Below are positions 1-64,000 of a stretch of DNA of 64,000 nucleotides, piece after piece. The position numbers and the translations under genes were made by a program. Numbering within the stretch: position 1 is the first letter of the stretch; each line of letters opens with the position of its first letter. Origin of the DNA: Myxococcales bacterium (GTDB lineage Bacteria; Myxococcota_A; Bradymonadia; Bradymonadales; GCA-2716585); NCBI GenBank assembly GCA_002716585.1, contig PBBL01000003.1, forward strand, positions 62,001-126,000, read 5' to 3'. The notes beneath the pieces are model-generated. The model did no database searches. It saw nothing but the letters and a program-made list of their open reading frames with translations, and was not told the origin of the DNA.

Positions 1-2
1 AG

Positions 3-821
3 GCGGAGCTGACGGACGCGTGGTACGGCAACGGCCTGGCCTGGCGCCCTTTCATCGAAGCGACCCGGCAATTTTTCGCCACCCTGGAGGCGGACGTCGT
101 CGTGTTTCAGGAGATCTTCTGGCCGGGCGAGTGCCCGGGGATCCCCGCCGAGGCGCAGGCCGGGTTTGTCTGCGAGGGCTGGGGCGAGGGCGACCCGACC
201 GTCGCCGAGCTGCTGCTCGGGGAGGGCTATCAGGTGATGTGCCACCCCGGTAAGCCGGACAAGTGCGCCGCCGTTCGGAGGGGCGCCGGGCGCTTCCGAG
301 GCTGCGACGGTGATCTCTGCCTGGAGGGGATGGAGGGCGCCCCGGTGCCTGGCTGTGGCTCGGGGGCGAGGGTCGCGCGGGCCGTGATCGAGCTGGAGGC
401 GGGCGGAGAGCTGACCCTGGTGAACGTCCACGGCACCTCGGGCCTGAGCGACGACGAGGCCGACTGCCGGGTCCGCCAGGTCGAGCAGGTGTTCGTGGAC
501 ATGGGCGACGGCGAGCCCGCGGTCGGCGAGGGCGCGACGCTGATCATGGGCGACCTGAACACCGACCCGGGGCGCTTCGCGGGGGCGGACCCGAGCGCGG
601 ATCGGTGGCTGGACTTCGTCGGGGAGGGGGCGCGGTTTCACTTCGTGAGCGACGTCGGCGAGGACGCCGCCCCGAGCTACGCGGGGCTGTTCAACATCGA
701 CCACGTCATGGCGGACGAGCTGGAGGGGGCGTGCTGGATCGCGGGGGTGACGTCGGAGCGGCCACCGGTCATGGAGGCGGTGTTCTTCGATCACAAGCCC
801 GTGGTGTGTGTGGTGGAGTGA
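3..821 (+). CDS. Endonuclease/exonuclease/phosphatase (EEP) family protein, 5'-truncated by window edge
   Basis: The frame is open from the first bases of the window, so the true start lies upstream. The visible part has the hallmarks of the EEP metal-dependent phosphodiesterase fold: a VVVFQEI segment carrying the metal-binding Glu, an NVHGTSG strand, a GDLNTDPG motif (Asp and Asn of the active site) and a closing FFDHKPVV segment with the catalytic Asp-His pair. EEP enzymes cleave phosphodiesters or phosphoesters (nucleases, sphingomyelinases, inositol phosphatases). Several Cys residues in the middle (CHPGKPDKC, CDGDLC, PGCGSG) suggest an exported, disulfide-bonded enzyme, but the signal peptide would be outside the window. 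The substrate cannot be told from the sequence. The gene ends at a strong hairpin terminator. Confidence 0.85.
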   Translation, partial: AELTDAWYGNGLAWRPFIEATRQFFATLEADVVVFQEIFWPGECPGIPAEAQAGFVCEGWGEGDPTVAELLLGEGYQVMCHPGKPDKCAAVRRGAGRFRGCDGDLCLEGMEGAPVPGCGSGARVARAVIELEAGGELTLVNVHGTSGLSDDEADCRVRQVEQVFVDMGDGEPAVGEGATLIMGDLNTDPGRFAGADPSADRWLDFVGEGARFHFVSDVGEDAAPSYAGLFNIDHVMADELEGACWIAGVTSERPPVMEAVFFDHKPVVCVVE

Positions 822-848
822 ACCCAGGTGCACCTGGGTGCTGTTTTT
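822..848 (+). terminator. Rho-independent terminator after the EEP gene
   Basis: A perfect 18-bp palindrome (ACCCAGGTGCACCTGGGT, 822-839) begins at the base after the TGA stop. It is followed within four bases by a run of five T (844-848). Hairpin plus T-tract is the classic intrinsic terminator layout. Confidence 0.75.
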
Positions 849-897
849 GATCGGTTTGGATCGAAGATTCTGACCCCTGGGGGCGGCGCGAGGCTTC

Positions 898-906
898 TGC
901 TATAGT
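898..906 (+). promoter_or_regulatory. Extended -10 promoter for the 942 lipoprotein gene
   Basis: TGCTATAGT reads as an extended -10 element (TGn plus TATAGT) 36 bases before the ATG at 942. No convincing -35 is present, which is usual for extended -10 promoters. The same layout (TGCTACTAT) occurs before pgm at 15162. Confidence 0.45.
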
Positions 907-941
907 CGCGGGCCGACGTAACCTCGACGTGTGGAGGAGCG

Positions 942-1289
942 ATGCGAAGCGGAACTGCGTGGTGTGTGCTCGGGATGATGATGGTGGCCATGTTCGCCGC
1001 CTGCGACAAGGAGGGCTCGGGTGAGCCGGTGTGCGGCGTCGTCAAGGTCGCCGAGGGGTGCAAGGCGCAGTGCTCGCGCCTGGCTCCGCAGGAGGGCGGC
1101 CCGACCCAGGTGTGCGTCAAGCAGCTCATCTCGCGGCGCGACGGCGAGAACGCGATCCTCAAGAGCGACATCAAGAAGGTGCGGACGGTGCAGATGCCCA
1201 AGGAGGTCTGCTTTGAGGTCCAGGACGGCGCGCCGAAGGATCCGGCCATGGTGCAGCAGCTGACGGCCGCTTGCGGCGCCGCGGAGTAG
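942..1289 (+). CDS. Small Cys-containing lipoprotein of unknown function
   Basis: This 115-residue protein starts at ATG 942 behind a good ribosome site (GTGGAGGAGCG). The N-terminus is a lipoprotein signal peptide: Arg at position 3, a hydrophobic stretch and a lipobox ending MFAAC. Lipidation at that Cys would anchor the mature protein to a membrane. The mature part contains about six further Cys (CGVV, GCKAQC, VCVK, VCFE, ACGA), so disulfides in the periplasm or at the surface are likely. I do not recognise the family. The next gene, a threonine/serine dehydratase, starts only four bases after this stop, so the two are probably co-transcribed, although no functional link is evident. Confidence 0.7.
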   Translation: MRSGTAWCVLGMMMVAMFAACDKEGSGEPVCGVVKVAEGCKAQCSRLAPQEGGPTQVCVKQLISRRDGENAILKSDIKKVRTVQMPKEVCFEVQDGAPKDPAMVQQLTAACGAAE

Positions 1290-1293
1290 GGCG

Positions 1294-2265
1294 ATGTTGG
1301 TCCCCTTTCAGGCGCTGCTCGACGCCCAGCACCGGCTGGAGCCCCACCTGACGCCGACCCCGGTCAAGCGCTCCGCGTGGCTCAGCGCGCGAACCGGCGC
1401 GGAGGTCTGGCTCAAGCTGGAGGTGTTTCAGCCGACCGGCTCGTTCAAGGTGCGCGGGGCGCTCAACCGGGTGCTGGCGATGCCCCCGGCGCTGCGCGCG
1501 AAGGGGGTCGTCACCGCCTCGGGTGGCAACCACGGGCTGGGCGTGGCGACGGCGGCGAAGCTCGCGGGCGCCTCGGCGCTCGTGGTGTTGCCCGAGAACT
1601 CGCCGCAGCTCCGTCGCGACGCGATCGCGGCGCTCGGCGCCGAGGTCCGCGTCCACGGCCCGGTGTGGAACGAGGCCAACGCGCTGGCCCTCCAGCTCGC
1701 GGAGGAGCGCGGCGCCACCTACATCTCCCCGTTCGATCACGTCATGATCATGGCCGGGCAGGGGACGATCGGGGTGGAGCTGATCGATCAGCTCCCGGAG
1801 GTGGACGTGGTCGTCGCGTCGGTGGGCGGAGGCGGCTTGATCGGCGGGATCGCCTCGGCGATGCGGCACCTCAAGCCCCAGGTGCGGGTCATCGGCGTGG
1901 AGACCGAGGGGGCGGCCTGCATGACCCGCGCGGTGGAGGCGGGCCGCGTGGTGGAGCTGGAGCGGTTCGACTCCATCGCCGACAGCCTCGGGACCCGGAA
2001 GACCGCCGAGCGCCCGCTCGCGATCGTGCAGGAGGCGGTGGAGCAGATGGTGACCGTGTCCGATCGGAGCGCCACTGAGGCGCTGCTCGGGCTGCTCGAC
2101 CACGACAAGCTGCTGGTCGAGCCCGCGGCGTCGATCACCGCCTCAGCGCTCCTGGAGGGGCTTGTGCCCGAGCTTCAGGGCAAGACCGTGGCGCTGGTGA
2201 TGTGTGGGGGCAACATCACGCTGGAGCATGCGCTGGGGTGGCGAGCGCGCTTCGGGCTGGGATAG
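1294..2265 (+). CDS. Threonine/serine dehydratase family PLP enzyme (IlvA/TdcB/serine racemase-like)
   Basis: This 323-residue fold-type II PLP enzyme is expected to deaminate threonine or serine to a 2-oxoacid, or to racemise serine. The PLP Lys is K52 in TGSFKVRGA, followed by the substrate and phosphate loops SGGNHGLG (about 73-80) and SVGGGGLIGG (about 176-185). The C-terminal strand VALVMCGGNITL matches the end of the family. There is no C-terminal ACT-like regulatory domain, and the length fits catabolic (TdcB) or racemase-type members rather than biosynthetic IlvA (about 500 residues). ATG 1294 follows the preceding stop by four bases. The specific reaction cannot be assigned from sequence alone. 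Confidence 0.88.
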   Translation: MLVPFQALLDAQHRLEPHLTPTPVKRSAWLSARTGAEVWLKLEVFQPTGSFKVRGALNRVLAMPPALRAKGVVTASGGNHGLGVATAAKLAGASALVVLPENSPQLRRDAIAALGAEVRVHGPVWNEANALALQLAEERGATYISPFDHVMIMAGQGTIGVELIDQLPEVDVVVASVGGGGLIGGIASAMRHLKPQVRVIGVETEGAACMTRAVEAGRVVELERFDSIADSLGTRKTAERPLAIVQEAVEQMVTVSDRSATEALLGLLDHDKLLVEPAASITASALLEGLVPELQGKTVALVMCGGNITLEHALGWRARFGLG

Positions 2266-2272
2266 GCGGTGC

Positions 2273-2911
2273 TCAGTTCCACCCCGGCCAGACCGGCTCC
2301 TCGAAGTTGATGAGCGGCCACTCCAGCTCGGGGGGCTTCGCCGCGCCGAGGAGCGGCCCGATGTACTCGCCCGCCTCCCACCACCCGGAGAGGATCTCCA
2401 GGCCCGGGTCGAGCATGGTGCCCAACCCGTGCGGCTCGTCCGCGCGCCACTGCCCGGCGTAGCAGACCCCCTCGGGGGTGGTGTGGACGCCGAACCCCTC
2501 CGCCTGATCGTACTGGAAGATCCCCACGTCCTCGTCGCCGTCGGCCCACCGGTAGGCGCCGACGCCGTGCCGCTTGTTGCGGCGCCACTGGCCCACGTAG
2601 AGGCTCCCGGTCTGGTAGCGGTAGATCCCGAAGCCGTGCCGCTTGTCGTGGCGAAACATGCCCACGTAGGCGTCGCCGTCCGACCACCGGGCGACGCCCC
2701 AGCCGTGCCACCGCCCACCTCGCCAGTGGCCGTCGTACACGGTGCCATCGGCGTAATGGTAGGTCCCTCGGCCTTGGCGGATCCCTCGCCGAAAGTGCCC
2801 TTCGTAGCGGTCTCCGTCCTCCCAGGCCATCACGCCCCAGCCATACTCGCAGTCGCCCTGGAGGCAGTCGCCGCGGGGTCCGAGGTGAGGCGCGCGTCGT
2901 GGTGTGTTCAT
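2273..2911 (-). CDS. MORN-repeat protein
   Basis: This 212-residue cytoplasmic protein is built almost wholly of MORN repeats of about 23 residues. Recognisable units are GDRYEGHFRRGIRQGRGTY, GTVYDGHWRGGRWHGWGV, GDAYVGMFRHDKRHGFGIY, GSLYVGQWRRNKRHGVGAY, DEDVGIFQYDQAEGFGV and VCYAGQWRADEPHGLG, so there are at least six. MORN repeats form elongated beta-hairpin scaffolds and in some proteins bind lipids or partner proteins. The ATG at 2911 overlaps the stop of the upstream histidine phosphatase by four bases (ATGA), so the two are translationally coupled. An in-frame upstream extension exists but would read through the phosphatase gene, and I reject it. A role as scaffold or partner of the phosphatase is inference. 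Confidence 0.85.
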   Translation of the reverse strand: MNTPRRAPHLGPRGDCLQGDCEYGWGVMAWEDGDRYEGHFRRGIRQGRGTYHYADGTVYDGHWRGGRWHGWGVARWSDGDAYVGMFRHDKRHGFGIYRYQTGSLYVGQWRRNKRHGVGAYRWADGDEDVGIFQYDQAEGFGVHTTPEGVCYAGQWRADEPHGLGTMLDPGLEILSGWWEAGEYIGPLLGAAKPPELEWPLINFEEPVWPGWN

Positions 2912-3519
2912 GAGGTCACCATGGGGTAGGGCAGGTGGCCCGTGTCGTTGTAGGAGACCAGCCGCATGCGCCCCTCCGAGTTCACCATCACGGTCGAGAT
3001 CCCGCAGTGGTGGCTGCGCATCCGGGTCCAGGCGTCGAGGTTGACTTGAAGGACGCGCGCCACGAAGTAGCGGATCAGGTTCCCATGGCAGACGAGCACC
3101 TCCTCGGCGTCCTGCTCGCCCTGCGGCGGGGCGAAGTAGCGGGCGAAGGCGGCCTCGGCGCGCCCCCTCCCAAGCCGCAGGTCCTCCTCCTCGATGTCGC
3201 CGAGCCGATGTTGGAACCCCTCGGGGAGGTGCGGGATGCACTCCCACAGCGCCTCGGTCGTGTGGAGCGCCACCCTGTCGAGCGGCTCCAGCAGCAGCTC
3301 GGCGGTCTGGAGCGCGCGCGGCAGCGTGCTGCTGTGCAGGGCGGTGAGGTTGAGGTCCACCAGGCGCTTCGCCGTCCGCCTGGCCTGATCCCGACCCAGC
3401 TCGGTGAGGCCGCCGTCCAGTTGGAGGTTGGACGCGTCTACCCGCAGGCGCAGGCCGGGTGGGAGCTTGCGTCGGGTGTAGTTGCCGTGGCGAATCAGAT
3501 GCAGCGTGCGTATGGACAT
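2908..3519 (-). CDS. Histidine phosphatase (phosphoglycerate mutase-like superfamily)
   Basis: This 203-residue protein has the RHG signature at the N-terminus (LHLIRHGNYTRR), where the His becomes phosphorylated. TELGRDQA and a SSTLPRALQTAE segment supply the Arg and Glu of the phosphate pocket, and VCHGNLIRYF supplies the second catalytic His. It lacks the insertion of true cofactor-dependent phosphoglycerate mutases and is closer to SixA/PGAM5-like or CobC-like phosphatases; the substrate (phosphoprotein or small molecule) is unknown. The start at 3519 has a GGGGGAGA ribosome site. The downstream MORN gene overlaps it by four bases. Two inverted repeats lie just upstream. Confidence 0.85.
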   Translation of the reverse strand: MSIRTLHLIRHGNYTRRKLPPGLRLRVDASNLQLDGGLTELGRDQARRTAKRLVDLNLTALHSSTLPRALQTAELLLEPLDRVALHTTEALWECIPHLPEGFQHRLGDIEEEDLRLGRGRAEAAFARYFAPPQGEQDAEEVLVCHGNLIRYFVARVLQVNLDAWTRMRSHHCGISTVMVNSEGRMRLVSYNDTGHLPYPMVTS

Positions 3520-3537
3520 CCTGTCTCCCCCTTCCTG

Positions 3538-3587
3538 AGGGCACCGGGCTATGGTGCCCTATTCAACGGACTTTGAAAAGCAAAGTC
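3538..3587. promoter_or_regulatory. Two inverted repeats in the divergent phosphatase/hydrolase intergenic region
   Basis: AGGGCACC at 3538-3545 pairs with GGTGCCCT at 3553-3560 (8-bp perfect arms, 7-base loop). Immediately beside it, GACTTTG at 3569-3575 pairs with CAAAGTC at 3581-3587 (7-bp arms, 5-base loop). They lie 19-68 bases upstream of the phosphatase start and could be operators or leader hairpins. Confidence 0.45.
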
Positions 3588-3724
3588 GCGTCGACCCTGG
3601 CACGAACGCCTTCGCCGGAATGTCCACCGCGCGTCAGAGGTTCAAGCCGCGCCTGTCCACAGGCGCTCCGCGGCGGCCCCGCTCGCCGGGCCGCTGAGCG
3701 CCGACACCATCCATTGAGAGGTCC

Positions 3725-4765
3725 ATGAGATACGCCATTGTTGCCCTCCTCGCGCTCGCCACAGCCTGCACTGGGGCCAGCCCCAGGCCCGACGCGCTCA
3801 CCGACACACCCACCGTCACCCCTCAACCCCGAGAGTTCGACCCTCGCCTCACCGAGTACGCCTACCCATACGAGGTGAAGTTCTTCACGCTCGAGGCGCA
3901 GCGCGCCACATACGAGCTGGCCTACATGGACGTCAAGCCCACGGGGACCCCGAACGGTGAGACGGTGCTGCTGCTGCACGGCAAGAACTTCTCCGGGGCC
4001 TACTGGGCGAACACGATCCGGCCGCTGGTGGAGCGCGGCTACCGCGTGATCGCGCCTGACCAGCTCGGCTTCGGGAAGTCGTCGAAGCCGGGCGACTTCC
4101 AGTACACCTTCCACGCGCTCGCGACCCACACGTCGCGGCTCCTCAAGGAGCTTGGGGTCGAGCGGGCGACCGTGGTCGGGCACTCGATGGGCGGTATGGT
4201 GGCGACGCGCTTCGCGTTGATGTTCCCCGACGCGACCACCCGCCTCGTGCTGGTGAACCCCATTGGCCTTGAGGACTGGAAGGCGAAGGGCGTGCCCTAC
4301 CTGGCGGTTGAGCGGTGGTACGCCAACGAACTCAAGAAGACGCCCGACAAGGTCAAGGCCTACATGACCGAGAGCTACTTCGACGGGCAGTGGAAGCCCG
4401 AGTACGAGCCCCTCGTCGAGCTGCAAGCCGGGTGGACCGAGGACGCGGAGTACAACAAGGTCGCGTGGGTCTCGGCGCTGACCTACGACATGATCTACAC
4501 CCAGCCGGTGGTCTACGAGTTCGGGCGGGTCAAGGCGCCGACGCTGTTGATCATCGGCGACCGCGATCGGACGGCGCTCGGCAAGGGGCTCGTCTCGGCT
4601 GAGGTGCGGGCGACGCTGGGCCAGTACGGCGCGCTGGGGGAGGAGGCCGCGGCGGCGTTCCCGAACGCCAGCCTCGTCAAGCTGGAGGGCGTGGGGCACA
4701 TCCCCCAGTTTGAGGCGTTTGACGCGTACTTCGCGGCGCTGGACGCCTTCCTGAAGGGGGAGTGA
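3725..4765 (+). CDS. Alpha/beta-hydrolase lipoprotein
   Basis: This 346-residue alpha/beta hydrolase begins with a short lipoprotein signal ([15 protein letters not shown], Cys15), so it is probably anchored in the cell envelope. The oxyanion region is [10 protein letters not shown], and the nucleophile elbow is GHSMGGM with S154. A candidate acid is D279 or D281 in [10 protein letters not shown], and the base is H325 in GVGHIPQFE. The core resembles epoxide hydrolase and haloalkane dehalogenase-type enzymes. The nucleophile is Ser rather than Asp, so an esterase, lipase or C-C hydrolase role is more likely. ATG 3725 follows a GAGAGG site. The next gene is co-directional about 100 bases on. 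Confidence 0.85.
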
Positions 4766-4869
4766 CCTCTCGGACGCCTTGCCCCCCGTCATGTCCCTCC
4801 CTATCATCAAGGCCATCGAGTGCATCGACGGCGGACCTTCCATCTTCGCTTCACGGCGGCACCAGCGAC

Positions 4870-7722
4870 ATGCATCCAGCCCCACACGTCACCCCTCACA
4901 TCGTCGCGCTCCTCCTGACAGGGCTCGTCGCCTGCGCCCCAGGCGATGAGTCCTCGCCCTCGCTCCCGTGTGAGCCGTTTGGGGAGGAGGGGTGTTGGCC
5001 CGGGGCGACCGAGGGCGAGGGGGCGTTTGAGCTGCCGACGCCGCTCCCGCCCGCAGCCCCGGCGGCGGCTGCCCAGCCCGAGCGGCCTCGCCTGAGCGAC
5101 TGGAGCTGCCCCGCGGGGTGGGCGCCGCGCGACGTGCCGCTGGACGGCGCCGAGGCCCTCCAGGTGTGCGACGCGGCGCCGCCTGAGTCGTGCCCGCCCC
5201 GAACCCGCTGGGATGCGGCGTCCGGGGCCTGCGTCGCGGTGGGGTCGCCGTGCCCTGACGGCGCGCTGTGGCCGGACGACGCGACGTTGCGGGCGCGGGC
5301 CGGAGCCGGGTTCGAGCAGGCCCGGATCGTGTACGTGAGCCCGGGCGGGCGAGGGGACGGGAGCGACCGCTCCTCCTCGGTGGGGAGCGTGACGCGCGCG
5401 GTGGCGCAGGCTGGCCCGGGCGACCTCATCGCGCTCGGGGTGGGGCGGTATGAGGAGACCCTGGTGGTGGAGGAGGCGGTGGCGCTGGTGGGCGCCTGCG
5501 CCGCGCAGACCGTCGTGAGCAGCCCGGCGGACGCCGCGGAGCGGGCGACCCTGTACGCCAGCCGCTCCCCTGGGCTCGTGGCGCGTGACGTGACGATCGC
5601 CGGGCCGCGCGTCGGGATCTGGCTGGTGAACCCGAGGGGGCCGGTGACGCTCCAGGGGGTCGCGGTCGAGGGGGCGGTCGGCAACGGCGTTCACGTGGAG
5701 CGCAACGGGGCCGTCGTGCGCCTGGATGACCTGGCGATCCACCGCGTCGCGCCCGGCGCGGTGGAGGGGCCGTCGATGCGCCTGACCTCGCCCGCGGGCG
5801 GGATCGAGGTGTCCCGCGCGTGGATGGAGAGGGGCGCCGGGGTCGGGCTCGCGGTGTCCGGCGCGGGCGAGGTGTCGCTGCGCGATGTGGGCGTGGAGGG
5901 CGTCCTCCCGAACGCGCGGGAGCGTGATGGGGTGGGGCTCCGGCTGCTGGGCGGCGCTCAGGTGGAGCTGCGGCGCGTCGTGGTGTCGCGAAGCCGGTTC
6001 GCCGGGATCCTGGCGGACGCGGTGGGCCTGGACGCCGAGGACCTCACGGTTCGAGACACCCTCCCCGAGCTGTCCTCGGGGGACCTCGGCACCGGGTTGA
6101 CCATTCAGCGCGGGAGCGTGGCGACGTTGCGGCAGCTGGTGTCGTTGAACAACCATGACCTCGGCGTGGACATCCTCAACGCGGAGGTGGAGCTGTCCGA
6201 CTGCCTCGTCGAGGGGACGCAGGCCGTTGAACACGAGGTTGGCCCGGTGAACGGCGGGATCCGCGTCGCCTGGAGCGGACGCGTGGACGCGTCGCGCTGT
6301 GTGGTGACGGGCAACCGCGATCTGGGGATCGCGGTTCAGGACGAGGGGTCGGTCGCGCGCCTGGAGGACACGATGGTGCTCGACACGCGTCCCGACCCCG
6401 AGCTGGGGAACGGTCGAGGGGTGGTGTTCACCCAGCAGGCGCGCGGGGAGCTGCGGCGCGTCGTCGTGGCTCGCAACCACGACGTCGGGCTGTTTGTGCG
6501 CCTTGGAGCCGTGGTCGAGGCTTCGGATCTCACCGTGGCCGACACGCAGCCGAGCGCGGACCTCGACGGAACCGGCTCCGGGTTCGGGATCCTGGTTCAG
6601 GAGGAGGGCCGCTTGACGCTTGAGCGCGGGCGCTCCGCCAACAACGCCACCGCGGGGGTCATCTGCCTGGAGGAGGGATCGGCCAGCTTGACCGACCTGA
6701 CCGTGTTGGGCACGCGCCACGTCGAAGGCGCGTTGCCGCTCGCGACGGGCCTCGCGCTGCAAGGCGCCGAGGTGACGGCGACGCGCCTGGAGGTGGGCGG
6801 CAACGCCGGGGCGGAGATCTGGGTGGGTCGGGGCGCGATCCTCTCGGCGGACGACGTGACCGCGCTCCCCATCACGGGCGAGTCGTACGACGTCGTGGCG
6901 TTCGCGATCCACGGCGGTGAGGCGGAGCTGCGCCGGGTTCGGGTGGGCGAGGGTCACGAGACGGGCCTCCAGATCGGGCGGTTTGATGAGCATCTGGGGG
7001 TGGCGAGGATCGAAGACCTCGACATTGCCGGGGCGCTGGTGGGCGTGATCGGCGGCGAGCAGAGCCGCCTGGAGGTGGCGCGGGCGTCGGTGCGGGGCAG
7101 CTTGATCAGCGGTGTGCTCGTCCTGGACGGCGCGGAGGCGCTCCTCTCCGAGCTGGTCGTCGCCGACGGCCTCCCCATCCCCGCGACGTTCGAGCGCGAG
7201 ACGACCGGCCGCTACGGTCGCGGCGTGGAGGCGTACTCCGGGGCGAGCGTGGACATCCGGCGCGGCCTCCTGGCCTCCAACCATGAGTTTGGCCTCGTTG
7301 CCGGGCATCCAGGGACCCGGGTGACGCTGCGCGAGGTCGCGATCCGCGACACCTTCGCGTCGAGCTGCGCGCCGAGCTGCGGTTACGGCGAGGGGATCTT
7401 CTACGGCTCGGGTGTGTCGGTGTTTGAGGGGGCGGTGGTGGATCTGGAGCGCTTTGAGGTGACCGGCAGCGCGTTGAGCGGGCTCCACCTCGTCCTGGCC
7501 GACGTCAAGGCGATCCGCGACGGGCGCGTGCACCGCAACACCATCGGGATCAACTACCTCGGGGAGCAGGAGCTGGACGCCGTCTTCTCCGACGTGCTCG
7601 TCTACGACAACGAGCTGGACGTCGACGTCGCTGAGCAGATCCTGCCGTCCGCGGAGGAGGCGCTGGAGCGCGCCCGCGAGCAGATCCGGGAGGGCTCGGA
7701 GCAGAGCCCGGGTGAGCGGTGA
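4870..7722 (+). CDS. Large right-handed parallel beta-helix lipoprotein
   Basis: I chose ATG 4870 because it starts a lipoprotein signal with lipobox GLVACAP; the longer reading frame from 4762 adds residues with no signal character. The 950-residue product has a Cys-containing N-terminal region of about 150 residues (GEEGCW, DWSCPAG, VCDAAPPESCPP), then a DUF1565-like entry motif (YVSPGGRGDG ... GDLIALGVGRYEE). About 700 residues of irregular 20-25-residue turns follow, such as VELRRVVVSRSRFAGI, ARLEDTMVLDTRP and LRRVVVARNHDVGL. These are typical of right-handed beta-helices (pectate-lyase/NosD fold). Such proteins bind or cleave polysaccharides or act as adhesins. No obvious catalytic site is visible, so a binding or surface role is as likely as an enzyme. 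Confidence 0.8.
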   Translation: MHPAPHVTPHIVALLLTGLVACAPGDESSPSLPCEPFGEEGCWPGATEGEGAFELPTPLPPAAPAAAAQPERPRLSDWSCPAGWAPRDVPLDGAEALQVCDAAPPESCPPRTRWDAASGACVAVGSPCPDGALWPDDATLRARAGAGFEQARIVYVSPGGRGDGSDRSSSVGSVTRAVAQAGPGDLIALGVGRYEETLVVEEAVALVGACAAQTVVSSPADAAERATLYASRSPGLVARDVTIAGPRVGIWLVNPRGPVTLQGVAVEGAVGNGVHVERNGAVVRLDDLAIHRVAPGAVEGPSMRLTSPAGGIEVSRAWMERGAGVGLAVSGAGEVSLRDVGVEGVLPNARERDGVGLRLLGGAQVELRRVVVSRSRFAGILADAVGLDAEDLTVRDTLPELSSGDLGTGLTIQRGSVATLRQLVSLNNHDLGVDILNAEVELSDCLVEGTQAVEHEVGPVNGGIRVAWSGRVDASRCVVTGNRDLGIAVQDEGSVARLEDTMVLDTRPDPELGNGRGVVFTQQARGELRRVVVARNHDVGLFVRLGAVVEASDLTVADTQPSADLDGTGSGFGILVQEEGRLTLERGRSANNATAGVICLEEGSASLTDLTVLGTRHVEGALPLATGLALQGAEVTATRLEVGGNAGAEIWVGRGAILSADDVTALPITGESYDVVAFAIHGGEAELRRVRVGEGHETGLQIGRFDEHLGVARIEDLDIAGALVGVIGGEQSRLEVARASVRGSLISGVLVLDGAEALLSELVVADGLPIPATFERETTGRYGRGVEAYSGASVDIRRGLLASNHEFGLVAGHPGTRVTLREVAIRDTFASSCAPSCGYGEGIFYGSGVSVFEGAVVDLERFEVTGSALSGLHLVLADVKAIRDGRVHRNTIGINYLGEQELDAVFSDVLVYDNELDVDVAEQILPSAEEALERAREQIREGSEQSPGER

Positions 7723-7829
7723 CGCCGAGTTTCTTCATCTTCCACGCAACATCGCGCCCCGCCGGGCGATAACCCAGCGTGAGGGGGTTCGGTGGTCGGG
7801 CCTCTGGAACCCACACCAGGAGCGGTACG

Positions 7830-8255
7830 ATGAAGAACACACACGACAAGCGCCTCGCGACCCGTCAGGCGGAGCCTCTCAGCACCCCCCGGGCGACCGT
7901 GCAGCGCCGCGCGCTCGCGTCGTCTCGGGCTCGGGCGGCGAGGGCCTGGTTTGGCGCGGGGGCGGTGCAGCGGTCTTCGAGCGAGGAGGAGAGGCGCCGC
8001 AAGCGGCGGTCGCGGCTGCGGCGAGCGAGCGTGGGGGAGGCGCTCGAGGCGGGCCTGGTGCTCGGCGGAGAGACCGACACGCTCGCTGGGCCGGGGCGGC
8101 TCGCGGGCGGGGCGTTCTCGAACTCCGGCGGCGCCGTGACCGTGGACGATCTCATCGAGCAGGACTTCCGCGACCACCTCGCCGGGCGAGGCGAGGCGTC
8201 GATCACGGAGCTGATCGAGGAGGACTTCCGTCGGCACCTCGCCGCGGGCGAGTAG
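7830..8255 (+). CDS. Small basic protein with two C-terminal LIEEDF motifs, unknown function
   Basis: ATG 7830 follows an AGGAG site with normal spacing. The 141-residue product is Arg/Ala-rich and basic in its first half (EEERRRKRRSRLRRAS) and has no signal peptide or membrane segment. Its last 40 residues hold two near copies of one acidic amphipathic motif: VDDLIEQDFRDHLAGRGE and ITELIEEDFRRHLAAGE. I do not recognise the family. A repeated short helix at the extreme C-terminus suggests docking to a partner. The gene stops two bases from the convergent lipoprotein gene. The alternative minus-strand frame here has no start context or coding logic. Confidence 0.6.
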   Translation: MKNTHDKRLATRQAEPLSTPRATVQRRALASSRARAARAWFGAGAVQRSSSEEERRRKRRSRLRRASVGEALEAGLVLGGETDTLAGPGRLAGGAFSNSGGAVTVDDLIEQDFRDHLAGRGEASITELIEEDFRRHLAAGE

Positions 8256-8256
8256 C

Positions 8257-8952
8257 TCAGGTGTCGATGGGGGGCTGCTCGTAGATCTCCGGGGTGTCGA
8301 GCTGGATCGACTCCTGCTCCGCGGCCTTGAAGATGAGCCGCAGCGCCGCGCCCCGCCCGGGGAACGCCGCGTCGCCGCTGAGCCGGGCGTCGTCGCCGCC
8401 TTCGAGCAGCTCGGCGAGGTTGAGCGGGCCGCGGAAGTCGATGCGGAGGTCCACCGACTCGCCCGCCGCCAGCGCGCCGTCGAACTCCTCGCCCTCGAAG
8501 GTCGCGATGAGCAGCACGGGCAGCGAGGCCCGCTCCATCTGCTCGCTGTCGAGCAGGAGCAGGTCGAGCAGGGAGATGTTGGCCAGATCGTCGTCGCCGG
8601 TGTTGGTCAGCCGCACGGACACCTGGGCCGACTCACAGCTCGAAAAGCCGGTGCAGGGGTCGGCGCAGTCGGCGTCCTCGGCCGAGACTCCGTCGGCGCG
8701 GTCGTCGGCCGAGCCGTTCGGGTCGTAGGCCTCCTCGGGGCAGTCCCAGTAGCTGCCGAAGTGCCCGGAGATGTAGATCAGCTCCAGCGTGCTCGCCGCG
8801 CTCGTGGTTGAGCCCGTCGTGCCGTTGCTCGTCTCGGTCACCTCGCCGTTGCCCTCCTCCTCCTCGACCCCGTCGCCGCAGCCGATCTGGAAGCTGACGA
8901 GGGAGAGGCTCAGGAGCAGGAGCAGCAGAGTGTGGGGTAGGGCGCGTCGCAT
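8257..8952 (-). CDS. Acidic lipoprotein of unknown function
   Basis: This 231-residue protein has a typical lipoprotein signal: MRR, a Leu-rich core and a lipobox region ending FQIGC at Cys25. A low-complexity Glu/Thr/Ser stalk (GVEEEEGNGEVTETSNGTTG) follows. A compact domain then contains CPEE, DADCADPCTGFSSCESA and beta-rich segments such as VSVRLTNTGDDDLANI and ESVDLRIDFRG, which resemble an immunoglobulin-like or CARDB-type fold. Four Cys lie close together and probably form disulfides. The gene lies downstream of the cytochrome gene on the same strand with a gap of about 20 bases and is probably in its operon. The function is not known. Confidence 0.7.
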   Translation of the reverse strand: MRRALPHTLLLLLLSLSLVSFQIGCGDGVEEEEGNGEVTETSNGTTGSTTSAASTLELIYISGHFGSYWDCPEEAYDPNGSADDRADGVSAEDADCADPCTGFSSCESAQVSVRLTNTGDDDLANISLLDLLLLDSEQMERASLPVLLIATFEGEEFDGALAAGESVDLRIDFRGPLNLAELLEGGDDARLSGDAAFPGRGAALRLIFKAAEQESIQLDTPEIYEQPPIDT

Positions 8953-8972
8953 GGGATATCCTCCGTTGTGAT

Positions 8973-10205
8973 TCAGAGCGTCTTCAGGAACGTCTTCAGG
9001 TGGTCTTTGTCGGCGCCCTCGACCGGGTCCCCGAAGGGGTGCCCGCTGTCGAGGAGCGCGTCGAGGTCGGCCAGGGAGCCGTCGTGCAGGTAGGGGCCGC
9101 CGCCGCCAACCCCGAGCAGGCTCGGGATCTTGTAGGCGCCGGTGCCCCGCAGCGGGCTGAACGCCGCCGTCGGGTCGCTGGTGAGCAGCTCGGCCTCGAC
9201 GAGGCCGCCGCTGTAGCCCCGCGCCGGGTCGTGACAGGCGGCGCAGCGCTCGGTGAAGACCTCCGCGCCGGGGCTGTTCAGCGCTGGCTCGGAGGTGGGG
9301 CGGTCGATGGTCAGGATGTACAGGGTCAAGGCCCAGACCAGGGCGCGGTCAGGGCGCGCCTCCAGCCCGTGACCCATGATGAACTGCGTCTCGAAGCGCA
9401 CGGCCAGGGAGGCGGGGTTGGCGTGGCGCACGCCGCCGCTGTTGTTCAGGTGGCTGAGCCAGCGCACGCCCCACAGGTCCTGGATCGCCAGGGGGTCATC
9501 GACGCCGTCGTCGGTGACGTCAACCCGGCCCGCGCCCCACCCGGCGTACACGCCCGGCTCGCGGTCCAGGTGCTCCTCCATGTAGAGCGCCCTCGCCAGG
9601 CCGAGGTCGAGCGCCCGGTTCGCGGCGCCCGCCTGGCCGCCGCTGCTGTGGCACAGCGCGTAGGTGATGCCGACGCGGGCGACGCCGCGGGCGTCGCGAA
9701 ACCGCACCAGGCCGCGGACGTTGCCCTCCGCGTCCTGCTCCAGCCCCACGGCGTCCCACAGGTCGGGGCGGCTGACGAGCCACTCCGCGTAGCCGTCTCG
9801 GCGCATCGGCATCATCCAGAACGCCCGCTCGCCGAGCGCCCGCCACGCCTCCGCCGTCTCCGGCAGGGCCTCCCCGCGCAGCGCCTCCCCCTCAAAGGGG
9901 CGCGCCAGGTTCTCCTGCGACACGGCCTCGACCCGGTCGTCGATCTCGGGGAGCAGGTCCCAGCCGCCGACCTCCAGCCCGTAGCTGCTCAGCCGCTTGC
10001 GGGCGTAGGGCAGCTCTGGATCCCAGAGGGCCTCCTCCAGGCGCTCACGGCGCCAGGCGCGGTCCTCCAGCCAGTCGTCGGTGTGCTCCATCATCCACGA
10101 CACCTGCTCCGCCTCCGGGGCGGGCGCGGGCGCCTCCTGCTGGCAACCCAGCAGGGCGGTGAGGGCGATCATCAAGGGACCTATGTGGTGTACGTCACAT
10201 CGCAT
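8973..10205 (-). CDS. Cytochrome c peroxidase/MauG-like lipoprotein with a degenerate first haem site
   Basis: This 410-residue protein (or 399 if it starts at the internal ATG 10172) has a short lipoprotein signal with lipobox ALLGC (Cys21). The C-terminal half has a canonical haem c site, CAACH (321-325), followed by the segment RGTGAYKIPSLLGVGGGGPYLHDGS (split here: GTGAYKIPSLLG, then PYLHDGS). That segment is diagnostic of the bacterial dihaem peroxidase/MauG superfamily. The place expected for the other haem motif reads YALCH (182-186), so its first Cys is Tyr. The protein may carry one normal haem and one single-thioether haem, or only one haem. It probably works in periplasmic electron transfer or oxidation. 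Both candidate starts have weak ribosome sites. Confidence 0.78.
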   Translation of the reverse strand: MRCDVHHIGPLMIALTALLGCQQEAPAPAPEAEQVSWMMEHTDDWLEDRAWRRERLEEALWDPELPYARKRLSSYGLEVGGWDLLPEIDDRVEAVSQENLARPFEGEALRGEALPETAEAWRALGERAFWMMPMRRDGYAEWLVSRPDLWDAVGLEQDAEGNVRGLVRFRDARGVARVGITYALCHSSGGQAGAANRALDLGLARALYMEEHLDREPGVYAGWGAGRVDVTDDGVDDPLAIQDLWGVRWLSHLNNSGGVRHANPASLAVRFETQFIMGHGLEARPDRALVWALTLYILTIDRPTSEPALNSPGAEVFTERCAACHDPARGYSGGLVEAELLTSDPTAAFSPLRGTGAYKIPSLLGVGGGGPYLHDGSLADLDALLDSGHPFGDPVEGADKDHLKTFLKTL

Positions 10206-10335
10206 GGCGTCCAGTGGTTATTCAAGGTGCGTGCCAGCTCAGCGCAGCCCGCAGCCTCGGGGTTCTGGCCCGCGGGAGGCGGCGCGCGCCCGTGGATTGT
10301 TGAGGGGGGGCGGTGGATTTTCGTGTGGTGGGCGT

Positions 10336-10341
10336 TATGAT
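10336..10341 (+). promoter_or_regulatory. Possible -10 element (TATGAT) for the C_GCAxxG_C_C gene
   Basis: TATGAT lies in a locally AT-rich patch 42 bases before ATG 10383. No good -35 is seen at 16-18 bases, so the call is weak. Confidence 0.3.
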
Positions 10342-10382
10342 TTTTGATGGGCGCCGAGGGTGGCGCGGACGAGGAGGGCGGT

Positions 10383-10871
10383 ATGTCGGAGGAGCTTACG
10401 CTGGAGCAGCTCGTGGCCTGGGCGGGCGACCGGACCCGGCTGTTGTACGACGGGACGGAGGTGGCGCACCGCTCGTGTGGGATCGCGCTGGCGGAGACGT
10501 TCGGGCGAGGCACGACGCCCTACCAGTCGCTGCGTCGGGGCGGGATCACGGGGGAGGGGCAGTGCGGGGCGATCAAGGCCGGGGAGCTGATCCTCGGTGA
10601 GCTGTTCGGCGACCCGGACCCGACCGGCGCGGTGACGGACACGCTGCGCCAGGCGATCCTGAGGTACCGCGAGCTGTGGCGGGAGGAGGTCGATCGGGGG
10701 GAGGCCGACTCGATCATCTGCAACGATCTGACCGGGCAGTTCGCCGCGTTTCGGTCCCCGGAGCGGTATGCGTTCTGCACGCGGATCGCCGAGGACGTGT
10801 CGCGCTGCGTGGCGCGGACGCTGATCGAGCTGGGCGCCGAGGTGGAGACGACGCCGCGGCCGGAGCGGTAG
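10383..10871 (+). CDS. C_GCAxxG_C_C family redox-active protein
   Basis: I chose ATG 10383 (GAGGAGGGCGGT before it) over an in-frame ATG 39 bases upstream. The 162-residue protein has the Cys pattern of the C_GCAxxG_C_C family: C32 in the AHRSCGIALAETFG helix, C61 in GQCGAIKAGE and C113 in SIICNDLTG, with further Cys at about 132 and 142. Members are small cytoplasmic proteins proposed to be redox-active, often beside thioredoxin-like or electron-transfer genes. Here the neighbours are a convergent acyl-CoA synthetase (stop to stop, three bases apart) and a divergent cytochrome lipoprotein. No precise reaction is known for the family. Confidence 0.82.
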   Translation: MSEELTLEQLVAWAGDRTRLLYDGTEVAHRSCGIALAETFGRGTTPYQSLRRGGITGEGQCGAIKAGELILGELFGDPDPTGAVTDTLRQAILRYRELWREEVDRGEADSIICNDLTGQFAAFRSPERYAFCTRIAEDVSRCVARTLIELGAEVETTPRPER

Positions 10872-10874
10872 GGG

Positions 10875-12401
10875 TCAGCGCAGCTCCCGCTTGAGGATCT
10901 TGCCGGTCGGCCCCTTGGGCAGCTCGGCCATGAACTCGACGCTCCGCGGGTACTTGTAGGCCGCGAGCTGCTCCTTGCAGTAGGCGATGACCTGCGCCTC
11001 GGTCGCCTCGGCGCCCTCCTTCAGGGCCACGAACGCCTTGACCTCCTCGCCGTGGCTCTCGTGCGGTACGCCGATGACGGCGGCCTCGACCACGCCGGGG
11101 TAGGCGTAGAGGACCTCCTCGATCTCGCGGGGGTAGACGTTGAAGCCGCCCCGGATGATCATGTCCTTCTTGCGATCGACGATGAAGTAATAGCCCTCGT
11201 CGTCGCGGGTGGCGACGTCGCCGGTGTGGAACCAGCCGTCGCGGAACGCCTCCTCGTTGGCGGCGGGCTTCTGGTAGTAGCCCTTCATGACGTTCGGCCC
11301 CTTGATGCAGATCTCGCCGGGGGTGTCGGGCTCGGCGATGACGTTGCCCTCGACGTCCTCCAGGCGGAACTCGACGCCTTGCAGGGGCAGGCCGATGGAG
11401 CCCGCCTTCTTGGGCTGGTCGAGGACGTTGAAGCTGGCGACGGGGCTGGTCTCGCTCAGGCCGTAGCCCTCCAGGATGTTGACGTCGTACTTGGCGTCGA
11501 AGTTCTTCATCACCTCGACCGGCATGGCCGAGCCGCCCGAGACGCACAGCCGCAGGTGGCTCAGGTCGAAGTCGTCGGCCTCGGGGGCGTTGAGCAGCGC
11601 GAAGTACATCGTGGGGACCCCGGCGAAGAAGCTCACCTTGTGCTTCTGCATCAGCCCCAGCGCGGCCTTGACCTCAAAGCGCGGCAGGAGCACCACCGAG
11701 CCGCCCGCGCGGAACATCGTGTTCTGGACCACGGTCTGCCCGAAGCTGTGGAACAGCGGCAGGGTCGCCAGCGCGACGTCGCTCTCCTGGGCGCCGAGCA
11801 GGCGGGTGACGCAGTAGTCGGCGTTGTAGAACAGGTTGAAGTGGGTCAGCTCCGCCCCCTTGGGCCGCCCGGTCGTCCCCGAGGTGTAGAGGATGACGGC
11901 GGTGTCGTCGGGCATCGTGTTGGGCAGCTCCTCCACCGGGGTCGCCTGCCCGATGAGCGCCATCATGTTGTGGGCGCCTTCGGGCGCGGTCCGATCGCTC
12001 GGGTCGGCGCGCACCACGATCAGGTGCTTGCAGCTGTCCACCCGGTCGAAGCCCGCGCGGGCCTGCTCGTAGAACCCCTCCCAGGCGACGATCGCGACGG
12101 CGTCCGAGTCCTCCAGGTGGTAGGCGACCTCGGGACCCATCAGGAGCACGTTCAGCGGCACGATCGGCGCCGCCGCGTAGTGCCCGCCGTAGTAGGCCAC
12201 GGTGAACTGCGGGACGTTGGGCAGCATCAGCGCGATGTGCTGCCCCGGCTTGACGCCGAGCCCCGCCAGCGCGCCCGCGAAGCGGCGCGCGAGCAGATCG
12301 AGGGTGCCGTAGGTCATCTCCACGTCGCCGATGACGAGCGCGGTCTTGTCGTGCAGGCGAGCGGCGCTCTCGCGCAGGATGGTGGCCAGGTTCAGAGTCA
12401 T
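10875..12401 (-). CDS. AMP-forming acyl-CoA synthetase (long-chain fatty acid-CoA ligase type)
   Basis: I chose ATG 12401 because AAGGAGGACGC precedes it. The 508-residue product fits class I adenylate-forming enzymes that activate a fatty acid as acyl-AMP and then acyl-CoA. Motifs in order are the P-loop-like ILYTSGTTGRPKGAEL (about 165-180), GYGLSETSP (A5), WFHTGDVATRDDEGY (A7), DRKKDMIIRGGFNVYPREIE (A8 hinge) and PKGPTGKILKREL with the catalytic A10 Lys. Medium- or long-chain fatty acids are the likely substrates, but the pocket cannot be read by eye. The gene is alone on its strand, with no beta-oxidation genes beside it. Confidence 0.92.
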   Translation of the reverse strand: MTLNLATILRESAARLHDKTALVIGDVEMTYGTLDLLARRFAGALAGLGVKPGQHIALMLPNVPQFTVAYYGGHYAAAPIVPLNVLLMGPEVAYHLEDSDAVAIVAWEGFYEQARAGFDRVDSCKHLIVVRADPSDRTAPEGAHNMMALIGQATPVEELPNTMPDDTAVILYTSGTTGRPKGAELTHFNLFYNADYCVTRLLGAQESDVALATLPLFHSFGQTVVQNTMFRAGGSVVLLPRFEVKAALGLMQKHKVSFFAGVPTMYFALLNAPEADDFDLSHLRLCVSGGSAMPVEVMKNFDAKYDVNILEGYGLSETSPVASFNVLDQPKKAGSIGLPLQGVEFRLEDVEGNVIAEPDTPGEICIKGPNVMKGYYQKPAANEEAFRDGWFHTGDVATRDDEGYYFIVDRKKDMIIRGGFNVYPREIEEVLYAYPGVVEAAVIGVPHESHGEEVKAFVALKEGAEATEAQVIAYCKEQLAAYKYPRSVEFMAELPKGPTGKILKRELR

Positions 12402-12590
12402 GCGTCCTCCTTGGTGTCCAGGGTCGTGTACGCGATGGCGCGCCGGTCCGAAGACCAGCGCCGTTCGTGTGGAGCGCCCGTACCGTGCGGGCGACGACCA
12501 ACGCGTCATGGTGCATGTGCAGTATGCACGATCGGGCAGGCGCCGTGCACCTGTTATCGGGGGAGAGGAGGAGGAGGAGGGGGGAGGGCG

Positions 12591-13529
12591 CTACGTCACG
12601 AGGGTGAGCGCCCCCAGCCCGTCCAGCCGCTCCTGGATCTGCCTGGCCTGTCGGGCGCCGAGGCCGTTCTTGACCCGGAAGGGCAGCGCGCGCAGCTCCT
12701 CCTTGAGCGCCTTCGCCTCGCGCCCCGTGATCGACTTGAGCGCGAAGATCAGCGTCAGGTCGGCCTTGTCGAAGCCGGTGATGTACACGCTGTTGGGATC
12801 GAGCGAGGCGTCTGGAGCGGCGGCGGCTGTCGCTTGGGGGGCGCTCGCCGTCTTCTTCGCCGTGGCCGTCTTCTTCGTCGCGGCGGGGGCGGCGGTCGCC
12901 GCGGCGGGCTCCCAGGGCAGGCGAGCGCCCTGCTCGACCTCGATCATCTGGACCGGCTTGGGGCCGAGCGAGCCGCCCGGCTCCCAGGGGAGCCGCTTGA
13001 CGTCGCTCTGGAACGTCGGCGCGGGGCGCTGCAACATGGACTCGGGGCGCTGCAACATGGACTCGGAGCGCTGCAACATGGACTCGGAGCGCTGAAAGAG
13101 CGCCTCGGACCGGGTCATGAGCTGCTCCGGCCGTTGAAAGAGCGGCTCGGACCGCCCCAGGAGCGGCTCGGACCGCTCCATGAGCGGCGCGGGGCGCTGA
13201 AAGAGCGCCTCGGCCCGCCCGGCGCTCGCCCCGCCCGGCTCCCAGGGGAGCCGCGACGTCCTGGGGGGTCTCTTGCGATCCTGATCGAGGCGCTCTCGGG
13301 CCTGCTTCAGCAGCGTGGAGAGGACCTTCTTGTCGAAGGTGTCGAGGATGACCGCGTGGAAGCTCCCATCGACGAACGACTCGAGGTCGCAGCGGTAGGT
13401 GCGCTCCTTGTCGCCCCACTGATCGCCGACCACGATCTCGTCGCCCTCCAACGCGACGTATGAGGTCTTGCCCGAACCCTGAATCTCCCAACGCCACGGC
13501 TGGGTGTCGATCTGTCGCGTCACGATCAT
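12591..13529 (-). CDS. Heptad-repeat protein with LPWEP motifs and a C-terminal ribosomal L7/L12-like domain
   Basis: This 312-residue protein has no close family that I know. It has four parts. Residues 1-85 are a compact domain (PWRWEIQGSGKTSYVAL, VVGDQWGDKERTYRCDLESF). Residues 107-176 are ten tandem heptads of pattern E/A-x-L/M-F/L/M-x-R-S/P. Three copies of RLPWEP (93-98, 179-184, 203-208) flank them, with an Ala/Thr/Lys linker behind. Residues 247-312 resemble the L7/L12 C-terminal domain: FALKSITGREAKALKEEL, LPFRVKNGLGARQA and a closing LGALTLVT. The gene is transcribed away from the Nth-UNG fusion and shares a symmetrical promoter region with it. There is no signal peptide or membrane segment. 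Function is unknown; a multivalent scaffold is my inference. Confidence 0.72.
   Translation of the reverse strand: MIVTRQIDTQPWRWEIQGSGKTSYVALEGDEIVVGDQWGDKERTYRCDLESFVDGSFHAVILDTFDKKVLSTLLKQARERLDQDRKRPPRTSRLPWEPGGASAGRAEALFQRPAPLMERSEPLLGRSEPLFQRPEQLMTRSEALFQRSESMLQRSESMLQRPESMLQRPAPTFQSDVKRLPWEPGGSLGPKPVQMIEVEQGARLPWEPAAATAAPAATKKTATAKKTASAPQATAAAAPDASLDPNSVYITGFDKADLTLIFALKSITGREAKALKEELRALPFRVKNGLGARQARQIQERLDGLGALTLVT
13002..13211 (-). repeat. Tandem 21-bp repeats encoding ten heptads
   Basis: About ten degenerate 21-bp units encode heptads such as ESMLQRS, EALFQRS and EPLLGRS. The three units around 13020-13095 are nearly identical at DNA level (CTGCAACATGGACTCGG core on the plus strand), pointing to recent slippage or unequal recombination. 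Confidence 0.85.
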
Positions 13530-13621
13530 GGTCGCCTCCTCGGTCTCTTGTGTCTCCTCTCAACCCACACTGGACTCCTGCCATACAACGCGCCATCGTG
13601 TCGACCAGCCTGAGCGTCGTT

Positions 13622-13665
13622 ATTCTACATCTGGACTTGTGTTCAGACAAGCCCGGAGGTAGAAT
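13622..13665. promoter_or_regulatory. Face-to-face, near-symmetrical divergent promoter pair
   Basis: On the plus strand TTGTGT (13637-13642), 17 bases, TAGAAT (13660-13665) points towards the Nth-UNG gene. On the minus strand TTGTCT (13650-13645), 17 bases, TAGAAT (13627-13622) points towards the heptad-repeat gene. The two -35 elements overlap and the whole 44-bp block is an imperfect palindrome (ATTCTAC ... GTAGAAT; CTTGT ... ACAAG). Confidence 0.6.
13631..13647 (+). promoter_or_regulatory. Possible SOS (LexA) box between the divergent promoters
   Basis: CTGGACTTGTGTTCAGA matches 14 of 17 positions of the Myxococcus xanthus LexA motif as I remember it (CTRHAMRYBYGTTCAGS), including the whole GTTCAG core. 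It overlaps both -35 elements, where a repressor would block both promoters. The consensus is from memory, so this is tentative. Confidence 0.4.
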
Positions 13666-13727
13666 CTCACGCATCATTTCTCTGAGGGACCCACGCGAGC
13701 GGGTCGAGATGACGGGAGGAGGAGACC

Positions 13728-15122
13728 TTGTCGGACACCATAGCCCAGATTGACGAGATTGTTGCCCGGTTGCGCGACGCCTACCCCAACGCGACCTACG
13801 AGCTGAACTGGACCACCCCCGAGGAGATGCTGGTGGCGACCTTCCTCGCGGCCCAGACCACCGACAAGAAGGTCAACGAGGTCACCGCCTCCCTCTTCAA
13901 AAAATACCCCAACCCCCAGGCGTTCGCCGACGCCGACGTCAAGGAGCTGGAGCAGGACCTCGTCGGGGTCAGCTTCCACCGCAAGAAGTCCAAGGCGCTC
14001 AAGAAGCTCAACCAGGATCTGGTCAACCGCTTCGGCGGCAAGGTCCCCAGGGACATCAACCAGATGATCAAGCTCAAGGGGGTCGCCCGCAAGAGCGCCA
14101 ACGTCGTGCTCAACTGCTGCTTTGACATCCCGAGCGGGGTCATCGTCGACACCCACGTCAAGCGCAACTCGCCGCGCATGGGCCTCTCCACCCAGACCAC
14201 CCCCGAGAAGATCGAGCGCGATCTGATGAAGATCGTCCCCAAGGAGCACTGGACCCACTTCGGCCCGGCCATGATCATCCACGGCCGCTACACCTGCACC
14301 GCCCGCAACCCCAACTGCGCCGAGTGCATCTTCCTCGACCTCTGCCCCCGCAACGACGTCTCGGGGCGCCGCCCCGCCCTCCCCGCCGACTTCAAGTACA
14401 AGGACGGCTGGCGCTCCAGCGCCGCACCCGCCGCGAAGACCGGCGACGCAGGCGTCATCGACGGCTGGGTCGAGCACCTCGCCGAGGAGATGGACAAGCC
14501 CTACTTTCAGCGCCTCGTGGAGTTCGTCGATGACGAGCGCGGCAACCATCAGGTCTTCCCCCCCGAGGACGAGGTCTTCGCCGCCTTCTCCATGACCCCG
14601 CTGGAGGAGGTCAAGGTCGTCCTCCTCGGCCAGGACCCCTACCACGACGACGACCAGGCCCACGGCCTCTGCTTCTCGGTCCGCCCCAACATCAAGATCC
14701 CCCCGTCGCTGCGCAACATGTACAAGGAGCTCAAGACCGACGTCGGCGTCTCCCCACCCAAGCACGGCTACCTCGCGGGCTGGGCGCGCCAGGGCGTGCT
14801 GATGCTCAACACCGTCCTCACCGTCCGCGCCCACGAGGCCAACTCCCACCAGAAGAAGGGCTGGGAGACCTTCACCGATGAGGTCATCAAGCTCGTCAGC
14901 CGCGAGTGCGACCACGTCGTCTTCATCCTCTGGGGCACCTCGGCCAAGAAGAAGGCCAAGCTCATCAACAAGCGCAAGCACACCATCCTCAAGGGCACCC
15001 ACCCCTCGCCGCTGTCCGCCTCCCGCGGCTTCTTCGGCTCCAAGCCCTACTCCGAGGTCAACGCCGCGCTGCGTAAGGCGGGGCAGGCCGAGATCGACTG
15101 GGGCCAGCTCCCCACCCACTGA
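13728..15122 (+). CDS. Endonuclease III / uracil-DNA glycosylase (family 1) fusion protein
   Basis: Two complete base-excision-repair glycosylases lie in one 464-residue frame. Residues 1-215 are endonuclease III. The helix-hairpin-helix is LKGVARKSA (116-124) with catalytic K122, the catalytic Asp is D141 in VDTHVKR, and a 4Fe-4S loop is C190-X6-C197-X2-C200-X5-C206. A linker (about 215-245) leads to a family-1 UNG with the water-activating motif GQDPYH (301-306, D303), the LMLNTVLTV strand (N361) and HPSPLS (425-430, H425). All key residues are kept. The fusion would remove oxidised pyrimidines and uracil and could nick the abasic product. The start is TTG 13728, set by a strong GGGAGGAGGAGACC site; no in-frame ATG fits. 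A shared divergent promoter with a possible SOS box lies upstream. Confidence 0.93.
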
Positions 15123-15161
15123 GACCCCGCCTCATCACCACATGCGCCCCTCGCCTGAAGT

Positions 15162-15170
15162 TGCTACTAT
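15162..15170 (+). promoter_or_regulatory. Extended -10 promoter for pgm
   Basis: TGCTACTAT is an extended -10 (TGn plus TACTAT) 48 bases before ATG 15218. It has the same form as the element at 898. No clear -35 is visible. Confidence 0.4.
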
Positions 15171-15217
15171 GGCGTCGCCCACCCTTACGACGGGGCATGA
15201 CCCAAGGAGCACCACCG

Positions 15218-16858
<1,641 letters not shown>

Positions 16859-16860
16859 AC

Positions 16861-17358
16861 TCAGCAGTCGGGGTCGGGTTGGGCGCAGCCCGCGTCGCAG
16901 ATCCCGTCGCCGTACCAACCCTGCTCGGCGCAGTAGTCGCCCGAGTCGCTTGAGCCAGACCCGCTGTCACCCGAGCAGTCGGGGTCGGGCTGGGCGCAGC
17001 CCTCATCGCAGACCCCGTCGCCGTACCACCCCTGCTCGGCGCAGTGGTCGCTCTCCGGACCTGAGTCATCGCTTGGTGGGGCGCAGTCGGGGTCGGGTTG
17101 GGCGCAGTCCTCGTCGCAGAAGCCGTCTCCGTACCAACCCTGCTCGGCGCAGTGGTCCGTGGCGGGCTGAGCGCAGTCGAGGCAGGCCCACGGCGAGGGG
17201 GCCTGCGGTTCGATGAACTGCGGTTCGCCGAACAACAGCGACAGGGTCTGCTCGGTCAGGCGAGGGGTCTCGTTGAGGGGTTCGGATCCCTCTTCAACGC
17301 AGCCGCTGCACAGCGTCAGCGACAGCGCGGCGATCATGGTGAGGCGAGCGATGGTCAT
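16861..17358 (-). CDS. Cys-rich lipoprotein with three 23-residue CDxxC repeats
   Basis: This 165-residue protein has a lipoprotein signal (MTIARLTMIAALSLTLC, lipobox LCSGC) and an acidic spacer. Three copies of the unit CAEQGWYGDGxCDxxCAQPDPDC follow at residues 70-92, 106-128 and 143-165, the last one ending exactly at the C-terminus. Each unit has four Cys and a pattern that recalls Lin-12/Notch repeats (GDGxCDxxC...DxDC), which bind calcium through Asp side chains. Linkers between units are Ser/Asp/Gly-rich. The protein is expected at the cell surface or in the outer membrane. Function is unknown; disulfide-rich calcium-binding modules are my inference. Confidence 0.75.
   Translation of the reverse strand: MTIARLTMIAALSLTLCSGCVEEGSEPLNETPRLTEQTLSLLFGEPQFIEPQAPSPWACLDCAQPATDHCAEQGWYGDGFCDEDCAQPDPDCAPPSDDSGPESDHCAEQGWYGDGVCDEGCAQPDPDCSGDSGSGSSDSGDYCAEQGWYGDGICDAGCAQPDPDC
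16864..17151 (-). repeat. Three 69-bp direct repeats encoding Cys-rich modules
   Basis: Copies lie at 17083-17151, 16975-17043 and 16864-16932. They are nearly identical in DNA (for example a shared CAGTCGGGGTCGGG and GTACCA/CCCCTGCTCGGCGCAG on the plus strand), so the duplication is recent or kept homogeneous by recombination. Confidence 0.9.
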
Positions 17359-17554
17359 GGTCGGCCCTTGGGTGTGCGCAGCCTGGGGGTTCAGGTCTGC
17401 GGAGCTGCCATGACCTCATTGCAGGAGGTGTGCCGGGCTGAGGAGAGGCGGCGCGAGCATCTCAATCCCGGCGTAATCGGGGTCGAGCCACCCTGGTGGG
17501 GGGTGGGGTGGTGTCACGTCGGGTGGGGGGATGTGACACACACCCACCCAACGC

Positions 17555-18526
17555 TCACCGCGCCACGACCACCCGCGCCGGTCGGATCAAGGCGTCCGCC
17601 TCGCCGACCCGGTCGGTGAACCGGTAGCCCGGCTGGTGGACCCGGGCGATGTGGTCCGCGGCGACCCGGCCCTCACCCGGCGCGACGCCGACCGCCTCAT
17701 GCAGGTGGGGATCGAACCGCTCGCCGACCTCGCCGAGGCGCTCCACCCCGGCGCGGCGGAGCACCTGCTCCATCTGCCGGGCGATGGCGCGGCTCCCCTC
17801 GACCCAGGGGTCGTCCTGATCGGGGTGGGCGGCGAGCGCCTGCTCCATGGTGTCCAGAGTCTCGACGTAGTCGCGCACCAGCCGCGCGCGGGCGGCGCGC
17901 TCGGCGCGCTCGATCTCCTCATCGTGGCGGCGGCGCTGGTTCTTGAGGTCCGCCGAGAGGCGGCGGACGCGCTCCTCCAGCGACGCGATCAGCTCTTGAT
18001 CGTCGGCGGTCAACTCCACCTCGGCGGGCAGCGCCTCAAACTCGGCGCGCAGCTCGTCGTTCTCCGACTCCAGCGCCGCGTTGGCGCCCTCAAGCGCTCG
18101 GACTCGAGCCTCCAGCGCCGCGTTGGTCGCCTGAAGCTCGGCGGCGCGAGCCTCCAGCTCCTCCGCGCGGGCCTGGAGCGCCGATCGCTGACGCTCATCG
18201 CGCGGGGCCGGGGCCTGGGGGGCGGCGCGCTGGAGTTCGGCGCCCAGCCGCTCGATCTCGCTCTGAAGGCGCGCCTCGCGCCGTCGCTGCCCGGCCACCT
18301 CCTCCTCACGCCTCGCGTCGCGCTCGCGCAGCGACTCCAGCTCGGCGACGAGCTGGTTGTAGGCGCGCCGCAGGCGGTCGCTGGGGCGCGACGCCTGCTG
18401 GTGTTGGTGCAGCGCCTCGCGCAGGCGCTCGTTCTCGCGCTGCGACCGCCGCAGCGCCTCCATCAGCTCCCGCGAGGACGGGGCGTTGTTGTATCGACCG
18501 TAGGGGAAGGGCCCTGAACCGTACAT
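17555..18526 (-). CDS. GrpE-family nucleotide exchange factor with an extended N-terminal coiled coil
   Basis: The last 140 residues are a recognisable GrpE: VRRLSADLKNQRRR in the long helix, VRDYVETLDTMEQALAAH, IARQMEQVLRRAGVERL, then the beta domain with FDPHLHEAVG and ending HQPGYRFTDR. GrpE releases ADP from DnaK. The protein is 323 residues, against about 190-200 for usual GrpE, because about 170 residues of Glu/Arg/Leu-rich coiled coil precede the core (LEARVRALEGANAALESEN-like). No dnaK or dnaJ gene is nearby, so this may be a paralogue serving a specialised Hsp70. ATG 18526 is preceded by GGGAGAA. Confidence 0.82.
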   Translation of the reverse strand: MYGSGPFPYGRYNNAPSSRELMEALRRSQRENERLREALHQHQQASRPSDRLRRAYNQLVAELESLRERDARREEEVAGQRRREARLQSEIERLGAELQRAAPQAPAPRDERQRSALQARAEELEARAAELQATNAALEARVRALEGANAALESENDELRAEFEALPAEVELTADDQELIASLEERVRRLSADLKNQRRRHDEEIERAERAARARLVRDYVETLDTMEQALAAHPDQDDPWVEGSRAIARQMEQVLRRAGVERLGEVGERFDPHLHEAVGVAPGEGRVAADHIARVHQPGYRFTDRVGEADALIRPARVVVAR

Positions 18527-18697
18527 GGTGCGTTCTCCCTTGTTGTCAGGCCTTCGCGGAGCGGGCCTGAACCATCGCTCGGGGTGAACCTAGGCACCAG
18601 CCTCGGTTGAGCAATGGCGCCCCCACACGACCCTGGACGGGGTGGGCGCGATCTGGTGTCATGGCCCTGGTGACCTTCGAACCTTTCAGGAGCGACC

Positions 18698-19432
18698 ATG
18701 AGCACCCCCGACGAGCAACGCGAGCGATGGCGGCGGCTTTGCCAGACCCGAGCCGATGCGATCCAGATCGAGTACGGCTGTGGGCCGCGGAGCCTGGAGA
18801 TCACCCTGACCGCGGACGGACCGGCGCGCGTCCGTCAGTACGGCGGGCCGATCTTTCGGATGGGCAGCCCGATGAACACGCGCAGCGACACCGTGAACCG
18901 TTGGAGCGGCCCTGCCGAGCCCGCCGACCTGCACGCCCGCGTCCTCAACGCCCTCGTCGCCAGCCCGTTCCCGATCCCCGAGGAGTTCTACCCGCCCTAC
19001 CCCGGCGAGGCGCCCAACCGGTTCCGACTGCGGCTGGGGGATGAGAGCGCGGAGATGTGCGTCGTCAGCCGCATGTGCGACGCGCACAAGCCCTTGAAGG
19101 AGGTCGTGGGGGAGCTGTCCTACCTCGGGTACAAGCTCAGCGAGAAGGGACCTGAGCCGGAGGCCGTGCCCAACCCCGACCTGGAGGACTGGGACAACAT
19201 CGACGCCCCTGGCCCCCGCTGGCCGCTCTCGAAGACACCCCCCAACCCGACGACGCCTCCCGGCGGCGCGGCGCCCCAGGCCGCCTCACCTCAGCCCGGC
19301 GCGCCACCCGCTCCTCAAGCGACCTCATCGTCTGGAGGTGGTGGGAGGTGGCTCGTCGTGCTGATCGTGGTCGGGTTGCTGATCGCCGCGGTCGTGGCGG
19401 CGGTGGTGTTTCTGCCCGGGCTGCTTGGGTGA
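18698..19432 (+). CDS. Tail-anchored membrane protein of unknown function
   Basis: ATG 18698 follows CAGGAGCGACC. The 244-residue product has a soluble N-terminal domain of about 150 residues with no signal peptide (EQRERWRRLCQTRADAIQ, RVLNALVASPFPIPEEFYPP, VVGELSYLGYKLSEKG). A Pro/Ala-rich linker of about 50 residues follows, and one membrane helix sits at the extreme C-terminus (WLVVLIVVGLLIAAVVAAVV). Nothing follows the helix but a few residues, so the N-terminal domain should face the cytoplasm. I do not recognise the soluble domain. It stands alone between a divergent GrpE gene and a convergent lipoprotein gene. Confidence 0.65.
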   Translation: MSTPDEQRERWRRLCQTRADAIQIEYGCGPRSLEITLTADGPARVRQYGGPIFRMGSPMNTRSDTVNRWSGPAEPADLHARVLNALVASPFPIPEEFYPPYPGEAPNRFRLRLGDESAEMCVVSRMCDAHKPLKEVVGELSYLGYKLSEKGPEPEAVPNPDLEDWDNIDAPGPRWPLSKTPPNPTTPPGGAAPQAASPQPGAPPAPQATSSSGGGGRWLVVLIVVGLLIAAVVAAVVFLPGLLG

Positions 19433-19450
19433 CCTCGCGCCCTCCATGGG

Positions 19451-21577
19451 TCAGCGCGGCGGCAGATCGGTTCGGCTGCACGAGGAGGGGGCCTCAGGGA
19501 CGTTGTCGACGCCGTCCACGCAGGTGAGCACCGCGAGGTGTTCGCCGTCCACCGGGCTGTTCCCCCGCATCAAGATGACGGTGTGCGCGCGCCCTTGTTC
19601 GAACTCGGGGCGGACGAAGTGGATGATCTCACCCTCGCAGGTCGGGTCGGCGGGGGCGCGCAAGACCATGGCTGCGTCGGCGGCGAGTTCGATGTACTCC
19701 GACGCCTCGTGGCGACCGAGGTTCGCCACGAGGGTGGCTCCCCTGCACAGCTCCACGCGCTCCATGCCCTCAAGCTCGTGGGCGAAGTGCATGAACCGGA
19801 CGCGGACGTTGTCGTACTCCTCGGGCGGCGTCAGATCGTCGCTGAAGGTGACGTAGTCCTGGACGCTGTTGACGGCGCTCTCGACGATCAGCGTGCGGGT
19901 GTCGTTGACCTCAAGATCCAGGTTCACGGCGCCGCTGGTCAGGCCGATGCAGCCGTTGGCCCCGAACACCTCAACCCAGTAACGGTGAGCGCCGGGGTCG
20001 AGCGCGTGGTAGCCCGAGACGAAGCGACCGCTCGCGTTGCCGACGTGATCCAGGTTGTTCCCGACGATCTGATTCCCCTCGCCACAGGCGAGCAGGACGG
20101 CCCCATCGTCCACGGAGATGAAGCGCACCGCGGGATCCCGATCGGGGGGCTCGGGGACGAGCACCTGCCCGGCGGGTGGGGTGTCGTCGTCACCCCCAGC
20201 CCAGAGCAGCGTCCCGCCGTCGCCGACGATCCAGAGTTGCCCTTCGGCGCCGTGGACCGCGTTGAGGTTCGCGTCGGTCCCGGACGCGATGGTGCGCCAC
20301 CCCGCGCCATCGAACCAGAGCACGAGCCCGCCGTCACCGACGGCCCAGGCGTCGCTCGCTGAGGAGGCCCACACGCCTCGCAGATCCCTGGCAGACGGGT
20401 GCGTGAGCGATGACCAGACCCCGTCGATCTTCCAGTGAAGCTCTCCGGCCGGGCCCGCGGTGAAGACCGACCCGTCGTCCAGCGCGAAGATGTCGTAGGC
20501 CACCCCCTCCACCTCCTCGTTGATGATGTCGCCCGGCACGCTGGGGACGACGCGCATGAGCCTCCCTTCGAACGAGAGCCAGGTCTCGCGCTCGAACTCA
20601 CCGCCGATCAAAAACGAGCTGTCGATCGGGCAGGGATCAGGCCGCGGGTTGAAGCCTTCCTCGCCGGGGCAATCGTTGGCGAAGAAGCTCTGCCAACCGG
20701 ACTGCCGATCCTGAGCAGACCCGTTGTAGATCAGCCCCGCGGTCGGCCCCGACGCGACGACGACCTCGCGGGAGCCATACTCGCGCATGCTGATGTGGGT
20801 GAACCGGTACTCCAACGCGAAGCGGACGCTTCGCCACTCGGCGTTGGCGTACCGCGCGAGGATCCCAGGGCGGTACTCGGTGACGAAGGTCGTGCCGCGC
20901 GTGGGTCCGCCTGTGACGGCGAGCGTGCGTCGGATGTCGTTGGCTGAAGGGGGCCACCAGGACACCACGCCGTCTTGAATTTGTACGGGGACGTCGCCCG
21001 CGATCAGGACACGCCCACCGTGTTCAGCCCAGACGTCGAGGAGGCGCTCCTCGACGCCCACCTCCACGATCGCGAGGGACGGCGCGGTGGGTCGCTCCGC
21101 GTCGTCGCCGCTGTCTTCAGAGCCGCTGTCAGCGAGGCCCGTGTCCTCCTCCGGGGTCGTGTCTTCGGGGGAGGTGTCTTCTGTGGTGTCGGTGGGCTCT
21201 GTGTCGCCTGAGTCCGAGTCCGCGACCTCGGTGTCCGTTGGGGTGGTGTCTTCTGAAGCGGTGTCGTCGAGGGCTGTGTCCTCTGGGGTGTCCTCGGCGG
21301 CGTCCTCCACGACCGTGGTGTCTGGCGAGGTGGTGTCCGCTTGAGCGGCGGTGTCTTCGGAGGCGGTGTCCGCGAGGGTCGTGTCAGCGGCCGTCGCGTC
21401 GGAGGGTTCGGACGTGTCGAGGCTCGCGTCGGCCGCGCCTCCGCCTGTGTCCTCGGTCGCCGCGCTGGAGCCTGCGTCATCTCCGCAAGCCGACATGAGC
21501 ACGGCCATCAAGCACGCGATCCCTGTTCCCAAAACCAGACGCTTGTTGTTCACGGTCATCTCCATGGTTGAGGCCAT
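19451..21577 (-). CDS. Large lipoprotein: Asp-Thr-rich stalk, beta-propeller-like region, DUF4397-like C-terminus
   Basis: The signal peptide ends in lipobox VLMSAC (start uncertain among 21559-21580). About 125 residues of Asp/Thr/Glu repeats follow (DTTLADTASEDT, DTTPTDTEVADSDSGDTE) and form an extended acidic stalk. The globular part contains propeller-like blades with Trp and Gly (RGVWASSASDAWAVGDGG, LNAVHGAEGQLWIVGDGGT), typical of the photosystem-II-stability/BNR-like repeats of myxobacterial surface proteins. The last 130 residues (VRVRFMHFAHELEGMERVEL ... YIELAADAAMVLRAP) resemble DUF4397, an Ig-like domain. The protein is about 708 residues and probably surface exposed. A binding role is likely; no catalytic motif is seen. 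Confidence 0.72.
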   Translation of the reverse strand: MASTMEMTVNNKRLVLGTGIACLMAVLMSACGDDAGSSAATEDTGGGAADASLDTSEPSDATAADTTLADTASEDTAAQADTTSPDTTVVEDAAEDTPEDTALDDTASEDTTPTDTEVADSDSGDTEPTDTTEDTSPEDTTPEEDTGLADSGSEDSGDDAERPTAPSLAIVEVGVEERLLDVWAEHGGRVLIAGDVPVQIQDGVVSWWPPSANDIRRTLAVTGGPTRGTTFVTEYRPGILARYANAEWRSVRFALEYRFTHISMREYGSREVVVASGPTAGLIYNGSAQDRQSGWQSFFANDCPGEEGFNPRPDPCPIDSSFLIGGEFERETWLSFEGRLMRVVPSVPGDIINEEVEGVAYDIFALDDGSVFTAGPAGELHWKIDGVWSSLTHPSARDLRGVWASSASDAWAVGDGGLVLWFDGAGWRTIASGTDANLNAVHGAEGQLWIVGDGGTLLWAGGDDDTPPAGQVLVPEPPDRDPAVRFISVDDGAVLLACGEGNQIVGNNLDHVGNASGRFVSGYHALDPGAHRYWVEVFGANGCIGLTSGAVNLDLEVNDTRTLIVESAVNSVQDYVTFSDDLTPPEEYDNVRVRFMHFAHELEGMERVELCRGATLVANLGRHEASEYIELAADAAMVLRAPADPTCEGEIIHFVRPEFEQGRAHTVILMRGNSPVDGEHLAVLTCVDGVDNVPEAPSSCSRTDLPPR

Positions 21578-21658
21578 CACCGCGCCACTTTATCGGAAGC
21601 GTCTGCTGCGCGCGATAGGAACGGGGAGGCGGTCGGTGTCTTGAGGTGGGCGCGTCGG

Positions 21659-22672
21659 TTACGGAGGGGTGGGGCGCCGCTCCTCAAGCGCCGCGGCGAA
21701 CCGCTCCCCGAGCCCCCACTGCCCCTGGGCGTTGAAGTGGAGCCGATCGAACATCAGCGGCAGCCCCTCGGTGTCCACGAGCCGTACCCCTGGTGAGGTC
21801 CGCGCGACCTCGGCCTGGGCCTCGCGGACCTGCTTGAGGCGTGGCAGCTTCGGCCCTGAGATCTGGCCGATGACGAAGATCATCTCGGGGGCCGCGAGGT
21901 CGCGCCGCACCTGCACGATGAACCGCGCGAGGTTGCGCCGGTAGTGCTGCGCGCCGTGCCGCTCCGCGGCGTCGCGCTCACCCTGCATCCAGAACATCGC
22001 GACCAGCTCCGGCTCGCCGCCTTCGGCGCGGATCGCCTCCAGCCCCTGACGGACGATGTGGAGGAAGCGGCGGTACATTGGCCCGCGCCGTCGCGGCCCC
22101 GGGCGCCAGTCATGGCTGAGGCTCGTCCAGTGCATGGCGTACTTGAGCAGCACCAGCCGCTCCCCTGGCGTTCGAGCCGCCAGCCGCTTCCCCAGGGACA
22201 GCTCCGGCCCGAACCGCCCGCGGATCAGGCTCGCAGGCCCGAGCGGCTTCAGCTCACGCCTCCCACCGGCGTCCCAGCGCCGCCCCGGCTGATCCCAGTG
22301 GATCCGCACCGGCAGCTCATGGCGCTCGGGCCAGGGCTCGGGGAGCCGATCGAGGAACCCGTGCCCGTTCATGTTCGATTGCCCGGCCAGCAGGTAGACG
22401 CGGACCCGGTTGGGCGAAGGCGTCTCATCTTGAGAGGGCTCCTCCGTCTCGGCGCGCTCGACGACTGGGGCAGGGTTGGGCGCCTTCGGTGGCGCCGGGG
22501 CGCGCGTCTCAGGTTGAGACGCGCGCGGGGGTTCGGATGGGGCCTGAAGGGGCTTGGAGGGGGTGGGCGTCTCAGGTTGAGACGCGGGGGAGCAGCCGAG
22601 GGCGATCGCGAGGAGGAGGCAGCACAGGAGGCTCAGGGGTTGGCGATGCGCTGTACGAGGTAGCCGAGCCAT
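21659..22672 (-). CDS. SASA-domain (sialate O-acetylesterase-like) lipoprotein esterase
   Basis: This 337-residue lipoprotein (lipobox AIALGC, Cys27) has a Pro/Glu/Thr-rich linker of about 60 residues and then an SGNH-type esterase domain of the carbohydrate esterase 6/SASA kind. The nucleophile motif is YLLAGQSNMNG, the oxyanion/QGE motif is FWMQGERDAA, and the catalytic Asp-His pair is in DRLHFNAQG. Such enzymes remove acetyl groups from sialic acids or plant polysaccharides. The start overlaps the end of the upstream M20 peptidase gene by 40 bases, suggesting translational coupling. Three copies of a palindrome lie inside the linker and encode SQPET/SQDET. Confidence 0.82.
   Translation of the reverse strand: MARLPRTAHRQPLSLLCCLLLAIALGCSPASQPETPTPSKPLQAPSEPPRASQPETRAPAPPKAPNPAPVVERAETEEPSQDETPSPNRVRVYLLAGQSNMNGHGFLDRLPEPWPERHELPVRIHWDQPGRRWDAGGRRELKPLGPASLIRGRFGPELSLGKRLAARTPGERLVLLKYAMHWTSLSHDWRPGPRRRGPMYRRFLHIVRQGLEAIRAEGGEPELVAMFWMQGERDAAERHGAQHYRRNLARFIVQVRRDLAAPEMIFVIGQISGPKLPRLKQVREAQAEVARTSPGVRLVDTEGLPLMFDRLHFNAQGQWGLGERFAAALEERRPTPP
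22423..22585. repeat. Three GTCTCA/TGAGAC palindromes inside the SASA esterase linker
   Basis: Copies are TCTCA-TCT-TGAGA at 22423-22435, a 12-bp perfect inverted repeat with a 3-base loop at 22500-22526 (GCGCGCGTCTCA / TGAGACGCGCGC), and GCGTCTCA-GGT-TGAGACGC at 22567-22585. On the coding strand each reads Ser-Gln-Pro/Asp-Glu-Thr. Two more copies lie at 24244-24283. Confidence 0.8.
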
Positions 22673-24210
22673 CGGGCGTGGTCTGCCATGGTCTGGAGGG
22701 TCGTGAACTCTTTTTCGCTCTCCGGGGCGAAGTAGCCCGTCCCGAGGTTGGCCAGCGCCACGCCCTTGTCAAGAAAGGGATCGACCCCCGTGCCACCACG
22801 GATGGGCTGGATGGGCGCGGTCAGCCCCAGCGCCGCCGCGGCCTCCTGGGGCCACTGGATCAGCTCCGGGCGATCGGCGAGCCGTGGCCCCATGTTCTCA
22901 TATTGCTGCGTGATGGTCACCTCCAGGTCGTCGCCCACCTGCGCGCGGACGTGCTCCTGGCGCTCGGCGAGCTGATCGCGGGCGAAGTCGCGCAGCCGGA
23001 CGTCGAGGCGGAGGTGGTCCCCATCGGGCACGAGCCGGTAGGGCTGGGAGTAGCCCTGGTAGCCCTCGGAGTCCTCGGCGGCCAGCGTGAAGCCTGGCTC
23101 CGAGTTCAAGAAGCGGTAGATGAACCGCAGCGCCTCCTCCGCCGCGACCTCGCGTTCGCGGGGCTTCGATCTCAAGACGCACCGCTCCAGTGGAGCGGAC
23201 CACGAGGCCCCCCGGGGGGCGTGGGGGCCGACGACGCGCTCCAGCGCCTGCTCGAGGTCGGTCAACGCCTCACGATCGCGGACCCACGCCTGAAGCTGTG
23301 CGTCGCAGTCGCGCTCCGGGTCGGACGCGAACCAGGTGAGCTGGACCTCGTCGGAGATCCCTTCGCGCTCCAGCTCGATCAGCAGCTCCGCCGCGAGGCG
23401 AGTCGCGGGGCGGTGCCCCTCGGCCTTGGCGGTGGCGCCGTGGGTGTTGACGCCCTTGATCTCAAAGCGAACCTCCAGCCCCTCCGCCGGGGGCGCCTCG
23501 CTGCGGCGCGGGAAGCGGATCGCGGCCTGGGCGGCGTTGAAGTTCTCGATGTTGATCTCAAGCGGGTCGAGCCCGTCGAGCGTGTACCCCATCGTGACGC
23601 CCCGCTCGGACAGCAGCTCGGCCAGGCCGATCAGCGCCTCGCTGCGGCCGATCTCCTCGTCCGGGCGCGCGATCAGCAGCAGCCTCGGGTGGGGCACCTC
23701 GGGGTTGGTCGCCAGCAGCCAGGCCAGGGTCATCATGTGGGTCAGCCCCAGCTTGTCGTCGAGGCCGAACGGGGCGTCGCCCGGCCCATACACCACGTCG
23801 TGCCCCAGGTAGCGCTCCAGCGCCGGGTAGTTCGCGGTCGTCACCTCCAGGCCCGGGTTGGCCGGGTAGGGCACCCGCGCCCCGTCCCACGCAGGCTGGA
23901 GGTTGAGGCCGTCGATGGCGTGGGTGCCGCGCGCCGTGTCCAGGTGGATCATCAGCGCGATCGGCGGCGCGTCCGGCGACGCCCCCCGCGCGGGCAACGT
24001 GGCGATCATGTTGGCGTAGGCGTCGCGCTCCACCTCGGCGCCCAGCTCCGTGAAGAACCGCTCCAGCTCCTCGGACAGCTCGACCTGCCCCGGCGTGCTC
24101 GGGATCGCGTCCGAGGTCTCGTCGCTGCTGCTGTCGATCCGCACCACCTGCTCCAGGTGGGTCCGGGCGCGTTCGGCGATGGCGTCGTTGGTCTGCTTGA
24201 AGGGCTGCAT
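22633..24210 (-). CDS. M20-family metallopeptidase (PepT/tripeptide aminopeptidase-like)
   Basis: I chose ATG 24210 (CTGGAGCACCACC before it), giving 525 residues. The dizinc site motifs are in order: ALMIHLDTARG (His and Asp), GLDDKLGLTHM (bridging Asp, like GADDKAG of PepT) and RPDEEIGRSEA (catalytic Glu pair). The dimerisation domain carries VNTHGATAK, and the C-terminal IRGGTGVDPF and LGTGYFAPESEKEF resemble the closing part of PepT. It is longer than PepT (about 410 residues) because of extra sequence in the lid and dimerisation region. It probably trims short peptides in the cytoplasm. It is followed by the SASA esterase gene and preceded by a hairpin that separates it from nqrM. Confidence 0.85.
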   Translation of the reverse strand: MQPFKQTNDAIAERARTHLEQVVRIDSSSDETSDAIPSTPGQVELSEELERFFTELGAEVERDAYANMIATLPARGASPDAPPIALMIHLDTARGTHAIDGLNLQPAWDGARVPYPANPGLEVTTANYPALERYLGHDVVYGPGDAPFGLDDKLGLTHMMTLAWLLATNPEVPHPRLLLIARPDEEIGRSEALIGLAELLSERGVTMGYTLDGLDPLEINIENFNAAQAAIRFPRRSEAPPAEGLEVRFEIKGVNTHGATAKAEGHRPATRLAAELLIELEREGISDEVQLTWFASDPERDCDAQLQAWVRDREALTDLEQALERVVGPHAPRGASWSAPLERCVLRSKPREREVAAEEALRFIYRFLNSEPGFTLAAEDSEGYQGYSQPYRLVPDGDHLRLDVRLRDFARDQLAERQEHVRAQVGDDLEVTITQQYENMGPRLADRPELIQWPQEAAAALGLTAPIQPIRGGTGVDPFLDKGVALANLGTGYFAPESEKEFTTLQTMADHARWLGYLVQRIANP

Positions 24211-24243
24211 GGTGGTGCTCCAGATCGCTGGGGAGGAGGGGCG

Positions 24244-24283
24244 TCTCATCTTGAGAGGGGAGCCGTCTCAACGTGAGACGGCT
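24244..24283. repeat. Two GTCTCA/TGAGAC palindromes between nqrM and the M20 peptidase gene
   Basis: TCTCA-TCT-TGAGA at 24244-24256 is identical over 19 bases to the copy at 22421. AGCCGTCTCA-ACG-TGAGACGGCT at 24261-24283 has 10-bp perfect arms and could terminate the nqr operon, although no T-tract follows it on the minus strand. Confidence 0.75.
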
Positions 24284-24313
24284 GAGCGGGGTGTGCCTGA
24301 GGTGGAGGCGGCG

Positions 24314-24574
24314 TCAGTCGCCGATCACGAGCCCCTTGTCCGTGAGGCGCACGGCAGAGGCGCTGTGGTTGTGCTCGGGGTCGCCGCACTCGGACGGGAC
24401 GGCCTGGCCGATCTGCTCGCAGGCGCGCGGGAGGTTGTTGCGCTCGCAGAAGCAGTCGTCGCCGCCGGTCCCACCGCACGAGCCCTTGAGCTCGCGGTTG
24501 CTGAAGATGACGCCGACCGCCATACCGGCCATCAGGAGCGCGAACATGACCAGGGTCAACAAGAAGATCTGCAT
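24314..24574 (-). CDS. nqrM: Na+-NQR maturation protein NqrM
   Basis: NqrM is a small membrane protein needed for assembly of the sodium-pumping NADH:quinone oxidoreductase, probably for inserting iron between NqrD and NqrE. This 86-residue protein has one N-terminal membrane helix (IFLLTLVMFALLMAGMAVGV) followed by the family motif GVIFSNRELKGSCGG. It has five Cys (33, 41, 43, 52, 63), in line with the conserved Cys cluster of the family. It lies 14 bases after apbE, the same order as in Vibrio-type nqr operons. A 10-bp-arm hairpin lies about 30 bases beyond its stop. Confidence 0.9.
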   Translation of the reverse strand: MQIFLLTLVMFALLMAGMAVGVIFSNRELKGSCGGTGGDDCFCERNNLPRACEQIGQAVPSECGDPEHNHSASAVRLTDKGLVIGD

Positions 24575-24588
24575 GTCGTCGTGCCTCC

Positions 24589-25698
24589 TCAGGGGGCGCT
24601 CGTCGCCCCCGCGTCTTTTTTGTCGGGGCGGAGGGCCTCAAAGGCCGGTGTGGCCTTCTCGATGAAGCGCCCCGTCGGGTCCTTGATGATGAACAGCGCG
24701 GTCAGCTCCTGCTTGAGCGCCAGCTCGTAGCCCGCCTCCTCGCCGAGGACGTTGAGGGCGGTCGCGAGCCCGTCGGCGGTCATGCAGTCCTTGTGCAGCA
24801 CGCTCACCGACGCCAGCCGGTGGGTCACGGGTCGCCCGGTGACCGGGTTGATCGTGTGCGAGACGCGCTGCCCGCGCTCATCTTCGTAGAAGTTGCGGTA
24901 GTTGCCCGACGTCGCCAGCGACGTGTCGGCGAGCATGACCACCTCATGGATGGCGCGGGCGTTCTCGTCGGGCTTCTCGATCCCGATGCGCCAGGCCCCC
25001 CCTCGGGGGCTCTCGCCACGAGCGCGCACCTCGCCGCCCACCTCCACCATGTAATCCTTGTGACCGAGGCTGTCCAGCGCCCGGGCCACCTGGTCGACGC
25101 CGTACCCCTTGGCGATCGCCGACAGATCGACGTACACGCCGGGGTGGGCCTTGGTGAGCGACGGGGCCTTGGGGTCGAGGGTGAGCTTGTCGGCGCCGAC
25201 GATCGCCTTCAGCTCGGCGAGCTTCTCCTCGGAGGGGGGCTCCCCGCGCGAGTTGGGGCCGAAGCCCCAGGCGTTGACCAGCGGGCCGACGGTGACGTCG
25301 AACGCCCCGCCCGACAGCGCCCCGACGCGGAGCGCCTCGGCGGTGACGGTGGCGAGTTCAGCGCTGATGGGGACGGGGTCGGTGGAGGGGTTGGCGTTGA
25401 AGCGGGACAGCTCGCTGTCGGCCTGGTAGGTGGACATCCGGGCGTTGACGTTGGCGAGCGCGGCCTGGATGGCGGCCTCGGCGGCCTCTCGGTCGCCGCC
25501 CGCGTCGCCGGGGAGGACCTTGACGTTGTAGGTGGTCCCCATGGTGGGGCCCGAGAAGGTCCACGCCTCGTTGTTGGCGTCGCCGTCGGGGCGGCGCATG
25601 AAGAGGGCGACGAAGAGGGCGGCGACGAAGATCATGGGGAGGACGAAGCGGCGCAGCGCGCCGGGTCCGTCGTCACCTGGAGGGGCGGGGAGGGCCAT
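24589..25698 (-). CDS. apbE: FAD:protein FMN transferase ApbE
   Basis: ApbE attaches FMN through a phosphoester to Thr in an (S/T)GAT motif of NqrB and NqrC. This 369-residue protein has an N-terminal membrane helix (FVLPMIFVAALFVALFM) instead of a lipobox, so it is anchored facing the periplasm. Recognisable parts are SGPTMGTTYNVKV, AFDVTVGPLVNAWGFG, LSAIAKGYGVDQVA, YMVEVGGEVRARG, SHTINPVTGRPV (the Mg/FAD site) and ADGLATALNVLG. It sits between nqrF and nqrM, and both of its expected substrates (NqrB and NqrC) are encoded upstream in the same operon. Confidence 0.93.
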   Translation of the reverse strand: MALPAPPGDDGPGALRRFVLPMIFVAALFVALFMRRPDGDANNEAWTFSGPTMGTTYNVKVLPGDAGGDREAAEAAIQAALANVNARMSTYQADSELSRFNANPSTDPVPISAELATVTAEALRVGALSGGAFDVTVGPLVNAWGFGPNSRGEPPSEEKLAELKAIVGADKLTLDPKAPSLTKAHPGVYVDLSAIAKGYGVDQVARALDSLGHKDYMVEVGGEVRARGESPRGGAWRIGIEKPDENARAIHEVVMLADTSLATSGNYRNFYEDERGQRVSHTINPVTGRPVTHRLASVSVLHKDCMTADGLATALNVLGEEAGYELALKQELTALFIIKDPTGRFIEKATPAFEALRPDKKDAGATSAP

Positions 25699-25724
25699 GG
25701 GGGTACCGGGCAGGTCGGGGGCGA

Positions 25725-26993
25725 TCAGCCACCGAAGTCGTCGAGCGCGATGTTCTCGTCCTCAACGCCAAGCTCATGGAGCATGTTGATGACCGCCTGG
25801 TTCATCATGGGCGGCCCACACATGTAGTACTCGACGTCCTCGGGGGACTCGTGGTCGTTGAGGTAGTTGTCGAGCAGCACCTGGTGGATGAACCCGACGT
25901 AGCCGTGCTTGGCGCCGAGCGGCTTGCGGCTGTCGGCGTCGGGGTTGTCCCAGTTGTCGGCGTCGAGCGGGTTGGAGAGCGCGAGGTGCCAGACGAAGTT
26001 GTCGTTCGCCTGCTGGATCTCGTCGAAGTCCTCGACGTAGAACGCCTCGCGGAAGGAGCGGGCGCCGTACCAGAAGGAGACCTTGCGGTCGGTCTGGATC
26101 CGCTTGAACTGGTCGAAGATGTGGGAGCGCATCGGGGCCATGCCCGCGCCGCCGCCCACGAAGACCATCTCGTTGTCGGTGTCCTTGGCGAAGAACTCGC
26201 CGAACGGGCCGGAGATGGTGACCTCGTCGCCGGGCTCAAGGCCAAAGATGTAGGAGCTCATCTTGCCGGGCGGCAGATCGGGGCGCCGCGGGGGCGGCGA
26301 GGCGATCCGGACGTTGAGCATGATGATGCCGCGCTCCTCGGGGTAGTTGGCCATGGAGTAGGCGCGGGTGACGTCCTCGTCCACCTTGGAGACGAACTGC
26401 CACATGTCGTACTTGTCCCAGTCGTCGCGGTACTCCTCGTCGATCTTGAAGTCCTTGTAGTGGACGGTGTGCGGGGGGCACTCGATCTGGATGTAGCCGC
26501 CAGCGCGGAAGGGGACCTCCTCGCCTTCAGGGAGCTGAAGGACGAGCTCCTTGATGAAGGTGGCGACGTTGTTGTTCGAGCGGGTGGTGCACTTCCACTT
26601 CTGGACCGAGAAGATCTCGGGCTCCAGCTCGATGTTCATGTCGCCCTTGATCTTGACCTGGCAGGAGAGGCGGCAGCCCTCGCGGGCCTCGCCGCGGCTG
26701 ATGTGGCTCTCCTCGGTGGGGAGGAGGACGCCGCCGCCGCCGTGGACGTGGACCTTGCAGACGCCGCAGGTGCCCTTGCCGCCGCAGGCGCTGGGGATGA
26801 AGATGCGGTTGGCGGCCAGGGCGTTGAGGAGCGTGTCGCCAGCGGGGACCTTGATGGTGTTTTCGGGGTCGTCGTTGATGAGGATGCTCACCTCCTGACT
26901 GTTGACGAGCTTGGCCTTGGCCGCGAGCAGCACGGCGACAAGCGCGACGACGACGACGTTGAACGCGAGCACTCCCAGGATGATTGTCTCCAT
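25725..26993 (-). CDS. nqrF: Na+-translocating NADH:quinone reductase subunit F
   Basis: NqrF is the NADH-oxidising, electron-entry subunit. This 422-residue protein has an N-terminal membrane helix ([20 protein letters not shown]). A plant-type 2Fe-2S ferredoxin domain has the motif [10 protein letters not shown] and a later Cys in GCRLSC. The FAD domain has [11 protein letters not shown], and the NADH domain has [11 protein letters not shown] and [13 protein letters not shown]. The start at 26993 is preceded by AAGGAGGTCTCG, a strong ribosome site. The length and domain order match Vibrio NqrF (407 residues). Confidence 0.96.
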
Positions 26994-27014
26994 GGGTCGA
27001 GACCTCCTTGGGGT

Positions 27015-27635
27015 TTACAGTTGGATACCGGCGAACGCCATGAAGCCGATCGCCATGAGGCCGGTGACGATGAACGTGATCCCGAGGCCGCGCAGGGCGG
27101 GGGGCACGTCGCTGTAGCGCATCTTCTCGCGGATCGCGGCGAGGGCGACGATCGCGAGCAGCCAGCCGACGCCGGAGCCGAGCCCGAAGACGGTGCTCTC
27201 GACGAAGTCGTAGTCACGCTCGACCATGAACAGCGAGGCGCCGAGGATGGCGCAGTTGACGGCGATGAGCGGCAGGAACACGCCCAGCGCCGAGTAGAGC
27301 GCGGGGAAGTAGCGGTCCAGGGTCATCTCAACGATCTGGACGCTGGCGGCGATGGTGCCGATCAGGGTCAGGAAGTTGAGGAACGACAGATCGACCGTCG
27401 CCAGCGAGGGGTGAGCCCAGGCGAGGGCGCCCTCACGCAGCAGGTAGTTGTAGAGCAGGTTGTTGAGGGGGCAGGTGACCCCCAGCACGAACACAACCGC
27501 GGCGCCGAGCCCGAGGGCGGTGTCGACCTTCTTGGACACCGCCAGGAAGGAGCACATGCCCAGGAAGAAGGCCAGGGCCATGTTCTCGACGAACGCGGCT
27601 TTGACGAACAGACTGATGTAATGCTCGATCAGCAT
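27015..27635 (-). CDS. nqrE: Na+-translocating NADH:quinone reductase subunit E
   Basis: This 206-residue membrane subunit has six predicted helices. With NqrD it forms the inverted pair that holds the membrane iron centre and the sodium path. Typical segments are [20 protein letters not shown] at the N-terminus (with the GMCSFLA Cys), [15 protein letters not shown] and [19 protein letters not shown]. The two conserved Cys (in GMCSF and in VNCAIL) are iron ligands in the family. The gene lies between nqrD and nqrF with gaps of 10 and 21 bases. Confidence 0.95.
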
Positions 27636-27645
27636 GATCTTCTCC

Positions 27646-28269
27646 CTAGTCCTCGGTGACCTGTTCGGGCTTCCACGTGCGCAGCAGCCAGATGAAGATG
27701 GCGATCAGGAAGAACGCCCCCGGCGCCAGCACCAGCAGGCCGTTGGGGGTGTACCAGCCGCCCTCGGTCACCAGCGGCAGGACCTCGATCCCGTAGAGCT
27801 TGCCGCTGCCGAACAGTTCGCGGAAGAAGCCCACGAACAGCAACACGATCGAGTAGCCTATCCCGTTGCCGATCCCGTCGAGGACGGAGGGCCCGGGGCC
27901 GTTCTGCATGGCGAACGCCTCGGCGCGCCCCATGACGATGCAGTTGGTGATGATCAATCCGACGAACACCGACAGCTGCTTGCTGGTCTCAAAGACGAAC
28001 GCCTTGAGCACCTGGTCCGTCACGATCACGAGCGAGGCGATGATCGTGAGCTGGACGATGATGCGGATGCTGGGCGGGATGTAGTTGCGGATCAGGCTCA
28101 CCGACAGGTTCGAGAGCACCAGCACCGCGATCACCGCCAGGCACATCACCACCGAGGTCTCCAGCTTGGTGGTGACCGCCAGCGCCGAGCAGATCCCCAA
28201 CACCTGGAGGGCGATGGGGTTGTCGTTGAACAACGGGTCGAGCAGCGTCTCCTTGGCTTTCGTGCTCAT
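27646..28269 (-). CDS. nqrD: Na+-translocating NADH:quinone reductase subunit D
   Basis: This 207-residue, six-helix membrane subunit is the NqrE partner. Recognisable parts are [19 protein letters not shown] (Cys of the iron site), [38 protein letters not shown] (second Cys) and [19 protein letters not shown]. It has high similarity in length and motifs to RnfE/NqrD. The Nqr identity follows from the neighbours. It starts one base after the nqrC stop, so translation is probably coupled. Confidence 0.95.
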
Positions 28270-28270
28270 C

Positions 28271-29059
28271 CTACGCCCCCTTGCCCTGAGTGGTCTTGAA
28301 GTTCTTGAGATAGGGGCCGAACCCGTTCTCGCCGAGCCAGAAGCGCACCAGGTAGGTCACGCCGCGGCTGGTGATGGTCGCCCCGGAGAGCCCGTCGACC
28401 CGGTTCGGGTCCGACTCCACCGGGCCGGCCTGGCCCTTGATGACCTCGATCTTCACGGTGTCGCCCTCAGGCCCGTAGATCTTGCGGCCGGGCCACAGCG
28501 ACTTCCAGCGCGGGTTGTCCACCTCGCCGCCCAGACCGGGGGTCTCGGCGTGCTCGTAGAAGGTGATGCCGCTGATCGTGTTCAGATCGGGCTGGACCGC
28601 GAGGTAGCCGTAGAGCGTGGACCACAGCCCCTTGCCCTCGATCGGGAGGATGAGGAGCTTGACCTTCTCGCCCTCCATGACGTGGTAGACCAGCGCGTTG
28701 TTGGGGACCCGGAGCACCTTGGCGTCGTTGGGCGGCGCCTTGGTGCTGGTGGCGGGGTCGCTGCGCATCTTGCGCTGGTCGAAGGTGGTCGCGTCCACGC
28801 CGTCGGCGTACTCGCCCGTCTTGAGCGTGACGACGCGGGGGACGATCTTGTCCTTGAACAGCTGGGTGACCTCGGCGGGCTTGAGCTCCTCGCCCTCCTT
28901 CATGAGGCCCGCCACGCCCAGCACCTTCTTCTGACGATCGAGGACCTTGTTGGCCTCCTGGCGGTCCTTGAGCGAGACCGCCGCGCCAGAGACGATGACC
29001 GAGCAGACCAGGCACACCGCCGCTGCAAAGCCGATGATGTAGGTGGTACTACGCCGCAT
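28271..29059 (-). CDS. nqrC: Na+-translocating NADH:quinone reductase subunit C
   Basis: NqrC carries covalent FMN on the periplasmic side. I chose ATG 29059, which overlaps the last 11 bases of nqrB and follows GAGGAGG; upstream in-frame starts lie inside nqrB. The 262-residue protein has one N-terminal helix ([20 protein letters not shown]) and a periplasmic domain. The flavinylation motif is [11 protein letters not shown], where Thr accepts FMN from Apb[21 protein letters not shown] is the usual substrate-domain segment. The length matches Vibrio NqrC (257 residues). Confidence 0.95.
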
Positions 29060-30275
29060 TGCGCGCCATCCTCCTCTTGATGTTCGCCTGGACAAAGAAG
29101 TGGTCGATGAGCGGCGCGAACATGTTCATGAACAGGATCGCCAACATCATCCCCTCGGGGTAGGCCGGGTTGACCACCCGGATCAGGATCACCATCACCC
29201 CGATGCCGAACCCATACAGCAGCTTGCCGTTCTCGGTGAACGCCGACGACACCGGGTCGGTCGCCATGAACACCGTCCCGAACGCCCAGGACCCGATCAC
29301 CATGTGCCACCAGAAGGGCACGTTGAACATCGGGTTGGTCTCCGAGCCGATCACGTTGAGCAGGAACGACATCACCACCGTCCCGATCACCACCCCGAGC
29401 ATCGTCCGCCATGACCCGATCTGGGTGACGATCAACACGATCGCCCCCACCAGGCACAGCAGCGCCGACGTCTCTCCGATGGAGCCCGCCTCCAGCCCGA
29501 GGAAGCTCTGCATCCAGGGCTCGGAGCCGATCGGGTTGGCCGCGAAGCCGTCGCCCGCCGCCGCCTTCGCCAGCCAGGTCGCCCCCGACTGCCCGTCGGG
29601 CATCAGCGCCGCGATCCAGGGCTTGTCGCCGCTGATCTGCGCCGGGTAGGCGAAGAACAGGAACGCGCGGCCGGTCAGCGCCGGGTTGAGCACGTTCATC
29701 CCGGTCCCGCCGAACACCTCCTTGCCGATCAGGACGCCAAACGCCGTCCCCATCACCACCTGCCACAGGGGGATGGTCGGCGGCAGCGTCAGCGGCAGCA
29801 GGAAGCCGGTCACCAGAAAGCCCTCGTTGACCTCGTGGCCTCGGATGATCGAGTTTCCGACCTCGATCGCCCCGCCGGTGGCGAAGGTGGCGATGAAGAT
29901 CGGCAGGAAGTAGAGCGCCCCGTGCACGAAGTTGCCCAGGATGTTGGCCTTGTCGAAGGCCATCCCGAGGATGTCCCGGTACATCCAGGTCTGCCACGTG
30001 TCCAGCGGGGTGCCTCCGGCGCCGATCGCGTCGTGGGCCACGTAGCCGACGTTGTACATGCCCCAGATGACGCAGGGGATGAGGGCCACGACCACCGTGA
30101 TCATCATCCGCTTGAGGTCGAGGGCGTCGCGCACGTGCGTGTTCCCCCGGGTCACGTGACCTGGGGTGAACAGGACGGTGTCGTTGGCCTCGTAGAGCGG
30201 GTAGAGCTTCTCAAGCTTGCCGCCCTTTTCAAACAGCTTCCCCTGTTTGTCGAGGATGTCGCGCAAGAACTTCAT
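29049..30275 (-). CDS. nqrB: Na+-translocating NADH:quinone reductase subunit B
   Basis: NqrB is the largest membrane subunit, with about ten helices. It binds riboflavin and a covalent FMN and is the site of quinone reduction and sodium translocation. This 408-residue protein contains the flavinylation motif DGQSGATWLAK, the helix-capping segments FATGGAIEVGNSIIRGHEVN and GSWAFGTVFMATDPVSSAF, and a C-terminal [15 protein letters not shown]. It starts three bases after the nqrA stop. The conserved Gly pairs of the sodium channel helices are present, for example in FGVLIGKEVFGGTG. Confidence 0.96.
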   Translation of the reverse strand: MKFLRDILDKQGKLFEKGGKLEKLYPLYEANDTVLFTPGHVTRGNTHVRDALDLKRMMITVVVALIPCVIWGMYNVGYVAHDAIGAGGTPLDTWQTWMYRDILGMAFDKANILGNFVHGALYFLPIFIATFATGGAIEVGNSIIRGHEVNEGFLVTGFLLPLTLPPTIPLWQVVMGTAFGVLIGKEVFGGTGMNVLNPALTGRAFLFFAYPAQISGDKPWIAALMPDGQSGATWLAKAAAGDGFAANPIGSEPWMQSFLGLEAGSIGETSALLCLVGAIVLIVTQIGSWRTMLGVVIGTVVMSFLLNVIGSETNPMFNVPFWWHMVIGSWAFGTVFMATDPVSSAFTENGKLLYGFGIGVMVILIRVVNPAYPEGMMLAILFMNMFAPLIDHFFVQANIKRRMARNAA

Positions 30276-30278
30276 TGA

Positions 30279-31637
30279 TCAGCCTTCCTTCCAAATCGTC
30301 GTGAGCCGCTTCCTCAGGATGACGCCGTAGTCCTCCTTACCAGGGCTCACGAAAGAGCACAGTCCCAGATCTTCTTCGTCCAGCTCCAGGCACCCCAGTT
30401 TCTCCGACTGCTCCAGGTCGCCCGCGATGAGCGCCCGCAGCAGGAAGGTCGGCATGACGTCCAGCGGCATCACCCGCTCGAACATGCCGATCGGCACCAT
30501 GGCCCGGTGCGAGCCGTGGGTCGTGGTGGTGAAGTTGAACTTCTTGCCCATGCCGAATATCCCCGAGAGGAACGCCCGCGCCGTGGAGAACTTGTCCATC
30601 CCCGGCCCGAGCCACCCCAGGAACACCCGCTCGCGATCCTCGGCCAGGCACGACACCGTCTGGTGGTAGCGCCCGATGTAGCCGAAGACGTCGCCCTGGG
30701 CCTTATGCCCCGACAACACCGAGCCCGACACGATCCGGTTCTCGCCCCCCTGGAGGGCGCCGGCGGTCAGCTCGGCGGTCGAGGCGCCGAGGCGGGTCCG
30801 CAGCAGCTTCGGCTCCTTCACAACAGGCCCCGCCAGCGAGACAACCCGCTCGACGTCCAGCTTGCCCGTCGTGAACAGCGCTCCGATCGCCGCCACGTCT
30901 TGAATGTTGAGGTACCACGCCGTCCTCGTCCGCGAGGCTGGCGCCAGCGTGTGGATGTGGGTCCCTGGCAGCCCCGCCGGGTGTGGCCCGGTGAACTCCT
31001 CGACCGACACCCGCGGCGCGCCGCCCGCGTCGATCTTCGAGCCTGGCTTGCGGCAGAGCCACACCGGCCCCTCCGTCAGCTTCGAGAGCACCGTCAGCCC
31101 CGCCGTGATCTGCTCCTGGCGGCCCGCCATCACCACGTCCATGTCCGGCGCCAGCGGATCGCTGGCCATCGCCGTCACGAAGATGGAGTGGCACGACTCG
31201 CTCGGCGACGGGACCTTGCTGAACGGCCGCTGCCTCAGCGCCGTCCACAGCCCCGACTCCACCAACAGCGCCCGCGCCTGCTCGCCGCTCACGTCGCCCA
31301 CCGGCGACCCGCTGTAATGCGTGTACTGGACCTCGCCCTCGTCGCCCGACAGCGCGATCACCACCGACTCAAGCTTCCGCCGCTCGCCTCGGTTGACCGC
31401 GACCACCTCGCCGCCGCCCGGCGCCGTGAACACCACCCCCTCCGTCTTGCGATCCTCGAAGAGGGGTTGCCCGCGCTTCACCTGGTCGCCGACCTTGACG
31501 AGCATCCGCGGCTTCATGAACGGGTAATCGTCGTTCATCACCGCGACGCGCGTCACCTTCGGGCCGTCGCTTATCTTCTGAGCCGGGGCGCCTGTGATCG
31601 GCAGATCCAGGCCCTTCTTTATCTTGTGTACCGCCAT
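30279..31637 (-). CDS. nqrA: Na+-translocating NADH:quinone reductase subunit A
   Basis: NqrA is the cytoplasmic, quinone-associated subunit and the first gene of the operon. This 452-residue protein matches the family end to end: [19 protein letters not shown] at the start, [21 protein letters not shown] and [19 protein letters not shown] (biotinyl/lipoyl-like fold), then [15 protein letters not shown], and [19 protein letters not shown] and [19 protein letters not shown]-like segments towards the C-terminus (the latter reads DEEDLGLC). The ribosome site is weak. A 190-base leader separates the start from the best promoter candidate. Confidence 0.95.
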
Positions 31638-32118
31638 CTATGTCCTTCCGCCCCTCGTTCGGATGGCCCCCCCCGCATCGACCGAGCCGCTGTCCCTGAC
31701 GTATGCACCAGACCAATGGTCTCCGGTAGGCTCTGACATGGTGATTCTGGAGTTGGCCAGCGAGAGATGAGTCGATGAGGGCCTGATTTGTGAGCCTGCT
31801 CGATGCTGCGAGGCTCATGCGTTCGGCCTGCGTTGTAGCATATGATCTCAAGCCAGGCAATGCAGGATGACACGAAACTCGACGCGCCTCCCTGCGCCGG
31901 GTTACCCTTGTCGTGGGCTCAACGTATCCATGTGTGTGTTCACTCCGTTGGTGCAGTTTTTTGTTTTTGTTCTGATGAGGTTGATGATAACCCCCGTGTG
32001 GCGCCTGCCTCAACACCACCCGAGCGGTCTGGCTTTCATGTTGCCCGACGCACCAACGCCCTCATGGCTCGTATGCAGGCCGAGCCCCGACAGACTCATC
32101 GGCAGGAGAGATGCTTCC
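31638..32118. other. 481-bp divergent intergenic region between nqrA and ggt
   Basis: No gene is supported here; short frames lack start context and family signal. The region holds a 13-bp palindrome AGACCA-A-TGGTCT at 31710-31722 in the nqr leader, the minus-strand promoter candidate at 31832-31860, and a weak plus-strand promoter candidate for ggt: TTGTTT (31961-31966), 18 bases, TGATAA (31985-31990). Confidence 0.5.
31832..31860 (-). promoter_or_regulatory. Promoter candidate for the nqr operon
   Basis: On the minus strand TTGCCT (31860-31855), 17 bases, TACAAC (31837-31832). Spacing is ideal and both hexamers match the sigma-70 consensus at four positions. The leader to nqrA would be about 190 bases. 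Confidence 0.4.
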
Positions 32119-33933
32119 ATGAAACAGATCACCTCACGCGCGCTCGCTTGCCTGATCGCGCTCCTCGTCGGCTGCGCCACGCCGCCGACCGCCGAGCCCG
32201 ACCCGCCCGCCACCTCGGGCGCCTCCACCACCCCCGACGACAAGGAGGCGATCGCCCCCGAGGGCGCCACCGGCACCCGCCGCGTCGAGCCGGTCACCGC
32301 CACCCGCCACATCGTCGGCGCCGCCAACCCCCACGCGTCGCGGGCCGGGCTTGAGGTGCTGCGCGACGGCGGCGCCGCCATCGACGCCGCCATCGCCATG
32401 GCGATGGTCCTCACTCTGGTCGAGCCCCAGTCCTCGGGCATCGGCGGCGGCGCCTTCATGCTGCACCTCGACGGCGCCACCGGGCAGCTCGACGCCTGGG
32501 ACGGCCGCGAGATCGCCCCCGCCGCCGCCACCGGCGACATGTTCCTCGCCCGCGATGGCACGCCGCTGCCCTTCTTCGAGGCCGTCGTCGGCGGGCTCTC
32601 CGTCGGCGTCCCCGGCATGGTCCGCATGCTCGCCCGCGCCCACGAGGCCCACGGCCGCCTCCCCTGGCCTCGTCTGCTCGCTCCGGCGATCGAACTCGCC
32701 GAGCAGGGCTTCGAGGTCTCCCCGCGGCTCCACGCGCTGCTCGCCCGCGACCCCATCCTCAAGACCATGGAGCCCGCCCGGAGCCTCTACTACACCCCCA
32801 AGGGCGAGCCGCTGCCGGTCGGCCACCTCCTCCAGAACCCCGACCTCGCCGGGGCGCTGCGCGAGCTGGCCACCCAGGGGCCGGACGCCCTCTACACCGG
32901 GCAGCTCGCCCGCGACATCGTCGCCGCCGTCCAGAACGCCCCCGGCAACCCCGGCCGCCTCACCCTCAAGGACATGGCCGCCTACGAGGCCATGCGCCGC
33001 GAGCCCGTCTGCGGCGACTACCGCGCCTGGCAGGTCTGCGGCATGCCGCCGCCCACCTCCGGCGGGGTGACCCTCCTCCAGATCCTCGGTCAGTTGGAGG
33101 CGTTCGACCTCCCGAGCATGAACCCCAACAGCATCGACGCCGCCCACCTCTTCGCCGAGTCCAGTCGGCTCGCCTACGCCGACCGCGCCCTCTACCTCGC
33201 CGACGCCGACTTTGTCCCGGTCCCCGTCGCCGGGCTGCTCGACCCCACCTACCTCAAGCGCCGCGCCTCGCTGATCCGGCTCGCCCAGAGCCTCGGGGAG
33301 GTCCCGGCGGGCTCACCCCCGGGCCGCCCCAAAGGAGCGCTCGCCCCGGACCGGTCGCTGGAGCTGCCGTCCACCAGTCACCTCGTCGTCGTCGATGACC
33401 AAGGCGACGTCGTCTCCATGACCGCCAGCATCGAGACCGCCTTCGGCTCCCACGTCATGGTGCGCGGCTTCCTCCTCAACAACCAGCTCACCGACTTCTC
33501 CTTCGTCCCCGAGGAGGGCGGCCGCCCGGTCGCCAACCGGGTCCAGCCCCACAAGCGCCCCCGCTCCTCCATGGCCCCGATCATCGTCCGTGACCCCAAA
33601 GGGCGCTTCAAGGCCGCCGTGGGCAGCCCCGGGGGCAGCCGGATCATCACCTACGTCGCCCAGACCCTGCTCAACGTGCTCGACTGGAACATGAACATGC
33701 AGCGGGCCATCGACCGGCCCCACATCGTCAACCGCAACGGCGCCACCGAGCTGGAGCGGATCGACGGCTGGGAGGCCTGGGCCGAGGCGATGTCCTCCGG
33801 GCTCAAGGCCCGCGGGCATGAGGTCAAGGTGCAGGACCTCAACAGCGGCCTCCACGGCGTCATGACCACCGACGACGGCCAGCTGCTCGGCGGCGCCGAC
33901 CCGCGCCGGGAAGGGCTCATCCTCGGCGACTGA
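32119..33933 (+). CDS. ggt: Gamma-glutamyltranspeptidase lipoprotein
   Basis: The enzyme cleaves gamma-glutamyl bonds of glutathione and related peptides by hydrolysis or transfer. I chose ATG 32119, which begins a lipoprotein signal ending in lipobox LLVGC (Cys19) and follows GGAGAG. The 604-residue precursor is processed at T419 in PSTSHLVVVD, which becomes the N-terminal nucleophile of the small subunit. Large-subunit landmarks are ANPHASRAGLEVLRDGGAAID and PQSSGIGGGAFMLHLDG. Small-subunit landmarks are GFLLNNQLTDFSF, RPRSSMAPIIV and GSPGGSRIITYV. Lipidation instead of free secretion would keep it at the envelope. A hairpin terminator follows the stop. Confidence 0.94.
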   Translation: MKQITSRALACLIALLVGCATPPTAEPDPPATSGASTTPDDKEAIAPEGATGTRRVEPVTATRHIVGAANPHASRAGLEVLRDGGAAIDAAIAMAMVLTLVEPQSSGIGGGAFMLHLDGATGQLDAWDGREIAPAAATGDMFLARDGTPLPFFEAVVGGLSVGVPGMVRMLARAHEAHGRLPWPRLLAPAIELAEQGFEVSPRLHALLARDPILKTMEPARSLYYTPKGEPLPVGHLLQNPDLAGALRELATQGPDALYTGQLARDIVAAVQNAPGNPGRLTLKDMAAYEAMRREPVCGDYRAWQVCGMPPPTSGGVTLLQILGQLEAFDLPSMNPNSIDAAHLFAESSRLAYADRALYLADADFVPVPVAGLLDPTYLKRRASLIRLAQSLGEVPAGSPPGRPKGALAPDRSLELPSTSHLVVVDDQGDVVSMTASIETAFGSHVMVRGFLLNNQLTDFSFVPEEGGRPVANRVQPHKRPRSSMAPIIVRDPKGRFKAAVGSPGGSRIITYVAQTLLNVLDWNMNMQRAIDRPHIVNRNGATELERIDGWEAWAEAMSSGLKARGHEVKVQDLNSGLHGVMTTDDGQLLGGADPRREGLILGD

Positions 33934-33948
33934 GGCAAGAACGCACAA

Positions 33949-33988
33949 CCGGGGCCGCCGTGACGCGATCGCGTCACGACAGCCCCGG
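33949..33988. terminator. Bidirectional hairpin between ggt and the BON lipoprotein gene
   Basis: CCGGGGC (33949-33955) pairs with GCCCCGG (33982-33988) and encloses a perfect 18-bp palindrome GTGACGCGATCGCGTCAC (33960-33977). It lies 15 bases past the ggt stop, between two convergent genes. No T-tract follows on either strand, so Rho-independent strength is uncertain. Confidence 0.55.
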
Positions 33989-34052
33989 TCTGGAGCGTCA
34001 AGCTCACCTGCCCTGTCGGCGCACGCGCCTCAGGTCACACCACGGGCTCCTG

Positions 34053-34967
34053 TCAGATGACCTGGATGCGGTTGTCCACCTCCTGCGCGCCGCCCTCCCG
34101 AGCGTTCTCCTCCGCCTCCAGCTTCTCCAGGTGGGTGTCGGCGCTCCCGGTCAGGATCGCCTCGCCGTCGTCCACGCTGACGTGGATCTCCCAGGAGTCG
34201 ACCAGGGGATCCCTGAGCAGCTCACCCTCGATCCGTCGCATCAGCTCCTCGTCGGTGGCGGGCGCCTCCATCGGGACGTCCCCGGCGGTGGCGCCTCGCG
34301 CCTCGGGGTGGGCGTAGGGCTCGTAGACGTAGGTGTAGGTGGGCTGGGAGAGGGTGAGGTCGTTATCGACCACCCAGACGCCGCGGGTCCGGGCGGCGGT
34401 GTCCCCGGACGCGGCTTTCTCCGTGAAGGTGTCGACGTCGCCCGTGAGCCGCGCGACGCCATCCTCGACGCGCACCTCGATATCGTGGGGCTCGGTGACG
34501 GGGTTGACGGCGAGCGAGGCGATGATGTCGGCCTTGATGGCGTCGTCGCTGCGGTCGCGGAGGATCTCCAGATCGTTCTCGACGCGGACGACGCCCGCGG
34601 TGTCACGCGCCAGCCGCTCGGCGACCCGCTTCTCCTTGAGGCTCCCGACGACCCCCACGAGGCGCATGACCCCCTGCTCAACCCTGGGCTGGATCGTGGC
34701 GGGGAGGACGCGGGGGTCGTTGAAGGCGGCGTCCTCGTAGGCCGCCGCGATCATGTCGTCGGGCTGCTGTCGGGGCTCGCCCTTCGGCAGCCCGACGGTG
34801 CGCGCGGTGTCGTCGCTTCGCGCCACCACGACGTCGCTGGGCGAGTGGTCGCTCCTGGTGGCCGCGTCGCGCGTCGCTCCGTCGTCGCACCCGGTGATGG
34901 GCGAGGCGGTGAGCAGGAGCGTGAGCGTGGCGGCGAGCGATGTCCTGATGGGTTGGGTGCGTCTCAT
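34053..34967 (-). CDS. Lipoprotein with three BON domains (OsmY-like)
   Basis: This 304-residue protein has a signal peptide with lipobox PITGC (Cys27) and an acidic linker. Three BON domains follow, at about residues 75-135, 143-205 and 238-302. Their signatures are VEQGVMRLVGVVGSLKEKR ... VVRVENDL, VEDGVARLTGDVDTFTEK ... VWVVDNDL and VDDGEAILTGSADTHLEKL ... AQEVDNRI. BON domains bind phospholipid or peptidoglycan-linked partners, and OsmY-type proteins protect the envelope under osmotic stress. The repeats differ in sequence, so the triplication is old. The gene is preceded by a co-directional OmpA/EF-hand gene. Confidence 0.87.
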   Translation of the reverse strand: MRRTQPIRTSLAATLTLLLTASPITGCDDGATRDAATRSDHSPSDVVVARSDDTARTVGLPKGEPRQQPDDMIAAAYEDAAFNDPRVLPATIQPRVEQGVMRLVGVVGSLKEKRVAERLARDTAGVVRVENDLEILRDRSDDAIKADIIASLAVNPVTEPHDIEVRVEDGVARLTGDVDTFTEKAASGDTAARTRGVWVVDNDLTLSQPTYTYVYEPYAHPEARGATAGDVPMEAPATDEELMRRIEGELLRDPLVDSWEIHVSVDDGEAILTGSADTHLEKLEAEENAREGGAQEVDNRIQVI

Positions 34968-35062
34968 GGTGTCCTCGTGCTGGGGGGGCGCCGATCGGGG
35001 GCGCCAGGTGCGCGGTGCGGCGGAGCGAGCGCGCCTCGGGCGGAGGCGCGCTCGGCCTCAGC

Positions 35063-36070
35063 TCAGACCTCATCGAGCCAGTAGAGCCTGCCAAAGTGGG
35101 TCTCCAGCTCGTCGGAGTCGATGTGTTCGTCGTCGTTCAGGTCCCAGTAGCTGTAGACGTAGACGGAGAACTCGTCTTCGCGCAGCTTGCCGTCGTTGTC
35201 CTGGTCGGAGTCGGCGTGGATGCCCTGTCGTCGGAAGGAGGTGAGCCACTCGCTCGCGTTGACCACGCCGTCGTCGTTGGCGTCCCAGTCGGAGAAGGTC
35301 CCCTGGGCCTGGGTGTCGCCGTACCAGCTCAGCGAGCCGCGGCGGAACTCCTCGTCGTTGACGAAGCCGTCGTCGTTGACGTCCCAGGCGTCGTGGACGC
35401 CTCGGGCCATCTCAGCGGCGGTCAGCCACCCGTCGTCGTTGGTGTCCCACTGGTCGTGGTCGTACACGCCGGAGATGTAGGTGTAGAACTCGTCGTGCGC
35501 GATGGAGCCGTCCTCGTCGTAGTCCCAGTAGACGATCGACAGCTCGACCGGCTTCGGATCGATGAGCTGGACGTCCACCCGGCGTTGCAGCGCGTAGCCC
35601 AGCGGCGAGCTGTCATCTGAGAACCCACGCTCGCCCGCGGTGACGAGCTTCATGCGGTCGGAGGGGACGCCCTGCGCCATCAACTCCCGGGCGACGGCGC
35701 GGGCGCGCTTCGCTCCGAGCTTCAGGTTGTAGCCGTCGGGGCCGCGGGCGTCGGCTCGACCGATGATCTTGATCTCCTGACCCTGGAGCGGCCCCTCCGT
35801 GAGGCAGTCGGCGAGGTTGCGGGCGAACGTCTCGTCGCCGAGGCTGAGCTGGGCCGAGTCGTACTCAAAGTAGGCGTCTGGCGCGATGATGTTGCACATC
35901 GAGCCGATGGATGGGTGCACCACGATGCTCGCGTAGCTGGGCTCGTCGGCGTCGTCCATGACATCGGCGGCGGTCTTCACGTCGTGGTTGGACGCGCCGT
36001 GGCTGCACGCGCCGAGCAGGGCGCAGGACGCGGTGAGGGCGATCAGGTAGGGGAGGGGGGTCGGGTTCAT
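35063..36070 (-). CDS. OmpA-domain lipoprotein with six C-terminal EF-hand loops
   Basis: I chose ATG 36070 (CCAGGAGTGAC before it). The 335-residue product has lipobox LLGAC (Cys22), then an OmpA peptidoglycan-binding domain at about residues 60-195 with YFEYDSAQLS, IKIIGRADARGPDGYN, LKLGAKRARAVARELM and ALQRRVDVQL. The last 130 residues hold six EF-hand-type loops: DYDEDGSIAHDE, DTNDDGWLTAAE, DVNDDGFVNDEE, DANDDGVVNASE, DQDNDGKLREDE and DLNDDEHIDSDE. The sixth has E where position 6 normally holds Gly. The architecture suggests a Pal-like outer membrane-peptidoglycan tether whose C-terminal part binds calcium. The fusion partner is not standard for Pal. Confidence 0.85.
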   Translation of the reverse strand: MNPTPLPYLIALTASCALLGACSHGASNHDVKTAADVMDDADEPSYASIVVHPSIGSMCNIIAPDAYFEYDSAQLSLGDETFARNLADCLTEGPLQGQEIKIIGRADARGPDGYNLKLGAKRARAVARELMAQGVPSDRMKLVTAGERGFSDDSSPLGYALQRRVDVQLIDPKPVELSIVYWDYDEDGSIAHDEFYTYISGVYDHDQWDTNDDGWLTAAEMARGVHDAWDVNDDGFVNDEEFRRGSLSWYGDTQAQGTFSDWDANDDGVVNASEWLTSFRRQGIHADSDQDNDGKLREDEFSVYVYSYWDLNDDEHIDSDELETHFGRLYWLDEV

Positions 36071-36377
36071 GTCACTCCTGGGGTGTTGTGGTTTGAACGC
36101 GAGCGCGGACGCCGCGAGCTTCATGTTCATGGTTGTGCAAACCGCGTTCCAGGGTCGGAGCGCCGCAGCGTCGGCCACAGCGCCGGGGTCGGGCGACGAA
36201 CGCGCGGTGTGGATCCGAAAATGCGTTGGCGGCTACGGTCGGCGAGGTGCTTGATCGGCGGGCTTGATTAGGACATGAACGTGCGGCGGGCCAGCGAACG
36301 GCCCGCCCCGTTCACCTCAGCGGCGGCTGCGAACTGCGCGCAGGCGGCGTCGAATCCCCACAGGGAGGGGCCTTTCC
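36071..36377. other. 307-bp divergent intergenic region without a visible gene
   Basis: The region separates the OmpA/EF-hand gene (minus) from the hydrolase gene (plus). I see no convincing promoter pair, hairpin or coding signal in it. Confidence 0.4.
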
Positions 36378-37331
36378 TTGGCGACTGCATCCACCTCACG
36401 CGACCCGCTCGACCACGCCGACTTCGGCACCTTTCAACCCGCGACCGGCGTCCACATCCGCTACGCCCACGTCCCGCCCGCCTCCGACGCGCCGCCGCGC
36501 GGCCAGCTCCTGCTGCTCCACGGCCGCGGCGAGTTCATCGAGAAGTACGACGAGGTGATCGGCGAGCTGACCGCCCGGGGCTGGGCGATCTGGACGATGG
36601 ACTGGCGCGGGCAGGGGCTCTCCTCACGCGCGCTGCGGAACGCCCACAAGGGCCACGTGGACGACTTCGAGGACTACCTGTACGACCTCGACGCCTTCGT
36701 CACCCGCTTCATGTCCCCCGACCCGACCCGGAGCCCCTGCGTCATCCTCGCCCACTCCATGGGGGGTCACCTCGCGCTGCGCTACCTCGCCAGGCACCCG
36801 GGGCGCTTCTCCGGGGCGGTGCTCAGCGCGCCGATGGTGGGCGTGCATGCGCCGCTGCCGGAGTGGCTCATGGAGCTGCTGCTCGGCGCGGCGGTGCGGC
36901 TCGGCCTCGGGGGGCTCTACCTGGTCGGCGACGACCACGGGCCGGAGGATCGGGCCTTCCACTCCAACCTGCTGACCCGGGATCCGGCGAGGTTTCAGCG
37001 CACCCAGGCGCGGATCGACGAGAACCCGCAGCTGGCGATCGGGGGCCTGACGGTGGGGTGGATGTCCGCCGCGCTGCGCTCGATGCGGCGGCTGTTTGAT
37101 GAGGGGGCGATCGAGGCGCTGACGACCCCGGTGCTCATGGTCTGCGCCGGTCACGACCAGCGGGTGGCCAACGCGCCCGCGATGGAGCTGGCGCGGCGGC
37201 TCGTCGGGGGTCGTGTTCAGGTGATCCCCGACGCCGAGCATGAGCTGATGATGGAGCGCGACGACGTGCGCGACCGCTTCTGGGCGCTGTTCAGGGGCTT
37301 TGTCGATGAGGTCGCCCCGCGGGTCAGGTGA
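36378..37331 (+). CDS. Alpha/beta hydrolase, lysophospholipase/monoacylglycerol lipase type
   Basis: This 317-residue cytoplasmic hydrolase has the Hydrolase_4 (PldB/monoacylglycerol lipase) pattern: LLLLHGRGEFIEKYDEVI with the oxyanion HGRGE, WTMDWRGQGLSS, and the nucleophile elbow AHSMGGHLALRYLA with S127. The catalytic Asp lies in VLMVCAGHDQRVAN, and a His lies in VIPDAEHELMMERDD. It probably releases fatty acids from lysophospholipids or monoglycerides. The start is TTG 36378, set by GGGAGGGG with normal spacing. The 3' end overlaps the convergent BRCT-LRR gene by eight bases. Confidence 0.87.
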   Translation: MATASTSRDPLDHADFGTFQPATGVHIRYAHVPPASDAPPRGQLLLLHGRGEFIEKYDEVIGELTARGWAIWTMDWRGQGLSSRALRNAHKGHVDDFEDYLYDLDAFVTRFMSPDPTRSPCVILAHSMGGHLALRYLARHPGRFSGAVLSAPMVGVHAPLPEWLMELLLGAAVRLGLGGLYLVGDDHGPEDRAFHSNLLTRDPARFQRTQARIDENPQLAIGGLTVGWMSAALRSMRRLFDEGAIEALTTPVLMVCAGHDQRVANAPAMELARRLVGGRVQVIPDAEHELMMERDDVRDRFWALFRGFVDEVAPRVR

Positions 37332-38646
37332 CCAGCGTGATCCCGCGCTCCTCGCATGAGCGCGCGAGCTTCTTGCGGTCGCGCCCGGTGACGCCTGCGC
37401 CGCTCAGGTGGAGGCGTTGGAGGTTGGGCAGCGCGGCGAGCGCGTCGCGGAGGAGGTTGGCGCTGGTGGTGCCCAGCTCCGGGTTGACGGAGAGGTCGAG
37501 GTGCTGCAGTCGAGCGAAGGCGCCCGCCTCGAGCAGGAGCCGAAGGTGGGCGGGGCGCAGCTCGTTGGCGCTGAGGTTCAGCGCGCGGAGGTCGGTGAGG
37601 GCGGCGAGCGTAACGCCCGTGTCGCGCAGTCGGGCCTCGACGTGGTTGCCCCAGATCAGCTGGTTGGATCCGAGGTCGAGGCTCTGGAGCGATGTGGGGA
37701 GATCCCACCCCTGAACCCCCTCGACTCCGAGCGAGGCGAGGTTGATGTGCAGGAGCGCGTCGAAGCGCGGGGAGGTGGCGATGACGCGGGCGCCCTGTTC
37801 GCCGAAGCGCGCCCCGGAGATGTCGAGGTGGGTGAGGGCGGGGAGGTTGTCGGCGGCGGCCAACTCCCGGGCGAACTTCGGCGAGAGGGGGCGGCTGGTC
37901 AGGTAGAGGGCGCGCAGGTGCGTGAGGTCGGGGCAGCTGAGGAGGTTGCGGGCGGTGGTCGTGGTGATCTTGACCTTGTGGAAGCCGAGGACGCGGGCGA
38001 CGCGCAGCATGGGGCTGGTCTCGGCCTGGAGCAGGAGGCGCTGCCACGCCAGGGGGGCGAAGCGCAGGTCGAGCCGCGGCATGTCGGCCAGCTTCTCCTC
38101 CGAGACGGCGCTGTACCGGGTGCCCTCGCGGTGGAGGTGGAGGTGGTGGTAGTGGGGGTTGACCCAGCTCCCCACGCTGGAGAGGGTCCAGCGGGTCGCG
38201 AACGTCGCGAACGCGCCGCCCCAGGAGTCGGAGGACTGCTGGACGTAGTCCACGGCGATCGGCAGGGCGCCCGGATCGCAGGCGGCGAGCGTGTCGCAGA
38301 TGGCGCGCCACCCGGCTCGGCTCGGCTCGGCGTGGAGCTGATCGCGCAGCTCGGCGAGCGCGGCGTTCATCGCGGGGGCGGGGGTGTCTTCCTCCAGGTC
38401 GTCGCCCAGCTGAACCTCCTCACCGGCGAGCAGCGCCTCGACCTGGGGTGGGGTCGCGATGGGGACGCCGAGCGTCTTCGCCTGGTCGTAGCGGGCGCCC
38501 GGGGAGGTGCCTTTGATGAACAGCGCCGTCGTGTTCGAGACGCGGGAGCCGATGACGGCGCCCGCGTCGGTGAGGCGCTGGATCAGCGCCCGGCGCCCGC
38601 CTGTGACGCGCCCGGCGATGATGATCTTCTTTCCCTTCCACTCCAT
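37324..38646 (-). CDS. BRCT-domain/leucine-rich-repeat protein
   Basis: The 440-residue product starts with a BRCT domain at about residues 1-75 (GKKIIIAGRVTGGRRALIQR, LTDAGAVIGSRVSNTTALF, ARYDQAKTLGVPI), the fold found at the end of NAD-dependent DNA ligase and in phosphopeptide readers. A middle segment of about 130 residues has an unusual Trp/His-rich part (SSVGSWVNPHYHHLHLHREG). The C-terminal 230 residues are leucine-rich repeats (LTHLRALYLTSRPLSP, LPALTHLDISGARFG, LTDLRALNLSANELRP, FARLQHLDLSVNPELG, LPNLQRLHLSGAGVTG). BRCT joined to LRR suggests a protein-interaction adaptor. No catalytic domain is visible. The start has AAGGGAAAG-like context in the leader and the gene is monocistronic. 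Confidence 0.8.
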   Translation of the reverse strand: MEWKGKKIIIAGRVTGGRRALIQRLTDAGAVIGSRVSNTTALFIKGTSPGARYDQAKTLGVPIATPPQVEALLAGEEVQLGDDLEEDTPAPAMNAALAELRDQLHAEPSRAGWRAICDTLAACDPGALPIAVDYVQQSSDSWGGAFATFATRWTLSSVGSWVNPHYHHLHLHREGTRYSAVSEEKLADMPRLDLRFAPLAWQRLLLQAETSPMLRVARVLGFHKVKITTTTARNLLSCPDLTHLRALYLTSRPLSPKFARELAAADNLPALTHLDISGARFGEQGARVIATSPRFDALLHINLASLGVEGVQGWDLPTSLQSLDLGSNQLIWGNHVEARLRDTGVTLAALTDLRALNLSANELRPAHLRLLLEAGAFARLQHLDLSVNPELGTTSANLLRDALAALPNLQRLHLSGAGVTGRDRKKLARSCEERGITLVT

Positions 38647-38697
38647 GAGCGCTCCGGTCGAGGGGCAGACGTGATGACGTGGGTGTGAGGGGCGCGA

Positions 38698-39126
38698 TCA
38701 GCGCCCGGACGGCTGAAGCGTGATGGTCGCGCCCGCCTCCTCCAGCGTCGCCTGGACCGCCTCCGCCTCGTCGGCGGTCAGCCCCTCCTTGATGGGGACC
38801 GGCGCCCGCTCGACCAGCTCCTTGGTCTCCTTGAGGCCGAGGCTGGTCAGCTCGCGGACCGCCTTGATGACCTTGATCTTCCAGCGCCCGTAGCTGGTCA
38901 GGATGACGTCGAACCCGGCAGGCTTCGCCTCGGGCTCAGGCTCGGGCTGCCAGGCGGCGAGCGCCTCGCGGACCTGGAAGCTGTTGGAGCGCTGGCGGTA
39001 GAGCACGACGGCGTGAGCTGGCCCCTTGGGGAGGACGTGCACGACCTCCTGGTTCTCCAACTCCAGTTGGTTCAGGGTGTAGGCGAGGTTGAGGAGAGAG
39101 ACGGTTTGTTGCTGCCAGAGGTGCAT
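38698..39126 (-). CDS. Orphan ribosomal L7/L12 C-terminal-domain protein
   Basis: I chose ATG 39126 (CGGAGCACCCC before it); in-frame extensions upstream have no coding character. The 142-residue product ends in a clear L7/L12 C-terminal domain (71-138): [47 protein letters not shown] and [10 protein letters not shown]. The N-terminal 65 residues differ from ribosomal L12: they lack the L10-binding dimerisation helices and read [20 protein letters not shown] ... [11 protein letters not shown]. This is therefore not the ribosomal stalk protein but a paralogue that reuses its factor-binding domain. It sits beside no ribosomal or rpoB genes. A role in touching translation factors is inference. 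Confidence 0.82.
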
Positions 39127-39368
39127 GGGGTGCTCCGTGATGTGAACAGGCGCAGCGTAGCGGGTCCGAGGTGGGGTGTCCACCAGGGATGGGGCGGGCG
39201 CCTTGAGGGCACCTGGCGAAGGGGTTGTCGTCTTGACGCGTCGCGGGGTTGCCTGGTAACAGCCATGCCCGCTTGAGAGCCGATGTTGTTCAACAAAACA
39301 CCACGATGGACGAACAGAGAGCCGCACGGCGTGGCCCGTGGCGTGGACAGTACCGTGGAGGGGTAGAC

Positions 39369-41741
39369 ATGCGTTGGATGATCAGGTGCGCTGCGTGGTT
39401 GCTCGTGATGAGCGTGTCATGGCAGGCCCACGCCCAGGAGGCGGAGGAGGTCGAGGAGGACGAGGACGAGGTGGAGATGACCATCCCGCTCGTCCAGTCG
39501 CCGGTGGCCGGCGAGCCCAAGCGCTTCGTCCCGTCGCGGTGGGGTGACGTGCTCTACCGGGACGGGGCGCAGATCACCAGCCTCGACACGGGCAAGGAGG
39601 TGATGCGGCTGGCCGATCAGGACGCGGAGTATGGGTTCAGCCAGGGCTCGTGCCACTCGGGGGACAAGACCTTCATGGGGTGCGGGCAGGTCTCGATCCA
39701 GCGCAACGTCAAGACCTTCGAGGTCACCGAGACCCGCAAGGTGGGCAACAAGACCAAGCAGGTCAAGGTCACCAAGAAGGTGTCGTACAACTACACGCGG
39801 GTGTCGTTCATCGACAACGACGGCACCTACGTGCGGCTGGTGGAGGTCAAGGACTCGGTCCCGAGCCCGAGCGACCCGGCGCTGGGGACGCGCTACCGGG
39901 CGGTGGTCCACGGGGCCTACGTGGACAAGGAGAACCGCCCGACGATGCTCTACGCGGTGAACAAGACGGTCACCACGCCGGGCAAGAAGAAGGGGCAGTA
40001 CAACGTCCAGTCCACGACGGAGGAGTGGATCTGGCGCGGGGGCACGGGGCCGACCACGGACGACGCGAAGCTGTACAGCCAGGCGGCGGCCCAGAAGTTC
40101 ACCTGGGGCGCGGGCTCGCCGATCTCGCGGGAGAGCGGCGCCGGGGCGGGGCACGAGACCCGGGTCAACCCGAGGCTGCAGTTCGTCGAGCTGAACGGCG
40201 AGGTGTGCATGATCTATGCGTCCGAGGGGGGGCCGGGGCCGCTGCACTTCCAGTGCGCGAACCAGGCGACCCACGTCGAGGTGGTCGAGGAGGCGATGTA
40301 CGACTTCCGCGCGGAGGCCGACAAGGAGGGGTGGCTCTACGTCTTCTACCACGAGCCGACCGAGGAGACCGCCAAGGTGGCCTCCAGCAAGGACGGGCGG
40401 CAGTGGCGCCACGCGCTGGTCGACACCAAGGAGAGCGGCTGGCAGATGGACACGGCGGTGCACGGCGATCAGGTCTACCTGCTCTACTACTACTTCCGAA
40501 ACTCGTTCAACAAGGGGCTCAAGGTGGCGACCTTCAAGGGCGGGGCCATCGCACAGGACCCGGTGACGATCGTCCGCAGGTCCGAGTACAACACGGGCTG
40601 GTACCCCAGCCTGGCGATCTCGGCCAACGGCAGCATGTGGATGACGTGGTGGGACAACGTGCTGGAGAAGACCCGGGTGTGGTCGCACCTCAAGCACCCT
40701 CGCGAGATGGGCGCCCACGTCGTCGAGGACACCGGCGGCTGGGAGGACGGCTACAAGAACTGGGCGCTCCAGGCGGGCGCGGGCGGCTGGTACACCTTCT
40801 GGAACCTCGTCGACATCGCCCCGTCCACCGAGGACACCGGCAACCTGGAGCTGGACCCCACCGAGTACACCCTCGACCAGGCGCTGCTCGCCGCGACCAG
40901 CCTGGAGGCCGAGTTCATGGGCTGGAGCCTGGCGATGAGCTACGCCCAGTCGATCATCGACGACGCCAAGGACGAGCTGAACGAGGCGGGCGGGGAGAAC
41001 ATCCAGCGGCTCACCGGCAGCATCAAGGTCGATAAGCTGTTCCCGGGGCACGACGTCAAGGTGCAGTTCGTCTACGGCAAGTACGAGGGGACCGCCACGG
41101 CGGGCGCCGGGGTGCTGCTCAACGGCTCGGGCGCCAACAACCGCGCCCAGCTGCCGATCGACACCAACTACGTGGACGCCCAGGCGCTGTTCTTGAACAA
41201 GTGGCGCGTCAAGTACGGCCTGGCGCTCACCCGCTACGAGCTGCCGATGGTCCTCCACACCTGGCACGCCCCGGCGGAGTCCGAGGCCTACTTCTACACC
41301 GGCAGCTTCTTTCGCCAGACCAGCGTCACCGACATCAAGGCGCTCGCGGGCTACTCGACCCTCGACTACATCAGCAAGTACGAGAACTACTACAGCGGCC
41401 TGTTCTTCGACGGCTACCTCGACGCGGGCGTCTCGCTGCTCTCCTTCGACGAGATCCAGCTCCAGGGCGCTCCGGGCGCCGACCCCGAGAGCAGCTCCTT
41501 CACCTTCGTCGGGCGCACCACCGTCCACGTCGGCTACCTCCTCTTCAGCCGCTGGAAGGGCGCCCGCGGCCTTGGCTTCTACCTCCGCCCCGCCTACCTC
41601 GCCGAGGGCTCGTTTGTCGGCCTGCCCACCAAGCCCGACGATCGTGACAGCGACAACGCGGACGACGCCGAGACCCGGATCACCCCGGGCCTCCTCTCGG
41701 TGCGGCACGGCCCCTGGTTCGACCTCGGGATCGTCTGGTAG
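39369..41741 (+). CDS. Outer-membrane protein: sialidase-like N-terminal region plus C-terminal beta-barrel-like region
   Basis: I chose ATG 39369 (GTGGAGGGGTAGAC before it). The product has a cleavable signal ([16 protein letters not shown] ... AHAQEA) and then a very acidic stretch. The central region of about 450 residues has repeated beta-strands with Asp-box-like elements ([34 protein letters not shown]), as in sialidase-like propellers. The last 250 residues alternate polar and aromatic residues ([46 protein letters not shown]) and end in GIVW. A C-terminal aromatic residue is typical of outer-membrane barrel proteins. The mature protein is about 765 residues. The function is unknown; a surface sugar-binding or cleaving role is speculative. 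Confidence 0.7.
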
Positions 41742-41881
41742 CGTCCGCTTTTCCTGTACCCGATCTGCTTTTCGTGGCGCGCCTCCTCAACCCTCCCTCC
41801 TCCAAACCCCGATCCTGTCGGGGTTCGACGCGTGGCACGGTCGGTGCACAACCTCCCGAGCCACCAACCGGGAGAGGAGCC

Positions 41882-42694
41882 ATGCCCGACCATCGTTTGT
41901 TGCTCGCTTCGGCGCTGTCCGCGCTGCTGTTGTTCACCGCCTGCGACTTCAACCTCAGGCGCCCGTCGCGCGCCGAGGCCTCGCCGAAGCGCGCCGAGGC
42001 GACCAGGGCGATCAAAGCGCCGCGCTACGACGCGGAGCGCTACGAGGCCGCGCTCCAGGCGATCGAGGCGCAGCGCCAGCGGCTCGCCAGGCGCTACGCG
42101 GAGGCGAAGGGCGAGCGGCAGAAGCGGGCGATTCGGGCGGAGGCGCGGGGCGTGGTCACCCGGGCGATCACCGAGACGATCTTCCCGGCCTGGATGGGGA
42201 CCCCCTGGGGGCTGGGCCGCAACAGCACCGCGACCCGGCCACACCAGGAGGGGATGGTCGTCGGGTGCAGCTACTTCGTCACCTCGGTGCTCCAGAACGC
42301 GGGCCTGAAGCTCTCCAACCGCTACACCTTCGCCCAGGCGCCCGCGCTGCACATCCAGCGCTCGCTCGCGCCCGCTCGCGCCGACCTGCACCGCTTCCTG
42401 AGCATCCCGCCGAGCCAGCTTGAGGCGAAGCTCCGCAAGCTGAGCGACGGTCTCTACGTCATCGGGCTGGTCAACCACGTGGGCTTCGTCGTGATCCGTG
42501 GCGACGAGGTGCGGATCGTCCACTCCAGCTTCACCGGGGAGCGGGACGTGGCCGACGAGGCGCTCGCCGAGGCGCCCGCGGTCGCCGCCTCCCAGGAGGC
42601 GGGCTACTTCGTCACCCCGCTGTTTCAGGACGATCGCCTGATCGCGTTCTGGCTTGAAGGCCGCGCCGTCCCCTTCCAGAAGCTCGGCATGTGA
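41882..42694 (+). CDS. NlpC/P60-like Cys-hydrolase lipoprotein
   Basis: I chose ATG 41882 (GGGAGAGGAGCC before it). The 270-residue lipoprotein (lipobox LFTAC) has a helical Arg/Ala-rich spacer and a papain-like domain. A Cys nucleophile candidate, C129, sits at the start of a helix in VVGCSYFVTSVLQNAGL. H199 lies in LVNHVGFVVIRGDEV, a typical strand for the catalytic His of NlpC/P60 and CHAP enzymes, preceded by WMGTPWGLGRNS. The motif order Cys-helix then His-strand supports a cysteine peptidase or amidase, perhaps for cell-wall peptides. Sequence outside these motifs is unfamiliar. The next downstream gene is separated by a regulatory region. Confidence 0.7.
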   Translation: MPDHRLLLASALSALLLFTACDFNLRRPSRAEASPKRAEATRAIKAPRYDAERYEAALQAIEAQRQRLARRYAEAKGERQKRAIRAEARGVVTRAITETIFPAWMGTPWGLGRNSTATRPHQEGMVVGCSYFVTSVLQNAGLKLSNRYTFAQAPALHIQRSLAPARADLHRFLSIPPSQLEAKLRKLSDGLYVIGLVNHVGFVVIRGDEVRIVHSSFTGERDVADEALAEAPAVAASQEAGYFVTPLFQDDRLIAFWLEGRAVPFQKLGM

Positions 42695-43055
42695 GCCCGA
42701 TGAGCCCGCCCGGGCTCACCGCTCCTCCACCCTCCCCACGCCGCCTCCAGCCTGCTGACATGTCACATCACCGTCGTTGAACATGGATGTCACCGCCGCG
42801 ACCGCTCCGGGGCTCGCTCCGAGCGCTCGGGCGCCCGCGTTGGAGGTGGTCGAGGCGATCGGCGCGCGCTCGTCAGGAGGCGGCGTGGGCGTTGAACATG
42901 AAAATCAACTTCAGGTTGACCCACTGGAGTTGATATTCACATTCAACAAGATGTGTATACTGCGCTGAAGTTGATTTTTTGATTCGGAGTGGTTAGGTTT
43001 TTACCGTCTTGGAGGAGGTCGACGGTGACTCGGGTCCAGGGCGTCGGAGGGTCGA
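42695..43055. other. 361-bp region with operator-like boxes before the ZIP gene
   Basis: The first 190 bases show nothing distinctive. The second half is markedly AT-rich for this genome and holds the boxes described at 42891-42978 and a -10-like TATACT at 42956-42961. A short frame here (about 60 codons) has no ribosome site or family signal. Confidence 0.6.
42891..42978. promoter_or_regulatory. Two 19-bp Fur/Zur-type palindromes and a 14-bp inverted repeat around a promoter
   Basis: Box 1, GTTGAACATGAAAATCAAC (42891-42909), and box 2, GTTGATATTCACATTCAAC (42929-42947), both read GTTGA-N9-TCAAC. Box 2 matches the reverse complement of box 1 at 16 of 19 positions. AAAATCAACTTCAG (42901-42914) is repeated inverted as CTGAAGTTGATTTT (42965-42978), just past the TATACT -10 (42956-42961). 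This is the layout of a cooperative repressor on the ZIP gene promoter; a metalloregulator (Fur/Zur) is inferred. Confidence 0.65.
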
Positions 43056-43808
43056 ATGAGCATGGAACTGGTGCTGTGGACATTGTTGGCGGGCGTGGTG
43101 AGCGCGCTGGCGACCGGGGTGGGGGCGCTGGGGGCGCTGTTCATCCCCCAGAAGCGGCTGGATCTGCGGGCGTTCGCGGGTGCGGCGGCGGCGGGGATGA
43201 TGGTGGCGGCGTCGCTGTTCTCGCTGGTGGGCGAGGGTCTTGAGATGGAGGCGCCGGTGGCGGGGCTCCAGGTGGTGGCGGGGCTGCTGGGAGGGGCGGC
43301 GTTCTTCTGGTGGGTGGAGCGTCGGTTCGGCGAGGTGGAGGAGGTGAGCCGTCTGGAGCGGCGGTCGTGGATGGTGTTCGTGGCGATGTTCATCCACTCG
43401 ATCCCGGAGGGGGTGGCGCTGGGTGTTGGGTTCGCGACGGGCGAGTGGATGGTGGGTGCGCTGATGGCGGTGGTGATCGCGGTCCACAACATCCCGGAGG
43501 GGCTGGCGATCTCGCTGCCGATCCGAGCGGAGGGGGGCTCGCTGGGTCGCTGCGTGGGGTTCTCGATCCTGTCGAGCGTGCCGCAGCCGGTGCTGGCGGT
43601 GCCGGCGCTGCTGGGGTTTGTGTACGTGCAGGCGCTGCTGCCGGTGGGGCTGGGGTTCGCGGCCGGGGCGATGCTGTACCTGTCGTTCGTGGAGCTGGTT
43701 CCGACGGCGCTCAAGGAGAGCGACCCGCAGACGGCGGCCTGGGGCCTGATGACGGGGCTGACGGCGATGTTGCTGATGACGATGGGGTTGAACGCGCTGT
43801 TGGGGTGA
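43056..43808 (+). CDS. ZIP-family divalent metal transporter (ZupT-like)
   Basis: ZIP proteins import zinc, iron or manganese. This 250-residue membrane protein has about eight helices and both histidine motifs that form the binuclear metal site: MFIHSIPEGVALGVG in helix 4 and VIAVHNIPEGLAISLP in helix 5. The length and motifs match the ZupT/GufA group. The cytoplasmic loop between helices 3 and 4 is short (RRFGEVEEVSRLERRS) and lacks the His-rich segment of many eukaryotic ZIPs. ATG 43056 follows CGGAGGGTCGA. The upstream region carries two 19-bp palindromes that look like operators of a metal-responsive repressor, which fits uptake under metal starvation. Confidence 0.9.
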   Translation: MSMELVLWTLLAGVVSALATGVGALGALFIPQKRLDLRAFAGAAAAGMMVAASLFSLVGEGLEMEAPVAGLQVVAGLLGGAAFFWWVERRFGEVEEVSRLERRSWMVFVAMFIHSIPEGVALGVGFATGEWMVGALMAVVIAVHNIPEGLAISLPIRAEGGSLGRCVGFSILSSVPQPVLAVPALLGFVYVQALLPVGLGFAAGAMLYLSFVELVPTALKESDPQTAAWGLMTGLTAMLLMTMGLNALLG

Positions 43809-43866
43809 CGGCGGCGCGGTGAGGCCCCTTCGCGAGCGTGTGTGTCCCTTCTCCCGGGGGTGGGGG

Positions 43867-43896
43867 TTGACTCCTGCCCTCCAAAAGCCTTTCAAT
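43867..43896 (+). promoter_or_regulatory. Promoter candidate for the opp operon
   Basis: TTGACT (43867-43872), 18 bases, TTCAAT (43891-43896). The -35 matches consensus at five of six positions. The leader to ATG 44010 would be about 107 bases. Confidence 0.42.
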
Positions 43897-44009
43897 ACGG
43901 CTTCGTTCGCGCCAGCGGCCCGGGTCGGGTCCTGGGGGTGAGGTGCGTTGCGCCGTATCGAGGCCGGTGGAGACCGGCTCGGGCGGGAGAGAGGGGGAGA
44001 AGGCCGTCG

Positions 44010-45008
44010 ATGACCGATGATGATGTGCTGCTGAGGGTCAACAACCTGGTCACCACGTTTCAGACCGAGAAGGGCAAGATCCGCCCGGTGGACGGGCTCA
44101 GCTTTGAGGTGAAGCGGGGGAAGACCCTGGCGATCGTGGGCGAGTCGGGCAGCGGCAAGTCGGTGACGTCGCTGTCGATCATGCGCCTGATCCCGGAGAG
44201 CAACGGCGCGATCGAGAACGGTGAGGTGTGGTTCGAGGGCGAGGACGTCCTCAAGCGCTCTCCGAAGGAGATGCGCTCGCTGCGCGGCAACCGGATGGCG
44301 ATGATCTTCCAGGAGCCGATGACGGCGCTCAACCCGGTGTACACGATCGGGCAGCAGATGCGCGAGGTGTACGACCTGCACCAGAACATCAGCCGGAGCG
44401 AGGCGAGGTCGCGCTCGGTGGAGATGTTGCAGAAGGTGCGGATCTCGGATCCGTCGCAGGTGCTCGACAAGTACCCGCACCAGCTGAGCGGCGGGATGCG
44501 GCAGCGGGTGATGATCGCGATGGCGCTGGCCTGCAACCCGTCGCTGCTGATCGCGGACGAGCCGACGACGGCGCTCGACGTGACGATCCAGGCGCAGGTG
44601 CTGCGGCTGATGCGGCAGCTCCAGGAGGAGCTGGGGACGGCGATCATCTTCATCACCCACGATCTGGGGGTGGTGGCGCAGGTGGCCGACGAGGTCATGG
44701 TGATGTATACGGGTCGGGTGGTGGAGCGCGGCACGGTGCACGACATCTTCGAGCGGCCGACCCACCCGTACACCCAGGGGCTCCTCGGGTCGCTGCCCTC
44801 GTTGGAGGACGACCGGGACCGGGGGGAGCTGACGACCATCAAGGGCGTGGTGCCGAGCCTGTGGGAGCTGCCCGCGGGGTGTCGCTTCGCGGGGCGGTGC
44901 CCGAAGGCGCTCGACAGCTGCCACAAGCCGCCGGTGCCGGAGCTGATCCCGATCAACGGGGTGCACGCGGCGGCCTGCCCGGTGGTCCTTGACGACGACG
45001 CATCATGA
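44010..45008 (+). CDS. oppD: Oligopeptide/dipeptide ABC importer ATP-binding protein (OppD/DppD)
   Basis: This 332-residue ATPase is the first gene of a five-gene importer. Walker A is GESGSGKSVTSLS, the Q-loop is MIFQEPMTALNPVYT, the signature is LSGGMRQRVMIAMALA, Walker B is LLIADEPTTALDVT and the switch His is in FITHDLGVVAQ. The C-terminal oligopeptide-type extension has Cys in GCRFAGRCPKALDSC and AACPVV, typical of the 4Fe-4S-like Cys set in this family. I chose ATG 44010; a longer frame from 43842 would cross the promoter candidate. The stop overlaps oppF by four bases. Confidence 0.94.
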   Translation: MTDDDVLLRVNNLVTTFQTEKGKIRPVDGLSFEVKRGKTLAIVGESGSGKSVTSLSIMRLIPESNGAIENGEVWFEGEDVLKRSPKEMRSLRGNRMAMIFQEPMTALNPVYTIGQQMREVYDLHQNISRSEARSRSVEMLQKVRISDPSQVLDKYPHQLSGGMRQRVMIAMALACNPSLLIADEPTTALDVTIQAQVLRLMRQLQEELGTAIIFITHDLGVVAQVADEVMVMYTGRVVERGTVHDIFERPTHPYTQGLLGSLPSLEDDRDRGELTTIKGVVPSLWELPAGCRFAGRCPKALDSCHKPPVPELIPINGVHAAACPVVLDDDAS

Positions 45009-46081
45009 CGGACGGCGCGACGATGACGAACACTCCGACAGCAGCGAAGGGCAGAAAGGATGGCGCGGAGAGCATCCTGAAGCTCAACAACGTCTCCAAG
45101 TACTTCCCGATCACCGGCGGGATCTTGCGCCGCGAGGTGGGCCGGGTGTATGCGGTGAACAACGTCTCACTGGCGGTCAAGAAGGGCGAGACGCTCGGGA
45201 TCGTCGGCGAGTCCGGGTGCGGCAAGTCGACCCTGGCGCGGACCATCCTGCGGCTGTACGAGCCGAGCGGCGGCGAGGTGATCTTCAAGGGCCAGGACCT
45301 GACGAAGCTCGACAAGAAGGGGCTCAAGGCGACTCGCCGCGACATGCAGATGATCTTCCAGGACCCGTACGCCTCGCTCAACCCGCGGATGTCGGTCGGG
45401 GCGATCCTGGAGGAGCCGTTCGTGCTCCACAAGATCGGGACGAAGGAGTCGCGGCAGAAGAAGATCGCGGAGCTGCTGACCCAGGTGGGGCTGAGGCCGG
45501 ACGCGATCCACCGCTACCCGCACGAGTTCTCGGGCGGGCAGCGGCAGCGGATCGGGATCGCCCGGGCGCTGGCGCTCAACCCGGACGTGATCATCTGCGA
45601 CGAGGCGGTGTCGGCGCTGGACGTGTCGGTGCAGTCGCAGGTGCTCAACCTGCTGGTGCGGCTCCAGCGCGAGTTCGAGCTGACCTACCTGTTCATCTCG
45701 CACGATCTGACGGTGGTGAAGTACATCTCGGATCGGATCGCGGTGATGTACTTGGGGAGGGTGGTCGAGCTGGCGACGAGCGACGACCTGTACGGGTCGC
45801 CCCGTCACCCCTACACGCAGGCGCTGCTGACGGCGGTGCCGATCCCGGATCCGAGCCGCAAGGACGAGAGTGACATGCTGGAGGGCGACGTGCCGAGCCC
45901 GAGCAACCCGCCGAGCGGGTGTCACTTCCACACGCGCTGCAAGTACGCCACCGCGCATTGCAAGAAGGTGGCGCCCGAACTGAAGACCGAGCCCGGGCGC
46001 GCGACGCAGGTGGCCTGCCACCTGCGCGACCCGGACAGCCCGATGTATACGACAGAAGACCAACCGACCCCCGGAACATGA
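45005..46081 (+). CDS. oppF: Oligopeptide/dipeptide ABC importer ATP-binding protein (OppF/DppF)
   Basis: This 358-residue ATPase pairs with OppD to drive import. Walker A is GESGCGKSTLARTIL, the Q-loop is MIFQDPYASLNPRMS, the signature is FSGGQRQRIGIARAL, Walker B is VIICDEAVSALDVSVQ and the switch is FISHDLTVVKYI. The C-terminal Cys cluster is in SGCHFHTRCKYATAHC and ACHLRD. The ATG overlaps the oppD stop (ATGA); an internal ATG at residue 9 is a possible alternative start. Aspartate in CDEA, with Ala instead of Pro, is common in the OppF branch. Confidence 0.94.
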   Translation: MTDGATMTNTPTAAKGRKDGAESILKLNNVSKYFPITGGILRREVGRVYAVNNVSLAVKKGETLGIVGESGCGKSTLARTILRLYEPSGGEVIFKGQDLTKLDKKGLKATRRDMQMIFQDPYASLNPRMSVGAILEEPFVLHKIGTKESRQKKIAELLTQVGLRPDAIHRYPHEFSGGQRQRIGIARALALNPDVIICDEAVSALDVSVQSQVLNLLVRLQREFELTYLFISHDLTVVKYISDRIAVMYLGRVVELATSDDLYGSPRHPYTQALLTAVPIPDPSRKDESDMLEGDVPSPSNPPSGCHFHTRCKYATAHCKKVAPELKTEPGRATQVACHLRDPDSPMYTTEDQPTPGT

Positions 46082-46091
46082 AGGTGACCCC

Positions 46092-47945
46092 GTGACCCCG
46101 AAGACCAGAACTGTTGTTGTTCACCTCGCGCTCACGCTGGGCCTGCTGGCGACGCTGACCTCCTGCGCCTGCAAGTCCGAGAACGGCGGTGGAGACGGTG
46201 GCGGGAGCAAGCCCGCCATTGAAAAAGGCGAGGACGGTAAGCCGATCAAGGTGCTCAACTACTTCCGGAGCGCGGCTCACAAGAGCCTCGACCCGCCGAA
46301 GCAGTTTGACAGCGCCTCGGCGGAGCTGATCGACAACGTGTACGACACGCTGCTGGACTACCACTACCTCAAGCGCCCCTACGAGCTGGTGCCGAACCTG
46401 GTGTCGGAGATGCCGTCGCTGAGCGAGGACGGGCTGACCTACACCTTCAAGCTGCGCAAGGGGATCAAGTTCGCCGACGACGACTGCTTCCCCGAAGGAA
46501 AGGGGCGGGAGCTGAACGCGGACGACGTCATCTACTCGATCAAGCGCTTCGCGGACGCGAACATCAACACGAACAGCTACCACGTCCTGCTCAAGGATCG
46601 CGTCGCCGGGATGGACGACTTCCGGGCGAAGACCAAGGAGGCGGGCAAGGGCGCCGATTACGGGACGCTCGACATCGACGGCGTCAAGAAGGTGGACAGC
46701 CACACGCTGACGATCACGCTCAAGCGCAAGGATCCGCTGGCGCTCTACGCGTTCGCCTCGTCCCCGACGGCGATCGTGCCGAAGGAGGCGGTGGAGAAGT
46801 ATGGCGACGAGTTCGAGCGGCACCCGGTCGGGACCGGGCCGTTCGTGCTGGCGGAGCTGTCGCGGCGCGGCGAGGTGGTGCTCAAGAAGAACCCGAACTA
46901 CCACCTGACCTACCCGACCGAGGGCGACGCGGGTGACAAGGAGGCGGGCTTGCTGGAGCACGCGGGCAAGCAGCTGCCGCTGGTGGACGAGGTGCACCTG
47001 CCGCTGATCGAGGAGCCGCAGCCGCGCATGCTGGAGTTCCTCAAGGGGCGCATCGACTGGATCGGGCTGGACCGCGACAACTTCACGAAGATGGCGACCA
47101 AGGACGACAAGGGCAACTTCACGCTCAACGCCGAGTACGCCAACAAGTTCGACATGTACGCCGAGCTGCGGCTGGTCAACACCTACTACTCGCTCAACAT
47201 GAAGGACGAGCTGCTGGGCAAGAACAAGGCGCTGCGCCAGGCGCTGGCGTACGCCTTCAACACGCCGCTGTACATCGAGCAGATGCTCAACGGCCGCGGT
47301 CAGAAGCTGCACTCCATCGTGCCGATCCCGATCGCGGGCAGCGAGCGGGACACGAAGGCGCAGTGGTATGAGCACAACCTGGAGATGGCCAAGAAGAAGC
47401 TGGAGGAGGCCGGGTTCCCCAACGGCGAGGGGCTGCCGGAGCTGACGATCGAGTACGGCAGCTCCAGCACGGTGGCGCGTCAGAACTTCGAGTTCCAGCG
47501 CAACCTGCTGGCCAAGGCCGGGATCAAGGTCAAGGGCGGCTTCCAGAGCTTCACGGCGTTCCTGGGGAAGGTCGAGACGGGCAACTTCCAGATCGCGTCC
47601 TCGGCGTGGGCGGCGGATTACCCGGACGGCGAGAACTTCTACCAGCTGCTCTACGGCCCCAACAAGGTGCCCGGGCCGAACCAGGCCTCCTACGACAACC
47701 CCGAGTTCAACACCCTCTACGAGCAGGCCAAGTACATGCCGCCCGGGCCGGAGCGCAACGCGGTGTTCGCGAAGATGGCCGAGATGATCAAGGAGGACGT
47801 GCCGGTCATCCTGTCGGTCAACCCGCTGGCGTTCGGCATGTACCAGAAGTGGGTCGGGAACATGAAGCGCAGCATGATGGATGACGCGCCCTACAAGTAC
47901 CTCGACATCGACATCGACGCGAAGAAGAAGGGGGTCCCGGAATGA
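46092..47945 (+). CDS. oppA: Oligopeptide-binding lipoprotein (OppA/DppA, SBP family 5)
   Basis: This 617-residue extracytoplasmic solute-binding protein captures peptides for the importer. It begins at GTG 46092, shortly after the oppF stop, with lipobox TLTSC. The mature N-terminus has a Gly-rich tether (ENGGGDGGGSK). Family 5 features are SLDPPKQFDSASAELIDNVY, a TYTFKLRKGIKFADDD segment, a large mid-domain (KRKDPLALYAF, GTGPFVLAELSRRGEVVLKK) and C-terminal PDGENFYQLLYGPN. Lipid anchoring in a diderm places it in the inner or outer membrane, facing the periplasm. The stop overlaps oppB by four bases. The specific ligand cannot be predicted. Confidence 0.92.
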   Translation: MTPKTRTVVVHLALTLGLLATLTSCACKSENGGGDGGGSKPAIEKGEDGKPIKVLNYFRSAAHKSLDPPKQFDSASAELIDNVYDTLLDYHYLKRPYELVPNLVSEMPSLSEDGLTYTFKLRKGIKFADDDCFPEGKGRELNADDVIYSIKRFADANINTNSYHVLLKDRVAGMDDFRAKTKEAGKGADYGTLDIDGVKKVDSHTLTITLKRKDPLALYAFASSPTAIVPKEAVEKYGDEFERHPVGTGPFVLAELSRRGEVVLKKNPNYHLTYPTEGDAGDKEAGLLEHAGKQLPLVDEVHLPLIEEPQPRMLEFLKGRIDWIGLDRDNFTKMATKDDKGNFTLNAEYANKFDMYAELRLVNTYYSLNMKDELLGKNKALRQALAYAFNTPLYIEQMLNGRGQKLHSIVPIPIAGSERDTKAQWYEHNLEMAKKKLEEAGFPNGEGLPELTIEYGSSSTVARQNFEFQRNLLAKAGIKVKGGFQSFTAFLGKVETGNFQIASSAWAADYPDGENFYQLLYGPNKVPGPNQASYDNPEFNTLYEQAKYMPPGPERNAVFAKMAEMIKEDVPVILSVNPLAFGMYQKWVGNMKRSMMDDAPYKYLDIDIDAKKKGVPE

Positions 47946-48874
47946 TGAGCTACATCGTCCGGCGGCTGCTCTACATGATCCCCACCATCCTGGGGGTCGC
48001 GCTGCTGGTGTTCTTCCTGTTCTCGGTGGCCGGTGAGGATCCCGTTCGGATCGCGCTGGGGTCGCACGCCTCGCCGGAGGCGATCGCGGCGCTGGAGGCG
48101 AAGTGGGGGCTGGACAGGCCGCTGCACATGCAGTTCCTGGGCTTCCTGGGGCAGATCGTCACGTTCGATTACGGCGAGTCGTTCATCAGCGGCGAGCCGC
48201 TGTCGGACATGTTCGCCGAAGGGGCGGTGGTGTCGCTGTCGCTGACGCTGCCGCCGTTCGTGATCGGGCAGGTGCTGTTCGTGTCGCTCTCGATCCTGAT
48301 CGCCTACTACCGCGACAGCTGGCTGGACCGGTTCGCGACGGCGGGCACGGTCATGACGATGAGCGTCTCCTACCTGGTCTACATCATCGCCTTCCAGTAC
48401 ATCCTGGCCTACCAGCTGGAGCTGTTCCCGATCCGGGGCTACGCCTCCGGCCTGGAGGGGCTTCAGTACCTGGTGTTGCCGTCGCTGATCATCCTCGTGG
48501 TGAGCATCGGGCCGAACGTGCGGATCTACCGGACGGTGTTCCTCGACGAGATGAACGCCGACTACGTCCGCACGGCGCGCGCCAAGGGCGTGGGCGAGGC
48601 GGGGGTGCTGTTCAAGCACGTGCTCAAGAACGCGATGATCCCGATTTTGACGTACACGGTGGTGGCGATCCCGTTTCTGATCCTGGGCTCGTTCCTGATG
48701 GAGCGCTACTTCAGCCTGCCGGGCGTCGGTGATCTGCTGATCAGCGCCATCAACAACGGCGACTTCCCGGTCCTCAAGGGGCTGACGATGTACATCGCCA
48801 TCGCCTACTCGGTGTTCAACCTGTTGACGGACATCGCGTACGCGTACGTCGATCCGCGAGTGCAGCTCAACTAG
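47942..48874 (+). CDS. oppB: Oligopeptide ABC importer permease (OppB/DppB)
   Basis: This 310-residue permease has six predicted helices and starts with the family YIVRRLLYMIPTILGVALLV segment. The EAA loop that docks to the ATPase is DYVRTARAKGVGEAGVLFKH, and the last helices include YFSLPGVGDLLISAINNGDF. The ATG overlaps the oppA stop (ATGA), showing tight coupling of the binding protein and permease genes. It is followed after 11 bases by oppC. Confidence 0.94.
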   Translation: MMSYIVRRLLYMIPTILGVALLVFFLFSVAGEDPVRIALGSHASPEAIAALEAKWGLDRPLHMQFLGFLGQIVTFDYGESFISGEPLSDMFAEGAVVSLSLTLPPFVIGQVLFVSLSILIAYYRDSWLDRFATAGTVMTMSVSYLVYIIAFQYILAYQLELFPIRGYASGLEGLQYLVLPSLIILVVSIGPNVRIYRTVFLDEMNADYVRTARAKGVGEAGVLFKHVLKNAMIPILTYTVVAIPFLILGSFLMERYFSLPGVGDLLISAINNGDFPVLKGLTMYIAIAYSVFNLLTDIAYAYVDPRVQLN

Positions 48875-48885
48875 GGGGCAAGCGA

Positions 48886-49746
48886 ATGTCTGAGTACCAG
48901 TCCGAGAGCCTGGGCCAGCGGGCGCTGCGCCAGCTGCTCAAGAAGAAGTTTGTTGTTTTTTGTTTCGCGATCATCGCGCTCTACCTGTTCATCGCGTTCC
49001 TGGGCGTGATCGGGCTGCTGCCCGACTACCAGGAGCGCGTCGCGGCGCCGTACCAGCCGCCGAGCCTCGGCTTCGCGACGCTGCTCGGGACGGACATCTT
49101 CGGGCGCAGCGTCCTCTACAAGATCCTGGCCGGGACGCAGACCGCGATGACGATCGGGTTCCTGGTGACGGCGATCTCGGTCCCCGTCGGGGTGGCGCTC
49201 GGCGCGCTCTCCGGCTTCTACGGGGGCAAGGTGGACGCGTTCATCGTCTGGCTGTACACGGTGATCGTGTCGGTCCCCTACATCCTGATGGTGATCGCGA
49301 TCAGCTACGTGCTCGGCAAGGGGCTGGTGGCGATCTGCATCGCCATGGGCGCGCTCGGGTGGGTGGGGCTGTGTCGCCTGACCCGCGGCGAGTTCCTCAA
49401 GCACCGCGATCGGGAGTACGTCATGGCCTCGCGCCTGCTGGGCGCGAGCGACATGCGGATCATCTTCATCCACATCCTCCCCAACGTCATCCACCTGGCG
49501 ATCATCACCGCGTCGCTGCGGATCCTCGGGGCGATCAAGTCCGAGGTGATCCTCACCTACCTCGGCGTCGGCATCCAGGACGGGTCGAGCTGGGGGACGA
49601 TGATCTCCGACGCCTCCGGCGAGCTGGTCCAGGGCATCTGGTGGCCGCTCACGGGCGTGGCGGCGGCGATGTTCGTCATCATCTACGCCTTGAACGTCGC
49701 GGGCGACGCGCTGCGTGACGCCCTCGACCCGAAGCTGCTGGATTGA
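48886..49746 (+). CDS. oppC: Oligopeptide ABC importer permease (OppC/DppC)
   Basis: This 286-residue permease is the partner of OppB. It has an N-terminal cytoplasmic helix (LGQRALRQLLKKKFVVFCF), the periplasmic loop typical of OppC (PPSLGFATLLGTDIFGRSVLY), the core helices and an EAA loop EYVMASRLLGASDMRIIFIH. It ends in AGDALRDALDPKLLD, the usual OppC C-terminus. With it the importer is complete: two ATPases, one binding protein and two permeases. The gene order D-F-A-B-C differs from the common A-B-C-D-F order, but the operon is intact. Confidence 0.94.
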   Translation: MSEYQSESLGQRALRQLLKKKFVVFCFAIIALYLFIAFLGVIGLLPDYQERVAAPYQPPSLGFATLLGTDIFGRSVLYKILAGTQTAMTIGFLVTAISVPVGVALGALSGFYGGKVDAFIVWLYTVIVSVPYILMVIAISYVLGKGLVAICIAMGALGWVGLCRLTRGEFLKHRDREYVMASRLLGASDMRIIFIHILPNVIHLAIITASLRILGAIKSEVILTYLGVGIQDGSSWGTMISDASGELVQGIWWPLTGVAAAMFVIIYALNVAGDALRDALDPKLLD

Positions 49747-49786
49747 CCCGCGCCGGGTCGCTGGCCTGCGAGCGTGTGGGGGCGGT

Positions 49787-50182
49787 ATGTCGTATCAGAG
49801 CGAAAAGGTCACCCGCGGCGTCTGCGTGACGGTCGAGAGCTTCCACGTCCCCGGCCGCAGCGCCCCCGAGCGGGGCTACTACTTCTTCGCCTACCGCGTC
49901 ACCATCGAGAACGAGGGCGACACCTCCGTCCAGCTCATCTCGCGCCACTGGGTCATCACGAACGCCAACGGCGAGGTCAAGGAGGTGCGCGGCCCCGGCG
50001 TGGTCGGCGAGCAGCCGGTGATGGAGCCGGGCGAGGCGTTTGAGTACACCAGCTTCTGCCCGCTGCCGACGCCCGTCGGCGCGATGAACGGCTCCTACCA
50101 GATGGTCGATCTGGAGACCGGCGAGGAGTTCGACGCGGAGATCGCGCCGTTCACGCTGGCGGAGCCCGGATCGCTGCACTGA
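49787..50182 (+). CDS. apaG: ApaG domain protein
   Basis: I chose ATG 49787, which gives 131 residues, close to the 125 of Escherichia coli ApaG. Family marks are GVCVTVESFHVPGRSAPERG, YYFFAYRVTIENEGD, VQLISRHWVITNANG, VRGPGVVGEQPVMEPGE and YTSFCPLPTPVGAMNGSY. ApaG is a small beta-sandwich protein linked genetically to Co2+ resistance and Mg2+ homeostasis and to apaH/ksgA in enterobacteria. The domain also occurs in F-box proteins. Its biochemical role is not settled. Here it stands alone, 40 bases after oppC, with no apaH or ksgA nearby, and it converges on a membrane-protein gene. Confidence 0.9.
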   Translation: MSYQSEKVTRGVCVTVESFHVPGRSAPERGYYFFAYRVTIENEGDTSVQLISRHWVITNANGEVKEVRGPGVVGEQPVMEPGEAFEYTSFCPLPTPVGAMNGSYQMVDLETGEEFDAEIAPFTLAEPGSLH

Positions 50183-50218
50183 CCCTGGCGACCAGGCACG
50201 CCCCTCATCAACCCGGAT

Positions 50219-52270
50219 CTACGCGAGCACCCGGACCTGCGCCAGCTCAACGGCGGTGTCGAAGATGACCTCGTCCTCCTCCTCGCTGAGGTCGATCGCC
50301 GCGTCGTCGTCAAAGACCACGTCGTGGTTGCCCGCCCGCAGGCGCGCGAGGCGCTCGTGGAGCGGCTGGAGGTCGAAGAGGTGCGGGTCAGGCCTCCCGT
50401 CGGGCGGCGCGAGCGGGTCGAGGTCGAGGTCGGCGGCGATGGCGGTGATCTCGGCGGTCACGACGCGCTCAGGGAGGTTGGGGAGGTTCCCGAAGCCCTC
50501 CTCGACGGCGCGGGCGGCGTCCATGAAGGCGAGCTGGCGGTCGCCGCGTTTGAGGGCGCGGCGCAGTGAGACGAGCAGGCCCCGGCGGAGGTCTCGGAGC
50601 ATCCCCTCGTGGGCGCAGGCGCGGGCGGCGTAGCGGGCGGTGGCGCTGAGGACCGCGGTGCTGATCGCCATCAGCGTCAGCGCCCCGCTCCCGACGATGA
50701 ACAGGGGAGCGCTCTCCACCGCCGAGAGCACGCCGACGCCCACCAGCGCCATGGAGTAGGTCCCCGCCACGAGGCGGTCGGAGGCGACGAGGTGCCCGCG
50801 GGTCAGCCCGACGATGTTGACTGGCGCGCGCCCCTCGGGCTGGTTGCTCCGTCGCTGCCAGCCCGACTGGGACGCGGGCTCGATGTACTCGGCCTCGATG
50901 TCCTGCGAGAGCGCGCCCTCGATGTCGTCCAGGAGCCCCGGGGGGAAGGCGAACGCCATGTCGCCGTCGTCGGTCATCTGGAGCTGGCCGTCGGCCAGCG
51001 CGCAGAGGCGGACGCCCAGCTCGATCGCCTCGCTTTGGCTGAGGCCCTCGCTCAAGACGAGGTCGAGGGCCGAGATCGCCCCGCCGCGCTGCTTGGCGAG
51101 CAGCAGCGCGCGGGCGCCCATGTCGGTGTCCTGAGGGCGACGGTGGGCGAAGGTGCGGCGGAGCGCCCGCGTCGTGCGGAGCACCAGGTCGTTGGTCGGG
51201 AGGTAGCGCTCGGTCCAGTCGATGATGTCCGCCTGGCGAACCCAGTCCGAGGGCGAGATGTCGCCCGCCTCCTCGCGGCGGGTCACGGAGCGCCACAGGC
51301 CGCGCACCCAGACAAAGAGCACCGTGGCGGTCGCCGCGATGATCATCAGCAGCACGATCACCACGATCACCACCAAAATCGCCTCGCCGAGGCCGTCGCC
51401 GTCGCTGTCGCCGCTGCCCCCAGAGGAGCTGCTGGACGACCCGCCGGAGAACCACGATCCACCCGAGAACCACGATCCACCCGAGGAGCCGCCGCCGTAG
51501 GCGGTGCTCGGGGTGGGATCGACCCAGAGCCAGGCCGAGGAGCCGTTGGAGGAGGAGCCGCCGCTCTTGCGCCTCGCCCGCTTGCGGGGCTCCTCGCTGG
51601 CCTCCAGGTCGCCGAGGCGCGGCCCCGAGATGAACACCGGGGTCAGCAGCAGGTGCACGACCCACCCGGCGACGAGGTTGACGACGAAGAACACCGCGAG
51701 CAGCGCCAGGCCAATGAGCCCGACGACGAGCCGGTCCTCCTCGGGGCCGCTGAACATCTCGACGAGCGTCAGCCCCGCGCCGAGGCCGAGGGCCAGGACC
51801 GGCCAGGCGGCGCCGATGTTGGCGAAGACCGCCAGCCCGAGCAGGAGCGCCCGCAGCGGCCAGCTGCGGGCGCGTCGGGAGCGGAGGGCGGCGACGTCGC
51901 GCGCCTCGAAGTCGTGCAGCATGCGCCCCTGGGCCGTGATCCTCAGTCGGCAGGGGATCTCCTCGCGCAGCTTCGCCAGCGCCTCCTCGATCACCTCGGC
52001 GTCTTCGCCGAGCTGCCCGGCGAGCGCGCTCGCCTCAGCGCCCTTGACGCCGTCCTTGAAGCGCTTGAGGAGGGCCGACTCGGCGCGACGGATGCGCGCG
52101 TTCCAGCGCCGCTCGGCGTTGCCCTGGACCGGCCGCGCCGCGGGCAGCACCGGCATGATCTCACGGATCGCTCCGGGGGAGACGCGCCGGGAGCGGGTCA
52201 GGATCCAGGCGATGAGGTGTGCCAGCGGGACGGACGCCAGCAGCGCGATGAGGAAGGGGGTGACGTTCAT
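50219..52270 (-). CDS. Multi-pass membrane protein with Gly/Ser-rich loop, unknown function
   Basis: The 683-residue product has an N-terminal helix (FLIALLASVPLAHLIAWIL) and a cytoplasmic charged domain that looks like a winged-helix or alpha-helical bundle (NARIRRAESALLKRFKDGVK). A pair of hydrophobic stretches follows (LRALLLGLAVFANIGAAWPV, VGLIGLALLAVFFVVNLVAG). Then comes a Gly/Ser-rich loop with GGSWFSGGSWFSGGSSSSSS, another helix (ILVVIVVIVLLMIIAATATV) and a long C-terminal cytoplasmic part with further hydrophobic segments. The WFSGG loop recalls DUF2207/TPM-type proteins, but I cannot assign a family. A 21-bp duplication encodes the repeated GGSWFS. It is next to a second membrane protein gene on the same strand. 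Confidence 0.65.
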   Translation of the reverse strand: MNVTPFLIALLASVPLAHLIAWILTRSRRVSPGAIREIMPVLPAARPVQGNAERRWNARIRRAESALLKRFKDGVKGAEASALAGQLGEDAEVIEEALAKLREEIPCRLRITAQGRMLHDFEARDVAALRSRRARSWPLRALLLGLAVFANIGAAWPVLALGLGAGLTLVEMFSGPEEDRLVVGLIGLALLAVFFVVNLVAGWVVHLLLTPVFISGPRLGDLEASEEPRKRARRKSGGSSSNGSSAWLWVDPTPSTAYGGGSSGGSWFSGGSWFSGGSSSSSSGGSGDSDGDGLGEAILVVIVVIVLLMIIAATATVLFVWVRGLWRSVTRREEAGDISPSDWVRQADIIDWTERYLPTNDLVLRTTRALRRTFAHRRPQDTDMGARALLLAKQRGGAISALDLVLSEGLSQSEAIELGVRLCALADGQLQMTDDGDMAFAFPPGLLDDIEGALSQDIEAEYIEPASQSGWQRRSNQPEGRAPVNIVGLTRGHLVASDRLVAGTYSMALVGVGVLSAVESAPLFIVGSGALTLMAISTAVLSATARYAARACAHEGMLRDLRRGLLVSLRRALKRGDRQLAFMDAARAVEEGFGNLPNLPERVVTAEITAIAADLDLDPLAPPDGRPDPHLFDLQPLHERLARLRAGNHDVVFDDDAAIDLSEEEDEVIFDTAVELAQVRVLA

Positions 52271-52366
52271 GGGCGTGTGTGGTCAGGATGCGGGTTGAAG
52301 CGGAGACACACGTTCGGGTTCCTGGCCACTGTCGCCCAGATCGGGGGGGAAGGCAAGGGTGGCCCG

Positions 52367-53782
52367 TCAAGGCCGGGCGGTGACCTCCGCGTGGGCGGCG
52401 GCGACCCGCTCACGCTCCGAGGGGAAGGCGGTCTGGAGGCGCCTCGCCGCGCAGAGCCCCTCCAGCCACTCCGCCGGGTGCATCCTGGCCCCGACCTGAT
52501 CGAGGCGCTGGGCGTTGTCGGGGACGAGCGCCTCGGGCAGCGCGGTGGTCAGCGTGGCGATGTCGCCGTCCTGGTAGAGGCGGAGGGTCACCTCGACCCC
52601 CTCGGCGAGGTCGCGCCCGGTGCGAAAGAGGTGCAGCCGCCAGGGGCGGGACCAGGCGATGGCGACGGGAGGCGCGCCGTCCAGGCCAACGAGCCGCAGC
52701 CCCTCCGGGCTGAGGAGGACGGACGACGGGCAGCGAGCGCCCGGGGAGAGGCGGCGGCGCGCGCACCAGCTCCGAGCCAGCCGCGCGAGCGGGGGCAGGG
52801 CGCTGCTGGACAGCGGGACGATGGCCGAGGTGAGCGTCAAGAGGGTCAGCGCCTGGGCGAGCACCACCAGCCCCTCGGCGTTCAGCCCGTGGGAGGCGAT
52901 GTTGTAGCTCACGCCCGCCAGCACCGCCGTCAGCGCGAGGGCGGCGCTCGCCGAGAGCACCGCCTGGGTCGGGAGCGCCGGGACCTCCTCCCAGAGGGGC
53001 ACGACGTCGGCGCTCAGGCGGCGGTGGGGCGCCTCGCGGTGGTGGGCCGCGCCCTCCACCGGGTCCAGCGCCGGGATGAGGAGCGCGACGGCCGCCGTCG
53101 CCATGCTGGCCTGGACCCCCGGAGAGAGCCCCATCCCCTCGGGCGGGGTGATCCGGGCGTGCCAGCCTGACGCGTCCGAGGGGCGCTGAGGGCGCTCCGT
53201 GGAGACGCGCCAGGGCTGTGTCCTGTGGAGGGCCTCAAGGCGGGCCTGGAGCATCGTGGTTGGCCCCTGCCAGGCGATCTGGAGGCCGTCGTCGAGGTGC
53301 TCGGTGGACCAGGAGAGGGTGAGCTGGCGCTGGGGCTGGCCAAGGACGACCTGGTGTCGCCCCGGCGCGTTGACGCGGCGGAGGGTGGTGTCCGGGTGGC
53401 CGTCGCAGAGCGCGCGGACGGCGTTCATGATCTCGAGATCCCGGCGGAGGGTGAACAGCTCAAGGTGGTTCGAGGGGCGCAGCAGCGTCGTCAGGCCGAG
53501 CGCCAGCGGCGCGACCCAGGCCACGTGGTAGGTGATCCAGGCGGCGGAGACCGTGGAGAAGGGGGCGGGGTCGATGAACAGGGGCATCCCGAGCCCGGCG
53601 AGGTACATCGCCCCGAGCCAGGTGAAGAGGGTGGGGCGGTCGCTGTCGCGCAGCTCACGGCCCGCGAGGTGCCTCCACAGCCGACGCGCGAAGCGGCGCT
53701 CCTGAAGCGTCCGACGGACGTAGCCCTCGGCGCGCGCGAAGCGGGCCTGCTGGCGAGCGGGTGTGGAGGGGTTGGGTCGCAT
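52367..53782 (-). CDS. Membrane protein of unknown function
   Basis: I chose ATG 53782 (CAGGAGTCGGCCC before it). The 471-residue protein has four or so hydrophobic segments: FTWLGAMYLAGLGMPLFI and YHVAWVAPLALGLTTLL near the N-terminus, and LSASAALALTAVLAGVSYNI and VVLAQALTLLTLTSAIVPL in the middle. They flank two soluble domains, one of which has a strand-rich part (HQVVLGQPQRQLTLSWST) resembling a PH-like fold. The C-terminal part (PWRLHLFRTGRDLAEGVEVT) also looks like a PH-like domain (bPH). I do not recognise the family. The gap to the downstream co-directional membrane gene is 96 bases, so they may form one operon. Confidence 0.62.
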   Translation of the reverse strand: MRPNPSTPARQQARFARAEGYVRRTLQERRFARRLWRHLAGRELRDSDRPTLFTWLGAMYLAGLGMPLFIDPAPFSTVSAAWITYHVAWVAPLALGLTTLLRPSNHLELFTLRRDLEIMNAVRALCDGHPDTTLRRVNAPGRHQVVLGQPQRQLTLSWSTEHLDDGLQIAWQGPTTMLQARLEALHRTQPWRVSTERPQRPSDASGWHARITPPEGMGLSPGVQASMATAAVALLIPALDPVEGAAHHREAPHRRLSADVVPLWEEVPALPTQAVLSASAALALTAVLAGVSYNIASHGLNAEGLVVLAQALTLLTLTSAIVPLSSSALPPLARLARSWCARRRLSPGARCPSSVLLSPEGLRLVGLDGAPPVAIAWSRPWRLHLFRTGRDLAEGVEVTLRLYQDGDIATLTTALPEALVPDNAQRLDQVGARMHPAEWLEGLCAARRLQTAFPSERERVAAAHAEVTARP

Positions 53783-53946
53783 GGGTCGGGCCGACTCCTG
53801 AGGCTGAGGGGACCGGGGCGCACCGGAGCAACGCCACGCGGCGCGCGGGTATGCCCGAAGCCTGGATCCAGGGGTTGCGTCGTTGGCGTGGATGCGCACC
53901 TTCTACCGCGCTCGCCGCTCCGCCAACCCCAGGATTGAGGCCAACC

Positions 53947-55218
53947 ATGACCCCCCCAACGCTCCTGCCCTTGTCTGCGCCGCCCGCTGAACCCGCGTGG
54001 CCGAGCAGCTTCGACGTCATGACCTGGAACGTGCTCCTGCCCAACAACGACGCCACCGACGAGGGGTGGTGGGTGACGAAGTACTACGACGCCGCGACCG
54101 ATCCCGCGCACCGCGCCTGGTCCCACCGGCGGGGGCTGCTGCGCGAGGTGCTGGTGGGGCGGGCGCCGGACATCGCCTGCGTTCAGGAGGTGGCGGCGTC
54201 CACCTTCGCGGAGGACTTCGCGTTCATGGCCGAGGCGGGCTACGCCCATGCGCTGCACCGAAAATATTGGCTGCGCAACGCGACCTTCTGGCGCGACGAC
54301 CGCTGGGAGCACGTGCTGGACAAGCACAAGGACCGCGTCCTGATCACGCTGCTGCGCCAGCGCGAGGAGGAGGGGCGCCTGCTGTACGTGATCAACTGCC
54401 ACCTGACGGCGGCGCCGCAGCCCGACAGGCGCTTTCGGCAGCTCTTTGAGGCGCTCGATCAGGTCCGCAAGGAGCAGAACAAGCTCGGTCTGGATCCGGC
54501 GGAGGCGGCGGTCGTGGTGTGCGGCGACTTCAACTGCGACCCGGTCGGGGCTGGCACGGATCGGCTCCTCCGAGAGGGGGAGGTCGGGCCGGAGCTGCGC
54601 GAGCCCCGGTGGCCCGAGCAGCCGGTGACGTCGAAGCGGCGCGGGCAGGCGTTCGGCCCGTTCGAGGATCTGGGCCGCGCCGCGTTCGGGGCGCCGATGC
54701 CGACGCTGGTGGTCACCCGGCTGAGCAGCTGCTTCACGAAGGAGGGGCTGACGCCGCGGTTCTTCGAGGCGCTCGGGGCGATGTTCCGTCGATTCGCCGG
54801 GGAGGCGGAGGTGATGGACGAGGAGGCGGTGGCGGCGTGGGTGGCGCGCATCAACGGCGACCCGTCGCGCGGGAGCGAGCGCCGCAAGGCCGACGCGGTG
54901 TTCGCCGAGAAGGGCGAGTTGACGTTGACGCAGGAGGAGCTGCTCGGGATCTACGTGAGCGAGCTTCAGGAGGGGAAGTTCTGGAGCGTCCAGCACGACC
55001 TCCAGGTCTGCGAGGTGGCCCCGCCCGGGGAGGTGGAGCTGTTCGAGGCTTCGCTCGATCGGATCTACGTCAACCGGAGCGCGCTGCGGGGCGTGGCGGT
55101 GCGCGAGCCGCTGACCGAGGCGCAGCGGGGGCTGCTGTACGAGGCGCGGCAGGGGCTGCCGAACGCCTGGCACCCGTCGGACCACCTGCCGGTGTTGGCG
55201 CGGGTGGCGTGGCGGTGA
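53947..55218 (+). CDS. EEP-family enzyme with an EF-hand-like helical insertion
   Basis: I chose ATG 53947 because it begins right before the domain and follows GATTGAGGCC. The 423-residue product is an endonuclease/exonuclease/phosphatase: VMTWNVLLPNND (Asn), IACVQEVAA (metal Glu), NCHLTAAP (His), VVCGDFNCDPVG (Asp, Asn) and WHPSDHLPVLA (Asp-His). Between the GDFNCDP strand and the final barrel strands it carries an insertion of about 130 residues rich in helix, including ELTLTQEELLGIYVSEL and GKFWSVQHDL. The insertion resembles EF-hand-bearing EEP proteins reported in plants. The physiological substrate, RNA or a small phosphodiester, is unknown. The gene has no signal peptide and converges on the ATP-grasp operon. 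Confidence 0.85.
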   Translation: MTPPTLLPLSAPPAEPAWPSSFDVMTWNVLLPNNDATDEGWWVTKYYDAATDPAHRAWSHRRGLLREVLVGRAPDIACVQEVAASTFAEDFAFMAEAGYAHALHRKYWLRNATFWRDDRWEHVLDKHKDRVLITLLRQREEEGRLLYVINCHLTAAPQPDRRFRQLFEALDQVRKEQNKLGLDPAEAAVVVCGDFNCDPVGAGTDRLLREGEVGPELREPRWPEQPVTSKRRGQAFGPFEDLGRAAFGAPMPTLVVTRLSSCFTKEGLTPRFFEALGAMFRRFAGEAEVMDEEAVAAWVARINGDPSRGSERRKADAVFAEKGELTLTQEELLGIYVSELQEGKFWSVQHDLQVCEVAPPGEVELFEASLDRIYVNRSALRGVAVREPLTEAQRGLLYEARQGLPNAWHPSDHLPVLARVAWR

Positions 55219-55219
55219 G

Positions 55220-56200
55220 CTAGCGCTGGGCGCGGCGCTCGATGTGGTCGAGGACGTGGGGTGTGAAGCGGACCCCGGTGAAGCGCTCGGCGTCGAGGAA
55301 GCCGCCGGTGGCGAAGGCGTTGATCTCGACGAGCTTGCCGCCGATGAAGTCGAGCCCGGCGAGCAGGATGCCGTCGTCGCGGAGCTTCGGGCCGACGGCG
55401 GCGATCACCTCGCGCATGGCGTCGGTGATGACGGCCGGGGTGGCGCGCCCGCCTGCGTGGATGTTGCTGCGGAAGTCGCCGGCGCCGGGGACGCGCTGGA
55501 CCGCCGCGGCGTGGCCGTCCACCTCGATGAGTTGGCCGTCGAGGAGGATGAGGCGGCAGTCGCCGGAGGTCGCCTCGGGGATGAACTCCTGGGCGATGAC
55601 GTAGCCCTGGCGCGACAGCACGTCGATGATCTGACGGATGTTCTCGCGGCCGGGGCCGATCTTGAAGACGTCGCGCCCCCAGGTCCCCTGCAGCGGCTTG
55701 AGGACGGCGGGGCCGTCCACGGTGTCGAGGAAGGCGAGTATGGCGTCGAGGTCGGTGGTGATGAGGGTGCGGGGGCGAAAGCGGGCGGGGACGTTGCTCA
55801 GGTAGAGCTTGCTGTCGGCGCGCTGGAGGCCGTCCGGGTCGTTGAAGACCGCCACGCCGTGGTCGCGGGCGAAGCGGGCGAGCGCCAGCGCGGCGCCGTG
55901 CGCCCAGCCGCGGCCCGCGTCGCGGGCGGGGTTGGTGCGCAGCAGCAGGACGTCGCAGGCGGAGAGGTCGATCGGCTCGGCGTCGGCGGCCTTGAGCGCG
56001 GCGAGCAGGGCGGCGCGGTCGTCGGCCGGGGCGACGCGGTGGCCGAGCCCGATCACCCGGTCGGCGGGGGAGAGGCCGAGGTGGGCGACGGAGGCGACGT
56101 GGACCTCGTGGCCGCGTGTGGCGGCCTCGGCGATGAGCATGGTGGTGGTCTGGCTGGCCTCCAGCTCTTGAACGTCGTTGACGAGTACGGTGAACTTCAT
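55220..56200 (-). CDS. ATP-grasp ligase, glutathione synthetase-like (GshB/RimK type)
   Basis: I chose ATG 56200, which overlaps the preceding stop by four bases and follows CCAGGAGGAGCAGTC. The 326-residue protein follows GshB: MKFTVLVNDVQ-like N-terminus, LLLRTNPARDAG, a linker helix with NDPDGLQRADSKLYLS, VLKPLQGTWGRDVFKI (Gly-rich ATP loop and Lys), YVIAQEFIPEATSGDCRLIL (Arg/Asp of the metal site) and LVEINAFATGGF with the Glu-Asn metal ligands. Such enzymes join a carboxylate, activated as acylphosphate, to an amine. There is no gamma-glutamylcysteine ligase beside it, so it may make a different dipeptide. It is the third gene of the overlapping operon. Confidence 0.85.
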   Translation of the reverse strand: MKFTVLVNDVQELEASQTTTMLIAEAATRGHEVHVASVAHLGLSPADRVIGLGHRVAPADDRAALLAALKAADAEPIDLSACDVLLLRTNPARDAGRGWAHGAALALARFARDHGVAVFNDPDGLQRADSKLYLSNVPARFRPRTLITTDLDAILAFLDTVDGPAVLKPLQGTWGRDVFKIGPGRENIRQIIDVLSRQGYVIAQEFIPEATSGDCRLILLDGQLIEVDGHAAAVQRVPGAGDFRSNIHAGGRATPAVITDAMREVIAAVGPKLRDDGILLAGLDFIGGKLVEINAFATGGFLDAERFTGVRFTPHVLDHIERRAQR

Positions 56201-57243
56201 GACTGCTCCTCCTGGGGTTGGGGGGCTGTGTCGCGTCGCTTGTGGAAGGTCGCGGAGTCGTCGGCGAGGATCCCGAGGTGGAGGATCCGCGCGCCGGTCT
56301 GCCCGACGGGGTTGATGCTCTTGCCGATGACGACGCCGTCCTCGGGGCTCGGGTACTCGTGCATGAGGTCGCCGTAGACGTTGATGACGCGGGCCACGGT
56401 TTCGCCGCAGGCGACGTGCTGGGTGACGCGGGGGAACACCTCCAGGATGCCGCCCGCGTCGCTGTAGAGCCAGTAGGAGCTGCTGCACAAGACGGGCGGG
56501 TCGCCCATGGCGAGCTGCCGCCGCCGGGGGATCATGCCGACCTCGGCGAGCACGGCGCGCAGGCCGGTGACCGAGCGCTTGATGAGTTCGTTCTGGAAGA
56601 CGCCCGGGTTGCCGATCTCGACGGTGATGGCGGGGATGTCGAGCGCCTCGGCGGCGCCGCGCAGGGTGTGATCGCTGGCCGGGTTGTGGACGATGATCTG
56701 GGGCCTCTGGAGGTAGGCCATCTGCGCGGTCGTCTCCTTGGTCATGTCGGCGCGGACGTAGAGGCTGTTGACGCGCCCCGGGCTGGCGGTGTGGAGGTCG
56801 GCGAGGTAGTCGAAGCGGCGCACGCCCCGGTCCATGAAGCGGTGGGCGTAGATCTCGGGGACGCTGCCGTCGGGGCGGCCGGGCATGATGTGGTTGAGGT
56901 CGACCCCCTCGCGGAAGCGCCGCCGGTGCTCCAGGTAGCTGGGGACGTTGACGACGACGACGCCCACGACGGTCCCGCGCAGCGTGCGGCGGTCGAGGCG
57001 GTTGAGCAGCCGGTGGATGACCGGGATGCCGTTGAGCTCGTTGCCGTGCAGCGCGGCGGTGAGCCCGAAGACGGGGCCGTCGCGCTCCCCACGGGCGACC
57101 ATCACGGGGACGGCCATCGGGCGCCCGAGGCCGTCCTGGACCAGCTCGACCCGGAGGCGGGTCAGCTTCCCGCGAGGGCACATCTCTGGATCAAAGCTCT
57201 CGACGAGCCGCACCATGATGCGGCGGCTGTCGTTGTTTCCCAT
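56197..57243 (-). CDS. Succinylglutamate desuccinylase/aspartoacylase-family zinc hydrolase
   Basis: This M14-like zinc hydrolase cleaves acyl or amide bonds of N-acylated amino acids. Zinc ligands are His and Glu in ALHGNELNGIP and a later His in DLHTASPGR. The catalytic Glu is expected in ITVEIGNPG. The 348-residue product is close to AstE/ASPA length. GTG 57255 overlaps the upstream stop by four bases; ATG 57243 has a GTGAGG site and I prefer it, but the GTG is plausible. Both neighbouring genes are ATP-grasp ligases in the same operon, so it may act on their product or precursor rather than in arginine catabolism, for which no ast genes are present. Confidence 0.85.
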   Translation of the reverse strand: MGNNDSRRIMVRLVESFDPEMCPRGKLTRLRVELVQDGLGRPMAVPVMVARGERDGPVFGLTAALHGNELNGIPVIHRLLNRLDRRTLRGTVVGVVVVNVPSYLEHRRRFREGVDLNHIMPGRPDGSVPEIYAHRFMDRGVRRFDYLADLHTASPGRVNSLYVRADMTKETTAQMAYLQRPQIIVHNPASDHTLRGAAEALDIPAITVEIGNPGVFQNELIKRSVTGLRAVLAEVGMIPRRRQLAMGDPPVLCSSSYWLYSDAGGILEVFPRVTQHVACGETVARVINVYGDLMHEYPSPEDGVVIGKSINPVGQTGARILHLGILADDSATFHKRRDTAPQPQEEQS

Positions 57244-57251
57244 GGGGGCCC

Positions 57252-58694
57252 TCACGTGATGATCTCGGAGACGAGCGCCGGATCGGGGTTGATGGAGCGG
57301 AAGAAGCGTTGCCGGAAGCGGTTGCGCTGGGTGACGAGCTGGTTGGCCATCTCGTCGATCGCGGCCATGGCCAGGACGGTCTGGATGTAGGCCTCGATCA
57401 GGTCATCGAGGCCGACGCCGAGGAGGTTGAAGTCCCGGCTGTCCATGAGCGTGAGGCGCCCGTGCTCGGTGTCCCAGCCGCCTCCGTCGGTCTTGACCGA
57501 GAGGTTGGTGCCGAGCATCGACCACGACTGCATCCCGGTGGGGCGCTCGGCGGTGAGCGGCGAGCGGGCGCGGCGGGCGTAGATCGCGACGGGGTAGAAG
57601 CCGTCGGGGGAGGCGCCGACCATGAAGCGCATGTCGGCGACGAAGATCTGCCCCTTGCGGTTGGGGATGGTGCCGAGCTGGTTGAGCTGCCCCTGGCGCC
57701 CACGGGAGCTCCACCGCGTGTGGCCGATCAGGGCCTGGACGATGAAGCGGTCGTAGGGGGGGTCCTGGTCCATGAAGGCGTCCAGCTCCTCGTTGCTGGT
57801 GACGGTGAACACCCCCTGCCCGGCGTTGCTGTAGGGCACCTTGATGACCGCCGAGCCGCCCATCCGCGCGACCCACAGCGGGACCTCGGCGCGGTTCACG
57901 TCCCAGATCGTCTCGGGGGTGCGGATCGTGAGGCCGGTCTGCTGGATGCGGGCGTTGTAGAGGTCGTAGGCCTTGGCGGCGAGCATCTTGTTGCGCCCGC
58001 CCGCCAGGCAGATGAGGACGGGGTTGAACAGCGGCGTCCGCGTGACGGGCGGGAGCCGGTTCCAGGGGCGCTGGGTGACGTAGCGGAACGCGGCGCGGAT
58101 CGGGGCCCAGGCGCCGTCGGGGTCGCGCACCTCCAGGACCCGGTCCTCGGTGAACCGGAAGGCGCGGTCCTCGGTGGAGTCGGGGGCGTAGATGAGGTGG
58201 ACCGGCTCGTTGGCGAGGTCGGCGAGCGTGGCGGCGTAGCCGGTGTTCTCCATCGGGTTCTTGTCGTAGAGGACCGCGAGGCCGCCCTGGGGGAGGTTGC
58301 GGCGCTTGAGCATCGGCATGAAGGAGCGCTCAAGGAGCATCCGGTAGCCCGCCTGATCCTGGTCCTCGGCGAGCGGCGGCATCGACTTCTGCCCGGAGGG
58401 GCAGGAGTTGGTCTCGATGACGACGATCTGGCGCACGCCGTGCTCGGTGGTGACCGCGAACAGGTCGGTGCCGCCCCACCGGTAGTGCCGGGGGGTGTGG
58501 CTGAGCGCGGCGCGGATCGCCTCGGGCTTGACCTCCGGGTGGAGGTGGGCGTAGCGCTCGGCGATGCGCTCATTCTTGAGGTTGAAGAAGTAGCGGATCA
58601 GCGGGTGGACCTGAGCGTTGAGGACCTTGGTGTAATAGTGGTCCTGGCGCTCAAAGCTGCCCGGTTGAATGACTCGGCTGATGGGTTCTGACAT
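57252..58694 (-). CDS. Unfamiliar ATP-grasp-like protein, first gene of the three-gene operon
   Basis: I chose ATG 58694 (GAGGAC before it). The 480-residue protein has no family I can name, but its middle and C-terminal parts show ATP-grasp logic. [18 protein letters not shown] matches the Lys plus Gly-rich loop, and [12 protein letters not shown] is a typical adenine-strand segment. [20 protein letters not shown] with RRARSPLT resembles the Asp-Arg metal region, and METNSCPSG-type text near residue 90 (ETNSCPSGQ) may be a substrate loop. It carries no signal peptide. It probably activates a carboxylate with ATP. The three genes overlap by four bases each, so they are expected to work together. 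Confidence 0.65.
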
Positions 58695-58747
58695 GGTGCG
58701 CGTCCTCGTGGCTTGTCGAGGCGAAGGGGCCCCGTATCCCGGCCAGG

Positions 58748-58785
58748 AACCGCGGTTATATGGGGCGGCCCCCAACGGGTGTCAA
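58748..58785 (-). promoter_or_regulatory. Promoter for the ATP-grasp operon, with a 10-bp palindrome at the start site
   Basis: On the minus strand TTGACA (58785-58780) is a perfect -35. A -10 is CATATA at 17 bases (58762-58757) or TATAAC at 19 bases (58760-58755). The palindrome AACCGCGGTT (58748-58757) overlaps the -10 end and the likely start site, where a repressor could bind. The leader to ATG 58694 is about 50 bases. Confidence 0.5.
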
Positions 58786-58798
58786 CACAAAAAAAGGC

Positions 58799-61700
58799 TC
58801 AGGGGGGTGTCTCGCGGGCCGCCTTGACGATCGCGGGCGGCAGGTCGTCGGGGAGCTGCCCGAACAGCAGCGCGGTTCCGTCGGCGTGGGCTTCGAGCGT
58901 GTGCTCAAGGAGCTGCACGGCGCGCCCGACGGCGCTCCCCGGAGGGGCGTCCATGGTGGCGAAGCGCGCCTGGGCGTCGGCGGCGTGGGTGGAGGGGTCC
59001 CGGTTGGTGGCGAGGGCGAGGTGCGCCTTCTCGCAGAGGCAGAGGATCTGGCCGTGCAGCTCGTTGAGGGCCTCAAAGAGGCTGAGGGCGTGGTTGACGT
59101 TGTTGCGGGCGCGGGCGCGGTCGCGGGTGAGCCGGTAGAGGCGCGCGCGGTAGAGGTGGGTGAACGCCTCCAGGCGGCGATCGCCCAGCTCGCGGGCGGT
59201 GGCGATCGCCAGATCAAAGAGGTCGCGCGCCTGTCGGTGCTGGCCCCGGTCGCGGTAGAGGGAGCCGAGGTTGGCGAGCGTGTAGCCCTCGCTGCGGCGG
59301 TCGCCGATGCTGCGCTGGAGGCTGAGCGCCTGCTCGTAGAGCTTGATCGCCTCGGCGGTGCGTCGCAGCTCCTGGTGGGCGTGGGCGAGGTTGCCGAGCA
59401 CCTGCCCCTCGTTGCGGCGGTCGCCCAGCTCGCGGAAGATGACGAGCGCCTTGAGGGCGGCCTCGTGGCTTGAGGCGTACTCGCCGAGGTCCTGCTCCAG
59501 CACGGCGAGCCGCCCCCAGACGAGCCCGGTGCGGCGCCGGTCGCCGATCTCGACGAGGATGGTGAGGGCCTGGCTGTAGTTCTCGCGGGCCTCGACGTAG
59601 CGGCTCTGGAGCAGGTGGAGGTTGCCGAGGTTGAAGAGGGCGACCGCCTCGCTGCGGCGATCGCCGATCTGACGGAAGACCTGGAGCGCCTGGGTGCTCA
59701 TCTCGTCCGCCTGCTCGTACTCGCCGCGGCTGAGCGCCAGGAGCGCGATGTTGTTCAGGGTGCGCGCCTCGCTGTGGCGGTTGCCGACGCCGCGGTAGTA
59801 GTCGAGGAGGCGGTCGAAGGTCGCCCGCGCCTCCTCGGTGCGCCCCTGCTCCTTGAGGGCGAGCGCCTTGTTGCCCTGGATGCGGTACTCGACGGGGCGG
59901 TCGCCCGCGCTCTGGAGGATCTCGATCGCCTCGTCGTAGAGCGCCATCGCCTTGGCGTACTCCCCCTGGCGCTGGTACAGCAGCGCGATCTCGCCCAGCG
60001 ACTCGCCCATGCTGCTGTGGTCGCTCAGGGTGCGGAAGATGTTGTAGGCGTCCTTCTGGTGTTGCATGGCGAGTTCGATCTCGCCGGCGTTGAACAGGAT
60101 GCGGCCGAGGATGAAGAGGGCGCGCCCGCGCTCGGGCATGAGGTTGTGGCTCTGCGCCCCCTCCAGCGCGACGTTGACGGTGTAGCGCGCCTCCTCGCTG
60201 CGCCCCTGGACGAGGAGGACCCGCTCGATGAAGTCGAGGTGGGCGCCGATCATGTCGGGGGGCGGGGGGTTGATCAGCTCAAACCCCTCCTGGTCGGGGG
60301 TGAGCGCGAACGCCTGCTTGAAGTAGCGCTCGGCGTCGGAGAGGGCGAAGCGGGCGGCGCTGAAGCGCGCCTCCTTGAGGTAGGCCTGACGGGCCTCGTC
60401 GATCTGCCCGGCCTTCTCCAGGTGGTGGCCGAGCATGCCGGGGGAGATGTCGGTGCCCTGGGCGCGGTAGACCTCCAGGACCCCGGCGATCTGGCGGTGG
60501 AGGCGCGCCCGGCGGCGGCGCGGGAGGCGGAGGTAGGCGACCTCGCGCAGCTTGTCGTGGGCGAAGCGCCAGGAGCGTCGCCCCGCCGGGGTGAGGATGT
60601 CGCGGTCGACGAGGTCGTCGATGGCGTCCTGCACCATGGCGCGGGTGTCGGGGGAGGCCCCGTTGCCGACGCCGACCCAGCCGTCGGTGAGGATGTCCGG
60701 GTGGATCTGGTGGCCGAGCACGGCGGCGACCTCGCAGATCCGCCGCAGCCGGGGGGGGAGGCGGTCGAGGCGCGCGACGAGCAGCTCCTGGATGGAGCGG
60801 GGCTCGGCGACGTGGCCCACGTAGCTCGTCAGCGCGGTGGCGTCTCCGGCGAGGACCCAGCGGCCCGCGGCGTCGCGCACGAGCAGCTCCTGCTCGACGG
60901 CGACGCGCAGGTACTCCGAGACGTGGAACGGGTTGCCGCTGGCCTGCTCGGTGACGAAGCGCAGCAGCGCCGGGGGGGGCTGCTCCAGCCCCAGCTCCTC
61001 GCGGACCAGCGCGGTGACCTCGTCGTTGCTCATCCGAGGGATGCGCTCGGTGTGGACGTGCTCCAGCTCCGCGAGCTGATCGATCGCCGTCGGGGCGTGA
61101 TCGGAGCGCACCAGCCCGAGGATCAGCCAGGGGTGCTCGCCGAGGTAGCGCTTCGCCAGCACCCGGAGGCACTCCAGGGACAGCTCGTCGGACCACTGGA
61201 GGTCGTCGAGCACCATGACGACCGGCTTGTCGCTGCTCCAGGCCTTCATGGTGCGGCCCACCGCCGTGAACAGGCGGCTCTGCCCCGCCTCGGGGAGGAC
61301 GTCGCGGGTGTCCTCCGGGCGCGGGACCTCCTCGATCTGGGGCAGCTCCCGCAGGCAGGAGGCGTAGGTGGCGAGCAGCGGGGCGCGCTCCCCGAGCAGG
61401 CGCTCAAACTCGCCCTGCCCCTCCTGGAGGCAGCGGTCGGCGATGTTCATGAACAGCGTCTGGAAGGCGTGCAGCGGCGACGAGGCGAGGTCGGTCTCGG
61501 TGTCGATGGGGACGCAGTGCCCGGTGAGGACGGGGATCTTGTGGTTGCGGGCGCGGCGCACCAGCTCCTGCGCGATGCGCGACTTGCCCGAGCCGCTCTC
61601 GCCCTGGAGCAGGACGAGGCGCCCCTTGCCGGTCATCGCTTCGCGCAGGTGGGCGCCGAGGCGTCGCATCAAGGTGCGGCGGCCCACGAACTGAGGCTTG

Positions 61701-62818
61701 TAGAGGTAGGGGCGCGCGGGGCGGTCGGCCGGGGGGATCGGGATGCCGATCTCCTCCAGGACCGCGGTGACGACGTTGGCGTGGCCGGGGCGTTGGCGAG
61801 GGTCCTTGACGAGGAGCTGGACGATGAGCTGGTCGAGGGCCTTGGGGACCGCCGGGTTGAGGGAGCTGGGCGGGGCGGGCTCCTCGACGAGGTGGCGCCG
61901 CAGGTGCTGCGCGACGTCCTCCTCCTCCTCGAAGGGGACCTGCCCGGTCACGATCTCGTGCAGGATGCAGCCGATGGCGTACAGATCGGAGCGCGCGTCG
62001 ATCTGGTGGCCCTGGATCTGCTCGGGCGAGATGTACTGCACCGTCCCGGCGAGGATGCCGGTCGTCTCCAGGAGCGACTGGCTGACGCGTCCGCCGAAGC
62101 TGGACACGAGCCCGAAGTCCACGAGCTGCGGCCACCCCTCCTCGTCGTCGATCAAGATGTTGTCCGGCTTCAAGTCGCAGTGCACGACCCCCTCGCCGTG
62201 CAGGTAGGCCAGCGTGTGGCAGACCTGCCCGACCCACCGCAGGAGGGTGCGAATCACCTCATCAAACCCCCAGGCGTCGGCGGCGGGGAGCCGCGCGGAC
62301 GACGGCGGGGCGGCGGCGGGGCGGCCAGGGGAGGTGGCGAGGTCGGGCTGGTCGCCGGGCTTGCCCTGGATGGTGGCGAGCGGCGGGGCGGTGTCGTCCC
62401 GCTCACTCCCATCAAGCAGGACGAAGCTGAGCGGCTTGGCGAGCCCCTCGCTGAACGAGGCCTCCTCGCCGGACTCGACCGGGGCGAGCTGGCGGTGTCG
62501 GTGGCGGCGGCGCAGCTCACGGAGGTACCAGCTGAGGGCCTTGCCCTCCAGGTAGTCCATGGCGTACCAGGGGATGCCCTCGTGGAGCCCCTCCTCGTAG
62601 ACCTTGACCACCCCGGGGTGGTCGAGCTGGGTCATGACGCTGATCTCGCGCCGCAGGCTGCGGAGCTGCGACTCCTTGTGGGCGCGCAGCGTCTTGAGCG
62701 CGGCGCGCTGCCCGGTCTCCGTGTGCTCGGCCAGGTAGACCACCCCCATCCCGCCCTGGGCGAGCTGAGACACGACACGGTAGGAGCCCATGGTCATCGT
62801 TTGTGTGCTGACACTCAT
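58799..62818 (-). CDS. Ser/Thr protein kinase-AAA ATPase-TPR regulator (PknK/MalT-like)
   Basis: This 1339-residue protein starts with a eukaryotic-type kinase: G-loop AQGGMG (20-25), K42, E58, HCDLKPDN (213-220, with HCD replacing HRD), DFG (234-236) and SPE. A disordered insertion of about 80 residues (103-184) sits between the lobes. A STAND/AAA module follows, with Walker A GESGSGKS (406-413). The C-terminal half (about 870-1260) is TPR repeats of about 40 residues with recurring GDRRSE/GDRRNE turns. Myxobacteria have many such receptor-like kinases. Input is probably sensed by the TPRs. There is no membrane helix. The start lacks a clear Shine-Dalgarno site; internal ATG codons at residues 8 and 10 are alternatives. 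Confidence 0.9.
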   Translation of the reverse strand: MSVSTQTMTMGSYRVVSQLAQGGMGVVYLAEHTETGQRAALKTLRAHKESQLRSLRREISVMTQLDHPGVVKVYEEGLHEGIPWYAMDYLEGKALSWYLRELRRRHRHRQLAPVESGEEASFSEGLAKPLSFVLLDGSERDDTAPPLATIQGKPGDQPDLATSPGRPAAAPPSSARLPAADAWGFDEVIRTLLRWVGQVCHTLAYLHGEGVVHCDLKPDNILIDDEEGWPQLVDFGLVSSFGGRVSQSLLETTGILAGTVQYISPEQIQGHQIDARSDLYAIGCILHEIVTGQVPFEEEEDVAQHLRRHLVEEPAPPSSLNPAVPKALDQLIVQLLVKDPRQRPGHANVVTAVLEEIGIPIPPADRPARPYLYKPQFVGRRTLMRRLGAHLREAMTGKGRLVLLQGESGSGKSRIAQELVRRARNHKIPVLTGHCVPIDTETDLASSPLHAFQTLFMNIADRCLQEGQGEFERLLGERAPLLATYASCLRELPQIEEVPRPEDTRDVLPEAGQSRLFTAVGRTMKAWSSDKPVVMVLDDLQWSDELSLECLRVLAKRYLGEHPWLILGLVRSDHAPTAIDQLAELEHVHTERIPRMSNDEVTALVREELGLEQPPPALLRFVTEQASGNPFHVSEYLRVAVEQELLVRDAAGRWVLAGDATALTSYVGHVAEPRSIQELLVARLDRLPPRLRRICEVAAVLGHQIHPDILTDGWVGVGNGASPDTRAMVQDAIDDLVDRDILTPAGRRSWRFAHDKLREVAYLRLPRRRRARLHRQIAGVLEVYRAQGTDISPGMLGHHLEKAGQIDEARQAYLKEARFSAARFALSDAERYFKQAFALTPDQEGFELINPPPPDMIGAHLDFIERVLLVQGRSEEARYTVNVALEGAQSHNLMPERGRALFILGRILFNAGEIELAMQHQKDAYNIFRTLSDHSSMGESLGEIALLYQRQGEYAKAMALYDEAIEILQSAGDRPVEYRIQGNKALALKEQGRTEEARATFDRLLDYYRGVGNRHSEARTLNNIALLALSRGEYEQADEMSTQALQVFRQIGDRRSEAVALFNLGNLHLLQSRYVEARENYSQALTILVEIGDRRRTGLVWGRLAVLEQDLGEYASSHEAALKALVIFRELGDRRNEGQVLGNLAHAHQELRRTAEAIKLYEQALSLQRSIGDRRSEGYTLANLGSLYRDRGQHRQARDLFDLAIATARELGDRRLEAFTHLYRARLYRLTRDRARARNNVNHALSLFEALNELHGQILCLCEKAHLALATNRDPSTHAADAQARFATMDAPPGSAVGRAVQLLEHTLEAHADGTALLFGQLPDDLPPAIVKAARETPP

Positions 62819-62931
62819 AGGAGGTCGAGTGTGATCGGGCCTTGGACTGCAATCATTATCCCCAGCCCATAGAGTCGGCGCTGCGGCCCAAAAAGTCCAG
62901 CGTCATCTTAAACAAGGCACCCCCGTACAGG

Positions 62932-62960
62932 TTGCGGTCCCCAGAGCAGCCGACTACACT
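62932..62960 (+). promoter_or_regulatory. Promoter candidate for the right-edge lipoprotein gene
   Basis: TTGCGG (62932-62937), 17 bases, TACACT (62955-62960). Spacing is ideal and both hexamers are near consensus. The leader to ATG 63040 would be about 73 bases. Confidence 0.45.
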
Positions 62961-63039
62961 CCACCTGGGTGCCCCGCTTGTCGCTGCGAACCACGCCCTA
63001 CCCAACACCCGTTCGTATCAGCTGAGGACCACCACCACC

Positions 63040-64000
63040 ATGCGCTGCATTCCCTCCCGACCGACGCTCGCGCTGCTCATCGCCCTCACCCTGACGCTCA
63101 CCGCCTGCGGCGGTGACGACGGCGGAGGCGGCTCCTCCGACGGCGCCGACACCGGCGCGGCGGTCGCCGACACCGGCGCCGCCGTGGAGGACACCGGCGC
63201 CGCCCAGGACACCGCCGCGTCCCCCGAAGACACGGGCGCCGAGGACACGGAGGCGCCTCCCATGGACACGGAGGCGCCCCCCGAGGACACGGAGGCGCCC
63301 CCCGAGGACACGGGCGCCGAGGACACCGGGGCGCCCGAGGACGCCGCGGACGCCGAGGTGGACGTCCCCCCGGTGGACAACCCGTTCCCGGAGCGGCTCC
63401 AGGTGCGGTGGGTCAACACCCAGCCCAACGACCGGGTGACCTTCGGGAAGCGCCTCGTCGTGGAGATCGAGCCGCTCACCGAGGGGATCGCGCCCCCGAG
63501 CAACTGGCGCGAGGAGCAGCTTTGGAGCAGGCGCTTCCCGGCGCGCATGTACACGCTCAACCGCGACGGCGATCGGGTCGAGGTGCCGGTGATCCAGAGC
63601 TGGAAGTTCGACAACCCGGAGCGGCGCTTCCGCCCGGCGATCCTCATCTCGCCGCAGCCCAACGGGTGGCCGAAGGCGTCCCAGATGGAGCTGGAGGTGG
63701 ATCTGGGCGACGGCGAGGTGCTGTCGGTGCCGTTTCGGACGCTGCCAGTGCAGTACGACCAGATGCTTGAGTTCAACGTGACGGTGCCCGCCCAGGACTG
63801 CCCGACCTGCTTCCCGTACGACGTGGACATGTTCGTCTACCTGCCGCCGGGCTACGTGGACTCGAACAACCCCGCCTACAACAACGCCGCCCCCCACCTG
63901 CCCGGCACCGAGCAGGGCGACACCCTCGGCGGCAGCACCACCCAGCGCTACCCGGTGGCGGTGCTCATGCACACCGCCGGGGCCTACGAGAACAACCGGG
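63040..64000 (+). CDS. Lipoprotein with an Asp-Thr/Glu-rich stalk and esterase-like domain, 3'-truncated
   Basis: ATG 63040 begins a lipoprotein signal (MRCIPSRPTLALLIALTL) with lipobox LTAC. The frame stays open to the end of the window, so about 320 residues are seen and the C-terminus is missing. Residues 25-110 are an acidic stalk of repeats such as DTGAAVADTGA, DTEAPPEDTEAPPED and DTGAEDTG. The following domain has a strand-rich N-terminal part (ERLQVRWVNTQPNDRVTFGK) and then CPTCFPYDVDMFVYLPPGY and YPVAVLMHTAG. This resembles the first half of the putative esterase/PHB depolymerase alpha/beta hydrolases. Without the Ser motif the enzyme role remains inferred. Confidence 0.65.
   Translation, partial: MRCIPSRPTLALLIALTLTLTACGGDDGGGGSSDGADTGAAVADTGAAVEDTGAAQDTAASPEDTGAEDTEAPPMDTEAPPEDTEAPPEDTGAEDTGAPEDAADAEVDVPPVDNPFPERLQVRWVNTQPNDRVTFGKRLVVEIEPLTEGIAPPSNWREEQLWSRRFPARMYTLNRDGDRVEVPVIQSWKFDNPERRFRPAILISPQPNGWPKASQMELEVDLGDGEVLSVPFRTLPVQYDQMLEFNVTVPAQDCPTCFPYDVDMFVYLPPGYVDSNNPAYNNAAPHLPGTEQGDTLGGSTTQRYPVAVLMHTAGAYENNR

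Follow-up and report, generated by a model that had tools for sequence, protein, structure and literature searches.

Why does a bacterial genome encode an endonuclease III (Nth) and a family-1 uracil-DNA glycosylase (Ung) end to end in one reading frame, and what might be gained by joining them? The question is raised by a gene located at positions 13728..15122 (+ strand) of the window, i.e., the whole stretch of 64,000 nucleotides from a Myxococcales bacterium that was analysed here, which codes for 464 amino acids from a TTG start to a TGA stop. The answer that we favour, with a probability of roughly 0.5, is that the product would be a single-chain repair enzyme, whose Ung part is predicted to remove uracil and whose tethered Nth part is predicted to nick the abasic site.

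The TTG codon is preceded by a strong Shine-Dalgarno-like stretch (GGGAGGAGGAG, 13714..13724, + strand), and the open frame begins only five codons upstream of it, so that no longer gene is hidden there. The initial annotation had described a complete Nth followed by a complete Ung, and this description is borne out by matches over the cut-offs of the Pfam models HhH-GPD (residues 36-172, 70.2 bits vs. a cut-off of 26.2), EndIII_4Fe-2S (residues 190-206, 24.2 vs. 20.5), and UDG (residues 291-449, 69.8 vs. 24.3), as well as of the NCBIfam nth equivalog model TIGR01083 (236.2 bits, cut-off 211.7) and the ung models NF003589 (328.4 bits, cut-off 223) and TIGR00628 (273.4 bits, cut-off 185.75).

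The Nth domain (residues 1-208; 13728..14351; this and the following features are all on the + strand) was delimited with TIGR01083 and with phmmer searches against solved structures, in which its best relative was the endonuclease III 1orn (E 2.3e-46), 2abk also being matched (E 1.8e-38). Its catalytic Lys122 (14091..14093), the AP-lyase or Schiff-base lysine, lines up with GVGRK in the solved enzyme, and the catalytic Asp141 (14148..14150, within VDTH) is aligned as well; the domain thus presents an HhH with the catalytic Lys and the downstream Asp that form the signature of the bifunctional glycosylase/AP lyases. The [4Fe-4S] cluster loop, containing Cys190/197/200/206 (14295..14345), corresponds to the match of EndIII_4Fe-2S (PF10576). 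An interdomain linker follows (residues 209-243; 14352..14456), recognized by its composition, mostly P/A/G/S/T plus charged and polar residues. The family-1 Ung domain (residues 244-464; 14457..15119), assigned through NF003589 and phmmer (nearest solved relative Ung 2boo, E 4.5e-79, 269 bits), retains the motif GQDPYH (residues 301-306; 14628..14645) with the water-activating Asp303, the uracil-reading Asn of the family (N361), and the motif HPSPLS (residues 425-430; 15000..15017) with His425 and with Leu429 in the intercalating position. K122, D141, the four cysteines, and the two Ung motifs had been named in the initial annotation, and all of them are present, the residue numbers given there being exact.

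The window's genome (G000) is a fragmented assembly (4.25 Mb in 91 contigs, 66% completeness), and an error of sequencing or assembly might accordingly be suspected of having joined two genes. The fused frame, however, is present in six other genomes, including the closed genome of Minicystis rosea DSM 24000, obtained by PacBio sequencing at 217x (PMC8436480); an assembly or frameshift error is therefore rejected, the frame across the junction (14390-14480), for which the initial annotation had foreseen a confirmation, is genuine, and an artefact appears extremely improbable. The linker itself points in the same direction: its G+C content at third codon positions (0.94) matches that of the Nth (0.96) and Ung (0.97) domains, so that it reads as coding, and its first ten residues have a counterpart in another genome (RKDVSGPRPA in G505).

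Altogether, the fused frame was found in seven genomes belonging to three families of one phylum (G000, G022, G025, G505, G374, G402, and G419). In the window's family, it is harbored by three of the five genomes searched (G000, G025, and G022), the G025 protein sharing 61% identity with that of the window across the whole length and the G022 protein 64% in both halves; it was not found in the 52 further genomes searched within the window's class. A sample of 379 genomes of the phylum disclosed only one further case (G374), and G402, G419, and G505 were added by searching the family of G374 (108 genomes) and that of G365 (29 genomes), with no further fusion in the whole order of G374 (184 genomes). 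G419 is the cultured isolate M. rosea DSM 24000 mentioned above, its identity being taken from the match to the published genome.

The possibility that the fusion is widely spread finds no support in the scans of plasmids, of phages, and of the best relatives of Ung. Neither the 72,556 plasmid records nor the 50,697 phage records contained a fused place (none covering 80% of the query), and the viral contigs contained a single weak Nth relative and no fusion. In the GTDB genome collection, no Nth lies within 3 kb of any of the 80 best Ung relatives, out of 328 confirmed places; these 80 places all match the Ung half, and fusions with more distant halves could escape such a search. One candidate, an Ung apparently carrying Nth remnants in G111 (match from residue 187), was discarded, since the alignment had been extended by chance and no Nth is located upstream of this Ung. 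The initial annotation had tentatively taken the architecture to be undescribed. No description of an Nth-Ung fusion was found in open-access full texts, and the architecture may accordingly be new, both domains being textbook ones; it is not unique, as it recurs in the phylum, to which most of the genomes searched for fusions belong.

The fused gene is not the only source of the two enzymes. The window's genome also encodes both enzymes as individual proteins, an Nth (C57) with 32% identity to the Nth half of the fusion and a family-1 Ung (C46) with 54% identity to the Ung half, the genes that the initial annotation had suggested looking for; in this lineage, the fusion thus comes in addition to standalone nth and ung. 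The Nth that is encoded on its own in this genome and its order falls into a clade distant from the Nth half of the fusion (branch 100/100). Also encoded are a further HhH-GPD protein (a 415-codon frame, C50) and a further UDG (C47), whose UDG domain is preceded by a Cys-rich motif. Three carriers, G374, G402, and G419, yielded no family-1 Ung match at E <= 1e-60 other than the fused one, and the fused enzyme presumably handles the general uracil repair of these organisms.

Where the fusion may have come from is indicated by a second arrangement. Head-to-tail nth-ung pairs are located at nine loci (G380, G403, G443, G444, G445, G446, G447, G505 C72, and G506), one of them in the genome matched to that of Sorangium cellulosum So0157-2 (G444; PMC3696898). 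In all nine pairs TGA is the stop of nth, and an ATG or GTG in the frame of ung lies 1-8 bases further on; moreover, the Sorangium-like pairs contain, within the last nth codons and at the position where a ribosome-binding site of ung would be expected, a AAGGAAGGGG-like stretch. Such pairs (e.g., in G444) comprise the same two gene subfamilies as the fusion, in the same order, and differ from it in encoding two proteins, with the TGA and a few bases between them. The flanking genes are reshuffled between families, to the extent that the nth-ung unit is essentially the sole shared part, and no operon partner is conserved from one family to the next. The only genomes with a glutathione S-transferase gene close to the locus are G025 and the Sorangium-like ones, at about 35% identity (L160:8563-9255, - strand; L247:9344-10084, + strand). 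In some close relatives (e.g., G369, G371, G340, and G293) nth and ung are unlinked, and their linkage is therefore inessential.

A maximum-likelihood tree was built for each half, and in the trees of both halves the fusions fall into separate groups. The first clade embeds G000, G025, G022, and G505. G374 and G419 join each other in the Nth tree and are apart, and weakly placed, in the Ung tree. G402 is the sister of the paired G403 (99/94 for Nth and 100/100 for Ung); these two organisms belong to the same genus and carry the genes at the same locus (L250 and L251:2066-4321, respectively), with a MurD-like gene after ung in both. In G403, no stop codon ends the ung frame, which continues into the MurD-like gene and might represent either another read-through fusion or an error in the sequence. 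The grouping of all seven fusions in one clade is rejected by the AU test (p = 0.00014 for Nth and p = 0.00117 for Ung), and one clade without G402 is tolerated (p = 0.09 and 0.10 for the two halves); hence, judging from these trees, the state of the locus, pair or fusion, changed at least two times and probably three. In some lineages the change may have been a fission.

The linkers are in agreement with separate fusions, given their dissimilarity between groups. Three kinds can be distinguished, 28-81 residues long and made up for 78-93% of small, Pro, or polar/charged residues; they are rich in Pro, Ala, Ser, Thr, and charged residues and without evident similarity from one group to another. 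In the first clade the linker start is shared, i.e., the stretch of the window's protein that corresponds to RKDVSGPRPA of G505. In G374, a Met is retained directly before the Ung domain, at the site where a paired ung would start, and the G402 fusion, with a linker of 58 residues, retains the CPKLNL tail of the unfused nth of G403. It is most likely that the ancestor of the fusions was a head-to-tail nth-ung pair of the same phylum, in which the nth stop would have been lost and the linker would have grown, more than once. G505 harbors both the fusion (L253, C130) and a separate head-to-tail pair (L254, C72), and because this distant family with a pair of its own has a fusion that groups with the window's family, a horizontal transfer of the G000-type fusion to G505 is suggested.

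Conserved adjacency and repeated fusion argue for some benefit of linking nth and ung, whose nature may be considered on the basis of the known chemistry. It is known that the activity of Ung leaves an abasic site in DNA, and that oxidised pyrimidines are excised by endonuclease III, whose Lys also serves in the cleavage of abasic sites. In the proposed mechanism, where both activities are assigned on family knowledge, the C-terminal Ung would take uracil out of DNA and the endonuclease III at the N-terminus, attached through a flexible tether some 35 residues long, would nick the resulting abasic site by beta-elimination; the latter half would also excise oxidised pyrimidines on its own. Such a tether could span about 100 angstroms, with both domains reaching one site. 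The functional gain that we infer from the repeated linkage, and that the initial annotation had offered as one possibility, is that Ung passes the abasic site on to Nth, the simplest benefit of this kind; matched expression would predict the same gene pattern, and a gain from coupled expression, or from repairing deaminated and oxidised pyrimidines together, is possible. Glycosylases are reported to form long-lived complexes with their abasic product (PMC7465369), from which a benefit for a hand-over would follow. The more inclusive proposal, namely a natural channelling enzyme from uracil to nick that was assembled more than once in the Myxococcota from a conserved nth-ung pair and that provides some species with their only family-1 Ung, might be right with odds just short of even.

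An AP lyase might also be needed if AP endonucleases were absent, an idea that finds no support, as an Xth-type AP endonuclease is present in 13 of the 15 genomes searched, which carried the pair or the fusion or served for comparison; the two genomes in which it was not found are the incomplete G000 (66%) and G403 (81%). The presence of Xth in nearly all the genomes checked implies that the tethered AP lyase is not the sole route for the site. Matches to the AP_endonuc_2 family were patchy across these genomes.

The same gene pattern might be accounted for by co-expression without channelling. According to this hypothesis, which is quite possible even though we would rather bet against it, the translationally coupled pair from which everything started, and then the fusion, would keep at equal amounts two glycosylases that work on deaminated and oxidised pyrimidines without depending on each other, the fusion itself being neutral. 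The spacing of 1-8 bases between the nth TGA and the ung start, together with the AAGGAAGGGG-like stretch, does give the pairs the look of translational coupling; the linkers are long and variable, without a conserved interface, and the fused G402 and the paired G403, close relatives at the same locus, indicate that both states are tolerated. On the other hand, the locus switched between the two states at least twice, and probably three times, which seems more than the neutral loss of a stop codon would readily produce. We retain the hand-over of the abasic site as the preferred explanation.

The two halves of the window's protein are not equally conserved. Among the positions that are nearly invariant in relatives, 64/64 are kept in the Ung half and 66/72 in the Nth half, K122, D141, and the four Cys being among the latter. 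Three of the six deviating positions are residues 80-82, which lie next to the lesion-reading loop and beside the position aligned with the intercalating Leu of solved endonuclease III; in view of these deviations, the substrate range of the window's Nth half may have shifted. A more radical possibility is that this half changed role, becoming a DNA-binding or Fe-S damage-scanning arm that aids Ung, with a reduced or altered glycosylase activity. The six altered positions, with their cluster at 80-82, might fit such a change, as might the Nth branch, which is longer than in any of the other three fusions of the same clade (0.41 vs. 0.26-0.33). Nevertheless, K122, D141, and the cluster Cys are retained, the nth equivalog cut-off is still passed, and the other six fusions exhibit 0-3 such deviations; a changed role is thus improbable, and the two-enzyme chain remains the preferred reading.

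The comparison with known systems delimits what is peculiar to the fusion. With endonuclease III (HhH-GPD superfamily, TIGR01083) it shares the full domain, the catalytic Lys and Asp, and the [4Fe-4S] loop, and it differs in the C-terminal linker followed by a complete Ung and in its Nth subgroup, to which the standalone Nth of its own genome does not belong. With family-1 Ung (TIGR00628/NF003589) it has in common the full domain, GQDPYH, HPSPLS, and the motif Asn, whereas an N-terminal endonuclease III stands in place of the short N-terminus. The USER-type reagent mixes (Ung plus an AP lyase) perform the same chemistry, i.e., uracil removal followed by AP-lyase nicking; they are, however, laboratory mixtures without a covalent link, in which the lyase is endonuclease VIII rather than endonuclease III. 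Ada-AlkA and other fusions of repair domains, whose halves are elsewhere separate and sometimes encoded by overlapping genes (PMC1839093), involve other enzymes, and none of them joins Nth and Ung.

The direct hand-over of a toxic abasic site by a glycosylase has so far been argued mostly from transient complexes. A single chain with both predicted activities, existing beside unfused relatives, makes the question testable by comparing the tethered with the untethered enzymes, and a cultured carrier, M. rosea DSM 24000, is at hand for this comparison. That related bacteria paired or separately fused the two genes suggests that linking the two repair steps is worthwhile, and the fusion is also a possible one-protein reagent for uracil excision.

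Concerning the genes adjacent to the fusion in the window, a phosphoglucomutase/phosphomannomutase gene lies close downstream on the same strand (15161-16858, + strand); since it is not near the fusion in relatives, it is probably functionally unrelated. Directly divergent from the fusion gene, a 312-aa protein without a Pfam match is encoded at 12591-13529 (- strand), which contains about ten imperfect seven-residue repeats (of the LFQRPEQ, LMTRSEA, and MLQRSES type) and three copies of LPWEP. Further downstream, at 16861-17358 (- strand), a probable lipoprotein of 165 aa carries three near-identical Cys-rich repeats (DHCAEQGWYGDGVCDEGCAQPDPDC).

Follow-up and report, generated by a model that had tools for sequence, protein, structure and literature searches.

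A predicted ATP-grasp ligase family without a name is coupled to an AspA-fold zinc hydrolase across bacterial phyla and may serve a dedicated amide-bond pathway

Cyanophycin metabolism pairs an ATP-grasp synthetase (CphA) with an AspA-family zinc hydrolase (CphZ), a ligase-plus-hydrolase logic applied to amide or isopeptide bonds, and enzymes of cyanophycin clusters that had been annotated as members of the AspA family turned out to act as isoaspartyl dipeptidases (PMC10206079). The three-gene set described here, whose members we call A, B and C, may by analogy be regarded as the same combination of ATP-grasp ligase and AspA-fold hydrolase built on an ATP-grasp family that has no name, with the isoaspartyl dipeptidases serving as a precedent for B. 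The likeness has limits, however, because neither of the ligases A and C belongs to the cyanophycin synthetase family, and B is closer to the deacetylase DoeB than to CphZ, which was not among the sequence hits of B. A second comparison is offered by adjacent genes for a RimK-type ligase and a B-like hydrolase that is 24–32% identical to B, which are found in this genome as well as in others (for example at L146, L153, L154, L159 and L160). Unlike the triad, these pairs need no A partner and are present in relatives that lack A (e.g. G005–G009).

The set was found in a 64,000-nucleotide stretch of a Myxococcales contig (the whole stretch of DNA analyzed, referred to as the window), where all three genes are encoded on the minus strand. 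Gene A (57252..58694) codes for 480 amino acids, gene B (56197..57255) for 348–352, and gene C (55220..56200) for 326. As had been noted in an earlier reading made from the sequence only, the reading frames are joined by four-base overlaps. The first, GTGA, holds the TGA stop codon of A (57254–57252) and the GTG start codon of B at 57255, and the second, ATGA, contains the stop codon of B and the ATG start codon of C at 56200. An ATG at 57243 is an alternative start for B in place of the GTG. A large kinase/TPR-type gene precedes the set on the same strand, with the start of A lying 104 nt downstream of it. In 48 homologous same-strand pairs the gap between A and B ranges from -22 to 178 nt, the -4 overlap being found in ten of them. 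The three-gene arrangement is beyond chance because it recurs across phyla. The reading we favor, with a little better than an even chance of being right, is that the operon specifies a pathway in the cytosol that is dedicated to amide bonds (of a small peptide or an isopeptide) and separate from the synthesis of glutathione, with A and C joining and B cleaving. A would use ATP to activate a carboxylate and would then couple it to an amine, as would C, a GshB paralogue whose active site has changed. B, as a DoeB/CphZ-like zinc hydrolase, would cleave the amide bond of the A/C metabolite or of its precursor, and this cleavage may amount either to the unmasking of an amine or to the recycling of the product.

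B is predicted to be a two-domain zinc amide hydrolase of the aspartoacylase/DoeB type. It matches PF24827, the AstE/AspA catalytic family, with an E-value of 9e-31 (107.3 bits against a cut-off of 25), and the residues H66, E69, H151 and E209, to which family membership assigns the roles of zinc ligands and catalytic glutamate, are invariant in all 74 aligned rows. Three arginines (R108, R164 and R195) are likewise the same in every row, and a fourth, R157, in 71 of the 74. The predicted structure (pLDDT 91.3) matches 3cdx (Z 33.7), DoeB (32.7) and CphZ (29.1, 299 residues) over both domains, with carboxypeptidases and aspartoacylases trailing at Z-scores of about 17–19. These two-domain matches to small-molecule hydrolases speak for a substrate of small size, an amide or an (iso)peptide. 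DoeB, an N-acetyl-2,4-diaminobutyrate deacetylase, is the closest characterized relative and has both domains and the zinc site in common with B. Nevertheless, B scores well below the equivalog cut-off for DoeB (61.8 against 402.7 bits), as it does for AstE (20 against 305.65) and AspA (16 against 180), and the NLNR of DoeB is DLNH in B. The position of the arginine in this DxNR motif is occupied by histidine in 51 of the 74 rows (His118 in the window protein), by arginine in 14, and by other residues in 9.

The structure of B also bears on an alternative in which the target is a protein, with A and C adding amino acids to it in a RimK-like manner and B removing them. Both ligases resemble RimK/LysX-type enzymes, B shares an M14-like fold with the tubulin deglutamylase CCP5 (at a lower Z-score of 17.6), and RimK and RimB are described as a tagging pair (PMC12239564). 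On the other hand, B carries the second domain found in small-molecule hydrolases, with Z-scores of 29–34 to such enzymes as opposed to about 17–18 for carboxypeptidases, and no target gene is conserved beside the set. Because the model of B matches small-molecule hydrolases over both of its domains, protein tagging, which the sequence-only reading had also raised, is the less likely reading, and we consider it improbable.

For the product of the gene at 57252, the sequence-only reading could name no family, and our searches agreed: A has no match in Pfam, NCBIfam, PHROGs or PADLOC, and a comparison of 15 A homologues with Pfam at E≤10 returned one chance match only. Neither phmmer nor profile searches with A yielded a useful match among solved structures. 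Weak signals were seen for the RimK family model, matched by 11 of the 15 homologues when these were scanned singly (best E 6.8e-4), and A itself gave weak matches to the GshB proteins of three relatives. When A was aligned with C by hhalign, no more than 66 columns were covered, with a probability of 25% (E 7.6e-4), and given the weakness of this link, the ATP-grasp assignment of A rests on its fold. This fold, which the sequence-only reading had proposed, was recovered by structure prediction and fold comparison. The AlphaFold model (pLDDT 81.3, pTM 0.87) has two short loops that are unreliable, and models 2–5 have lower mean pLDDT values of 69–79. Foldseek ranked glutathione synthetases and a putative glutathionylspermidine synthase highest (E about 1e-9). 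In VIA-align, the top match was 3k1t (Z 16.8, rmsd 4.5, 332 residues, 12% identity), followed by LysX/ArgX (13.5 over 222 residues). Top matches were exclusively ATP-grasp ligases; by its predicted fold, A is an ATP-grasp ligase along almost the entire protein. Across 96 aligned rows K236, K285, D354 and R356 are invariant and D421 and N423 nearly so, making them candidate nucleotide- or metal-binding residues, with roles assigned by motif and not by superposition.

The likeness of A to 3k1t, a putative gamma-glutamylcysteine synthetase, and to glutathionylspermidine synthetase-type ligases includes the N-terminal part of the fold, but identity is as low as stated above and no Pfam or NCBIfam model of these enzymes matches A. 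We take 3k1t to be a member of PF08886 (GshA, ferrooxidans type). This model found no match in the 15 A family members at E≤10, and a search for it among relatives matched 0 of 95 genomes and likewise 0 of 14 controls, which deprives the former figure of weight. Nor did A score on any GshA model, whether in NCBIfam or, using the 15 homologues, in Pfam. The second-ranked match, LysX/ArgX, is of interest for an alternative in which A, C or both would extend an N-acylated amino acid and B would remove the acyl group as the last step, comparable to LysW- or acetyl-protected biosynthesis. That the closest characterized relative of B removes an acetyl group from N-acetyl-diaminobutyrate fits such a route, but no acyltransferase or LysW-like carrier is conserved nearby, and the DxNR arginine of DoeB is replaced by histidine in B and most of its homologues. 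A protecting-group route of this kind therefore seems to us doubtful.

C is related to glutathione synthetase (GshB) along its whole length (1gsa, E 6.4e-31) and matches the GSH-S_ATP domain, PF02955, with an E-value of 5.5e-42 (143.6 bits against a cut-off of 23). It differs from GshB, however, in lacking the RKDPP(F/V)D, NEK and VTSPTG motifs. The corresponding loops (D90/P92, NEK and TSPT) are invariant in 39 of 39 canonical rows, whereas C and almost all of the 27 triad rows lack them. C retains the ATP and magnesium residues, and its scores on the NCBIfam GshB models all fall below the cut-offs (299.4 against 408, 201.5 against 272 and 198.5 against 299 bits). In a 92-row tree, whose root is arbitrary and whose deep forks are weak, 25 triad C proteins cluster with a single further sequence in a supported group (99/94), separate from the canonical GshB proteins, including the one encoded by the same genome (L105), and the third genes of Saprospiraceae form a separate set (100/100). 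The sequence-only reading had reported that no glutathione pathway genes are present, which is wrong once the view is widened beyond the window: the genome, at 65.6% completeness, encodes a canonical GshB on contig C11 (234 bits) and a GCS2-family ligase on contig C34 (199.8 bits). Since an ordinary GshB and a GCS2-family ligase are encoded elsewhere, the triad is not the glutathione pathway of this genome.

The same separation is seen in 57 relatives, where PF02955 proteins fall into a canonical class (184–238 bits), a triad class (98–159 bits) and a weaker RimK-like class (78 bits and below). Canonical GshB was detected in 13 of 14 A-bearing relatives (not in G019). Triad-class C was detected in 12 of the 14 (not in G035 and G043), where it never lies more than 2 kb from A, and the A-less genomes among the 57 all lack it. 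GCS2 matches of at least 135 bits were present in 12 of the 14 (the exceptions being G002 and G019), and PF04262 matches in 0 of the 14. The counts of canonical GshB weigh against a variant thiol pathway, in which A as gamma-glutamyl ligase would work together with C, a ligase of the GshB kind, to form a glutathione analogue edited by B. Its attractions are the identity of the best fold match of A, the kinship of C with GshB, and the case of Saprospira grandis, in which the triad copy is the sole PF02955 protein. Yet canonical GshB is kept alongside the triad in nearly all A-bearing relatives, C has lost loops that are invariant in GshB, and A is silent on the GshA models, leaving this variant quite improbable. 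Glutathione synthesis itself as the main reading was rejected on the grounds of the GshB and GCS2 genes elsewhere in the genome and the lost loops of C, and a defense or phage origin was rejected because PADLOC matched 0 of the 3 proteins, PHROGs gave no match, and none was found in plasmid/phage records or confirmed in viral contigs.

A single scan of 84,980 species genomes placed A at 535 confirmed locations, yet the family has no Pfam or NCBIfam model. When the best 80 of the 535 loci were read for gene content (in 36 of them a contig edge is near), B was found within 4 kb of A in 62, leaving 18 where none is so close, and B together with a GshB/RimK-type ligase in 45, leaving 35 without such a set; part of this shortfall is due to contigs that end. 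At L049 and L087, two of the loci counted with a ligase, the ligase could be a RimK gene that stands apart from the set. The gene orders include A-B-C, C-A-B, A-C-B and divergent forms. Recorded phyla of the set include Myxococcota, Bacteroidota, Planctomycetota, Acidobacteriota and Cyanobacteriota, although phyla represented by a single MAG may be misbinned. The triad is thus conserved far beyond close relatives, a point on which the sequence-only reading had staked its interpretation. Isolates that carry A and B are Saprospira grandis, Sulfidibacter corallicola, Acanthopleuribacter pedis, Leptolyngbya and Enhygromyxa.

Coupling between A and B is close to complete. Of 95 relatives, 17 have A at E below 1e-100, not counting the three weak matches to GshB, and a close B (at least 46% identity, best E up to 4e-94) is present in all 17 of these and in 0 of the 78 others. 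The two genes adjoin in 16 of the 17 and lie on different contigs in G094. Among 119 genomes from the order of Saprospira grandis, 19 have A, and a close B is present in 19 of 19 A-bearing genomes and 1 of the 100 others (G337, where B begins at a contig end). The cyanobacterial class has A in 2 of 145 genomes, with a close B in both and in 1 of 143 others (G168). Among A-bearing genomes reached through their loci, 14 of 15 have a close B; the exception, G105, has only a 31% relative of B, and although this genome is recorded as Acidimicrobiales, its A groups with Planctomycetota. Fisher tests of the co-occurrence gave 4e-19 and 4e-21, both inflated by shared ancestry, and some of the genomes repeat loci that also appear by name (identical rows). 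A and B form a coupled core, with C as a more variable partner. This strict coupling and the looser association of C suggest that A and B act at consecutive or opposing steps and that C adds a variable part.

The amide-bond pathway favored above builds on predicted folds and on conserved catalytic residues, cross-phylum linkage and separateness from GshB. From these we infer that the enzymes are active, that A, B and C share one metabolite, and that this metabolite is small rather than a protein. Several points count against the pathway: the nearest structural relatives of B are catabolic enzymes; a ligase and a hydrolase acting on one bond would form a futile cycle unless regulated or sequential; and B is missing at some A loci and reduced to a 31% relative in G105, while no acyltransferase, transporter or carrier protein adjoining the set was found to be conserved in the neighborhood clusters. 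Our searches turned up no known pathway to which the set is equivalent, in line with the sequence-only reading. The triad probably makes and recycles a small peptide-like molecule, a role that fits the making or remodelling of a small peptide proposed in that reading. More tentatively, and with rather less than an even chance, A, B and C may make and turn over a hitherto undescribed, small and peptide-like metabolite, such as an osmolyte, a storage compound or a cofactor, in at least five phyla, many of the carriers being marine or predatory, and A may be the founding member of a new family of ATP-grasp enzymes. Since A and B co-occur almost perfectly, the two genes are a sharply delimited target for metabolite discovery, and isolates that carry them are available. 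No account of the A-B-C triad was found in the open-licence literature as judged by titles and abstract openings; the 2009 work of Iyer et al. on amidoligases might cover part of it.

Upstream of A, the TTGACA promoter of the sequence-only reading stood in part. An exact TTGACA is present at 58785–58780, but TATAAC (58760–58755) lies 19 nt away (the whole element spanning 58755..58785 on the minus strand), and a sigma-70 scan with spacers of 16–18 nt called no promoter. The palindrome placed at the start site, AACCGCGGTT (58757–58748), does exist, overlaps the end of this element and is a single copy in the window. As a regulatory element it was rejected: when the 104-nt intergenic region was shuffled 2000 times, a perfect 10-bp palindrome arose in 307 cases, and among 92 homologous loci AACCGCGGTT was found upstream of A exactly in 0 and with one mismatch in 1. 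The promoter and palindrome add nothing to the interpretation of the operon.

A search of the homologous neighborhoods for a conserved fourth gene found none. Other clusters seen there were a response-regulator-like superfamily, a small protein of Saprospiraceae, an MscS-like channel and apparent antisense noise. In G018, which belongs to the order of the window itself, A and C group with Saprospiraceae proteins and the genes have the A-C-B order seen there, suggesting that the operon was transferred as a unit.

The gene encoding the ATP-grasp ligase of unnamed family (A) and those for its companion zinc amide hydrolase (B) and GshB-like ligase (C) appear to have moved between lineages as a unit in at least one case. 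At locus L016, from a member of the window's own order (G018), the genes are arranged A, C, B, which is the Saprospiraceae order, and both its A and its C branch within the Bacteroidota sets. Together, these features suggest that the entire operon was acquired by horizontal transfer. B-C pairs were also found in stretches without A in Enhygromyxa SWB007 (L147) and Paraliomyxa (L150), and in both genomes A is present at another place. Distinct from the A/B/C set is a widespread two-gene pairing in which a RimK-type ligase accompanies a hydrolase resembling B (24–32% identical to it); this pairing was detected at L146, L153, L154, L159, and L160 as well as in relatives lacking A.

At four Saprospiraceae-type loci, a gene assigned by eye to the MscS-like mechanosensitive channels lies directly 3' of A (L060, L062, and L092) or B (L093), which hints at an osmotic role. 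In the window, A is immediately preceded on the same strand by a gene (58799–62818, minus strand) whose product, judged by eye from the translation, is a large protein kinase that also contains ATPase-like and TPR-like segments. The window also encodes a predicted membrane protein (50219–52270, minus strand) with a Gly/Ser-rich stretch containing repeated GGSWFS units.
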